Source: a virus | Length of the DNA stretch: 34,720 nt | IMG/VR virus record: IMGVR_UViG_3300033148_004724 | Span: 1-34,720 of that record | Reading direction: 5' to 3' (one strand) | In this document: one piece after another, positions 1 through 34,720 of the stretch | Layout of the letters: each line of letters opens with the position of its first letter | Numbering within the stretch: position 1 is the stretch's first letter | Translations under genes and position numbers: made by a program | Notes under the pieces: generated by a model | What the model was told of the DNA's origin: nothing | What the model saw: only the letters and a program-made list of their open reading frames with translations | Databases searched by the model: none

Positions 1-94
1 TAACTAAAGTAACACTGTAGTCATATAATTCTTGGCCTTCATTCGTGAAATGATTAGACTGTATTCCCTCTATATGTTTTCTAGTGATTTCCAT
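1..94 (-). CDS. Partial duplicate of sigma factor gene start (assembly overlap)
   Basis: The start codon lies at 92-94 and the reading frame runs off the left edge. It is the same sequence as 34607-34700, so it is not a second gene but the other side of the circle junction. The upstream promoter region (95-430) is complete only on this side. Confidence 0.85.
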   Translation of the reverse strand, partial: MEITRKHIEGIQSNHFTNEGQELYDYSVTLV

Positions 95-114
95 ATTCTT
101 CCTTTTATTATAAA
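1..114. repeat. Left copy of 114-bp terminal direct repeat
   Basis: Bases 1-114 are identical to 34607-34720. The repeat carries the first 94 coding bases of the sigma factor gene plus 20 bases of its leader, so it cuts through a gene. This points to overlap at the ends of a circular or circularly permuted assembly rather than a functional long terminal repeat. A true short terminal redundancy is possible. Confidence 0.9.
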
Positions 115-127
115 TAGTATAAAAAAA
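104..127 (-). promoter_or_regulatory. Candidate promoter of the leftward sigma factor operon
   Basis: On the minus strand this reads a T-run followed by ACTATTTATAATAAA, about 10 bases ahead of the sigma factor start at 94. The same 15 bases, also preceded by a run of T, occur at 34127-34150 ahead of the next gene. A shared phage promoter is the simplest reading; transcription start sites have not been mapped. Confidence 0.5.
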
Positions 128-251
128 TCATTCTTTGTTTAAATCTATATTTTTTTTGAAATTATTATTTTGGCACATCAATAATTAAATATAAAAATTT
201 GTAACAAAATATAAAGAGTAGCTTTTTTTTATTTAATTTTTCTTTTATTGT

Positions 252-266
252 TATTGATTATCAATA
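252..266. promoter_or_regulatory. 15-bp perfect palindrome, possible operator
   Basis: TATTGAT-T-ATCAATA is a perfect odd palindrome lying between the two divergent promoters, about 50 bp upstream of the primase promoter. One arm sequence recurs at 177-183. Its position suits an operator for a small dimeric repressor such as the ribbon-helix-helix protein encoded at 4605-4883, but no binding evidence exists. Confidence 0.35.
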
Positions 267-301
267 GTTTAGAAATTAATTAAAATTATTTTAAGAATTT
301 C

Positions 302-336
302 TTGAGTTTTTTTATTTTTTTCCTATATTTAATAAA
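302..336 (+). promoter_or_regulatory. Candidate promoter of primase operon
   Basis: TTGAGT is followed after about 16 bases, mostly T, by TATATTTAATAAA. The downstream half resembles the TATATATAATAAA-type elements ahead of other rightward genes (2910, 3289, 4945, 5341). It would give a leader of roughly 90 bases for the primase gene. Confidence 0.45.
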
Positions 337-376
337 GAAGCGAGAGAGTTTGGAATTAATTACTCTAAATATAGGT

Positions 377-431
377 TATCTCTAGTACCTCCTCTCCTTC
401 TTTTAAAAACTAGAGAAAAAAACTAGAGATA
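377..431 (+). promoter_or_regulatory. Structured 5' leader covering the primase start codon
   Basis: TATCTCTAGT (377-386) is perfectly complementary to ACTAGAGATA (422-431), whose last base is the A of the primase ATG. A second copy of ACTAGAGA at 409-416 can pair with the same upstream arm. The two pairings exclude each other; one hides the start codon and the other leaves it free. The loop includes a pyrimidine tract (387-404). Confidence 0.5.
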
Positions 432-1738
432 TGGAAAACAACAAAAACATTACAGTAGTACAAGATTTTACAAGTTTAAAGTATAAAATACTTACTTGTG
501 ACTTAAAAGATACAATTCAAAAAATTAGCTCAAAGCATAAATTTTTCACTTTAATTACTCAAGCTAGAAAAATAAAAGAAGTAGAGGGAAAATCGAAAAG
601 ATATAAAGATACTAGAAGGTCTATTCCTGGAATATGCTGGTCAGCAACATTTCCAACTCAAAAGAGAACAATAGAACAAGCAATACCAACAGGGTTATTG
701 TATATTGATATTGATATTGATATTACAAGAGAAGAGATTTTAGCTAATCCTATTGGTAAATATATAATAGCTTTATGGCGTTCAATAGGTGGTGATGGTT
801 TTGGGGGGATAATAGAATATTCACCTACAGATACTCCATTTAAAGAGGTATATACTCAACTTAATAAAATATCAGGAAACATTTTAGACAAACAGTGTTG
901 TGACATTACAAGAGTTAATTTCTTATCATATGATGATAATATGTACTTAAACTACAGTGCTGACGTGTATTTAGCAAAAAAGAGCTCATCCCTTAGTAAT
1001 GGAGTACAAAATAATTCTATAATAAATGACGTTTTTTGCAATGTAACAACTACACACGCCTTTAATAATAAGGATTACAGAGAAAAGAGCTCATCCCTGA
1101 GTATTCCTTCTCCTTCTCCCTCCAATTACTCAGGGATGAGCTCTTTTTCACATCAGTTTAAAAACACTAATGCTGGAGACTATGTTGTAGAAGGAGAAGA
1201 GTATTCTGTATTCCCCCAAGGAGTTGAAGTAGAGAAATGTTATTTACCACGCAGAATAAAGCGAGGAGAGAGACGAAGTGTGTTATTATCATACTTCACC
1301 ACCTTTTTTAGAATAAACCCTCACAAATTTAGCTATAGACACATCTACGCTACTATTAAACAAATAAGTAATAAGATGGAAGGTGGAATGTTAGAAGAAA
1401 AGAAGATAAAGGGGATATACTTAACTTTGAAAAAACAAATAGAGACAAATGGATTAACTCTTAATGAAAAATCACTTATAACAAGAAAAATTATCTTTTC
1501 TGACAATTGCACTTACTCTAAAAATAAAAAAAGAAAAACTGTAAACAAAGTGATTGGAAAATTGAAATCTCAAAAGACTGAGGATAAAATTCAAATCTTT
1601 TTTGAAGATGAGGTTGCTAATATGACTAAAATAAATTACAAAACAATTGCTGATGCTATTGGAATAAGTGTTGCTACTTTAAAAAGAAGAATGACTGAAG
1701 AGCAAAAAGAAACAATTAAACATTTAAAAACTAAATAA
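431..1738 (+). CDS. BT4734/VirE-N-like primase, probable replication initiator
   Basis: 435 aa. The N-terminal ~180 residues look like the BT4734/VirE N-terminal family (archaeo-eukaryotic primase-like): LLYIDIDID carries the acidic metal-binding motif and GGDGFGG sits where the family has its Gly-rich SxSGxG-type strand. Residues ~180-255 are a low-complexity Ser-rich linker encoded by the repeat cluster at 978-1147. Residues ~275-345 (IKRGERRSVLLSYF onward) resemble a PriCT helical domain, and the C-terminus has a helix-turn-helix (YKTIADAIGISVATLKRRM). It is the only recognisable replication protein in the genome and is first in the rightward operon, so it probably starts replication and recruits host enzymes. 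A (TATTGA)n microsatellite at 703-724 encodes the DIDIDI part. Confidence 0.7.
   Translation: MENNKNITVVQDFTSLKYKILTCDLKDTIQKISSKHKFFTLITQARKIKEVEGKSKRYKDTRRSIPGICWSATFPTQKRTIEQAIPTGLLYIDIDIDITREEILANPIGKYIIALWRSIGGDGFGGIIEYSPTDTPFKEVYTQLNKISGNILDKQCCDITRVNFLSYDDNMYLNYSADVYLAKKSSSLSNGVQNNSIINDVFCNVTTTHAFNNKDYREKSSSLSIPSPSPSNYSGMSSFSHQFKNTNAGDYVVEGEEYSVFPQGVEVEKCYLPRRIKRGERRSVLLSYFTTFFRINPHKFSYRHIYATIKQISNKMEGGMLEEKKIKGIYLTLKKQIETNGLTLNEKSLITRKIIFSDNCTYSKNKKRKTVNKVIGKLKSQKTEDKIQIFFEDEVANMTKINYKTIADAIGISVATLKRRMTEEQKETIKHLKTK
978..998 (+). repeat. Iteron-like element copy A (direct)
   Basis: Contains AAAAGAGCTCATCCCT; it matches copy B (1083-1103) in 20 of 21 positions (T for G at 994). It lies in the linker-coding part of the primase gene, in frame with Lys-Lys-Ser-Ser-Ser-Leu-Ser. 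Confidence 0.75.
1083..1147 (+). repeat. 21-bp perfect inverted repeat inside primase gene (copies B and C)
   Basis: Arms 1083-1103 and 1127-1147 are perfectly complementary over 21 bp; the loop 1104-1126 starts with 20 pyrimidines. The right arm ends in TTTTT (1144-1148), so as RNA it looks like an intrinsic terminator. As DNA it is two inverted copies of the element also present at 978-998. Possible roles are an embedded origin (as in lambda O), a terminator/attenuator, or a small inserted element; the sequence alone does not decide. Confidence 0.8.
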
Positions 1739-1744
1739 ATAATT

Positions 1745-2368
1745 ATGAAAAGAAAAATTAAAAGAAGAGTGACTCATAAAGATATGAGTTATTTAAGAGA
1801 ATATTTAGATTTTGTATATAGAATTGGTAAGCCAGAATTATATTTTACTATTAATGGAGAAAAAAATGATTTATTTGATAAATTTAAAAATACTAATTGT
1901 GTATATATGATTGAAGATTTTTACATAGGTAAAAGTAATAGATTATTTATGCGATGTTTAAATCACATAAATGAATGCGATGAAGATGTTCAAAATAAAG
2001 AAAAAAATAAAAAAATTTTAAAAATATTGAATAGTGGAAAAAAACTTAAAATAAAAATAATATCAGATAACGCTGATGATGAAAAAGAATTGATACAAAG
2101 TTATTTTCTTGATGGATATCCATTAGTAAATAAAGTATTTATTTATAATAGCAAAGGTGATGTTGTTAAAGATTTATTAGAAGATGAAAGATTTGATTTG
2201 AAAAAAGTAAAAATAATTAAAAAGAAAACAAAGAAAAAAAAAGAAAATAATTTTAAATCACTATATAAAGATTTAACAAAAAGTAAAAATGTAAAAATTG
2301 AAGAAGATGGTGGTATTGATTTAAAATGTGGTGTAATTATATTTGAAGATGGAACTATACAAATATAA
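1745..2368 (+). CDS. GIY-YIG nuclease-like protein
   Basis: 207 aa, starting 6 bases after the primase stop, so probably cotranscribed. Residues ~50-130 fit the GIY-YIG fold: C52-V-Y54 replaces GIY, Y60-I-G62 is intact, R70 and H74 sit at the expected distance (RCLNHI), and an acidic stretch (DDEKELIQSYF) follows where the family has its catalytic Glu. The C-terminal third is Lys-rich and of unknown role. The gene is even more A-rich than its neighbours, with many AAA and AAT codons. It could be a repair or resolving nuclease or a homing-type endonuclease. The fold is fairly convincing; activity is not, because the first motif is degenerate. Confidence 0.6.
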   Translation: MKRKIKRRVTHKDMSYLREYLDFVYRIGKPELYFTINGEKNDLFDKFKNTNCVYMIEDFYIGKSNRLFMRCLNHINECDEDVQNKEKNKKILKILNSGKKLKIKIISDNADDEKELIQSYFLDGYPLVNKVFIYNSKGDVVKDLLEDERFDLKKVKIIKKKTKKKKENNFKSLYKDLTKSKNVKIEEDGGIDLKCGVIIFEDGTIQI

Positions 2369-2449
2369 ATATTCAAAAAGTATCACAACCCCTATTATGC
2401 TCAAAAATCAATAGATACGAAGATAAAAACCTTATTAAAAAGATAACTA

Positions 2450-2848
2450 ATGAAAAAAGGAAAAGCAGGTAGAAAAGATAAGATGATAAAATATAATCAC
2501 GACAGGTTTACCATAACAATAAGAACAATACAGGATGACCCCACAAGCAATCCGTTTATGGTTATATCTTGGAGGAATTGGCATAATACCCCAGAGGAAT
2601 TAAAAGTCTTCTCAGAGAGGCTTAAAATAGTTCTAAGAGCTAATTCAGAAAAACTCTTTGAAGGTAATCTTATTAACTCGGAGCATCATATATACATAAC
2701 CGACTTCTCCTTATATCATAAAAAAAATGCTTTTTGTCAGATTGAATATTACATTTATTTAAAAAAAGAAAAAAATTTTGAAGAAATTTATGCAGACTTA
2801 GGAGAGATGTGTGAACTGACACTCAATGAGTTAGAGAAAACCTGTTAA
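2450..2848 (+). CDS. Hypothetical protein, 132 aa
   Basis: I do not recognise a family. It begins with a basic patch (MKKGKAGRKDKMIK) and is followed by an alternating beta/alpha pattern with no signal peptide or membrane segment. It uses fewer A-rich codons than the GIY-YIG gene just upstream. The 80-base gap ahead of it contains no clear promoter, so it may share the primase transcript. The stop codon overlaps a short dyad (TGTT AAAA AACA, 2843-2854), of which a similar form follows the genes ending at 3251 and 4883. Confidence 0.7.
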   Translation: MKKGKAGRKDKMIKYNHDRFTITIRTIQDDPTSNPFMVISWRNWHNTPEELKVFSERLKIVLRANSEKLFEGNLINSEHHIYITDFSLYHKKNAFCQIEYYIYLKKEKNFEEIYADLGEMCELTLNELEKTC

Positions 2849-2879
2849 AAAACATATAAAGTTTTCTTGTTTTTTCTTG

Positions 2880-2922
2880 CTTTTGGATTACTTTTTATTT
2901 ATTTTTACCTATATATTATAAA
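2880..2922 (+). promoter_or_regulatory. Candidate early promoter, type CTTTTGGATWA/TATATAT
   Basis: CTTTTGGATTA (2880-2890), then a 19-base T-rich spacer ending in ACC, then TATATATTATAAA (2910-2922). The same two boxes with the same 19-base spacer occur at 4915-4958. Both precede a new gene group. The consensus is not the usual Bacteroidota -33/-7 pair, so a phage-specific variant is possible. Confidence 0.5.
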
Positions 2923-2931
2923 CAGCAGATG

Positions 2932-2971
2932 TGGAGAAGTTTACTTCAGACATTTTCTTCTCCACTGAAGT
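2932..2971 (+). promoter_or_regulatory. Leader with two interleaved inverted repeats
   Basis: TGGAGAAG (2932-2939) pairs with CTTCTCCA (2957-2964), and ACTTCAG (2943-2949) pairs with CTGAAGT (2965-2971). The 5' arm of the second stem lies inside the loop of the first, so the two hairpins exclude each other unless a pseudoknot forms. They sit at the very start of the expected transcript. Confidence 0.5.
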
Positions 2972-2987
2972 TTAAAACTTAACAACA

Positions 2988-3251
2988 ATGAAAACAAAAG
3001 CAAGAAGAGAACAAAAGACATCAATTGAAGAGAAGAGGTTTACAGCTACTGTAACAGGTAAAGAAAAACTAAAGGAAGGATACTTCAAAATTTATCTTGA
3101 TGATGGTACAAAGAAGATATGGAAGGATGGAGATGGCCATTATATGTTAGCTGATAGACCTTACTCATTTACTCAGAAGTTTTATAATCATAGAGGACAA
3201 GTAATTGTAAGAATATTAAACGTTGAACGTGAATATCATTCTTTTGGATAA
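2988..3251 (+). CDS. Hypothetical protein, 87 aa
   Basis: Small basic soluble protein with no family I can name. It starts with a Lys/Arg-rich segment and continues as short beta strands (FTATVTGKEKLKEGYFKIYL, then DDGTKKIWKDGDGHY), suggesting a small beta-barrel or OB/SH3-like fold. It has its own promoter (2880-2922) and a structured leader, and appears to be the only gene before the next promoter at 3289, which suggests independent control. Such monocistronic early genes in phages often act on the host, but nothing in the sequence proves that. Confidence 0.7.
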   Translation: MKTKARREQKTSIEEKRFTATVTGKEKLKEGYFKIYLDDGTKKIWKDGDGHYMLADRPYSFTQKFYNHRGQVIVRILNVEREYHSFG

Positions 3252-3280
3252 TATGTTGTAAAACATTTATGGATTAAAAA

Positions 3281-3302
3281 TTTTAGACTATATATAATAA
3301 AC
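3281..3302 (+). promoter_or_regulatory. Candidate early promoter
   Basis: A T-rich stretch followed by ACTATATATAATAAAC. It shares the downstream box with the promoters at 2910 and 4945, but the upstream CTTTTGGATWA box falls at 3241-3251, inside the end of the preceding gene and at a longer distance, so that half may be chance. Confidence 0.4.
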
Positions 3303-3310
3303 AATTAAAG

Positions 3311-3341
3311 CTTGGACATAATATCTAAGTTAGTGTCCAAG
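3311..3341 (+). promoter_or_regulatory. 5' leader stem-loop
   Basis: CTTGGACA (3311-3318) and TGTCCAAG (3334-3341) form a perfect 8-bp stem with a 15-base loop, starting about 9 bases after the TATATATAATAAAC box. It probably lies at the 5' end of the transcript for the gene at 3362 and may protect it from decay. Confidence 0.5.
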
Positions 3342-3361
3342 TAAACAATAAAATAGAAACA

Positions 3362-3586
3362 ATGAAAAAATTTGAAGCAGAAAAAAACAAAAGAGATTTT
3401 AATGTTTGCTCAGCAAAAACATTGAGAGATATGCAAGTTTTTTATCACAAGAACATTAATAAAAAAGAAGCAATTAGATTATTTGATGATGCATTTGATT
3501 TAAGTAAAATGCATACAATCGTAACCCCCGACTTAACAACTTGGATAATTATTGATGGTGTTGTACAAGAGGGGGTATTAAACTAA
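3362..3586 (+). CDS. Hypothetical protein, 74 aa
   Basis: Small protein with no recognised family. The N-terminal half is Lys-rich and helical (MKKFEAEKNKRDF), and the C-terminal half reads as two beta strands (TIVTPDLTTWIIIDGVVQ). It is the first gene after the promoter and stem-loop at 3281-3341, and is followed after 15 bases by the gene at 3602, so the two are probably cotranscribed. Confidence 0.65.
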   Translation: MKKFEAEKNKRDFNVCSAKTLRDMQVFYHKNINKKEAIRLFDDAFDLSKMHTIVTPDLTTWIIIDGVVQEGVLN

Positions 3587-3601
3587 TAAAAATAGAAAAT
3601 T

Positions 3602-4114
3602 ATGAAATTATTTAGAAAAAGAAAAGAAAGAAAAGCTATTGAAAGAGATGTGGCTTTTAGGTTAGAAAAGCACCTTAAAGAAAAAACAGAAAGTTTAAAA
3701 GATGTTAGCTTATGTGTGAATTATGACATGTTTCAAAAATACTATAAAAAAGGAGAATACTATTTTAATTTACTTTTAAGTGATGGTAAAAAACTTTATA
3801 CTCCTAATCCTTCTTTAGTAAAAAATGAAATACAAATTACAAACAAAATTGTTGAAGTTATAAAAGCCTTCATCATTTATAAATTAGAAATTGAAGCTTA
3901 TAATACATATCATGTTACTATCTCTGGTGAAATTTATCAAAAACCATTTAAGCAAAGTAAAGAAATTTCTGCTTTAATAAAAGCATTAAAAAAATTATGT
4001 GATGATGAAAATAATTTAGTGTTAAAAATGGCATTAAAAGAAATTTATGACACAATTGAAAAAGTGAGATTAGAAAATAATTATATGGGGAAAGAATTAA
4101 ATAAAAACAAATAA
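3602..4114 (+). CDS. Hypothetical protein with MKLFRKRK start, 170 aa
   Basis: Lys-rich, mainly helical soluble protein without a recognised domain. Its first eight residues, MKLFRKRK, are shared exactly with the product of the next gene (4117), though the rest differs. It is very A-rich at the DNA level. The 2-base gap to the next gene indicates tight coupling. The shared basic N-terminus could be a membrane- or nucleic-acid-contacting tail, or a relic of gene duplication. Confidence 0.65.
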   Translation: MKLFRKRKERKAIERDVAFRLEKHLKEKTESLKDVSLCVNYDMFQKYYKKGEYYFNLLLSDGKKLYTPNPSLVKNEIQITNKIVEVIKAFIIYKLEIEAYNTYHVTISGEIYQKPFKQSKEISALIKALKKLCDDENNLVLKMALKEIYDTIEKVRLENNYMGKELNKNK

Positions 4115-4116
4115 CT

Positions 4117-4584
4117 ATGAAACTATTTAGAAAAAGAAAATCAATTTTCGATAATTATGAAGAAAATGTTATATTATTAAAGAATAAAATAGCAAATGAA
4201 ACATATAGAGAAATAGACGATATACAATTAGTCGTAGATAGTTGTAAAAAAGAACTTAATATAAGAGTAGGTGTTAAAACGGGAAATTACTATGAATTTA
4301 AAATTTTTATCGGTGATGATTTGCATTGTTCTACTGATATCTCAATGAGAATTCTTGAAGAAATTACTAGTGGTATAATAAAAAATGACACAAGAGTTAG
4401 AGAATATAAGATTTTAGATAAGTATATAGTTGATAATATATATAAATGGGAAGATGATATTCTTATAAAAAACAAAAAATTTAAAGAAGATGCTGTGATG
4501 AGATGGCTTGAATTAAGGGACGAATTCAACTTATTCGGTTCAACAATAACATATTTTTATAATAATTTTATAGAAGAATATTAA
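4117..4584 (+). CDS. Hypothetical protein with MKLFRKRK start, 155 aa
   Basis: Shares the basic N-terminal octapeptide MKLFRKRK and the corresponding 24 bases, with one change, with the preceding gene. Downstream of that it has a beta-rich stretch (DIQLVVDSCKKELNIRVGV) and a helical C-terminus, and no membrane segment. No family recognised. It is cotranscribed with its neighbours judging from gaps of 2 and 20 bases. Confidence 0.65.
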   Translation: MKLFRKRKSIFDNYEENVILLKNKIANETYREIDDIQLVVDSCKKELNIRVGVKTGNYYEFKIFIGDDLHCSTDISMRILEEITSGIIKNDTRVREYKILDKYIVDNIYKWEDDILIKNKKFKEDAVMRWLELRDEFNLFGSTITYFYNNFIEEY

Positions 4585-4604
4585 CAACAAAAAAACAAAT
4601 AACC

Positions 4605-4883
4605 ATGAACAAAGAAGGAAATTTTAAAGAAAATAATTTAAAAGACTATCTGGAAGAAAAATTCTCAGGAAAAGCGAAAAATCTAGATGAAATAAACCCA
4701 GTAGCTATGTTGCAGAATATGGCTACTGAACAGAAGAAAGTAGAAAAGGGGAAGTTTACAGTGAACATTCCCCCACAAAAAATCCAAGAATTCAAGATTA
4801 TATGTAAACAAAATGGATTAAAACAGAATTTTATTATAGAAAAATTAATCACACAATGGATTGATGAACAGAAAGTTATATAA
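4605..4883 (+). CDS. Ribbon-helix-helix DNA-binding protein
   Basis: 92 aa. The last ~45 residues (GKFTVNIPPQKIQEF, then KIICKQNGLKQNFIIEKLI) match the beta-strand, helix, turn, helix plan of ribbon-helix-helix proteins such as ParG/CopG types, with the strand FTVNI expected to enter the DNA major groove as a dimer. The first half is polar and probably unstructured. Last gene of the 3362 group; the next promoter is at 4915. It is the only obvious small repressor candidate in the rightward unit and may act on the palindrome at 252-266 or the early promoters. Fold fairly likely, target unknown. Confidence 0.6.
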   Translation: MNKEGNFKENNLKDYLEEKFSGKAKNLDEINPVAMLQNMATEQKKVEKGKFTVNIPPQKIQEFKIICKQNGLKQNFIIEKLITQWIDEQKVI

Positions 4884-4914
4884 AACCTGTTATAAAACAT
4901 ATAAAATAATCATC

Positions 4915-4958
4915 CTTTTGGATAACTTTTTTCTTTTTTTTACATATATATAAATGAA
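4915..4958 (+). promoter_or_regulatory. Candidate early promoter, type CTTTTGGATWA/TATATAT
   Basis: CTTTTGGATAA (4915-4925), 19-base T-rich spacer ending in ACA, then TATATATAAATGAAA. Spacing and both boxes match the promoter at 2880-2922. It precedes the 107-aa gene at 4996. Confidence 0.5.
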
Positions 4959-4995
4959 AGCAGCGATAAAGCAGTTTTAATAAAAACAAACAACA

Positions 4996-5319
4996 ATGAA
5001 AAATAATGAAATGAAAAACTTAGTTTGCGATGCAATTAGTCACGCAAAAATAAATGAACAAATTTGGATAGAAGAAAAAAACAATAAAGATTTTGAACCA
5101 GCAATTAAAATATATCAAAATGGATTTATTGTTAGTATGTGGCATACTGCTGCTGCTCCCCAACATTACTGGATGAAAACAGTATTAAAAAAAGGATATG
5201 ATGAGTTGGGAGAATTTATCGCAGGAGAGCGCTATCAGACATTACAAAGTGCTACAAAAGAAGATTATGATTTGATGGCTGATGTTGTTATTTCAACTTT
5301 AAAACAACCTAAAGAGTAG
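4996..5319 (+). CDS. Hypothetical protein, 107 aa
   Basis: Soluble protein, family not recognised. It has a helical N-terminus, a central strand-rich part with aromatic residues (IYQNGFIVSMWHTAAAPQHY) and a helical C-terminus. It has its own promoter at 4915-4958, and its stop codon sits in a 7-bp hairpin (5314-5338), so it is probably expressed as a single-gene transcript. The first ATG is used; a second at codon 6 (MKNNEM) is an alternative. Confidence 0.65.
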   Translation: MKNNEMKNLVCDAISHAKINEQIWIEEKNNKDFEPAIKIYQNGFIVSMWHTAAAPQHYWMKTVLKKGYDELGEFIAGERYQTLQSATKEDYDLMADVVISTLKQPKE

Positions 5320-5338
5320 TGGGTTATAAAAACTACTC
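5314..5338 (+). terminator. Terminator-like hairpin at the end of the 107-aa gene
   Basis: GAGTAGT (5314-5320) pairs with ACTACTC (5332-5338) around an 11-base loop. The arm includes the TAG stop codon. What follows is ATTATATAT rather than a clean T-run, and it doubles as the next promoter box, so termination may be weak. Confidence 0.35.
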
Positions 5339-5352
5339 ATTATATATAAATA
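5339..5352 (+). promoter_or_regulatory. Possible promoter box before the 85-aa gene
   Basis: TATATATAAATAC at 5341 resembles the downstream box of the other rightward promoters, but there is no upstream CTTTTGGAT box and the start codon is only 11 bases further on. Confidence 0.25.
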
Positions 5353-5361
5353 CATAAATAT

Positions 5362-5619
5362 ATGTTTATTTTAAGAAGGCTGACGAGCCAAAACGCAGAA
5401 AGTAATACCAGTTTAGGTGCAAGTTATGTGCTAGTATTAGCAGACAGAAACCCAGAAGACTATGAGAAGTCTCTAAAGATTTTAAAATGTGATAGAGAAG
5501 ATGTTTATGGCTTCATTTCGCACAGTGAGGGAATGAAGTTAATCCCCCTCTATAAAAAATCACATTATTTTGTAATGACGGAGAGTGGTAAAACATTTGC
5601 AAATATTACATACAAGTAA
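5362..5619 (+). CDS. Hypothetical protein, 85 aa
   Basis: Small alpha/beta protein without a recognised family: two beta strands (ASYVLVLADR and SHYFVMTES) flank a helical part. No signal peptide. It is followed by a terminator-like hairpin at 5631-5657, which suggests a unit of one gene. Its codons are somewhat less A-rich than those of the flanking genes. Confidence 0.65.
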   Translation: MFILRRLTSQNAESNTSLGASYVLVLADRNPEDYEKSLKILKCDREDVYGFISHSEGMKLIPLYKKSHYFVMTESGKTFANITYK

Positions 5620-5630
5620 AATTAATTAAT

Positions 5631-5657
5631 GAGCCCTCTGATTATGGGGGTTCTTTT
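5631..5657 (+). terminator. Probable intrinsic terminator
   Basis: GAGCCC (5631-5636) pairs with GGGTTC (5648-5653) with one G-T wobble, and TTTT follows directly. It lies 12 bases after the stop codon of the 85-aa gene. Confidence 0.4.
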
Positions 5658-5663
5658 AACCTG

Positions 5664-5678
5664 TCTGGTTTTACCAGA
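5664..5678 (+). promoter_or_regulatory. Short hairpin ahead of the 112-aa gene
   Basis: TCTGGT-TTT-ACCAGA is a perfect 6-bp stem with a 3-base loop, 24 bases before the start codon at 5703. It has no T-run, so it is more likely a leader element than a terminator. Confidence 0.3.
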
Positions 5679-5702
5679 TGAAACAAATAAAAAAAAATAA
5701 CT

Positions 5703-6041
5703 ATGAAAAAAGAATTTAAAGAATTTAAAGAGCTATTAAATAACATAGACTTAGAAATTGAAGTAGATGAAGATTATGATGAAGAAGATTATGAAGCTAC
5801 AGAGAAAGGGAAGGAGTGTGTTTTTGAAGGTATATATAAATGTGTATTACCAGAAGAGATAGATATGCACTTAGAATATTATTCACGAAGATGTAAAGTT
5901 ATATTAACTTCAGATAGTTTAAAAAAAATATCTAAGGCTATAAAAGATTTTGACTTGTTTAAAACAAGTGAAAGGTGGATTGTGTTAACTAAATTAACAC
6001 TAACTGGAAGTTTAATAATTAAAATTTATAAACAAAATTAA
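5703..6041 (+). CDS. Hypothetical acidic protein, 112 aa
   Basis: The N-terminal third is highly acidic (EVDEDYDEEDYEATEKG), resembling DNA-mimic or flexible acidic tails; the rest is a mixed alpha/beta segment ending in strands (IVLTKLTLTGSLIIKIY). No family recognised. One base separates its stop from the start of the lipoprotein gene, so the two are probably translated from one message. Confidence 0.65.
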   Translation: MKKEFKEFKELLNNIDLEIEVDEDYDEEDYEATEKGKECVFEGIYKCVLPEEIDMHLEYYSRRCKVILTSDSLKKISKAIKDFDLFKTSERWIVLTKLTLTGSLIIKIYKQN

Positions 6042-6042
6042 G

Positions 6043-6417
6043 ATGAAAAAAACAATTATGATTTTATTAGCTGCAGCATTTATAATGGTTGCGGCAAGTT
6101 GTAAACAAGAAGTTAATATTTCTGAAGCAGATTTAACAAATACAACATGGCAAATAGAACCAGAAGAGTTTGACACACATGATGTTATTTTTGAATTTAA
6201 ACAATCGGAAGTTTTTCAAATAAAACATAATATAGATGCTGCGCCAATAGGTAAAGGGAGTTATTTTATTATTGATGATATGTTAACAATTTCATATTTC
6301 GATACTATATTTCAAGAGCAACTTACATATTGTAATAAAATTGTTAAATTTAATAAAGAAATTTTAATACTTGAAAATGAATATACACAGATAAAACTAC
6401 ATCGTATTAACAATTAA
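6043..6417 (+). CDS. Phage-encoded lipoprotein, lipocalin-like
   Basis: 124 aa. A lipoprotein signal peptide is clear: MKKTIMILLAAAFIMVAASC has a charged N-region, a hydrophobic core and the lipobox Ala-Ala-Ser-Cys with the modified Cys at 20. The mature part starts with the short helix and TTWQIE strand typical of small Bacteroidota lipocalin-like lipoproteins and continues as beta strands (IFEFKQSEVFQIKH, GKGSYFIIDDMLTISYF). It is expected in the host envelope. As the last gene of the early-type operon, away from lysis and tail genes, it could alter the infected cell surface, for example to block superinfection; that role is inference. Confidence 0.7.
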   Translation: MKKTIMILLAAAFIMVAASCKQEVNISEADLTNTTWQIEPEEFDTHDVIFEFKQSEVFQIKHNIDAAPIGKGSYFIIDDMLTISYFDTIFQEQLTYCNKIVKFNKEILILENEYTQIKLHRINN

Positions 6418-6446
6418 AATTTTTACTTTTCTTCAAACCCCCTTCA

Positions 6447-6620
6447 TTAAGTTGTTGGAGAATTTGATATAGGGGGATTACAACCACTTAAGTCTTTAAC
6501 TATGTTTAGAATTTTAGCTAATTCAATTTGAGCTCCTTCATCATTTGTTCGAAGAAATAGACCATCATGGTCATACACGTTTGTGAATAATTCAAGTGAG
6601 TTATTTGGATAATTTACCAT
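6447..6620 (-). CDS. Small hypothetical protein, 57 aa
   Basis: Begins MVNYPNNSLELFTNVYDHDG and ends NPPISNSPTT. No family recognised; no membrane segment. It starts 5 bases after the amidase stop, with a leader (AATAACAACTATG) like those of other leftward genes, and ends the leftward unit, converging with the lipoprotein gene 29 bases away. Its position after the lysis genes fits a dispensable accessory protein. Confidence 0.55.
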   Translation of the reverse strand: MVNYPNNSLELFTNVYDHDGLFLRTNDEGAQIELAKILNIVKDLSGCNPPISNSPTT

Positions 6621-6625
6621 AGTTG

Positions 6626-7096
6626 TTATTTTTTAAATATTTTATTTCCCTTATCAGATGCATACCATTTAAGTAATTGTTTTTTAACTGAATAACAGGG
6701 ACACTGCTTAATCCATTCATCTTCAGTAATTTCCCCATCACCATTTAAATCTGGAGAAAGGTCACGGTGTCCAACAATTTGTGCATCGGGATATAATTTC
6801 TTCAACTGGTCAACCAATACTTTTAACGTCTCTTTTTGAGCGTCTGTTCTTGTATCTACGCCATTTTCCCCTGAGATTGTACCAATGTTAATCGAATGGT
6901 AGTTATGGCCTCTACAGCCGTTAACAACATCATCAACATCAGCCAACATTTCAAAATTACCTGATTGTTCAATTATATAATGATAACCAGGAGATTTCCA
7001 TTTCTTAATATTCTTCCAATAATTTTTAATTGATTGAATTGAAGTATTAAATGGAGTTGCTGAGCTGTGTAAAATTATGTATCGTATCTTTCTCAT
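6626..7096 (-). CDS. N-acetylmuramoyl-L-alanine amidase (endolysin)
   Basis: 156 aa, amidase_2/PGRP type, cutting the bond between muramic acid and the stem peptide to release phage. Zinc ligands are H10 (YIILHSS), H110 (GHRDL) and C132 (QCPCY). The segment before the last ligand, residues ~116-128 (DLNGDGEITEDEW), reads like a calcium-binding EF-hand loop. There is no signal peptide, so export would depend on the holin encoded directly upstream; the two genes abut. Confidence 0.92.
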   Translation of the reverse strand: MRKIRYIILHSSATPFNTSIQSIKNYWKNIKKWKSPGYHYIIEQSGNFEMLADVDDVVNGCRGHNYHSINIGTISGENGVDTRTDAQKETLKVLVDQLKKLYPDAQIVGHRDLSPDLNGDGEITEDEWIKQCPCYSVKKQLLKWYASDKGNKIFKK

Positions 7097-7567
7097 TTAT
7101 TTTGGATTTTCAATTTTGTCTGATATTTTATCAGAAAACATTTTACTTATATTTTTAAATATTTTAGTAAATACATTGTTGTGTGTAATGATTGACATAT
7201 TTTCACAAATACTAGATAACTCGACAAGAGCTATTGACCCCGCTGCAAAATTCGCAAGATATATATCACCTTGAAATATTGCCATGGAAAAGAAATATAC
7301 ACACGCTATAACCAATTGATATATAAACAATTTAAGTACTGAACGTCTAAGTTTACGGCTTTTAATACACTTTATTTTTTCCAAACCCTTATAGTCTTCA
7401 CAATTTTGTAAGCTCTTTATAATTGCAGTGATTAAATCGGCACCTACCAAGAAGCATATTAAATAAAATAAAATACTTATTGGTGCAAAAAAGGCCAATA
7501 CGGTTGCAATTGCTGCGTATCCCCAACTAGTTCCTAATTTACTTAGTAATAATGTTGTTATTGTCAT
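7097..7567 (-). CDS. Phage holin
   Basis: 156 aa membrane protein with hydrophobic segments around residues 17-45 and 80-105 (e.g. ISILFYLICFLVGADLITAI, LFIYQLVIACVYFFSMAIF). The ADLITAI followed by a basic patch KSRKLRRSVLKL is typical of the small holin family found next to amidases in Bacteroidota and Firmicutes phages. It should form membrane lesions that let the amidase reach peptidoglycan. It is directly upstream of the amidase gene and overlaps a tiny Lys-rich ORF at its start. Confidence 0.8.
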   Translation of the reverse strand: MTITTLLLSKLGTSWGYAAIATVLAFFAPISILFYLICFLVGADLITAIIKSLQNCEDYKGLEKIKCIKSRKLRRSVLKLFIYQLVIACVYFFSMAIFQGDIYLANFAAGSIALVELSSICENMSIITHNNVFTKIFKNISKMFSDKISDKIENPK

Positions 7568-7631
7568 TTTGTTTTTTAGTTTTTTTTAAAAATTTCTCAA
7601 TTTTCTGTTTTGTTTTATTATATTGTGCCAT
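7539..7631 (-). CDS. Possible tiny Lys-rich protein, 30 aa
   Basis: Reads MAQYNKTKQKIEKFLKKTKK and ends in an Asn-rich tail and NIITK. It begins 13 bases after the connector gene stop and overlaps the first 29 bases of the holin gene in another frame. It could be a real small basic peptide or a translational coupler for the holin; a chance ORF cannot be excluded at this length. Confidence 0.35.
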   Translation of the reverse strand: MAQYNKTKQKIEKFLKKTKKQNDNNNIITK

Positions 7632-7643
7632 CGTTCTTTTTTA

Positions 7644-8177
7644 TTAGTCGAATACAACTCCCCAATTATTTTGGTCATCAGGTTGAATATCATCAATTTC
7701 AGTGTTTCCATTTAAAAAAGCTGGATATATATTTGAATTTGCGCATAAGAAATTATACAATCTATCAAGTCTTTCATTCATCCATTGTTTATAAATGTTT
7801 CTCCAATAAATAAATTCTGAATTATCAAGGGGTACCTGATAATCTGCTGTGCCTTTTGCAATAGATTTATTTGTTGGTTTAGCCCAAATGTGTACACTTG
7901 CATAATGAAGAGTACTCCATTTTAATGCTGGTTTAATGTATTCTTCAACTAGTACTTGCATTTCAGTACTTGCACTTAAGTAAAAATCTACTCCATATAA
8001 ATTAACTGCAGTATATACTTCTTCAAGTAATGCTGTTCCAGTTTTATGTTCAATTTTCATATCCTGCGCTTCTAAAATTGCCCATTCTATATTTTGCCAA
8101 TCGACATTTTGTGGAATAGAAGTTTCTTTTTTTAGATAATCTTCATCAATCAAAATTGGTTTAGGTGTTGCTCCCAT
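7644..8177 (-). CDS. Probable head-tail connector/adaptor
   Basis: 177 aa soluble, mostly helical protein ending in GVVFD. Aromatic-rich helices (TLHYASVHIWAKP, EFIYWRNIYKQWMNERLDRLYNFL) resemble proteins of unknown function that follow the portal in Bacteroidota phages and are taken to be head-tail adaptors. It starts 1 base after the portal stop. Assignment rests mainly on position. Confidence 0.5.
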   Translation of the reverse strand: MGATPKPILIDEDYLKKETSIPQNVDWQNIEWAILEAQDMKIEHKTGTALLEEVYTAVNLYGVDFYLSASTEMQVLVEEYIKPALKWSTLHYASVHIWAKPTNKSIAKGTADYQVPLDNSEFIYWRNIYKQWMNERLDRLYNFLCANSNIYPAFLNGNTEIDDIQPDDQNNWGVVFD

Positions 8178-8178
8178 A

Positions 8179-9474
8179 TTATTGTTTCTCCTTTATTTTA
8201 TCTCCACCATCAATTGTTTGATAATTAACTGCTTGGCGAATTTCGTTTTGTGTAAAATTATTTGTTAAAATTGTATCTGTTAGTCCAAATTGAAGTAAAT
8301 TTGGTGGGGTTGATTTAATTGTTATTCTTGGATATCCACTATAATCACATATTTCATTTATAGCATCAACAATCCAAGCTCTTTTAGTGCTTATATCGCT
8401 TTTAAACCACTCTTGTTCTGCTTGTAATAATGCATCTCCCCCATTAGATAAGCCTGTAGAAGTTTCTAAACCGCTTAATAAACGAGGAATTCCAAAAGCT
8501 AAAGTAACTTTTTCATTTAACACAGTATTTAAAGCTTGATATTGTTTGTCTAGATTATTTGCTTCCAGCTGAGTTATAACGGGTAAACTTTCTTTGTTTG
8601 CCGCAGTGAAAAATGCCATTTTACCAGCATTATCTGACCCCATATATTCTTTTTTGAAACTATTCTTTATTTTTCTAGCTTCTGTTAATGAGGCTGTTCT
8701 TGGAAAAGAGATAATTAATCCAGGGTTAAGGCCATTTAAAATTGAGTTATAGAAAAAGTTTTGAATTTCATAATCCAATTTAGAATACATTAATGCACTA
8801 TCCCAACTTACATCACTATAATAATAATCATTTGGATTTTGATTTTTAAAATAATAAAGTTGTGGAGCATTTCTCATCAAGTCTAATTGTTTATTAGGAT
8901 TGTATGCAGCAACAGATTTTGGATTTTTGGGGGTATATCCAGTAGAATAAGCCCAATCATTACTTACGTAATATCTATTAACTTGTCCAATACTATTTTG
9001 AAGTCCACTTCTAATTGTTTTTGAAGGAACATAATTAAGACTTGTAATTTTCTTTTTATTTAAAGAATATTCTACTGCAAATGCAAAAGTACTTAAATAA
9101 CTCACATCTTGTGATAATTTATTTATAAAACTTTTTAATGTAACTCCAGGGCTAGTATAAAATAAAGGATGATTTTTATCAATTGGTTTATCACCTTCTT
9201 CATAAAAAACTCCATCACCATTTATTCTTATATTCTCTTTTTTAATCAACCCCTTTGTAATTGGAGATTTTGTTGCATACCAAAGTATCTCTTGGGGGTA
9301 TAAGTTATTTTCTCCCCAATCTTTCCATTTTTGATTTTTATCTGATTTGGATTGAAACTGTATTACTTTTGCCTGTTTGGTATATGACCATTCGTTATCA
9401 TAGTCACCAAGTGTGGTGTGAGCATAATTTTGCTTTGTGTTTATTTCTTTTCCGAATTTATCTACTATCATCAT
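8179..9474 (-). CDS. Portal protein
   Basis: 431 aa, a usual portal length. Hallmarks include the central stem/wing region with YYFKNQNPNDYYYSDVSWDSA, the segment NEKVTLAFGIPRLLSG, which matches the portal motif where host-range-independent GIPxxLLG occurs, and NGGDALLQAEQEWF. It forms the dodecameric ring through which DNA enters the capsid and interacts with TerL. Two ATG codons open the gene (MMIV). The neighbourhood is unusual: TerL is encoded over 20 kb upstream on the same strand, not next to it. Confidence 0.85.
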   Translation of the reverse strand: MMIVDKFGKEINTKQNYAHTTLGDYDNEWSYTKQAKVIQFQSKSDKNQKWKDWGENNLYPQEILWYATKSPITKGLIKKENIRINGDGVFYEEGDKPIDKNHPLFYTSPGVTLKSFINKLSQDVSYLSTFAFAVEYSLNKKKITSLNYVPSKTIRSGLQNSIGQVNRYYVSNDWAYSTGYTPKNPKSVAAYNPNKQLDLMRNAPQLYYFKNQNPNDYYYSDVSWDSALMYSKLDYEIQNFFYNSILNGLNPGLIISFPRTASLTEARKIKNSFKKEYMGSDNAGKMAFFTAANKESLPVITQLEANNLDKQYQALNTVLNEKVTLAFGIPRLLSGLETSTGLSNGGDALLQAEQEWFKSDISTKRAWIVDAINEICDYSGYPRITIKSTPPNLLQFGLTDTILTNNFTQNEIRQAVNYQTIDGGDKIKEKQ

Positions 9475-9477
9475 AAT

Positions 9478-9909
9478 TTATCTATTATTTCTTAAGATTA
9501 CTCTTGTTGTTCCAGTATTTTCTGATAATACAGTTATTTCTGGTAAAACTTCTATTTCATTTATCCAAACTTTTCCCCTCTCAATAAAATTATTAATAGT
9601 ATTGGGTGCTGTAATTGCTGAAAGTGAAGTTTGATTTTCTAAAGTTGTTTGATAGATAAAATAATTCCAATTATCATTGAAGTTTAAATGAATTTTACCA
9701 TCAATTAAATCTTCTTGAGTACTTCCTGTTAAAGTTACTACGAAGATTGATGTGCGGCCAGTATATGCACTTATATCAGGTGCCGTAAAGATTTTTTGAT
9801 TACCTAAACTATCTTTAAATTCAAAGATATAGTAGGGGTTTTCAATTGTTGTACTTTCTGCAAGTGATAAAGCTATATGTGTTGTTGCACTATTTTCTAA
9901 AACTATCAT
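9478..9909 (-). CDS. Hypothetical structural protein, 143 aa, beta-rich
   Basis: Starts MIVLENSATTHIALSLAEST. The protein alternates beta strands with Asn/Thr-rich turns (IFVVTLTG, KIHLNFNDNWNYFIYQTTL), like small Ig-like or fibre-associated proteins of Bacteroidota phages; no precise family. Its leader has the recurrent TAATATAGATAA motif just before the ATG and follows a strong hairpin terminator (9943-9977), so it may begin the message for portal, connector and lysis genes. Confidence 0.55.
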   Translation of the reverse strand: MIVLENSATTHIALSLAESTTIENPYYIFEFKDSLGNQKIFTAPDISAYTGRTSIFVVTLTGSTQEDLIDGKIHLNFNDNWNYFIYQTTLENQTSLSAITAPNTINNFIERGKVWINEIEVLPEITVLSENTGTTRVILRNNR

Positions 9910-9942
9910 ACTTATCTATATTATTTTTTAAAAAATGTTTAC

Positions 9943-9977
9943 AAAAAAAGGCAGGCATTTTATATACCTACCTTTTA
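9943..9977 (-). terminator. Intrinsic terminator after the tail tube gene
   Basis: On the minus strand AAAAGGTAGG pairs with CCTGCCTTTT (10 bp with one wobble, 11-base loop) and is followed by further T. It lies 25 bases after the tube gene stop. It would separate highly expressed capsid/tube messages from the portal-lysis part. Confidence 0.6.
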
Positions 9978-10001
9978 AAGTTAATTTTTTCTTATTATTA
10001 G

Positions 10002-10553
10002 TTATGCAGCATTAATTATTGCATTTATGATTGAACTGTCCATTTCATAAACAACATGTTGCTCATATGAAGTAAAAACAATACCAGCTCCACCGAAGTC
10101 GTCAACAGCTGTTCCAGTCATTAAAGAACCTGAATTCCAATAACCCCCACGTCTAAATCCTAAACAGAAATAACGTCCATTGTTATCTTTTACAATAATT
10201 AAATTTCTAGATTTTGTCATATTATCTAGTTGGTATCTACTAATACCATCATTTTTTGGAATTTGCGCTGTTAATTGCACTTCCCATCCAGCACGACCAT
10301 TTTCTAAAACAAATCTACGATTTTCAACAAAATTAGAAGAATTTTCAGCTACCTGAATTTCTTGAAATAAATCTGTGGTCGCAGAGCTTGATAAAGCTAT
10401 AGCAGTTATTGTATGGGCTGTATCGTTAACAGTAAATCCATTTGTCAAACTAGAAGTGTCTAAGTTTGAGTGTTTCATTGAATATATCGTATCAATTCCT
10501 GACAAATCTTCAATACAGTCAAGTGAAATTGGTAACCAGTTGTTACAAGCCAT
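10002..10553 (-). CDS. Major tail tube protein
   Basis: 183 aa. Starts MACNNWLPISLDCIEDLSGI; the middle contains the beta strands and helix of the tail tube fold (NRRFVLENGRAGWEVQLTAQ, LIIVKDNNGRYFCLGFRRGG), and it ends with EQHVVYEMDSSIINAIINAA. Gene length and position directly after the major capsid gene fit the tube subunit of a long non-contractile tail. It is bracketed by hairpins at 10588-10610 and 9943-9977, consistent with a discrete, abundant transcript. Confidence 0.7.
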   Translation of the reverse strand: MACNNWLPISLDCIEDLSGIDTIYSMKHSNLDTSSLTNGFTVNDTAHTITAIALSSSATTDLFQEIQVAENSSNFVENRRFVLENGRAGWEVQLTAQIPKNDGISRYQLDNMTKSRNLIIVKDNNGRYFCLGFRRGGYWNSGSLMTGTAVDDFGGAGIVFTSYEQHVVYEMDSSIINAIINAA

Positions 10554-10587
10554 AATTTTTATTTTTTAAGTTAATTTTTTTTAATAT

Positions 10588-10610
10588 AGGGGGAGTTTTA
10601 ATCCCCCCTG
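10588..10610 (-). promoter_or_regulatory. G/C-run hairpin between capsid and tube genes
   Basis: Minus strand AGGGGGGA and TCCCCCT form a 7-bp stem around an 8-base AT loop, within the 76-base gap between the capsid stop and tube start. No T-run follows on the minus strand, so it is more likely an mRNA stabiliser or processing site than a terminator. Confidence 0.35.
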
Positions 10611-10629
10611 TTTTCTCTTTTAATTATTA

Positions 10630-11547
10630 TTAAAAGTTAGTTACAATCTCAGTTGCTGATACAAAAGCAGGAACAAATCCAGCTTCTGCTCTATAACGTA
10701 TTTGTTTTGAGTTGATGTCATACCATACATCCATTGGAGAGATTACTTGGTCAGCTCTATAGATATGGAATAATCTATCAGTTGCAGCAAGGATTATATA
10801 ATCAGTACCGTAAAGTTCGTGTGTTGCAACGATTTCAACTTGATTTCTTCCAAATGTATATTTAAAACGGTTGTTTTCTTCTCCAGTTACTTCTGGCGCA
10901 AAATAACGTCCACCTGCATCTCTAATTTTTCTGATTACAAGGTCAAATTTAGCAAAAGACATATACATTTTATAGTTCTTATTTTTTGCCATTTTTTCTG
11001 GAATTAATCCAATCATCTCATCAACTACAGTAATTGCATTTGTATAAGTAAAACCAGTATAACCATCTGTTCCATTATAAGTTGAGATAACTCTGTCACC
11101 ATCAGCTTTTAATTGAGCTACAAGACCATTACAGCTAGTTGTTGTGTTAGTACCCATAAATAAATCTCTGTTTTTTGCCTCTGTTAAAGGTTCAGTGATT
11201 ACTTCAGAAACTAATGATTGATAAGGGTCTAAACCATTACCTAGTAAGAAATTTGTGTTGTTTCCAAACCATTTCTTTTCCACTTCTCTTTTACAAAGAC
11301 CTGTTTCGTTCATTAAATCAGTTACTTGTACAGTTTTGCCTGTCATTGTAACAGTAGTTGTAGATGAAAAATCATTACAAGAATATGCTACGAATGATGC
11401 ATCACTATCTACATAAGTTAATTCTGCGTAATTTGATACAGAAGGAACTTGTACCCATTCTGCTGATACAGCAGATGTAAGTACGATTGCTTTTTTTGGA
11501 GCGAGTTGCTTAATTGCATCGCTCATTTCATTAAAACTAAATGCCAT
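10630..11547 (-). CDS. Major capsid protein (HK97 fold)
   Basis: 305 aa. N-terminal helix (MAFSFNEMSDAIKQLAPKKA), an extended-loop region (SSTTTVTMTGKTVQVTDLM) and a C-terminal domain with MYMSFAKFDLVIRKIRDAGG and YGTDYIILAATDRLFHIYRA, in line with HK97-type capsid proteins of Bacteroidota phages. It is preceded by a scaffold and a ClpP-like protease gene, as expected for prohead assembly and maturation, and followed by the tail tube gene. Confidence 0.8.
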   Translation of the reverse strand: MAFSFNEMSDAIKQLAPKKAIVLTSAVSAEWVQVPSVSNYAELTYVDSDASFVAYSCNDFSSTTTVTMTGKTVQVTDLMNETGLCKREVEKKWFGNNTNFLLGNGLDPYQSLVSEVITEPLTEAKNRDLFMGTNTTTSCNGLVAQLKADGDRVISTYNGTDGYTGFTYTNAITVVDEMIGLIPEKMAKNKNYKMYMSFAKFDLVIRKIRDAGGRYFAPEVTGEENNRFKYTFGRNQVEIVATHELYGTDYIILAATDRLFHIYRADQVISPMDVWYDINSKQIRYRAEAGFVPAFVSATEIVTNF

Positions 11548-11577
11548 TTTTTTTATTTTTTAAATTAATATTTTATT

Positions 11578-12096
11578 TTATTTATTTTCTTCTTCTTCTT
11601 TTAAAGCTTGAACAACTGCTTCTAAGTTAGCAGCTCTTTTTTCCCATTGAGGAACTTCTTTTTCTTCTTTATCTTCAGTTTCAGCACTGTGAGTAAAAGT
11701 TTTTCCACTTGCTTGATTACCTAATTCTTCAATTTGTTTCTCAAGATTTTCTTTATCATCTTTAAAAGCAGTTACAACCTGAGTTAACATTTCTTTTAAA
11801 TCTGAAATTTCATTTTTAAGATTTTCAATCTCTTTCCCCTCAGCTTCAACAATTTCTTCAGCTTCTTTGTGGGCTTCGTCAATTACTTCATCAGTAGTTT
11901 CGTCAGTCACCTCTTTTTCAGTAGTTTCTTCAACCACTTCATCAACGATTTCTTCAGTTACTTCTTTTTCAGTAGTCTCAACAGTTTCATCAATTACTTC
12001 TTTTTCAACTACTTCATCAACGATTTCTTCAGTAGTTTCGTTTTTCTTACCTTTTAGTAAGTCAACTATTTTTTCTTTGAAAGTTTTTTCAGCCAT
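11578..12096 (-). CDS. Scaffolding protein
   Basis: 172 aa and strongly acidic. Residues ~20-75 are a degenerate repeat of EEIVDEVVE and TTEKEVT units; ~80-130 form a coiled coil (ENLKNEISDLKEMLTQVV, then KENLEKQIEEL). The C-terminus is charged. The composition, helical nature and position between protease and capsid genes fit an internal scaffold. It probably fills the prohead and is removed by the protease. The Ser-rich ORFs on the opposite strand are mirror images of its Glu codons. Confidence 0.7.
   Translation of the reverse strand: MAEKTFKEKIVDLLKGKKNETTEEIVDEVVEKEVIDETVETTEKEVTEEIVDEVVEETTEKEVTDETTDEVIDEAHKEAEEIVEAEGKEIENLKNEISDLKEMLTQVVTAFKDDKENLEKQIEELGNQASGKTFTHSAETEDKEEKEVPQWEKRAANLEAVVQALKEEEENK
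11885..12040. repeat. Degenerate tandem repeat in the scaffold gene
   Basis: Imperfect copies of a unit encoding EEIVDEVVEKEV-like acidic peptides. Repetition is visible in both DNA and protein; such tracts can change length by slippage while staying in frame. Confidence 0.55.
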
Positions 12097-12149
12097 AATT
12101 ATTTTTTTTGTTACTATGTTATTATACTATATTATTATTCTATAAGTGT

Positions 12150-12875
12150 TTACTTTGAATTTAATTTTTCTTCTAATAAATCTAAAATCTCATCATCAGT
12201 CATTTCTTCATTTTTAACTGGGGGTGTTGGAATTATTGAATTCATAAAGATGGGGTTTTCTAAAAGATTTTTTACATTACCTTTTCCTTTTCCAGGTTCA
12301 ACAATTTCATCAATAAAACCTCGTCTTTTTGCTTCTTTCGCATTTACCCAGAGCCCATTACCATTATTTTCATTCATTAATTCAATTATATCTGCTTTAG
12401 GAATTTTTGTTCTTTTTTGGTAAATTTGAATAAGTGAATTATCAATTGTTTCTAAATCTTTCAATGTAGCTCTTATCTCATTTTGATTACCATCTGCCCA
12501 AGTCATTGCTCGATGTATTAAAAACATTGCGTTTGCGCTCATATTTATTTCATCACCACTCATTGCTATAATAGTTGCAATGCTTGCTGTATAACCTTTG
12601 ATGTTTACAATTTTTTTTGCTGAATGTTCTTTTAATAAATCGTGAATACTTACACCGTGAAAAACTGAACCACCCAATGAGTTAATATTAATTACGATTT
12701 CATCAACTCCATCAATTTCAGCTAATTTTGCTTTAAAACCTTTATTGGTATTTTCTGCATTAATTGAAAATTCACTCCAATCGACATAAGTACCTATAGT
12801 ACCGTCAATGTCAATTGTTGCAGTTTTTTCATCTTCCGATTTAACTACATTAAAAATTATTTCATTTACTTTCAT
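12150..12875 (-). CDS. ClpP-like prohead maturation protease
   Basis: 241 aa. The ClpP/crotonase-type serine protease core is intact: oxyanion loop NSLGGSV (residues 65-71), nucleophile S98 in GYTASIA, and catalytic H121 in FLIHRA. It should cleave scaffold and capsid precursors during prohead maturation. The C-terminal ~40 residues are a charged tail that could bind the scaffold. Its leader carries the recurrent ATATAGA motif. The usual order portal-protease-capsid is broken: here a scaffold and capsid follow but the portal lies 3 kb further on. Confidence 0.85.
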   Translation of the reverse strand: MKVNEIIFNVVKSEDEKTATIDIDGTIGTYVDWSEFSINAENTNKGFKAKLAEIDGVDEIVININSLGGSVFHGVSIHDLLKEHSAKKIVNIKGYTASIATIIAMSGDEINMSANAMFLIHRAMTWADGNQNEIRATLKDLETIDNSLIQIYQKRTKIPKADIIELMNENNGNGLWVNAKEAKRRGFIDEIVEPGKGKGNVKNLLENPIFMNSIIPTPPVKNEEMTDDEILDLLEEKLNSK

Positions 12876-12909
12876 ATTGTTCTATATTTATTTTTAAAAT
12901 TTGTTTACT

Positions 12910-15606
12910 TTATAATTCTGCACGATTTTCAATAACTTGCGTATTTTGTTGAGCATTTGAAATATCTCGTTCAAGTACATACGTTCTAATATTAGCCTTT
13001 ACAGCTTGACCAAGTAAATCATAATCAATAATTGATTGTCCTGCATTAAGTTTTTCTATATCAGGTAAATAGCGACTTGTTATATCTTTATTCACAATAT
13101 ATTCACCCCCTTCTGCCTCATCTCCTGTAGCAAGGGTAATACCTCCATTTGCGTGACTTTTCCCTTGTAGAAGACCGCCATCGGCAAACTTAGCACCAGA
13201 AATCGCAGTAACTTGAGTAGCATATATTCCAGTTAATAATGCTGAATGGGCTGCTGCCCATATTGGGTTCATATCAGTAGTCCAAATTTTCAATAAACCA
13301 GAGGCTAAATTAATTGTAGCTTGGAAGATTGCTAATTTCTTTTCTCTGTCAGCTTTTTCTCTTTGAGCTTTTATTTCAGCAGCTTCTCTTTTATTATCAT
13401 ACTTAATATTTATAGCATCAATATCTTTCTCGGTTAGATTTTTATTACTTAACTCACTTTCACGATTTGCTTCATTTCTTTTTAAACTTTTTTCTAACAA
13501 TTCTTCTTCTTTAGCATTTCTGGCATCTAACATATTACCCCACATGTCTCCAATTGCATCGGTAACAAATTTAACATTATCAATTATTTTACCAAGTTCA
13601 TCATCAGAAATATCAAATAATTCAGCTAGGGGGGATTTTTTATCTTCAGTGGTTGTATATTTTTTATTCACAGCATCAATATCAGCATACATTTTTTCTG
13701 TTAAAGATGTAGTATCAAAACCAAATTTTTTAGCCATTTTTATTAATTCAGCATATTGATTTTGTAATCTTAATATTTCGTCTTCTTGTGCAATTAAACC
13801 GATATATTGTTTTTCATCTTCTATTTTGTTAAGTATCTCTAATATTTTTTCTCTCTCACTTATTTCTGTATCACTCAAAACTTCAAATGGTGATTTACCC
13901 ATCATATCAGGACCATCAAATGCTTCATATTCTTCTTTTGCAACTTTAGTCTTTTTATATGCTTCATATAATTTTTCAATTGATGCGATTTCAGCCTTTT
14001 TCTGTTTAATAAGAATAACATTTTGTGCTCTACCAGCCTTATCTGTTAATGCTAAACTTAATTTAATTTTTTCTAATGCTGATAATTCCTCTTTTAATAT
14101 TTGAAGGTTTCTATTTTGTGTCTCGATTTCACCACCATCTGGTTCTCCATCACCACCAGCAGTTTTAGATTTACCCATAAAGATTTCTTTTGCTTTATCT
14201 ATCTCTTTTTGAGCTTCTTCTGCTGCAATTCTAGCTTTTGCTAAATCATCTGTTGCTTTTTTCCATCTGTGTCCCCATACCGCCTGTGCGTCTCCAAGTT
14301 CACCCCAAATCTCATTTATCGTCTGTTTACCAACTTTACCACTTTCCCTCATTTTAGCAAACCCCTCGTTCCAATTCTTTGTAAATTCATCCATTGAGCC
14401 AGATGCTTGTAATTTTAAGAAAAATGATTGAACTTCATCACCACTATCTTTAAATTGTTTTCTTAGGTTTTTAATATTTTCTCTCATTTCACGACCTTTA
14501 TCTGTTGCTCTTCCAACAGCATCAGCATAATCATCGAAAATATCACCATAACTTTCTTGAAATGATGTAAACGCAATTTTTTGTAATTGTTGTTTATTAT
14601 ACTCCACCAAATTAGCATTTAATTTATCATATGCAATTGTTTCAGCATTAACACCTTCAACAATTTCTGGACTTATTCTCGCTAATTCATTATAAATCTC
14701 TTTTTTCCTTTCAGCTGTAGTATTTAAATCTTTAAATTCACCAACTAATAAATTAACTTGGTCTTGTTCTTTCTCTAACGCATCAGTTAATGGTGTGCTA
14801 CTTTCGAACATTTCATTCATCCAACTAACAACATCACCTGCAGCATCAACAAAAGGTCTTAAACCCTCTAATATAACACCACCAATATTTTCTTGTAAAT
14901 CTCCAAATGAATTAGATAATTGAGTTAAACCACCATCTGCTTCTGCAGCAGCTTTTGCTTGCCCACCATATTGTCTCTCTAGTTCACTTAAAATAACCCC
15001 TTGTGCCTCAGCTAATCTATTAGTTTCTGCTAAATTTTTAATAACTGCTTTTTGCTCCTTTGAAAATTGAATACCAGAACGTGATAATGCACTTAAGTTA
15101 GCTACGGGGTCATTCAACGCTTTACCTAGTTGTAAAGATGCTGATTTTAAATCACCATCCAATACAGTAGCTAAATCTAATGCAACCCTTTGTGTTCGGT
15201 CAAATTCTTCATTGGCAATATTCGTAAATGTTAATAATTGAGCTGTTACATTATTTAATATATCTTCATCACCAAATAATGTTTCCTTTTGAAGAGCACT
15301 AGCTTTAGCAGTTAATTCATCAAATGATTTTCCAGCAGCTTTATTTGTTGAAATAATAGCTTGTTTTACTTTAGCTTCCGCTTTAGCTTGAATTTGATAG
15401 GCCTTTACACTTGCCGCAGCAAATTTAACAACTCTATTAACCGCATATGCGGCACCTATAGCAATACCAAGTTTTTTAAAACCCCCAATACCATTATTAG
15501 CAGTTTTGTTTATATTGGATAATTTCTTATCCATAGTATTTAACTTTTTATTATTAGCTTCAACATTTGCTAATAACAATTCAATTGTTACTTTTTCTTT
15601 TGCCAT
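12910..15606 (-). CDS. Tape measure protein
   Basis: 898 aa, the second largest protein. It begins with a coiled coil (LLANVEANNKKLNTMDKKLS), has a hydrophobic stretch near residue 48 (LGIAIGAAYAVNRVVKFAAA), long helical and Glu/Lys-rich repeats in the middle, a second hydrophobic region (~785-820) and a C-terminal Gly-rich part (KFADGGLLQGKSHANGG) typical of tape measure proteins. By the rule of about 1.5 angstrom per residue, the tail would be near 135 nm. Unusually, the tail assembly chaperone is not encoded just upstream but 14 kb away. Confidence 0.85.
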   Translation of the reverse strand: MAKEKVTIELLLANVEANNKKLNTMDKKLSNINKTANNGIGGFKKLGIAIGAAYAVNRVVKFAAASVKAYQIQAKAEAKVKQAIISTNKAAGKSFDELTAKASALQKETLFGDEDILNNVTAQLLTFTNIANEEFDRTQRVALDLATVLDGDLKSASLQLGKALNDPVANLSALSRSGIQFSKEQKAVIKNLAETNRLAEAQGVILSELERQYGGQAKAAAEADGGLTQLSNSFGDLQENIGGVILEGLRPFVDAAGDVVSWMNEMFESSTPLTDALEKEQDQVNLLVGEFKDLNTTAERKKEIYNELARISPEIVEGVNAETIAYDKLNANLVEYNKQQLQKIAFTSFQESYGDIFDDYADAVGRATDKGREMRENIKNLRKQFKDSGDEVQSFFLKLQASGSMDEFTKNWNEGFAKMRESGKVGKQTINEIWGELGDAQAVWGHRWKKATDDLAKARIAAEEAQKEIDKAKEIFMGKSKTAGGDGEPDGGEIETQNRNLQILKEELSALEKIKLSLALTDKAGRAQNVILIKQKKAEIASIEKLYEAYKKTKVAKEEYEAFDGPDMMGKSPFEVLSDTEISEREKILEILNKIEDEKQYIGLIAQEDEILRLQNQYAELIKMAKKFGFDTTSLTEKMYADIDAVNKKYTTTEDKKSPLAELFDISDDELGKIIDNVKFVTDAIGDMWGNMLDARNAKEEELLEKSLKRNEANRESELSNKNLTEKDIDAINIKYDNKREAAEIKAQREKADREKKLAIFQATINLASGLLKIWTTDMNPIWAAAHSALLTGIYATQVTAISGAKFADGGLLQGKSHANGGITLATGDEAEGGEYIVNKDITSRYLPDIEKLNAGQSIIDYDLLGQAVKANIRTYVLERDISNAQQNTQVIENRAEL

Positions 15607-15664
15607 GTATACTTTCTTTCTTTATATACTATATTTTTTTAATAAATATTATTTATTGGGGGTT

Positions 15665-15958
15665 TTATTCTTCACTCTCATTTTCTCCATCTTCTACAAT
15701 CGGGGGTTTGAAATAACTTTCTATATCTGCATTAAGGAGTGGTCTTATTTGTGCCCCCAATGTTGAATTCCATTCTTCCCATTTTTCACCACTCTCTTTA
15801 ATAGTATGAAGTTTAGAACTTACAACCACACCATCTATTAACAACTCTTCTTCGAATGTTATTAAATAAAATTCATACTTATCGTTTATTTCTAAACTAA
15901 CTAAACTTGCTCTTCTTTCAATGTTTCCACCTACTTCTAAATTAATATTTTTTTCCAT
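15665..15958 (-). CDS. Hypothetical small acidic protein, 97 aa
   Basis: Unrecognised. Beta strands in the N-terminal half (NINLEVGGNIERRASLVSL, KYEFYLITF) and an acidic tail (VEDGENESEE). It lies between the last fibre gene and the tape measure gene and is likely a minor tail or assembly protein by position only. Confidence 0.55.
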   Translation of the reverse strand: MEKNINLEVGGNIERRASLVSLEINDKYEFYLITFEEELLIDGVVVSSKLHTIKESGEKWEEWNSTLGAQIRPLLNADIESYFKPPIVEDGENESEE

Positions 15959-15978
15959 AATTTTTTATAATTTTTATT

Positions 15979-17844
15979 TTAAAATAAATCATTCCAAGAT
16001 GCACCATCATAACATCTTAATTTTGTTGTTGTTGTATCAAAATATATTTGACCACTTACAGGGGAACTTGGAGCACTACTTTTATTTGGTGATACTAATA
16101 TATCATTAATAGTCATATCATTTGTTGTAATACCACTATTCACCAATACATTACCATCTACGTGTAGTTTTTCAGTTGGAGATGCTGTTCCAATGCCAAT
16201 ATAATTAGTTGATGCATCAATAGCCAATGAATATTCAGCAATAGAATAATTATAAATTGTGAAAAAATCAACACCACCACTATTATTTATCAATCCCCAT
16301 TTATTTACACCACCTCTAGCAAATCTTTGAGCAACAGTAGATGCTGCATTTAATAATAAACCACTTGAAATACTTGAATTAATTGTTAATTGATGATTTG
16401 GAGTTGATGTACCTACGCCAACTAATCCACTATGTGTAATAAACATTCTATCTTGAGGTCCTGAACCATCTGTTGTAGTTTTAAAAGCTAAATTTGTATC
16501 GCCAGCTCCACCAGGTCTACCTTCTATTTCAACCCTTGAATATGATGTTGCTGTACCACTATTATAAGGTCTTAATATAATTTTACTCAATCCAGTCTGT
16601 GCTGCAACTACTCCAGAAGATATTTCTAAACTAGTTTCTGTACCTGTATTTAATATATGTAAATCAGATGTTGGTGAAGATTGACCTATACCTACATTAC
16701 CACCAATATAAAAATCTGAACCATCCCAAGTTAAACCACTTGAACCTGTCAATGTATTTCCAGTAGAACCATATCCAATATAAGTATTTGTTAATGTTGT
16801 TGAAGTGAGTACATCACTAATTTGTAATGAACTATCAATTAATCGTCCATTAGTTGTTGCAACAGGTATATAATTCTCAATTAAGTTCTCACCATCATTT
16901 AAAATAATACCCTTTCTATAATTTACTGAACCATATTGTAATTCAATGTGTCTTAAACCCATTTTTGAAGAATGTCCCCAATTATCAGAAAATTTAAATG
17001 CATAATATCTATAAGTATTTAAATTTGTTACTGATATGTATTTTGGGTCAGCTACATCAGACGATACGTGAATATCAAACTCATTTACTGAGGCTGTTAA
17101 TTCAGTCCAATTTGTATCTGCCGTATATGTTAAAGCAGAAAATGCAGAAGCGTCATTGCTACCCCATATTGTAAAATGCCTACACCCAGCAATTGTTCCC
17201 CCACCAGTAGCGTGGTAATTTTCATAATAAATTCTATTCATTGGTTGTGCTGAACCTAAATCTATATGAAATCTTTGATTTATTTGTGAATTAGATAACC
17301 AAGTAGTATTTGTAGTAGAACCCGTTAGTGGTAATGCTGGATTAGTAGCATAATATGTATAAAATGTTGTATATTCTGTTGTTGCTTTAATATAATCACT
17401 AGTATAAGCTACTGGATAACTAGGTATATATGTTACACCACTTGCTGGGGTTGAAATAGATGCATAATAATCATCATTTTCAAATTCAACACAACCAAAA
17501 CAACTATCAAATAATAAATCTCCAGATTGAAAAGTTAAAGGGGCTAATGTAGTTGAATTTTGAGCCAAAGTTAGATTGCCAGTCATTGTATCACCAGTAA
17601 TATTAACATAAGCACCACTAGTATATCCACTGATATTATTTTCTGTAATAATTTCAAATATACCAATATCCCCTCGGCTCCATATGCGTTGCTCTGCTGT
17701 GTTAATTACCAATTGACCTTTATATGCAGATGCACCCGTCCAAGAGTTATCTGAGCGATATTCAGAAGGGGGAACAACAGGTAGTTGCCCCTCACTTCTT
17801 AATATTCTAGTTTTATTTTCGTTTATATCTTTTTGTCTTGACAT
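15979..17844 (-). CDS. Tail fibre protein with discoidin-like domain
   Basis: 621 aa. N-terminal ~65 residues (Gln/Pro-rich, VVPPSEYRSD, then NTAEQRIWSRGD) parallel the N-terminus of the 832-aa fibre and are likely the virion anchor. Residues ~150-305 resemble an F5/8 type C (discoidin) carbohydrate-binding domain (RFHIDLGSAQPMNRIYYENY, FTIWGSNDASAF, RYYAFKFSDNWG). Then come three GIGTxxPxxxLH-type fibre repeats, and a C-terminal segment GQIYFDTTTTKLRCYDGASW seen in many tail fibres. Likely contacts host surface glycans. Confidence 0.7.
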   Translation of the reverse strand: MSRQKDINENKTRILRSEGQLPVVPPSEYRSDNSWTGASAYKGQLVINTAEQRIWSRGDIGIFEIITENNISGYTSGAYVNITGDTMTGNLTLAQNSTTLAPLTFQSGDLLFDSCFGCVEFENDDYYASISTPASGVTYIPSYPVAYTSDYIKATTEYTTFYTYYATNPALPLTGSTTNTTWLSNSQINQRFHIDLGSAQPMNRIYYENYHATGGGTIAGCRHFTIWGSNDASAFSALTYTADTNWTELTASVNEFDIHVSSDVADPKYISVTNLNTYRYYAFKFSDNWGHSSKMGLRHIELQYGSVNYRKGIILNDGENLIENYIPVATTNGRLIDSSLQISDVLTSTTLTNTYIGYGSTGNTLTGSSGLTWDGSDFYIGGNVGIGQSSPTSDLHILNTGTETSLEISSGVVAAQTGLSKIILRPYNSGTATSYSRVEIEGRPGGAGDTNLAFKTTTDGSGPQDRMFITHSGLVGVGTSTPNHQLTINSSISSGLLLNAASTVAQRFARGGVNKWGLINNSGGVDFFTIYNYSIAEYSLAIDASTNYIGIGTASPTEKLHVDGNVLVNSGITTNDMTINDILVSPNKSSAPSSPVSGQIYFDTTTTKLRCYDGASWNDLF

Positions 17845-17860
17845 TTTTTAATTTTTAATA

Positions 17861-19162
17861 TTATATTAAACTATCAATATTTAAAAATGCATTATCAATA
17901 TTACCAGTTAAATTAGTGTGTGTAACTTCTAACTCAATATAATCACCAGCATTTAAATCTATTGGAATAGTTGGTAATGTTAATGTATCATCTTCACCAC
18001 CATAATTACCTGATATTCTATTAGATAATGAAACAACATCTGTACCATTAATAATTATTCTACCAAAGATATTCCAAGTGCCACCACCTGTACTATCTAC
18101 ATCAACAGCATAATTTGCGTTTATTCTTGTTGGTATTTTACATACTAACATAGTTGTACCTGACCATTCAAATATTTCATCATTATCTTCGATAGGGGCT
18201 GAAGTAAATGGAATAGGTGTATAAGAAGTAAAATTAGAAGCATCCCAAGCACCTACTCGTTGAGCAACACTTGCAATTTTTAAACTTGATATTTTGCCCC
18301 AATATCCATAAGTACTTGCACCTACGTGAAGAAATTCTTCTGGATAAAATAACTTTTGTTTAGTATAACCTAATGGGAATGTATGTCCACTTGGTGTTAT
18401 AATATCACAATATCCACCAGTTGATAATTTATAAACATAATATGTAAACATTTTACCATTATTAGGTATTGTTGATTGTAAAGGTAAGTTAATTGTACAA
18501 GCAGTAGACATTACCATTAAAACTTCATCTTCAACAGCATCTAACGTATATGTTGAAGCTGTCACCATTGTAACTCTTTTTTGTGATGTGAAATGAGTTT
18601 CACCATTACATACAATATCTGTTGCAGTTAATTGATTTGAAATAGTTGTATCACCAGATGCATTTTCTAATACAACAGTACCATCTTCTGCTGGAAAAGT
18701 CCAATCATATGTTGTACCAGCGGTTAATGTAAAATTAATATTACCAAAAGCAGCAGCATCTGGAGAAGCTATTGCTATTTTACCATTACTAGTCCAACTC
18801 ATTGATTTCTCACTAGGTCCTGTCCCATTTCTCAAAATTACATCATTACTCAAAGATTTTAATATTAAATTACCACCACCATTTGGTGTAATATTATCAA
18901 TACCTAATGTGTTAGTTGATTGATTATATGTGAAAGCACTTTCAGCTCCAAATGAACCACTATCATTATATTGTATTTCTGTATCTGAACCTGATGGGGA
19001 AGTTGTGCCCCCTGTTAAGTTCGTTACATTAACTCTCAATGCATTATTTGTTTCATCGTGTACAGCTTGAAAGCATTCGTATGTATTATTTACATTTTGA
19101 AGTGCTAAAGTATCTCCAGTTAGAACTGATTTTAAAATTTCGTATGTGTTATTTTCACTCAT
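17861..19162 (-). CDS. Tail fibre/receptor-binding protein B, 433 aa
   Basis: The first ~50 residues (NNTYEILKSVLTGDTLALQ, NVNNTYECFQAVHDETN) are nearly identical to those of the next upstream gene (442 aa), indicating a common attachment domain, whereas the rest differs. The middle has fibre repeats (FTYNQSTNTLGIDNI) and the C-terminal ~150 residues form beta strands ending with GDYIELEVTHTNLTG, like a C1q/TNF-like knob. Probably one of a pair of alternative or combined adhesins. Confidence 0.65.
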   Translation of the reverse strand: MSENNTYEILKSVLTGDTLALQNVNNTYECFQAVHDETNNALRVNVTNLTGGTTSPSGSDTEIQYNDSGSFGAESAFTYNQSTNTLGIDNITPNGGGNLILKSLSNDVILRNGTGPSEKSMSWTSNGKIAIASPDAAAFGNINFTLTAGTTYDWTFPAEDGTVVLENASGDTTISNQLTATDIVCNGETHFTSQKRVTMVTASTYTLDAVEDEVLMVMSTACTINLPLQSTIPNNGKMFTYYVYKLSTGGYCDIITPSGHTFPLGYTKQKLFYPEEFLHVGASTYGYWGKISSLKIASVAQRVGAWDASNFTSYTPIPFTSAPIEDNDEIFEWSGTTMLVCKIPTRINANYAVDVDSTGGGTWNIFGRIIINGTDVVSLSNRISGNYGGEDDTLTLPTIPIDLNAGDYIELEVTHTNLTGNIDNAFLNIDSLI

Positions 19163-19181
19163 AATTTATTTATTTTTATTT

Positions 19182-20510
19182 TTATTTTATTGTTACTTCT
19201 AATCCTTTTAAATCATAATCATCACTACTTCCAATACACTCATTATAAACTTGAACATAATCTCCTGTTTCTAATGTTAAATGATTTTGTAATGTTATGT
19301 TTTTTCTATCACTTGTTGTTGTTAATCTAACTTCACCTACTGGTTGATTTAAATCTAAACCATTTTTATATACAATAAATCTAAAAGTTCTATCTACTGC
19401 ACCTGTACCATTTGTGTGAATTGTTGCTGTAATAAACCCACTAAAATCTTCTATACCTATATAAGTTAGTTTGTTTAAAATACCATCGTGTGTAAAATTT
19501 TCATTTAATCCATTTCCCAATGTTGTACCAGTTATTAATTCGGGGGTATCAGCCACCAAATCTTGATTGGTTATTGCACTTAAATACATCCATCCCTGTG
19601 ATTTTGAATTAGGTATGTTACGATTATTTGATGCAAGTATTTGATTATTAGTTTGGTCAAGTCCTGTTGGAGAAAATGGAGTTCCCCCATAAGCTGTTAC
19701 AACATTAATTGAAGATATATCAACATAACCAGTATATCCAGAATGGATATTAATAATACTATCTCCAGCAATTGGAATAAATTGTGACATATGAAATCCA
19801 GTACTAAAATTGGCACCAAAAATATTAAAATGACTTCCTCCGATAGGAGCAACTGTTGAACTAACTGTAAATGCAATTATATTAACTACATTATTAGTCA
19901 TTGTTAATCCAGTTGTAAAAGTATTGAAGTTAACACTTCTAGTTTGGAAAATATTTTGTGCGTTAATTTCCCCCAAACTTCCAAAACCATTAATACTAGT
20001 TGAAAAAATTGAAAGGAGTTGAGCGCCTGTTCCGTTTAAATCTATAAAAGCATTTCCACTATCTCCATACGTACTAACTTTATCAACTATTAAAGTATTC
20101 CAATAATTTGTGGTATTAGCTCTAATAAATGCTCCAGAACCTGAATATGTTAAAGATAATAAATTACCATCTATTAAATTCTCATTTAAATTAGCTGAGG
20201 CTGTAGCTGTGGGGGCTATAGGATAACCTAATGTCATAGAATTACCAAATGAATATAACCCCTCAAGCCTATAAGCTAACCCAAGACCGTCTCCTAAATC
20301 TATAGGGGTTGGTAAATCACTTGGTGAATTAATTACAATCATACTTTCAAGCGATGGTTCTAAGTTTGAAACATTAACTCTAAGAGCTGCGTTTGTTTCA
20401 TCGTGAACTGCTTGGAAGCATTCATATGTATTGTTTACATTTTGAAGATTAAAAGTATCCCCCGTAAGGACATTCTTTAAAACTTCATATGTATTATTAA
20501 TTTCACTCAT
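19182..20510 (-). CDS. Tail fibre/receptor-binding protein A, 442 aa
   Basis: Shares its N-terminal ~50 residues (NVNNTYECFQAVHDETN) with the 433-aa protein and then diverges. Residues ~60-300 are rich in beta strands, Asn and Ser (ANLNENLIDGNLLSLTYSGS), suggesting a beta-helix stalk; the C-terminal ~130 residues (SGFITATIHTNGTG, FRFIVYKNGLDLNQPVG, GDYVQVYNECIG) resemble a jelly-roll head. Located in the four-gene fibre cluster. Confidence 0.65.
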   Translation of the reverse strand: MSEINNTYEVLKNVLTGDTFNLQNVNNTYECFQAVHDETNAALRVNVSNLEPSLESMIVINSPSDLPTPIDLGDGLGLAYRLEGLYSFGNSMTLGYPIAPTATASANLNENLIDGNLLSLTYSGSGAFIRANTTNYWNTLIVDKVSTYGDSGNAFIDLNGTGAQLLSIFSTSINGFGSLGEINAQNIFQTRSVNFNTFTTGLTMTNNVVNIIAFTVSSTVAPIGGSHFNIFGANFSTGFHMSQFIPIAGDSIINIHSGYTGYVDISSINVVTAYGGTPFSPTGLDQTNNQILASNNRNIPNSKSQGWMYLSAITNQDLVADTPELITGTTLGNGLNENFTHDGILNKLTYIGIEDFSGFITATIHTNGTGAVDRTFRFIVYKNGLDLNQPVGEVRLTTTSDRKNITLQNHLTLETGDYVQVYNECIGSSDDYDLKGLEVTIK

Positions 20511-20530
20511 AATTTTTTTATTTTTTATTT

Positions 20531-23029
20531 TTATGTTATTATATATTCAACTGTTAACCAACCTCTGTGTCCAGTTGAAGAATTCCAATCAGAACCAATG
20601 AAATCCCCTTGAGAACTTCGTGTTAATAAAACACCTGCAGATGATATATATATATCACCATTTGGATAATCATCTGCACTATCATAACTTCCACATAATA
20701 AACGCTTTGATGTTCCTGTATCATTTTGTACTACTGCTACTGCACTAATAATTTGTGAGAATGTTAATCCGTGAGTAATTGATTTAGATGGTGAACCATC
20801 CATATCCCAACTCGTAATTTCAAATATTTTTTTACCTATCTTAGAAGCTGCCCCACTAACTGTTACATCATCTGTAGCAGCACTTAATGTTGATATATTA
20901 TTTGCATTATTTGAAATATTTCCAGCATTTGCTGTTGTTACTGCACTTACTGCATCAATATAAGTTGTATTTGCTATTGTATCAGCACTAATACTTTGTA
21001 TATCAGACCCAAAGTTTAAAACTATTGTTCCAATATCAGCAGCATTGTCTGCTATGTTTCCAGCATTTGTTGTTGTTACTGCACTTACAGCATCAATATA
21101 AGTTAAGTTATCTGCAATATCATCAACATTACCTTGAATTGCTCCAATTAACACTTGGTTCATTGTGTATATACTACCCTCTGTACATAATGCATTATTA
21201 TCATTAGATGCGGGGAAGCCAGTTGTTATACCTGTTATAATAGCTCCTGTGCCACCAAAATCAAAAGCGGGGAATGATACTGTATCATCTGCTTGAGATG
21301 TGATGTTTTGACCACCTATAATAGCTGAATTATCGTGTAAACAAGAATTGTTTGAACCACCTAGAGCGGCTGAGTTTTCACCACCCGCAGTTACACTTTC
21401 TCCAAATGCAAAAGAAGTATTTCCTGATGCAACACTTGCATCTCCACCCGCTATGGAATAATTTCCAGATGCTAAAGTTCCACCACCAAAAGAAGCTGCA
21501 TAACTTCCAGTTGCATTAGTTAAAGAACCTTGAGCAAAAGAAAAAGTACTTGTAGCTTGAGTTCTTCCACCTATCGCAAATGAGCCATAACCACTAGCTG
21601 TTGTTTGATAACCACTCGCATAAGAATAAGTTCCACTTGCTTCACTATCAGAACCTTGAACCATAGAATAAGTACCTATTGAACCAACTCTTGTTCCAAT
21701 ATCCATTGAAGTACCAGATATTCCAGCCCCCATCATAAGCCCCATAGAGCCTGTAACGGGTTCTATGGTTCCAGGGGTAACAACATTCCATAAAGTACCA
21801 GCACTTACAAAAATTGTATCAAAATATGACCTTATTGCATAACTTGAAGCTAAGTCGCTTGTGCCATATGTTAATGTTCCTGCTGTTAATATATTATCGA
21901 AATATGGAGCATCCGTTGTGCTTCCAGTTGTTATTGTTATTCTTTTAGCTCTAATTCCATCTTCTCCATAATTAGTAGCCCAAGTCCAAGTGCCACCACT
22001 TCTATATTGAACCTCTAAATTACCTTCGGGGTTTATTGATGTTCTATAACTTCCATCAGTTGTTTCATCACCAAAATATACATATGATGTTAAATCATTA
22101 AATGTATTTCCCGTTACAGTTAAGTCAGCTTGAATATTAAAATCAGACCCCGTTGTTCCAGAGTTGAATATGATACTTTCAAATGTCTTCTCACCTGTCA
22201 CAGTTTGTACTGTATCAGTCGTAACGAAGTTTGATGTTGTACCTGTTCCAAAAATTAATGTGTCAACATACCCCTTTATACTAGCTGTACTAGCCAATGT
22301 AGTATTATTAACACTTGTCATTGCTGAACTCGTATCTATATCATCTATTGTTATTGTCGTGGTTAATCCAGTAAAAATAAAACCATTATTAACCTTGAAA
22401 CCATCATTAAATGTAGCTTCTTCTGCCCAAAGCTTCTCCCCTTCAATAGTTTCATTATCTACTTTCGAAACAAATAAACTTGAGGGGTTAAACAATTCAA
22501 AACCAGTCCCATTAGCTTTAATCATATGGTTAGGTGTATATGCGGTTATTGCTGAACAATCAGTTAATCCTGTTAATTGTTGACTTAAATTACTTAAAGT
22601 AAAACCTGTACCACTACCATTAACAACAATTGATTGTCCTGTATTTGCTGATGTAATTACACCATAATCCCAATCATTAAGAGTTTGTATTGTATCATAA
22701 ATGACTATATCAGTCCAAGCTAATGTTGCACCAGAACCTATTAAATATCTCCCATCTTGAATTGTTGAGGGGGTATCACCTAAATCAATAAAATCAGTAG
22801 TTTCGCCTGAGTAACCTAATCGAACAATATCATCACCAAGTCTAATCCATACTTTTTGGTCGGTTATGTTAGTACACATTTCATTGTCGTAAATATCAGT
22901 GTTAATCCACCCCCCAGCTGTATGATTATATTGTGAAGTTACACCAGAGCCTGGAACGGTTGGCACTTCACCTGCTCCAGTTAAGGTCTTAACTAAAGTT
23001 CTTATATTCGTTTGTTTTAAATCGCTCAT
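20531..23029 (-). CDS. Large tail fibre with trimeric-autotransporter-like head
   Basis: 832 aa. N-terminal ~85 residues are the probable anchor (TDQKVWIRLGDDIVRLGYSG). Residues ~452-576 are 14-residue YadA-head-type repeats (SEASGTYSYASGYQTTASG and onward), which form a trimeric beta-roll in bacterial adhesins. Residues 640-720 form a stalk with a duplicated TYIDAVSAVTT unit (643-667 and 689-712). The C-terminal ~100 residues (IGKKIFEITSWDMDGSPSKS onward) are a distinct terminal domain, likely for receptor contact. The leader has the recurrent AATATAGA motif. Probably trimeric. Confidence 0.7.
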   Translation of the reverse strand: MSDLKQTNIRTLVKTLTGAGEVPTVPGSGVTSQYNHTAGGWINTDIYDNEMCTNITDQKVWIRLGDDIVRLGYSGETTDFIDLGDTPSTIQDGRYLIGSGATLAWTDIVIYDTIQTLNDWDYGVITSANTGQSIVVNGSGTGFTLSNLSQQLTGLTDCSAITAYTPNHMIKANGTGFELFNPSSLFVSKVDNETIEGEKLWAEEATFNDGFKVNNGFIFTGLTTTITIDDIDTSSAMTSVNNTTLASTASIKGYVDTLIFGTGTTSNFVTTDTVQTVTGEKTFESIIFNSGTTGSDFNIQADLTVTGNTFNDLTSYVYFGDETTDGSYRTSINPEGNLEVQYRSGGTWTWATNYGEDGIRAKRITITTGSTTDAPYFDNILTAGTLTYGTSDLASSYAIRSYFDTIFVSAGTLWNVVTPGTIEPVTGSMGLMMGAGISGTSMDIGTRVGSIGTYSMVQGSDSEASGTYSYASGYQTTASGYGSFAIGGRTQATSTFSFAQGSLTNATGSYAASFGGGTLASGNYSIAGGDASVASGNTSFAFGESVTAGGENSAALGGSNNSCLHDNSAIIGGQNITSQADDTVSFPAFDFGGTGAIITGITTGFPASNDNNALCTEGSIYTMNQVLIGAIQGNVDDIADNLTYIDAVSAVTTTNAGNIADNAADIGTIVLNFGSDIQSISADTIANTTYIDAVSAVTTANAGNISNNANNISTLSAATDDVTVSGAASKIGKKIFEITSWDMDGSPSKSITHGLTFSQIISAVAVVQNDTGTSKRLLCGSYDSADDYPNGDIYISSAGVLLTRSSQGDFIGSDWNSSTGHRGWLTVEYIIT
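20894..21103. repeat. Duplicated stalk unit in the large fibre gene
   Basis: Two near-identical segments (about 21029-21103 and 20894-20965) encode TYIDAVSAVTTxNAGNI. They may allow stalk length change by recombination. Confidence 0.65.
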
Positions 23030-23055
23030 ATTGTTCTATATTATTTTTAATAAAA

Positions 23056-26000
23056 TTATTCAGGTTTATTTACAGTATCACTATCAATATAATCTGGTAA
23101 ATAAATTTGATTTTCACCTGGGTTATTTATACATGCATTACTGAATAATGTTTGGACGCAATCTATACCAGGATTGTTAACTTGACTAGCTGCTGTTATA
23201 TTTCCATTTTTTATTTTTACACCAGAAATAAATGTTGAACCGCTGTCAGCAGAAGAAATTGTTTTACTTTTTTCATTTATTACAACTACATCATTTGATA
23301 ATCCTTCAATTTTTACTCCTTCACCCCCAATAATAACTGATTTATTGGTTGCAGATGAACCTTTTCCCCCTAATACTATACCACCATCTTTACTTGTACT
23401 GTTATTACCAACTACAAGCGAGGGGGTTGTATTCCCACTACTATTAATTACTGTATTTTTATCACCTATAAGAACACCATGTGAACCTTCTTTAGCAATA
23501 TTGTCTCTACCAATCATAACACCTATAAATGGGTCAGTTGGTATTGAAATTCCAATTGAACTATCTATTGAAGTACTGCCAGTAACAAAATCAACAGCAA
23601 TATCAGTTTTCTTTAATAACTCAACCTCTGTTAAATATTCTCCCCCAGGGATATAATCTCTAATCTTATTTATAATATAATAAGTATCGCCAACTTGAAT
23701 AGTATCTGACATTGTTGTTTGAGCAATAATATTATCAGTTAACCTTAACTTCATTCTTACTAAACGAGCATCCTTATCACTAATTTCATCAAAATATCCT
23801 TTCCAAAATTGATTATATAAATTATTATTAGTACTTGTATATGAGGGGGTTAAAGGAAACATTCCTTGCCACACCTGATTTCCATAATCATAAAAAGCAG
23901 TTTCAAAATTTAAATCACTAGCTTGAGTTTGGTCAAAAACTTTAGCTTGATGGCCAGCAAATGGGTAATAATAATCACTACCAATTTTATAATCTTCTGT
24001 TTCACCTTCAAGTCTAAATTTAAATGTTGGATTATCATTATTATAAAACTTTGTTGGATAAAAGAATAACATTCTATTTCCAATCTCAGTATTTTTTACA
24101 TTATTTTCTTTTCCATTATTATCATTTCCATCATAATTTGTTGGATTTATTTCTGTATAAATTGCAGTTGTATGACCATCATTAGCTTTTGTTCTCCAAC
24201 TTTTTCTCATTACAGATGGTTTGATTGATAATTCTATTTTTTGTTCCCCCTTAATAAAATCATTCTCAAATATTCTTCGCTTACCACCATAACCTACGTC
24301 ATTAACATCTTTCTTGTCATTATAATAACCATTCCAATAATCATCAGCATCAGCATATTTTAATTTAACTTCTTTCTTTTGTAATTCTTGGGGGTGTTTT
24401 GAAATTATGTCACTATCATAATCAACTAAATCTGACCAATTTTGTGTGGTACCATAATTACTATAAAAATTCTTTCTACTTTCAATTAATAATTTTCTTG
24501 GATTTTCTTTATCAACATCAATGTATAAATTAAACATTAATAATGCATCATTAACAAAATCTCTTATAGTATAGTCTTCTGGAATAAAATTATTACCTAA
24601 AACTTCAGCATTTCGACCCCATCCTAACTCTTCAACTTCTATCCACGAATATTGTGCTTGAATTTCACTTGCATCTCTACCTCCTTCTTGAATAAGTTTC
24701 CAACCTATCATATCTCCTTCTTCACAATTAAATATATGTTCATAATTTTCAAAACCGTGTGAACCAACATGTAAACTTGGTTCTGTCATAATAAAAAAAT
24801 CTTTAACTTCTTCTTCAACAGAATGTTTTATAAACCCATCATGAGAAACTGAAGCATACGCTTCGGAAAGTAGAGGTTCTATATTTGTTTTTCTAAGTCT
24901 AAAAGCTACTAACCTTAGTGTTGAATAATAACCAGAAATTGGTGTACCATGTAGCTTTATAATTTTATGCCTACATTTTATTTTATGTTCTCCAGCTTTT
25001 CTTACAGTATAAGTACCAGGTATAACATTAGTTAATGAGTTAGGACCTTCAACTATCCACTCTATTGGGTCTTCATAAACATCAATTGAAGGTTCTAAAC
25101 TATTATTAAACCTATTAAAATAATCTGTAACTTTTGTAAAATCTTTTGCTTGAATACCACTTTCAGCAAAACTAACACATCCATCAGCATAAGTCCCGCC
25201 AATAGATGGGTGTCCACCACCACTACCAAACCACCAATATTTATAATCATCTCGCAATGAATTACTTCCAGCTAAAGGGACATATTCTTTTGTATATATT
25301 CTTCCAGTTGTATTTTGATATTTAGCCACACTTCTCCAATCATATAATCTTTCTTCCTTACCAGTAAATGGAAGAATAATTGCGTGATATGTACTAGATG
25401 TAAACATCCCTGTATACTCATATCCAAACGAAGTCATTATATTATCCCAAACAGCTTTAAATGTCATTGCAGGATATAAATCTGATACTGTTAACCCAAT
25501 GTTAGACATAGGTCTCTCTAAGAGTGTTCCTGGTTTATATATATCATCTTCATCTGTTATTGTTCCTATTTCACCAACGAAACCACCCCAACCTTCACCG
25601 TAATCAATATATGGATAACAAAAACCTCTACTACTATATAAGTTAGTAACTGTTTCTAAATCAGCTGTATGATTATATTCTGACCAATCTAAATCTGATA
25701 ATTTCTTATCCCCAAAATCAATAAATAAACTTGGTACATCACCATAAAATACTATATCATATAATATTTCATCATTTTTCTTAATAATTTCATTTAATTT
25801 AATAAACCCATTAGCCAACTCAGAAGAGTTAGATAAAATTGAAGCCCTTGTTTTAGAATTTACATTAAACTTATTTTCCGAATTAATTTCAAAAATATAA
25901 TTAAAAATTTTATTATTATTATGGTCACCAGGTACCGTAAATGTTTTTGAATATGTTCCACTTCTTTTTGCGGGGTTTTTAATATCGGCAACATTATAAT

Positions 26001-26439
26001 TTAATGCTATATTAATATTTTCATTTAAACTAACTTCTTCGGGGGAAATTTGTTCAATTGTTAATTCGGTGATACCAAATACATCATCAACATCTCCATT
26101 TCTTAATTTAAATAAATCACTATCACCACTATCTAATATCCACTCATACTCAACACCATCAGTAATAGTCTCTGTAATTGAATTATCCCCCACAGATACT
26201 TTTAATGAACCTGTACAATTACTATATCTTCGAATTGCTTTTAATTTAACTCTATATTTTGTATTTCTTTTTAATAAGTTTTTAGATACAGTCGAATAAG
26301 CCCACCCCATCCAAAAAACAGAAGATAATCCCTCATAGTTTTCTTCAGAAATTACATTTGAACTTGAAAAACCATTCCAATCTAAATAATTTGTCCAATC
26401 TATTTTGTAAATTGGATATATGTAAAGTTGTGTATTCAT
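23056..26439 (-). CDS. Large tail tip/central fibre protein
   Basis: 1127 aa, the largest product. The first ~300 residues include a segment typical of Bacteroidota phage tail proteins (NPAKRSGTYSKTFTVPGDH, then SELANGFIKLNEI), the middle resembles baseplate or tail-tip hub domains with many aromatic residues, and the last ~150 residues carry YadA-head-like repeats (FIGVMIGRDN, GVLIGDKNT, KSVIIGGEGV). It is encoded between the smaller tail protein and the fibres and is the best candidate for the tail-tip hub that the fibres attach to. Confidence 0.65.
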   Translation of the reverse strand: MNTQLYIYPIYKIDWTNYLDWNGFSSSNVISEENYEGLSSVFWMGWAYSTVSKNLLKRNTKYRVKLKAIRRYSNCTGSLKVSVGDNSITETITDGVEYEWILDSGDSDLFKLRNGDVDDVFGITELTIEQISPEEVSLNENINIALNYNVADIKNPAKRSGTYSKTFTVPGDHNNNKIFNYIFEINSENKFNVNSKTRASILSNSSELANGFIKLNEIIKKNDEILYDIVFYGDVPSLFIDFGDKKLSDLDWSEYNHTADLETVTNLYSSRGFCYPYIDYGEGWGGFVGEIGTITDEDDIYKPGTLLERPMSNIGLTVSDLYPAMTFKAVWDNIMTSFGYEYTGMFTSSTYHAIILPFTGKEERLYDWRSVAKYQNTTGRIYTKEYVPLAGSNSLRDDYKYWWFGSGGGHPSIGGTYADGCVSFAESGIQAKDFTKVTDYFNRFNNSLEPSIDVYEDPIEWIVEGPNSLTNVIPGTYTVRKAGEHKIKCRHKIIKLHGTPISGYYSTLRLVAFRLRKTNIEPLLSEAYASVSHDGFIKHSVEEEVKDFFIMTEPSLHVGSHGFENYEHIFNCEEGDMIGWKLIQEGGRDASEIQAQYSWIEVEELGWGRNAEVLGNNFIPEDYTIRDFVNDALLMFNLYIDVDKENPRKLLIESRKNFYSNYGTTQNWSDLVDYDSDIISKHPQELQKKEVKLKYADADDYWNGYYNDKKDVNDVGYGGKRRIFENDFIKGEQKIELSIKPSVMRKSWRTKANDGHTTAIYTEINPTNYDGNDNNGKENNVKNTEIGNRMLFFYPTKFYNNDNPTFKFRLEGETEDYKIGSDYYYPFAGHQAKVFDQTQASDLNFETAFYDYGNQVWQGMFPLTPSYTSTNNNLYNQFWKGYFDEISDKDARLVRMKLRLTDNIIAQTTMSDTIQVGDTYYIINKIRDYIPGGEYLTEVELLKKTDIAVDFVTGSTSIDSSIGISIPTDPFIGVMIGRDNIAKEGSHGVLIGDKNTVINSSGNTTPSLVVGNNSTSKDGGIVLGGKGSSATNKSVIIGGEGVKIEGLSNDVVVINEKSKTISSADSGSTFISGVKIKNGNITAASQVNNPGIDCVQTLFSNACINNPGENQIYLPDYIDSDTVNKPE

Positions 26440-26440
26440 A

Positions 26441-27787
26441 TTAGTTTATAAGTTTTTTATTTGATAATTTGAATTGAATGTCATAATTCCTTTCTTCATT
26501 TTGTGTGCTTACTATCTTTCTTTTTTTAATTGTTGAAATTACTGGGTAAATATTACCATTTATCTCAGCAAATACATTCTGTGAGCTCCAAAGGGGCTCT
26601 ATGTCCCTTATTTGTTCATCACTTAAGAAATCTATACCACCAACATAATATTCATCAACTGAGGTGTGATAAACACTTTCTCCCCCATCTGTATCACTAT
26701 GCCCTATATATTTATTATTACCATATTTAATACCAGGTAGGCCGCCCTGAGTATCTCTCTCTTTTCTAAATGTTGAATGGTTTACATTAATATTTTTTGA
26801 GCTTACTAAATTAAAGTTAATATCATCAAATCCTCCTAAATCATTTTCAAAATAGATACGTAGGGGGGAATAGTTACAATAATCTGTGATTTCATATCTA
26901 ACTGGCTCGCTTGTTACCCCATCTCCACCTATTGGCCATGTAAATGTTGTTACATCATAATATTCAACATCAGATGTTATTATATCTGAACTAATGTAAC
27001 CACTATCAATTAGTGACCCACTTAACCAATACTTATAACTATATTTTAAACCATTTAAATTAGCCGCTCCACTTGGGATTTCTAGTAAATAATTACTTAA
27101 ATCAGCTAACGTATTACCAGCTGGTTGTGAACTTGTTGATGTGTAATAAGGATTTGGAGTATTGAAATAATAATCATAAATTACATTATCATTTCTCTTT
27201 TTTACCCTAATTTTTAAAGTGTAAAAATATGACCTATAAACAGAACTACCAGCTTTAATTACACCAGATAAACATCTTAATGTTGAATAATCTGTTAATT
27301 GTATTTGTCTATTAGCAGTATGGTTATTAAAGAATTTTGAGGGGAAATTGTTAGTTGCCCCCTTCATTAAATAATCTTCATAATTAAAATCTTCTCTCCA
27401 ATTACGTATACAAATATGTTTATCATACTCTTGAGTATCTGGGCTTGCTATATCTTTCGAACTTTCTTCAACTTCAATATAATAATTTAATATACTTCCA
27501 CCCTTTGGGGTATATGTAGTAATATCGTGTTTAAATTCTGGATAAAACTGTTGTTTTAAAATTGGATTAGGATTAAATCTTCCAACCCCCTCTTTCTTTC
27601 TAGCAATTTGCTTATTGGGGGAACCCAACATTCCATCTACCGTATAAATATTAAATTTATATTTAAAATCTGTATATAAATCATATTCATCACTTACAAC
27701 TGTATACCACTCATTATATGTATTTTGGTGTGCCCATTGTCCCCCACTAGGTAAATCACCTGGATATTGATATTTTTGTAATGCCAT
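26441..27787 (-). CDS. Tail protein, probable distal tail/tip component
   Basis: 448 aa, one base ahead of the large tip gene. Begins MALQKYQYPGDLPSGG and is beta-rich with many Tyr and Asn residues. The last ~50 residues (AEINGNIYPVISTIKKRKIV, NYDIQFKLSNKK) read as beta strands typical of distal tail proteins. No enzyme motif. Position between the tail completion gene and the hub supports a structural role; exact function unknown. Confidence 0.5.
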   Translation of the reverse strand: MALQKYQYPGDLPSGGQWAHQNTYNEWYTVVSDEYDLYTDFKYKFNIYTVDGMLGSPNKQIARKKEGVGRFNPNPILKQQFYPEFKHDITTYTPKGGSILNYYIEVEESSKDIASPDTQEYDKHICIRNWREDFNYEDYLMKGATNNFPSKFFNNHTANRQIQLTDYSTLRCLSGVIKAGSSVYRSYFYTLKIRVKKRNDNVIYDYYFNTPNPYYTSTSSQPAGNTLADLSNYLLEIPSGAANLNGLKYSYKYWLSGSLIDSGYISSDIITSDVEYYDVTTFTWPIGGDGVTSEPVRYEITDYCNYSPLRIYFENDLGGFDDINFNLVSSKNINVNHSTFRKERDTQGGLPGIKYGNNKYIGHSDTDGGESVYHTSVDEYYVGGIDFLSDEQIRDIEPLWSSQNVFAEINGNIYPVISTIKKRKIVSTQNEERNYDIQFKLSNKKLIN

Positions 27788-27789
27788 AA

Positions 27790-28107
27790 TTATTTTGCTT
27801 TTATTTTATTATATTTTTTTGTAAAATCTTTTATTATTTGAACTATATCTTTTGCATAAGCATTTGATAAAGGTTTTGTTAATATATGTGCGAAATCTTC
27901 AATAGTTAATATATAAGGGGTGTCCCAAACTGTTGATAAACTTCCATAATCAAGAAAACTTGTAGTTATTCTATCACTTTTAAATGAAGAATTTATACTA
28001 TTACGTAATGCTCCTGTCTTAACATGAACTTCCCCCTTGAGGTCACGCTCTAAACGCTTTGACCCAAGCTGCATTGCTTTCTCTATATGTTTATATTTAT
28101 TATCCAT
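27790..28107 (-). CDS. HK97 gp10-like tail completion/neck protein
   Basis: 105 aa. The motif HVKTGALRNSINSSF is the signature segment of the HK97 gp10 family, small neck proteins that join the head to the tail; length fits. The start codon overlaps the preceding stop by one base (TAATG). The K-G-E triplet in this gene is written AAG GGG GAA, giving a run of five G in an otherwise AT-rich gene. Confidence 0.65.
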   Translation of the reverse strand: MDNKYKHIEKAMQLGSKRLERDLKGEVHVKTGALRNSINSSFKSDRITTSFLDYGSLSTVWDTPYILTIEDFAHILTKPLSNAYAKDIVQIIKDFTKKYNKIKAK

Positions 28108-29159
28108 TATACTATGTTAGTCATTTTTTCAATTTCAACTGTAAGTCCGAGTGTTTGAACATATCTAGCCATTTCACCTTGCACAGTTGTGTTTCCACTT
28201 TTATAAATAACAACAGAAATAATATCGTAAAATATTTCACCAGTGTCTACCACTGTCACTCTTATTTTATCACCAATACTATATTCTACTGTTAAGTCTA
28301 CCCCAGCATAATATATACTATTCCAATCATTTTGAAATCCTCTTCGAGGGGTTGAATAATCTGCTGTTGTGAATGGTGTTAATTTAGCAATTCGCTGATA
28401 AGCCTTTGCCGCAAATTGATTATAATCAATATGTAAATACCATTTGTCAGAGAAATCTTTCTCGATAATCGTATGTAGGGTTATACCTTCTGCAACTCGT
28501 ACAGGATTAGCTACTTGATATCCCACATATATTTTGTCTTCAATTTCAACATTTGGTTCAAAATCAAAATCGCCTAATTTTGAATATGTTGGAAAATCTT
28601 CTCTAACACTGAAATCTGTTGAGTAAATATAAATATCATCAACTGATGCAATATAATATTTAAATTCTGTTGGTGTTACAGGTGTTTCAATAGATGAAGC
28701 AAATGCTGTGTGACATAATGCCCCATTGTATACTTGAAATTCTATTGTAGTAGACCATCCCGCCATTTTCTGTGCATAATTACCTATTGTGGGGGTTGGT
28801 GTAGTTTCCCTTACAATTGTAAAACCATATGAATTTTTAAAACTTCTTGAACTTAATCTTTTTACTATATCAGAAACTATTTGAGCTGTGTCTGACATTA
28901 CATCAAGCACATTTTCATCCCCATTATCAAGTAAGTCTAAAATAACCATATTAAACCTGTATGTCGTTAATGTTGTTCTAACATCACTTTCTTCGGGGGT
29001 TAACCACATAAGAGCTCCATCAACATCTAATTCATTTATGTTTGATTGTTCACCAAAGCCAAATTTATTAATTTGTAAATGATTAGGATAGTGTCCCCTA
29101 TCTTGTATGCTTATATCCTTAAGGGCATCAACTATTTTTTTTAATGTTGTAACTTTCAT
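28107..29159 (-). CDS. Probable tail terminator with extra C-terminal domain
   Basis: 350 aa. The first ~150 residues have the alternating alpha/beta design and TTYRFNMVILDLLDNGDEN and MAGWSTTIEFQVYNG segments seen in tail terminator proteins of Bacteroidota phages. The remaining ~200 residues, rich in beta strands, are additional and unidentified; standard tail terminators are 120-180 aa, so this looks like a fusion. It lies next to the tail completion gene, as expected. Confidence 0.5.
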   Translation of the reverse strand: MKVTTLKKIVDALKDISIQDRGHYPNHLQINKFGFGEQSNINELDVDGALMWLTPEESDVRTTLTTYRFNMVILDLLDNGDENVLDVMSDTAQIVSDIVKRLSSRSFKNSYGFTIVRETTPTPTIGNYAQKMAGWSTTIEFQVYNGALCHTAFASSIETPVTPTEFKYYIASVDDIYIYSTDFSVREDFPTYSKLGDFDFEPNVEIEDKIYVGYQVANPVRVAEGITLHTIIEKDFSDKWYLHIDYNQFAAKAYQRIAKLTPFTTADYSTPRRGFQNDWNSIYYAGVDLTVEYSIGDKIRVTVVDTGEIFYDIISVVIYKSGNTTVQGEMARYVQTLGLTVEIEKMTNIV

Positions 29160-29167
29160 AATTATAT

Positions 29168-29979
29168 TTATTTTAAACCTGCTTTATGTCTACCTGCTTG
29201 TTGTAATTTTTGTAAATTTTGTTGTTTAGTTTGTTCTATTTTTTGATTATTTTCAAAATCTTTCAAATACATAAGGTAAATTATAACTTCTTCAATTCTA
29301 ACTTTTTCAACTTCTCTAACAGTTCCATATGTTCCTTTTTCAGCGAGTTGCCAGATTGTGTTGTGCCACCCCCATTTTTTTGAGAAATCTGTAACTTCTC
29401 CACTTCCTGAGTTAAAGAAACTTGAGTATTTTTTAACAATTCTTTCTCTATGGTCAAAAAAAAACCCATAACAGCATAAACTTGGGGGGCAGTGATAGCT
29501 TTAAGTAGCTCGCTTGAATAAACCAAGGCCTTATCTGCATTATATTCCTCAAGTAAATATTTATCCCCAACCTTCTCTTTAATTGGTCTAATAAATACTG
29601 GTAATACAGTACTTAAATTTTGTATACCTTTTGTAAAACTTTCAATACCTACTGTTTCTAACCATTCCCCCACAGTTACAACATCTTCATTAAATATAGC
29701 ATATTCAACCCCTTCTATTTGTAGGGTAAAATTAGTACTAGCACCCTCTGGGTTTTTATCAAACAAGAAAGATATTTTTGGATATATTTTATTAATAATA
29801 TCACCATCAATATGTTTAACAAATTCTTGGGGGATATCAGCAACAATAGCTATATAATCCCTTACTATATCAACATTTTCTCTTTTATCAGTTTGAATGT
29901 TTAGAAGTTTTTCTAGCATTTCTCCATCAACATCTTCCCACATTGTTGGAAGCTCTATATCTTTAAGTTCTACTTTCAT
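29168..29979 (-). CDS. Tail assembly chaperone, -1 frameshift fusion (270 aa)
   Basis: At 29374-29380 the message reads CAA AAA AAT GGG GGT, with the slippery heptamer A AAA AAT in phase. Slipping back one base after residue 202 opens 68 further codons to a stop at 29168-29170. The added part (WHNTIWQLAEKGTYGTV, then EEVIIYLMYLKDFENN) is helical and protein-like, with no stop codon between. It overlaps the last 94 bases of the 0 frame gene and fills the otherwise empty gap before the next gene. This matches the gpG/gpGT pattern of lambda-type tails. Confidence 0.7.
29281..29979 (-). CDS. Tail assembly chaperone, short (unshifted) product
   Basis: 232 aa. Helical, acidic protein with no membrane segment; it ends with a Lys/Glu-rich helix (MELLEKLKKLELKKL). 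It is placed where gpG-like proteins occur and contains a slippery site near its end (29374-29380). Proteins of this kind bind the tape measure protein and are absent from the virion. Its leader has the recurrent TAATATAGATAA motif. It follows TerL by 26 bases. Confidence 0.6.
   Translation of the reverse strand: MKVELKDIELPTMWEDVDGEMLEKLLNIQTDKRENVDIVRDYIAIVADIPQEFVKHIDGDIINKIYPKISFLFDKNPEGASTNFTLQIEGVEYAIFNEDVVTVGEWLETVGIESFTKGIQNLSTVLPVFIRPIKEKVGDKYLLEEYNADKALVYSSELLKAITAPQVYAVMGFFLTIEKELLKNTQVSLTQEVEKLQISQKNGGGTTQSGNSLKKEHMELLEKLKKLELKKL
29374..29380 (-). promoter_or_regulatory. Slippery heptamer for -1 ribosomal frameshift
   Basis: Minus strand A AAA AAT, directly followed by a run of five G and then TGGC. 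X XXY YYZ phase is correct for the reading frame of the 232-aa gene. No strong downstream hairpin was found by eye; the G-run may help pausing. Confidence 0.65.
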
Positions 29980-30005
29980 ATTTATCTATATTATTTTTTA
30001 AAATA

Positions 30006-31340
30006 CTATTCATCCATTAAATATTCAACATCTTCGATTGAAATGTTACCATCTTCTATTTCATTTGTATCTTTATTTGATAGGTAATACAATGAGTTTG
30101 AAAGACTAACACGAGCAAGATTAGCTAAGCAAAGAGCGATAATAGTATCATCTTTCTTTGTCCCCTTATTTTTGCCAGAATATTTAATTGTATGAGTTTT
30201 AATATTATATTCATATCCAAATTGTTTTAATTCTTGAATAAGTATATCAATATTATCTATTAATTTTTTTGTTGGTAATTTTATTGTTTTATCTTGAAAT
30301 TCGGGGATTAGTTTTTCAACATAATCTTTTTTAGATTGGTTTGTTGTTTTAATTGGGAATATTGCCCCATATTTCTCTTGTATAAGTTCATATACTGTAT
30401 TTTCAACATTTGTTTCTATATAAGCCTGAGCAGAATACTTTTTGAGAAATGCTATAAGCTCTTTTGCTATGTCTGTATATTTTACCCCCTGCGTTCTATA
30501 CATATCAACAACCTCATTTTTATTATTTAAGATAACACATACTGTATAATCATTTATTTGAGCAAGGTCAATCCCTGCATAGTAAGCTACACCTGGTTCA
30601 ACAATTCCCCACTTAATTGGCCATATAGCACAATCATCTACATTTTCAAATACAACTCCACCCCCTTCAATAAATTCTGCTAAATATTCCTGACGAAATA
30701 CTTTTTCAATCATTGTTCTCTTTGCACTTTGAACTTCTTTATGATTATAATAAGGATTTTCGTGATATTTACCATGGTAATAAGCCCAATCTTTATGGTC
30801 TGGTGATTGACCAAGCATTGCAAATTCATAAAACTTATTATGTCCAAAGGGGGTTGAAGTATAAAATGCTTTTCTTCCCGCTACAGCTAACATAGGTCTT
30901 ACAACTTCAGCTACTGCATCTCCATCCATAAATGATAATTCATCAATGAATAGGTAATTAAAGTTTTTCCCCCTCTTGTTTTTTATTTTCTCTGCAGATA
31001 GGAAAACAATCGAGCTGCCATTAATTAATAATATTTCTAGGTTTGTTTTATTTGCACTTGCAATTAACCCAGTATTTTCTAAAGATTTTTTAAGTTCTGT
31101 AAATTGGTCTCTTCCTAAAGAATATGTGGGGGAAATATAACCCACCTTTGAGTTTTTCTTATTTAATGCATAATATCTCATAAGTTCTTGAAACAGAACG
31201 GTTTTACCGAACTGTCTTGAACAATTGATAACATTATGCATTACATTGTTTGCAAATATTTCTTTTTGGATACGTTTTTGCCCCTCATGGAGTTTTATCC
31301 CCTTAATCTTTATCTTCTTCTTCGTCATTATCTTCGCCAA
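30006..31340 (-). CDS. terL: Terminase large subunit
   Basis: 444 aa. ATPase: Walker A C-SRQFGKT (residues 41-47), Walker B LFIDE (130-134), coupling motif TSTPFG (161-166). Nuclease: D258 in YAGIDLA, E309 in YIETN, D397-D398 in KKDDTIIA. All the key acidic residues are present, so it should cut and pump DNA into proheads. Start overlaps the TerS end by 38 bases; M5 (31328) is an alternative start. It is followed by the tail assembly chaperone, not the portal. Confidence 0.95.
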   Translation of the reverse strand: MAKIMTKKKIKIKGIKLHEGQKRIQKEIFANNVMHNVINCSRQFGKTVLFQELMRYYALNKKNSKVGYISPTYSLGRDQFTELKKSLENTGLIASANKTNLEILLINGSSIVFLSAEKIKNKRGKNFNYLFIDELSFMDGDAVAEVVRPMLAVAGRKAFYTSTPFGHNKFYEFAMLGQSPDHKDWAYYHGKYHENPYYNHKEVQSAKRTMIEKVFRQEYLAEFIEGGGVVFENVDDCAIWPIKWGIVEPGVAYYAGIDLAQINDYTVCVILNNKNEVVDMYRTQGVKYTDIAKELIAFLKKYSAQAYIETNVENTVYELIQEKYGAIFPIKTTNQSKKDYVEKLIPEFQDKTIKLPTKKLIDNIDILIQELKQFGYEYNIKTHTIKYSGKNKGTKKDDTIIALCLANLARVSLSNSLYYLSNKDTNEIEDGNISIEDVEYLMDE

Positions 31341-31728
31341 TTGTGTAGCTTATATCAATACTTCCATCTATTTCAACTCTATCAGCTTCATTATACCCAA
31401 GGGATTTAAGTAGCATCTCATTAGCTTTAAGTACAGCGGGTAAATTTCCACTAGCAAAAGCCTCATTTCTAGTTTTTATAATATCTTGAATGATTTCAGA
31501 TTTAGAAATTTGATTATTGATGGGGAGGGCTTCAAAGTCAGTGATATATTGCTGAACACTGGATTTTTTAAGAAGTTTTGAACCATCACTACCAGCATAC
31601 TTTCTATTATCTGTCTGATATGCAATCATATACGCCCTTGTGGCATTATAAGCATTAAGGACGTATTGCTTAGCAAATTCCCTATGTTTACGTTCAATTT
31701 TACCTATTTTTTTAACTTTTTCATCCAT
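31303..31728 (-). CDS. terS: Terminase small subunit
   Basis: 141 aa when started at the ATG at 31728 (MDEKVKKIGK). The longer reading from 31794 would overlap the preceding gene and add an unlikely stretch; the chosen ATG has a typical AT-rich leader. The N-terminal helix-turn-helix (FAKQYVLNAYNATRAYMIAY) and LLKKSSVQQYI are the hallmark of the Terminase_2-type DNA-recognition subunit. The C-terminus is acidic (GEDNDEEEDKD). Pairs with TerL encoded directly downstream. Confidence 0.8.
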   Translation of the reverse strand: MDEKVKKIGKIERKHREFAKQYVLNAYNATRAYMIAYQTDNRKYAGSDGSKLLKKSSVQQYITDFEALPINNQISKSEIIQDIIKTRNEAFASGNLPAVLKANEMLLKSLGYNEADRVEIDGSIDISYTIGEDNDEEEDKD

Positions 31729-31747
31729 TATTATATGTTTTTTATGT

Positions 31748-32323
31748 TTACTTATATGTATTATACACCATTTTAAGGGCTTCAAATATATCATTAAATA
31801 TACAATCAGAACAATCTCTTTGTGCTATTTCAAAATAATCATTATATAAAGCAAAAATTTTACCCCTGCTAGGAGCACTCATTGGGTATATTCCCCCTAA
31901 TGCATCATACAATTCAACTATCTCATCTATTATTTTACCCTTTGACCTTTCTCTTGTTAATTTTTTATAGTGTTTTTTATCACTCATATCTATTTCTTCT
32001 TCAGTTTCAAGTTCAACCTCTATCTTTTCAACTTCAGGTTCTACTTCTTCTTCAGTTTCAAATTTAACCTCTACCTTTTCAACTTCGGGTTCAATTTCCT
32101 CTTCAATTTTATATTCTTCAACTTCTTTAACTACCTTGTCCAGTTTTGTTTCTTCAATAACTTCTTCTATTACCTCATTAACTTCGTTCTCTTGAACGTT
32201 CTCTGTTTCTTTAATGGTTGGTTCATTTTCTTTTTGCTTGCTCTTACAAGACACCATATGCATTTCTAAACCCCTAAGAGATTTACAAATTTTACCACAA
32301 TTATCACATTTGAATTCTTTCAT
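31748..32323 (-). CDS. Zinc-finger protein with acidic repeats, 191 aa
   Basis: N-terminal zinc finger: C6-x2-C9-x12-H22-x3-C26 (C2HC). Residues ~55-105 are an acidic, repetitive spacer with two 17-residue copies (EPEVEKVEVKFETEEEV and EPEVEKIEVELETEEEI). The C-terminal ~75 residues form a separate helical domain (KIIDEIVELYDALGGI). It lies just upstream of TerS, so a role in DNA packaging or late gene control is plausible, but no family is recognised. Confidence 0.6.
   Translation of the reverse strand: MKEFKCDNCGKICKSLRGLEMHMVSCKSKQKENEPTIKETENVQENEVNEVIEEVIEETKLDKVVKEVEEYKIEEEIEPEVEKVEVKFETEEEVEPEVEKIEVELETEEEIDMSDKKHYKKLTRERSKGKIIDEIVELYDALGGIYPMSAPSRGKIFALYNDYFEIAQRDCSDCIFNDIFEALKMVYNTYK
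31995..32100. repeat. 51-bp tandem repeat in the zinc-finger gene
   Basis: Two tandem copies of a 51-bp unit code for EPEVEK(V/I)EV(K/E)(F/L)ETEEE(V/I), with a few base changes. In-frame length variation is expected between relatives. Confidence 0.6.
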
Positions 32324-32346
32324 AATTATTTATTTATATTAATATT

Positions 32347-32883
32347 CTATATTTTTTCTTTGATTTTGTTTCTCACTCTTTTTACAGCCTTCCACACAGT
32401 TGTGTAGGGTATACCAGTTAAATCTTCTATTTTTCTGTAGCTATATTTATTTAAGTAGTATAATTTAAATAGGAGGACTTCTCCGCTATCTGGGGGATAT
32501 TCTGTGTTAAGTATAGACATTACTTCATTATAATTTTCTTGTTGAATTGAATAGAATTGTTCATCATTTTGTTCTTGTTGGGGTTGGATGTAAGTTATTT
32601 CAAAATTATTCTGGTAATACAATTTCCCCTTTGCTATATATTTTTTATAGAAGGGGGAAGTTACACTGTTAGCTTGAGTGTGTATCACATACCCTAAGAA
32701 GTATTCTGTGTTTGCTGTAAATTGTGCCCACTCTAGGTTATAATTTAATTTATCATCCATATAATCTATTACATCGTGTAATAAATCTCCAGATAGTTCT
32801 TTTTTCGTTTTTAAAGATTTTTTGGCCATTCTAAGCAAATGGTCATATCTTAAGTTTATGTATTTTTCAAAGGTTTTATTCAT
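32347..32883 (-). CDS. Sigma-70 region 4-like HTH protein
   Basis: 178 aa. The C-terminal ~55 residues (SGEVLLFKLYYLNKYSYRKI, then EDLTGIPYTTVWKAVKRVRN) have the helix-turn-helix of sigma region 4. The N-terminal part is helical (YDHLLRMAKKSLKTKKELSG) but lacks a clear region 2. It may guide RNA polymerase to late promoters or act as a plain DNA-binding protein near the packaging genes. Located directly upstream of the zinc-finger gene. Confidence 0.65.
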   Translation of the reverse strand: MNKTFEKYINLRYDHLLRMAKKSLKTKKELSGDLLHDVIDYMDDKLNYNLEWAQFTANTEYFLGYVIHTQANSVTSPFYKKYIAKGKLYYQNNFEITYIQPQQEQNDEQFYSIQQENYNEVMSILNTEYPPDSGEVLLFKLYYLNKYSYRKIEDLTGIPYTTVWKAVKRVRNKIKEKI

Positions 32884-32989
32884 TATTGTTTTTATTTAAT
32901 TTATTTCTTTTTTCCATTTTCTCTAATAGGTGCAACACGTACTCAAGTTGCGCTATTTTTAATTTAATTATTTGGTCTTGTTGTTTCAT
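32876..32989 (-). CDS. Possible small coiled-coil protein, 37 aa
   Basis: Reads MKQQDQIIKLKIAQLEYVLH and then a Lys/Asn-rich tail. It starts inside the 3' end of the nuclease gene (26-base overlap) and ends 8 bases into the sigma-like gene, a chain of overlaps typical of translational coupling. Heptad-like leucines support a short helix. Asp is coded GAC before CAA, as in the rest of the genome. Confidence 0.5.
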   Translation of the reverse strand: MKQQDQIIKLKIAQLEYVLHLLEKMEKRNKLNKNNNE

Positions 32990-33605
32990 TGTTGTTAAAG
33001 TGTTTATTTATTTTTTCATTATTTAGTTGTCTTCTTTTCCCTTCGTTTGATGTTTTGTAATTTTCTTTTTTCTTTTTTAGATATTTGCTAATATTATCAT
33101 CAATCATTGAAGAGAAATCATTTTTTATTATTTTGAATATCAAATTTCTCTCTTTTGCGATTTTCTGGCATTCATGAAAAAAATAGTCCATATCCCACAA
33201 AAACATTTTTGTCATTTGTTCATCACCCGTCTTTCTTTCCACATATTCCTGCTCATTTAACATTGGAATGAAGATGTTTATATCTATTATAGCATAAAAA
33301 CTAAACTGTGGATAAAAAATAACGTAATAATCAGCCTCAGTTGCATATACCCCTGCAGGCTTATTCCAACTTTCAACTTCAAATCCTGTACGATAGTACA
33401 CATCAGCATTCATGTCACACTTCACCTCAAACTTATATTCTTCATTATATTTATCACAAATAATATCAAATCTCTTATCATCACTATATTTAATATTGCC
33501 AAATAAATTTTTCTTTAATTGATTTCCGAAATATAATTCCCATCTTTTATTATTTTCTAAATCTCTAAAGAATTTACTTTGTTTTTGATTAAATTTTTCG
33601 TACAT
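32964..33605 (-). CDS. PD-(D/E)XK nuclease-like protein
   Basis: 213 aa from the ATG at 33605; a GTG start at 33635 is possible but would lie in a hairpin. The nuclease core is visible: D47 (KRFDIIC), E60-V-K62 (KFEVKCD), then a conserved-looking GFEVESWNKPAGV and ADYYVIF, as in phage recombination or Holliday-junction-type nucleases of the PD-(D/E)XK superfamily. The C-terminus is basic. It is probably a resolving or repair nuclease needed before packaging. Located between the unknown 148-aa gene and the sigma-like gene. Confidence 0.65.
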   Translation of the reverse strand: MYEKFNQKQSKFFRDLENNKRWELYFGNQLKKNLFGNIKYSDDKRFDIICDKYNEEYKFEVKCDMNADVYYRTGFEVESWNKPAGVYATEADYYVIFYPQFSFYAIIDINIFIPMLNEQEYVERKTGDEQMTKMFLWDMDYFFHECQKIAKERNLIFKIIKNDFSSMIDDNISKYLKKKKENYKTSNEGKRRQLNNEKINKHFNNNETTRPNN

Positions 33606-33627
33606 TTGTATAGTTATTAGTTTATTA

Positions 33628-33662
33628 ACCCCCACTCGTAATTGTTTAGTTATAGTGGGGGT
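33628..33662. promoter_or_regulatory. 9-bp inverted repeat hairpin ahead of the nuclease gene
   Basis: ACCCCCACT (33628-33636) and AGTGGGGGT (33654-33662) are perfect complements with a 17-base loop. On the plus strand TTTTTT follows nearly at once, as in a terminator; on the minus (coding) strand no T-run follows. It lies between the 148-aa and nuclease genes and may be an mRNA processing or attenuation point, or block antisense transcription. Confidence 0.5.
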
Positions 33663-33667
33663 ATTTT

Positions 33668-34114
33668 TTATAAATTTTCTTCGATAAATTGTTCGTAATT
33701 TATTTCTTTGCTAATTCTAATTACTTCTTGATAATGATAATCAAGTACTCCTGGCAACTCATTATGGTCACTTAAATTATATAATAAGAAGTTTCTAAAA
33801 TTATTTTTTGTCTCTCTTATCTCAGCTTGAGCCCTACCAGCATACTCATAAGCTTCATTTTCAGCAAAGAAATTTTGAAGTACTGTGAAAATTAATATTT
33901 CTTTAACATTATTTTTAATAAACTCAATCGGATTTTCAATCTCATTATAGTTTATATTTAATAAATCTGATATTCCTGATAGCTCACCGATGCAATCCAT
34001 ATAGTCTATTGCTGTGTGTAGAAGAGTGCGAGATTTTAATGCATCTCTAATTTCTTTTCTTTGGTTTTTATTTTCTTCCATTTGCTTTCTGATTTTATCG
34101 TTTAAGTTTTCCAT
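33668..34114 (-). CDS. Hypothetical helical protein, 148 aa
   Basis: No recognised family. Helix-rich and acidic, starting MENLNDKIRKQMEENKNQRK, without signal peptide or membrane segment. It has its own promoter-like element at 34127-34150, nearly identical to that of the sigma gene upstream, so it may be expressed both with and apart from the sigma factor. Confidence 0.6.
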   Translation of the reverse strand: MENLNDKIRKQMEENKNQRKEIRDALKSRTLLHTAIDYMDCIGELSGISDLLNINYNEIENPIEFIKNNVKEILIFTVLQNFFAENEAYEYAGRAQAEIRETKNNFRNFLLYNLSDHNELPGVLDYHYQEVIRISKEINYEQFIEENL

Positions 34115-34126
34115 AATTATATTTGT

Positions 34127-34150
34127 TTATTATAAATAGTAATAAAAAAA
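34127..34150 (-). promoter_or_regulatory. Candidate promoter of the 148-aa gene
   Basis: Minus strand run of T then ACTATTTATAATAAA, the same 15 bases as at 104-127 ahead of the sigma gene. It starts just after the sigma gene stop codon and ends 13 bases before the next ATG. Confidence 0.5.
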
Positions 34151-34151
34151 G

Positions 34152-34700
34152 TTAATTATACTTTTCAACGAATTTTTTTATGATTTTTTTTGCTCTATGA
34201 ATTCTAATTCTCACATAACCTTCTGATTGACAGATTGTTTTAGCTATTTCTGAATAATATTTTCCTTCTAAAAAAAGTGTAAATATTTCTTTATCTACTT
34301 CATCGAGGGTTTGAATTGCTAATAAAACTAAGTCAAGCTTTTCGTTTTCTGGGGGATATATTGGTGGGACTGATACCATCTCATCACATTCTTCCCATTT
34401 AACATCATTAGCATTAATAAGTTCTCTTTCACTCTTTCGCATATAATCAATAAAACAATTCTTTGCTGTCTTATATAATAAACTACACCATACTCCTCCA
34501 TAATCTTCAAAGGTTGGATTGAGTGGGGGGAATTTGAATGATATGGCTGTTTTTGCTACAGCTTCGACTGCTACTGTTTCTTTGTTATATTGATTATATT
34601 TGTTTTTAACTAAAGTAACACTGTAGTCATATAATTCTTGGCCTTCATTCGTGAAATGATTAGACTGTATTCCCTCTATATGTTTTCTAGTGATTTCCAT
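34152..34700 (-). CDS. ECF-like RNA polymerase sigma factor
   Basis: 182 aa. Region 2 is at residues ~70-93 (WCSLLYKTAKNCFIDYMRKS, close to the usual tIArN..iDylRk) and region 4 at ~128-180 (LDEVDKEIFTLFLEGKYYSE, then IAKTICQSEGYVRIRIHRA). Both the -10 and -35 reading parts of a minimal sigma factor are present. It is the first gene of the leftward unit, so it could redirect host RNA polymerase to phage promoters. It crosses the end of the window, its start being repeated at 1-94. Confidence 0.8.
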   Translation of the reverse strand: MEITRKHIEGIQSNHFTNEGQELYDYSVTLVKNKYNQYNKETVAVEAVAKTAISFKFPPLNPTFEDYGGVWCSLLYKTAKNCFIDYMRKSERELINANDVKWEECDEMVSVPPIYPPENEKLDLVLLAIQTLDEVDKEIFTLFLEGKYYSEIAKTICQSEGYVRIRIHRAKKIIKKFVEKYN

Positions 34701-34720
34701 ATTCTTCCTTTTATTATAAA
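34607..34720. repeat. Right copy of 114-bp terminal direct repeat
   Basis: Exact copy of bases 1-114. It contains the start of the leftward sigma factor gene; joining the two copies gives one uninterrupted gene and leader and a unit genome of about 34,606 bp. Confidence 0.9.

Follow-up and report, generated by a model that had tools for sequence, protein, structure and literature searches.

A repeat cluster inside a BT4734-like primase gene as the candidate replication origin of an environmental phage

Does a cluster of three near-identical elements inside the primase gene of a small phage mark the place where replication of its DNA starts? For most environmental phages the origin is not known, and for BT4734-like primases no known origin was found in the literature. 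In the window, i.e., the whole stretch of viral DNA analysed here (34,720 nt), we consider it moderately probable that the cluster, located within the gene of the phage's own initiator-primase, serves replication in cis, most likely as the phage origin. If so, the linker of the primase would double as the origin, about half of the relatives would reveal their origin directly through an iteron array next to the primase gene, and both origin prediction and the helicase-less opening of DNA by primase initiators would become directly testable. An origin site within a gene is of a known kind; its use in the BT4734-like primase class appears to be undescribed in the open-licence papers searched.

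The first and last 114 bases of the window (1-114 and 34607-34720) are identical by sequence comparison. Hence, the contig closes to a circle of 34,606 bp and the phage genome is near-complete or essentially complete. Early genes occupy the + strand (431-6417), and the genes for lysis, head, tail and terminase lie on the - strand. Besides the primase, which is encoded by the first gene of the early operon (Table 1), the phage proteins scanned yielded no recognisable helicase, polymerase or further replication protein, which leaves the 435-aa primase as the only candidate initiator. The phage also encodes an Arc-like repressor (4605-4883). The late strand of this one small phage carries genes for two sigma-factor-like proteins (32347-32883 and 34152-34700, -). 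A 138-nt direct repeat (19016-19153 and 20361-20498, 78 percent identical) joins two neighbouring genes of 433 and 442 aa, which perhaps represent a duplicated structural protein.

Table 1. Positions of the primase gene, its protein domains and the repeat elements in the window.
Feature	Position	Strand	Remark
Initiator/primase gene	431..1738	+	435 aa; opens the early (+) operon
Archaeo-eukaryotic primase domain, BT4734-like, aa 1-187	431..991	+	Motif YIDID; assigned by profile and fold
Disordered linker, aa 188-272	992..1246	+	pLDDT under 50; contains nearly all of the repeat cluster
Helical part, aa 281-339	1271..1447	+	PriCT-like by position and shape only; moderate confidence
C-terminal helical domain with HTH-like segment, aa 383-434	1577..1732	+	Confident model; aa 400-422 match HTH profiles weakly
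R1, first copy, AAAAAGAGCTCATCCCTTAGTAAT	977..1000	+	Encodes KKSSSLSN right behind the primase domain
R1-R2 spacer	1001..1082		First half about 70 percent A+T
R2, second direct copy, AAAAGAGCTCATCCCTGAGTA	1083..1103	+	Small dyad CTCA-TCCC-TGAG inside
Loop, 23 nt	1104..1126	+	Initial 20 bases (1104-1123) pyrimidine only
R3, inverted copy	1125..1148	-	Core 1127-1147
Weak second cluster in the primase-gene leader	377..431	+	TATCTCTAGT and two ACTAGAGA flanking a pyrimidine run
Small gene with weak GIY-YIG nuclease match	1745-2368		Starts 6 bp past the primase gene

The cluster spans 172 bp from R1 to R3. R1 (core 978-998) and R2 are direct copies that agree in 20 of 21 positions, and R2 and the core of R3 complement each other perfectly over 21 nt, with a 23-nt loop between them. 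R1 and R3 can pair as well, with 23 of 24 nt matching over their full lengths. Thus, the description in the first-pass annotation of three 21-bp copies, two direct and one inverted, is correct in all its coordinates, and so is its statement that the last two enclose a loop opening with 20 pyrimidines. R1 and R2 are read in one frame and give KSSSLS. R3, in the opposite orientation, reads as a different peptide (YSGMSSFS), which argues that the conserved unit is the DNA and not the peptide. If the stretch between R1 and R3 is taken as an invertible segment, its inverted form, read by eye, meets a stop codon. The weak second cluster in the leader is possibly an operator or an accessory site. The word TCTCCTTCT has four copies genome-wide, including those at 393, 1109 and 1189 (-).

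No fourth copy of the element is present in the window even if three mismatches are allowed, and shuffled sequences contained 0.36 element sites on average and never three. Besides R2/R3, no perfect inverted repeat in the 34.7 kb reaches 20 nt; in 1,000 codon shuffles of the primase gene, the longest inverted repeat arising by chance measured 15 nt. A whole-genome scan in 300-nt segments found 30 inverted and 12 direct word pairs in the segment 901-1200; the segment overlapping it aside, the next-best inverted score genome-wide is 5. Shuffling this segment 500 times yielded at most 6 inverted and 8 direct word pairs, and it is the only segment of the genome combining strong direct with strong inverted repeats. 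Outside the phage, the 21-nt element had no copy in 84,980 genomes, the extended element was absent from viral contigs, and Rfam returned no match. A 16-mer of the element gave isolated single matches in viral contigs, whose flanks are unrelated or belong to one small conserved family. The segment GTTGGTCTATCGAAAAGAGCTCATCCCTCGAAGACTTTTTTG is conserved in several unrelated viral contigs (L004, L006, L008, L010, L011, L013); the 16 nt that it has in common with the element are probably due to chance.

The N-terminal domain of the encoded protein is supported as a BT4734-like archaeo-eukaryotic primase by four kinds of evidence. It weakly matches Pfam PF08800 with an E-value of 0.0027, just below the curated cut-off, and D93 and D95 of the YIDID motif (hhhDhD motif I) are invariant across 32 sequences. 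A tblastn search linked the domain to a protein annotated as BT4734/BF3469 that a Thiospirochaeta plasmid encodes (E 2e-6). The structure model of the 435-aa protein, built with 31 homologous N-domains, matches the folds of S-2L PrimPol (Z 8.3, 133 residues, 3.5 A) and of the RSF1010 RepB' catalytic domain with initiator DNA (Z 7.2, 151 residues, 4.8 A); Z-scores of such size can reflect common arrangements, and most of the better-scoring matches are primases. The C-terminal half found no sequence match in the phage collection, and a C-terminal fragment folded alone gave low confidence (pLDDT 57) and was left out of the results. The repeats occupy codons 183-240 and so fill the disordered stretch over its first two thirds. 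As this linker is predicted to be disordered, the DNA encoding it should be less bound by protein constraint. The first-pass annotation had placed the cluster in a linker between primase-like and PriCT-like parts; the PriCT-like flank is a helical region modelled with moderate confidence, and the protein has no Pfam match to PriCT.

Base composition was another suggested guide to the origin. The only feature of the GC skew is a flat, broad zone that runs from about 34.5 to 1.6 kb. This zone coincides with the switch in gene direction between two divergent operons; with gene orientation as a confounder, GC skew is uninformative and speaks neither for nor against an origin here. Counts of G and C at third codon positions show no difference across the repeats. 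Local A+T content at the repeats is 53-70 percent, which is not above the genome average, and a block of 85-90 percent A+T lies at 100-300.

We then focus on the relatives. The N-domain was found at 160 viral loci, which together with earlier matches gave 70 non-redundant homologues. Nearly all of them are fusions of 650-1,000 aa; the relatives encode helicase fusions of around 700 aa, an architecture unlike that of the window protein. Searches by primase, portal and terminase found no close relatives or distant ones only. Repeats within the gene are rejected as a family trait: conservation in related phages had been named as a check, and among the 69 other homologues in-gene repeats were seen in L057 alone. 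Its linker (L057:3176-3265) carries the word CCCATACAA six times, as three pairs whose 11-nt spacers have diverged. About 2 kb upstream, L057 also has an inverted array of the TGTGGCAAA type with units in both orientations, which is a better origin candidate than its linker repeats.

Beside the gene, the relatives are richer in repeats. At 30 of the 37 loci with strong clusters, the strongest one is located at one or the other end of the primase gene (6.2 expected). Two-orientation repeats within 350 bp past the stop codon accompany 26 of 60 primase genes, compared with 2 of 257 genes of other kinds (odds ratio 97, Fisher p = 2e-19; one test per gene, 60 non-redundant phage contigs), with an array threshold chosen after a first look at the surroundings of primase genes and a gene-level control run separately. 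The array-bearing loci include L026, L051, L147, L169, L175, L024, L058, L059, L070, L128 and L138. Their units (e.g., TGTGCCAAC, GGTAGTAA, GTTACAGA, GATGCAACT and GGTTGACA) are 8-10 nt long, usually occur in 3-9 copies and often begin at the stop codon. Judged by form and position, the arrays after BT4734/VirE-type phage primase genes are likely a family-wide origin. No paper on iterons with VirE-type phage primases was found among the open-licence papers searched, in which both the gene-adjacent arrays and origin use in this primase class appear to be undescribed. As a possible sign that the primase reads the iterons, iteron-word similarity was compared with primase similarity; the two correlate at r = 0.21, but single-copy words correlate equally well (0.27), so that the comparison carries no weight either way.

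The window resembles these loci in that repeats in both orientations, spread over about 100-300 bp in the relatives, are tied to a homologous primase gene. It departs from their pattern in that its repeats are 21-24 nt long and inside the gene of a protein that is not a helicase fusion; the next gene follows 6 bp downstream, and no comparable array is found there. The window repeats share no unit with the iterons of the relatives and are longer and fewer. Given these differences in length and number, we do not claim homology of the sites. Nevertheless, distant relatives keep similar arrays beside the matching gene, suggesting that the window cluster is most likely the replication start. In the simplest account, the window element does the same job as the arrays of the relatives, but from inside the gene. 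The candidate origin put forward in the first-pass annotation is hence still the best-supported reading, carried by the DNA-level repeats, the disordered linker, the sole recognised replication gene and the arrays of the relatives, whereas the lack of conserved in-gene repeats among the homologues speaks against it.

The strongest rival to an origin is an operator, at which the protein's own HTH or the Arc-like repressor would bind R1-R3 and limit early transcription by roadblock or looping. The small dyad CTCA-N4-TGAG in every element, the repressor encoded by the phage and the weak inverted cluster in the leader are consistent with such autoregulation. Yet the cluster is located 550-720 bp into the gene with no copy at the promoter region or elsewhere, and the two-orientation arrays of the relatives are mostly found after the gene and not at the promoter, so that we regard a purely regulatory site as rather unlikely. 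Transcription might also be limited at the RNA level, as the first-pass annotation had considered, if an R2/R3 hairpin with U5 acted as an attenuator or terminator that halts part of early transcription and thereby restrains initiator synthesis. The RNA hairpin is indeed very stable (z = -7.5 vs. shuffles) and is followed by TTTTT. This option is nonetheless less likely, given that the loop of 23 nt is long, the U-run lies within the stem, opposite the A-run of R2, and R1 is left without a role. Furthermore, the hairpin is absent from a scan for short-loop terminators (loops of 3-8), and translating ribosomes would melt it. Altogether, we judge termination quite improbable.

A different origin of the repeats themselves would be the in-frame insertion of a palindromic or miniature mobile element with R1 and R3 as its boundaries, comparable to the Rickettsia palindromic elements. 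Terminal inverted repeats of 24 nt (23 matching) enclose 124 nt, and the linker is a site that tolerates inserts. On the other hand, the small inserted element envisaged earlier has no dispersed copies, neither in the 84,980 genomes nor, apart from the isolated 16-mer matches, in viral contigs; 172 bp is not a multiple of three, and the flank repeat is just the 2-nt CA. We therefore hold an insertion to be very unlikely. Least of all do we expect the cluster to be a product of chance or an artefact of sequencing or amplification, e.g., a template-switch palindrome. Inverted repeats with a short spacer are a known product of strand switching, but three separate copies are present, complementarity ends sharply at 21 nt, the frame is open over 435 codons and the shuffle probability is negligible.

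How could an origin at R1-R3 work? By analogy, we infer a scheme in which the 435-aa protein, as the product of the first early gene, would recognise R1-R3 via its C-terminal HTH and helical part. Binding might then open the DNA, or the R2/R3 hairpin might become exposed or extruded. The N-terminal primase domain could lay the first primer on the exposed strand beside the R2/R3 stem. Host helicase and polymerase would subsequently take over, a recruitment that we infer from the fact that no phage helicase or polymerase was recognised.

Several known systems share parts of this arrangement. Within the 164-bp minimal ori of phage lambda, four 19-bp iterons adjoin a part that is A+T-rich and strand-asymmetric (PMC4488673). 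As in lambda, where ori lies in gene O, the window has repeats of this kind within the initiator gene, namely three nearly identical elements, each about 20 bp long, within about 172 bp that include a pyrimidine tract. In contrast to lambda, the protein is primase-type and not O-like, one of the three copies is inverted so that a perfect hairpin forms, and the repeats have no clear flanking A+T-rich block above the genome average. Consequently, the parallel to lambda O drawn in the first-pass annotation applies to the location and not to the protein family, which is closer to RSF1010 RepB', ColE2 Rep and pRN1 ORF904.

The ssi sites of RSF1010 are located in oriV, not inside the primase gene. 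Iterons (RepC), helicase (RepA) and primase (RepB') are separate in this plasmid, unlike in the window, and ssiA/ssiB are 40 nt long. RepB' primes at the hairpin ssi sites, and a linker connects its two domains, which bind independently (PMC4434180). Besides the fold match of the primase domain, the window resembles it in a two-domain primase with a flexible linker and in a hairpin as the putative DNA priming site. The helicase-less initiators ColE2 Rep, RepE/RepS and PrimHYQ are thought to open DNA via a PriCT-HTH module (PMC5862659). For the window, the model suggests a comparable plan of AEP, helical PriCT-like part and HTH-like end, with no helicase recognised. Its AEP is BT4734-like by profile, a type left outside the clades of these proteins in PMC5862659; its PriCT-like part gave no profile match, and its candidate origin lies in the gene. 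Finally, the origin required by pRN1 takes the form of a stem-loop, with a stem of 21 nt at 75 C, and a similar layout has been proposed for some phages (PMC4234260). A primase-type initiator and a stem of 21 nt are common to both, whereas pRN1 has its stem-loop, with a loop of 58 nt, downstream of the gene, and ORF904 includes a helicase. Taken further, a helicase-less BT4734-like primase might start replication alone from an origin in its disordered linker by binding R1-R3 and priming at the R2/R3 hairpin, and BT4734/VirE-type phage primases might more broadly form a class with gene-abutting, two-orientation iteron arrays as origins, a combination that we put forward tentatively and consider somewhat doubtful as a whole. 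The gene-adjacent iteron arrays of the relatives are the broader result.

Follow-up and report, generated by a model that had tools for sequence, protein, structure and literature searches.

A tail-assembly-chaperone-like gene beside the large terminase gene in viral DNA, with a probable -1 frame change at a run of nine T

Downstream of the terminase large subunit gene (TerL) of the viral DNA analysed here, two open reading frames overlap, which raises the question of whether they are joined in one product and, if so, where and by what means the frame is changed. The DNA is a stretch of 34,720 nucleotides (IMG/VR record IMGVR_UViG_3300033148_004724, positions 1 to 34,720), referred to below as the window. 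A reading made from the letters without database searches (the sequence-only reading) had proposed a tail assembly chaperone gene with a programmed -1 frameshift at the heptamer A_AAA_AAT. The letters on which it relied were verified, all on the minus strand: the heptamer occupies 29380-29374 in phase and is followed by five G, and the -1 frame is open for 68 codons past it (WGWHNTIWQLAEKGTYGTVREVEKVRIEEVIIYLMYLKDF...AGLK), ending in a stop codon at 29170-29168 that leaves 8 nt to the ATG of the next gene at 29159. The kind of gene proposed was retained following the present analysis and the slip site was replaced: the frame change was placed at a run of nine T (T9), 84 nt upstream of A_AAA_AAT and inside the same overlap. 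The in-phase heptamer T_TTT_TTT of this run corresponds to 29464-29458 (minus strand), the -1 reading resumes at 29458, and from T9 to the stop the -1 frame of the window is open throughout. The 270-aa fusion of the earlier proposal was borne out by frame reading and has this length whether the slip is at T9 or at A_AAA_AAT. The 0-frame part is referred to as G, the -1 part as T and the fusion as GT; coordinates are collected in Table 1.

Table 1. Coordinates of the chaperone-like locus and of the late genes discussed in the text (positions in the window).
Feature	Position	Strand	Details and basis
G-part gene, 0-frame ORF	29281..29979	minus	232 aa, the proposed short chaperone-like product
T-part, -1 frame	29168..29458	minus	96 codons plus stop, FDHRERIVKKYSSFFNSGSGEVTDFSKKWGWHNTIWQLAEKGTYG...AGLK
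Conserved putative slip site	29456..29464	minus	GGT TTT TTT TTG, with the nine T on the coding strand
T-part core motif	29366..29386	minus	F-S-K-K-W-G-W, conserved
A_AAA_AAT heptamer	29374..29380	minus	phase CAA AAA AAT, then GGGGG at 29373-29369
TerL, directly upstream of G	30006..31340	minus	phrog_2, E 2.9e-44; Pfam Terminase_6N
Probable terminase small subunit	31303..31794	minus	position directly upstream of TerL only
Gene after the T-part	28107..29159	minus	residues 24-145 homologous to the ~151-aa gene of relatives, E 6.2e-9 (Z=1000)
HK97-gp10-like protein / neck or tail completion protein	27790..28107	minus	phrog_5, E 3.7e-4
Tape measure, ~14 kb downstream of the chaperone-like gene	12910..15606	minus	phrog_27166, E 6.2e-60
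Putative tail tube protein, next to the major capsid gene	10002..10553	minus	phrog_19091, E 1.2e-9; role from position

The locus is very probably a G/GT-type tail-assembly-chaperone-like gene with a -1 change at the T9 run, encoding a 232-aa G and a 270-aa GT. Normal expression would yield G. A -1 change at T9, made in the minority of cases, would yield GT, in which the 96-aa T-part, predicted to be helical, replaces the 58-aa tail of G. By analogy with phage lambda, G would coat the tape measure protein and GT would recruit tail tube subunits. We infer both the expression of G and GT and the ratio between them; two overlapping frames that are conserved family-wide, T9 or T10 at their junction and dual-coding selection in the window are apparent at the level of the sequences compared.

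Relatives (approximately 130 viral contigs and Bacteroidota genomes) were collected by profile searches. Single-sequence scans with the G, TerL, portal and 26441-27787 proteins of the window returned no or only remote relatives. The 23056-26439 protein led to the Nonlabens (Persicivirga) phages P12024L and P12024S. In P12024L, gp40 follows TerL and is itself followed by a 55-aa 'gene' in the -1 frame of gp40, KWGWYHTFNVIAASNGYFGLEKVEREPLGSILYWLAYQSD, which resembles the -1 extension of the window. This likeness between the window T-part and P12024L gp41 was the way into the family. Scanning with the P12024L fusion yielded 13 contigs, and with a six-sequence profile more than 500 matches were obtained, 80 of which were kept; three loci in Bacteroidota genomes were added. 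Using profiles built without the window, residues 7-174 of the window G matched the G-part of the relatives (E 3e-26) and the window T-part matched their T-part (E 2.6e-17).

Both parts were present in 93 relatives. T lies in the -1 frame of G in 92 of these and is fused in frame in one, and profile classification places T of the window itself in the -1 frame of G. A second scan was anchored solely on F[SG][KL][KR]WGWY and was blind to the slip; some contigs were common to both sets, and the -1 arrangement was found in 74/74 distinct loci. By these counts the -1 extension is conserved, and the earlier suggestion that it behaves like a chaperone T-part was supported. Within the core motif, W is invariant and F, G and W are more than 90% conserved (51 aligned T-parts). 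Two related copies of the cassette, 85% identical, occur in Dysgonomonas sp. 520 (L105:7749-8510 and L106:7998-8752). In L106 the run is T9 and T lies in the -1 frame; L105 has T10, G and T fused in frame and a G-tail frame that is still open. The T10 of L105 is either a natural run-length variant or a homopolymer assembly error. Bacteroides phage BS-TP3 gp55, directly after TerL, seemed to be an in-frame G-T fusion and was set aside, its profile scores being not significant.

The overlap of every -1 locus contains an in-phase T_TTT_TTT within a run of 9-10 T, located about 86-122 nt upstream of the TGG of the WGW motif. Among 87 distinct -1 sequences (locus G+C 27-45%), the run is T9 in 80 and T10 in 7, and none is shorter or longer; the corresponding counts in the second scan are 59 and 15 of 74 loci. 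T occupies all three wobble positions of the run in 27/27 clusters (60% identity; log10 P approximately -17 from codon usage). In the late genes of the window that were checked, T9 at 29464-29456 is the sole homopolymer run of at least 9.

The run alone leaves the mechanism undecided, since T_TTT_TTT is a perfectly good ribosomal heptamer. RNA-polymerase slippage at T9 would produce an mRNA with one extra U (U10), placing GT in frame, and a stretch of 9 A or T is known to make the bacterial polymerase slip efficiently in vivo (PMC5009743). Selection also appears to act on the length of the run. Where codon 1 is GGT, AGT or AAT and thus contributes one T fewer, codon 4 starts with TT (TTG or TTT); this compensation was found in 5/5 such clusters versus 2/22 others (P 2.6e-4, cluster-level and not tree-corrected). 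The run is never 7 or 8 T and is kept when the register moves, which favours selection on run length because a ribosomal heptamer needs only seven T. Coding explains the outer T's partly: codon 1 mostly specifies V, L or I, and Leu or Phe is read in the -1 frame. In the L105 copy, with GT in frame and the G tail open, polymerase slippage could still serve.

The same G/GT pair would be obtained by ribosomal -1 slippage at T9, with two tRNA-Phe slipping in tandem on U_UUU_UUU and no stutter of the polymerase, and we give this route somewhat less than an even chance. The in-phase heptamer is there at every -1 locus, and -1 ribosomal frameshifting is the established mechanism of lambda-like chaperone genes (PMC5009743). 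Against it, a run of at least 9 is kept though 7 suffice, including the compensation on register shift, and no stimulatory structure was seen: downstream of the run, no consistent RNA structure was detected across 87 loci (mean z -0.23; pseudoknots lie outside the model), and none stood out upstream at the same loci under the same model. From these sequence patterns, polymerase slippage seems a little likelier than an even bet when set against ribosomal slippage on U_UUU_UUU, and both may contribute. The wider proposition, that a large family of Bacteroidota phages makes its chaperone pair via programmed RNA-polymerase slippage at a selected T9/T10 and not by ribosomal frameshifting, we regard as evenly balanced. 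If true, the chaperone ratio could be reached in a third way, beside ribosomal frameshifting and in-frame or separate genes, and a polymerase-driven cassette would let the setting of a protein ratio at the level of transcription be studied cleanly in a natural phage system. We know of no case of transcriptional slippage in a phage tail chaperone; neither such a case nor a report of a TerL-adjacent G/T cassette was found in the literature searched, subscription papers being largely outside its scope.

A chaperone role is suggested by the architecture of the locus. This reading was adopted because the layout is that of lambda G/GT, with a G, a rarer GT, a small helical T, and terminator-like and HK97-gp10-like genes next. 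By its layout, the gene would act like a G/GT chaperone. G corresponds to PHROG 32199 and T to PHROG 38404, both catalogued without function; four members of the G family also reach phrog_166, 'tail protein'. Pfam contained no usable family for the G-part or the T-part, and the PDB no match to G by sequence or fold. Using hhalign, G did not match HK97 gp13 and T did not match lambda T, and VIA-align gave no fold above Z 2.9. An AlphaFold2 model of G residues 1-174 (pLDDT 82.5) matched many uncharacterised phage proteins, including G of P12024S, and one named 'tail assembly chaperone' only at E 0.1. For the T-part model, mean pLDDT was 70.

A structural neighbour resembling G (E 2.6e-4) is gp10 of Flavobacterium phage 6H (L191:10048-10927, minus strand), if this is BFVD entry R9VW65, an assignment made on length alone. 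The gap after gp10 carries no annotation and contains a -1 stretch, ...GLGMKGVLLSMAESGVYGPEQGV..., that is open and T-part-like; in phage 6H the overlap is tiny, and neither T9 nor a match to the T profile was found.

It is unlikely that the locus encodes a genuine frameshifted pair with another role, e.g. a packaging accessory pair working with TerL. Such a pair would fit the constant position beside TerL and the lack of homology to known chaperones, but the genes that come next are tail-terminator-like and HK97-gp10-like, the combination of a long G and a short helical T is a chaperone hallmark, and no other gene of the late region has such a layout (by inspection, which was not exhaustive).

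For a chaperone-like gene of this kind, the originally proposed slip at A_AAA_AAT (29380-29374), with T9 a relic or irrelevant in this phage, is very improbable. The heptamer is in phase and would likewise give the 270-aa fusion, but 13 other late genes of the window contain 6 further in-phase copies of A_AAA_AAT, so that the heptamer says little in itself. KKW is present in 26 relatives and AAAAAAT in 12 of them, where 12.4 are expected from their own codon usage. The sequence-only reading had named conservation of both heptamer and -1 frame in relatives as a check. Only the frame is kept (92/93), the heptamer being present in just 12/87, whereas T9 or T10 stands at the homologous upstream place in all -1 relatives and is retained in the window. 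A_AAA_AAT is therefore best read, on codon usage, as a coding by-product of KKW (AAA AAA TGG) and at most an auxiliary slip site.

The stretch between T9 and WGW bears on the same choice. The -1 reading of 29458-29375 contains KYSSFFNSGSGEVTDFSK, and the -1 peptide of the window from T9 to WGW, FDHRERIVKKYSSFFNSGSGEVTDFSKK, scored 31.1 bits against the profile of the relatives, while shuffles reached 6.5 at most. The region codes in frame 0 also, and therefore synonymous recoding was used: the interval of the window was recoded 3000 times with the 0-frame protein fixed. The -1 scores of the recodings had a mean of 9.7 and a maximum of 30.9, so that 0/3000 reached the observed 31.1, and 88% of the recodings introduced a stop into the -1 frame. 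The converse recoding test for frame 0 likewise gave 0/3000. Because neither test reached the observed score, both frames of the interval are taken to be under selection in the window. This is the expectation if G continues in frame 0 and GT leaves at T9. With a slip at A_AAA_AAT, translation would stay in frame 0 until the heptamer and the -1 reading of the interval between the two sites would never be made, so that conservation of this reading beyond the 0-frame constraint makes no sense. The locus suggests that a slippery heptamer may look convincing and yet arise from coding, with the real site 84 nt upstream.

That the T-part is translated separately from a start of its own, through reinitiation where G ends, as in the annotation of P12024L gp41, is extremely improbable: P12024L and P12024S do have an overlapping TAATG and an annotation as two genes, but between slip and WGW a T-frame ATG is present in only 13/87 relatives, the window has no ATG, GTG or TTG in the T frame before WGW, and the segment from T9 to WGW is conserved in the T frame. 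As T-frame starts are mostly absent, the two-gene annotation of P12024L and P12024S is probably a misread frameshifted gene. P12024L gp41 (L010:24473-24640) and P12024S gp39 (L011:23663-23830) are most likely the frameshifted C-terminal parts of gp40 and gp38, respectively.

The position of the gene beside TerL and about 14 kb from the tape measure gene, as noted in the sequence-only reading, was confirmed by PHROG matches. G/GT genes are usually, though not by definition, located between the major tail protein gene and the tape measure gene; in the window and in the relatives compared the cassette lies beside TerL instead. Compared directly with the window TerL, the upstream ORF of the relatives proved to be TerL in 14 loci, the window not counted, and the same identity was obtained in all ten further loci tested using PHROGs. 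The late genes of P12024L follow the order of the window: TerL, G/T, terminator-like, gp10-like, others, tape measure, protease, capsid, phrog_19091 and portal. As the relatives have TerL upstream and P12024L has the same late order, a place beside TerL and far from the tape measure is, judging by the loci compared, a property of the group. The departure from the classic order thus stands for this phage, and it is the rule among its relatives and not special to it.

Several observations were made on the neighbouring genes. In relatives, the ~151-aa gene downstream of the T-part is, by position, tail-terminator-like. The 28107-29159 product of the window has a C-terminal extension of about 200 aa beyond these homologues, in which no family was detected. 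phrog_19091 is a family without known function that is also the gene after the capsid gene in P12024L. phrog_27166 was not found in the contigs of the relatives, and the distances to the tape measure gene given here are those of the window and of the Nonlabens phages. A segment of about 200 aa of the tape measure (12910-15606) is 44-53% identical to its counterparts in phages of Rhodobacteraceae and Flavobacterium, a level far above that of the other structural genes searched, and is either mosaic or a strongly conserved domain; Winoviridae and Cronusvirus phages were rejected as relatives, having only the tape measure domain in common. Two sigma-70-like genes (32347-32883 and 34152-34700; Sigma70_r4_2, E 7.6e-5 and 2.5e-8, respectively) lie upstream of the packaging and tail genes, and P12024L also has a sigma-70-like gene before the terminase. 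Acidic proteins made of Glu/Val repeats, whose coding sequences contain near-repeats, are encoded at 31748-32323 and 11578-12096; the second gene precedes the capsid gene, as a scaffolding gene would.

The analysis proposes a likely function and mechanism for PHROGs 32199 and 38404, which are catalogued as unknown and occur in hundreds of viral contigs, and it suggests that tail chaperone genes can adjoin TerL, outside the view of annotation pipelines. Compared with known systems, the locus is like lambda G/GT and HK97 gp13/gp14 in having a short product and a rarer -1 fusion near the 3' end, an overlap of conserved frames and a place in a tail gene cluster. It differs from them in that sequence similarity is not detectable, in that the proposed slip site is a T9/T10 homopolymer, in its location beside TerL instead of just before the tape measure gene, and in a longer G (174 aa before the slip versus 128-140 aa for HK97 gp13 and lambda G). 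P12024L gp40-41 and P12024S gp38-39 (PHROGs 32199 and 38404) are homologous to G and T and share with the window T in the -1 frame, an invariant T9, the place directly after TerL and the same late order; their tape measure gene is about 6.4 kb away. They differ in being annotated as two hypothetical genes, in a G tail of 25 aa, in an identity to the window of only about 25% and in register (xTT TTT TTT T versus GGT TTT TTT TTG). Programmed transcriptional slippage at runs of 9 T or 9 A is described for Thermus dnaX and Shigella type III secretion genes (PMC5009743). As in these genes, a homopolymer of at least 9 in a coding region of the window gives access to a second reading frame; for the window, slippage at the run is a proposal drawn from comparison of loci.
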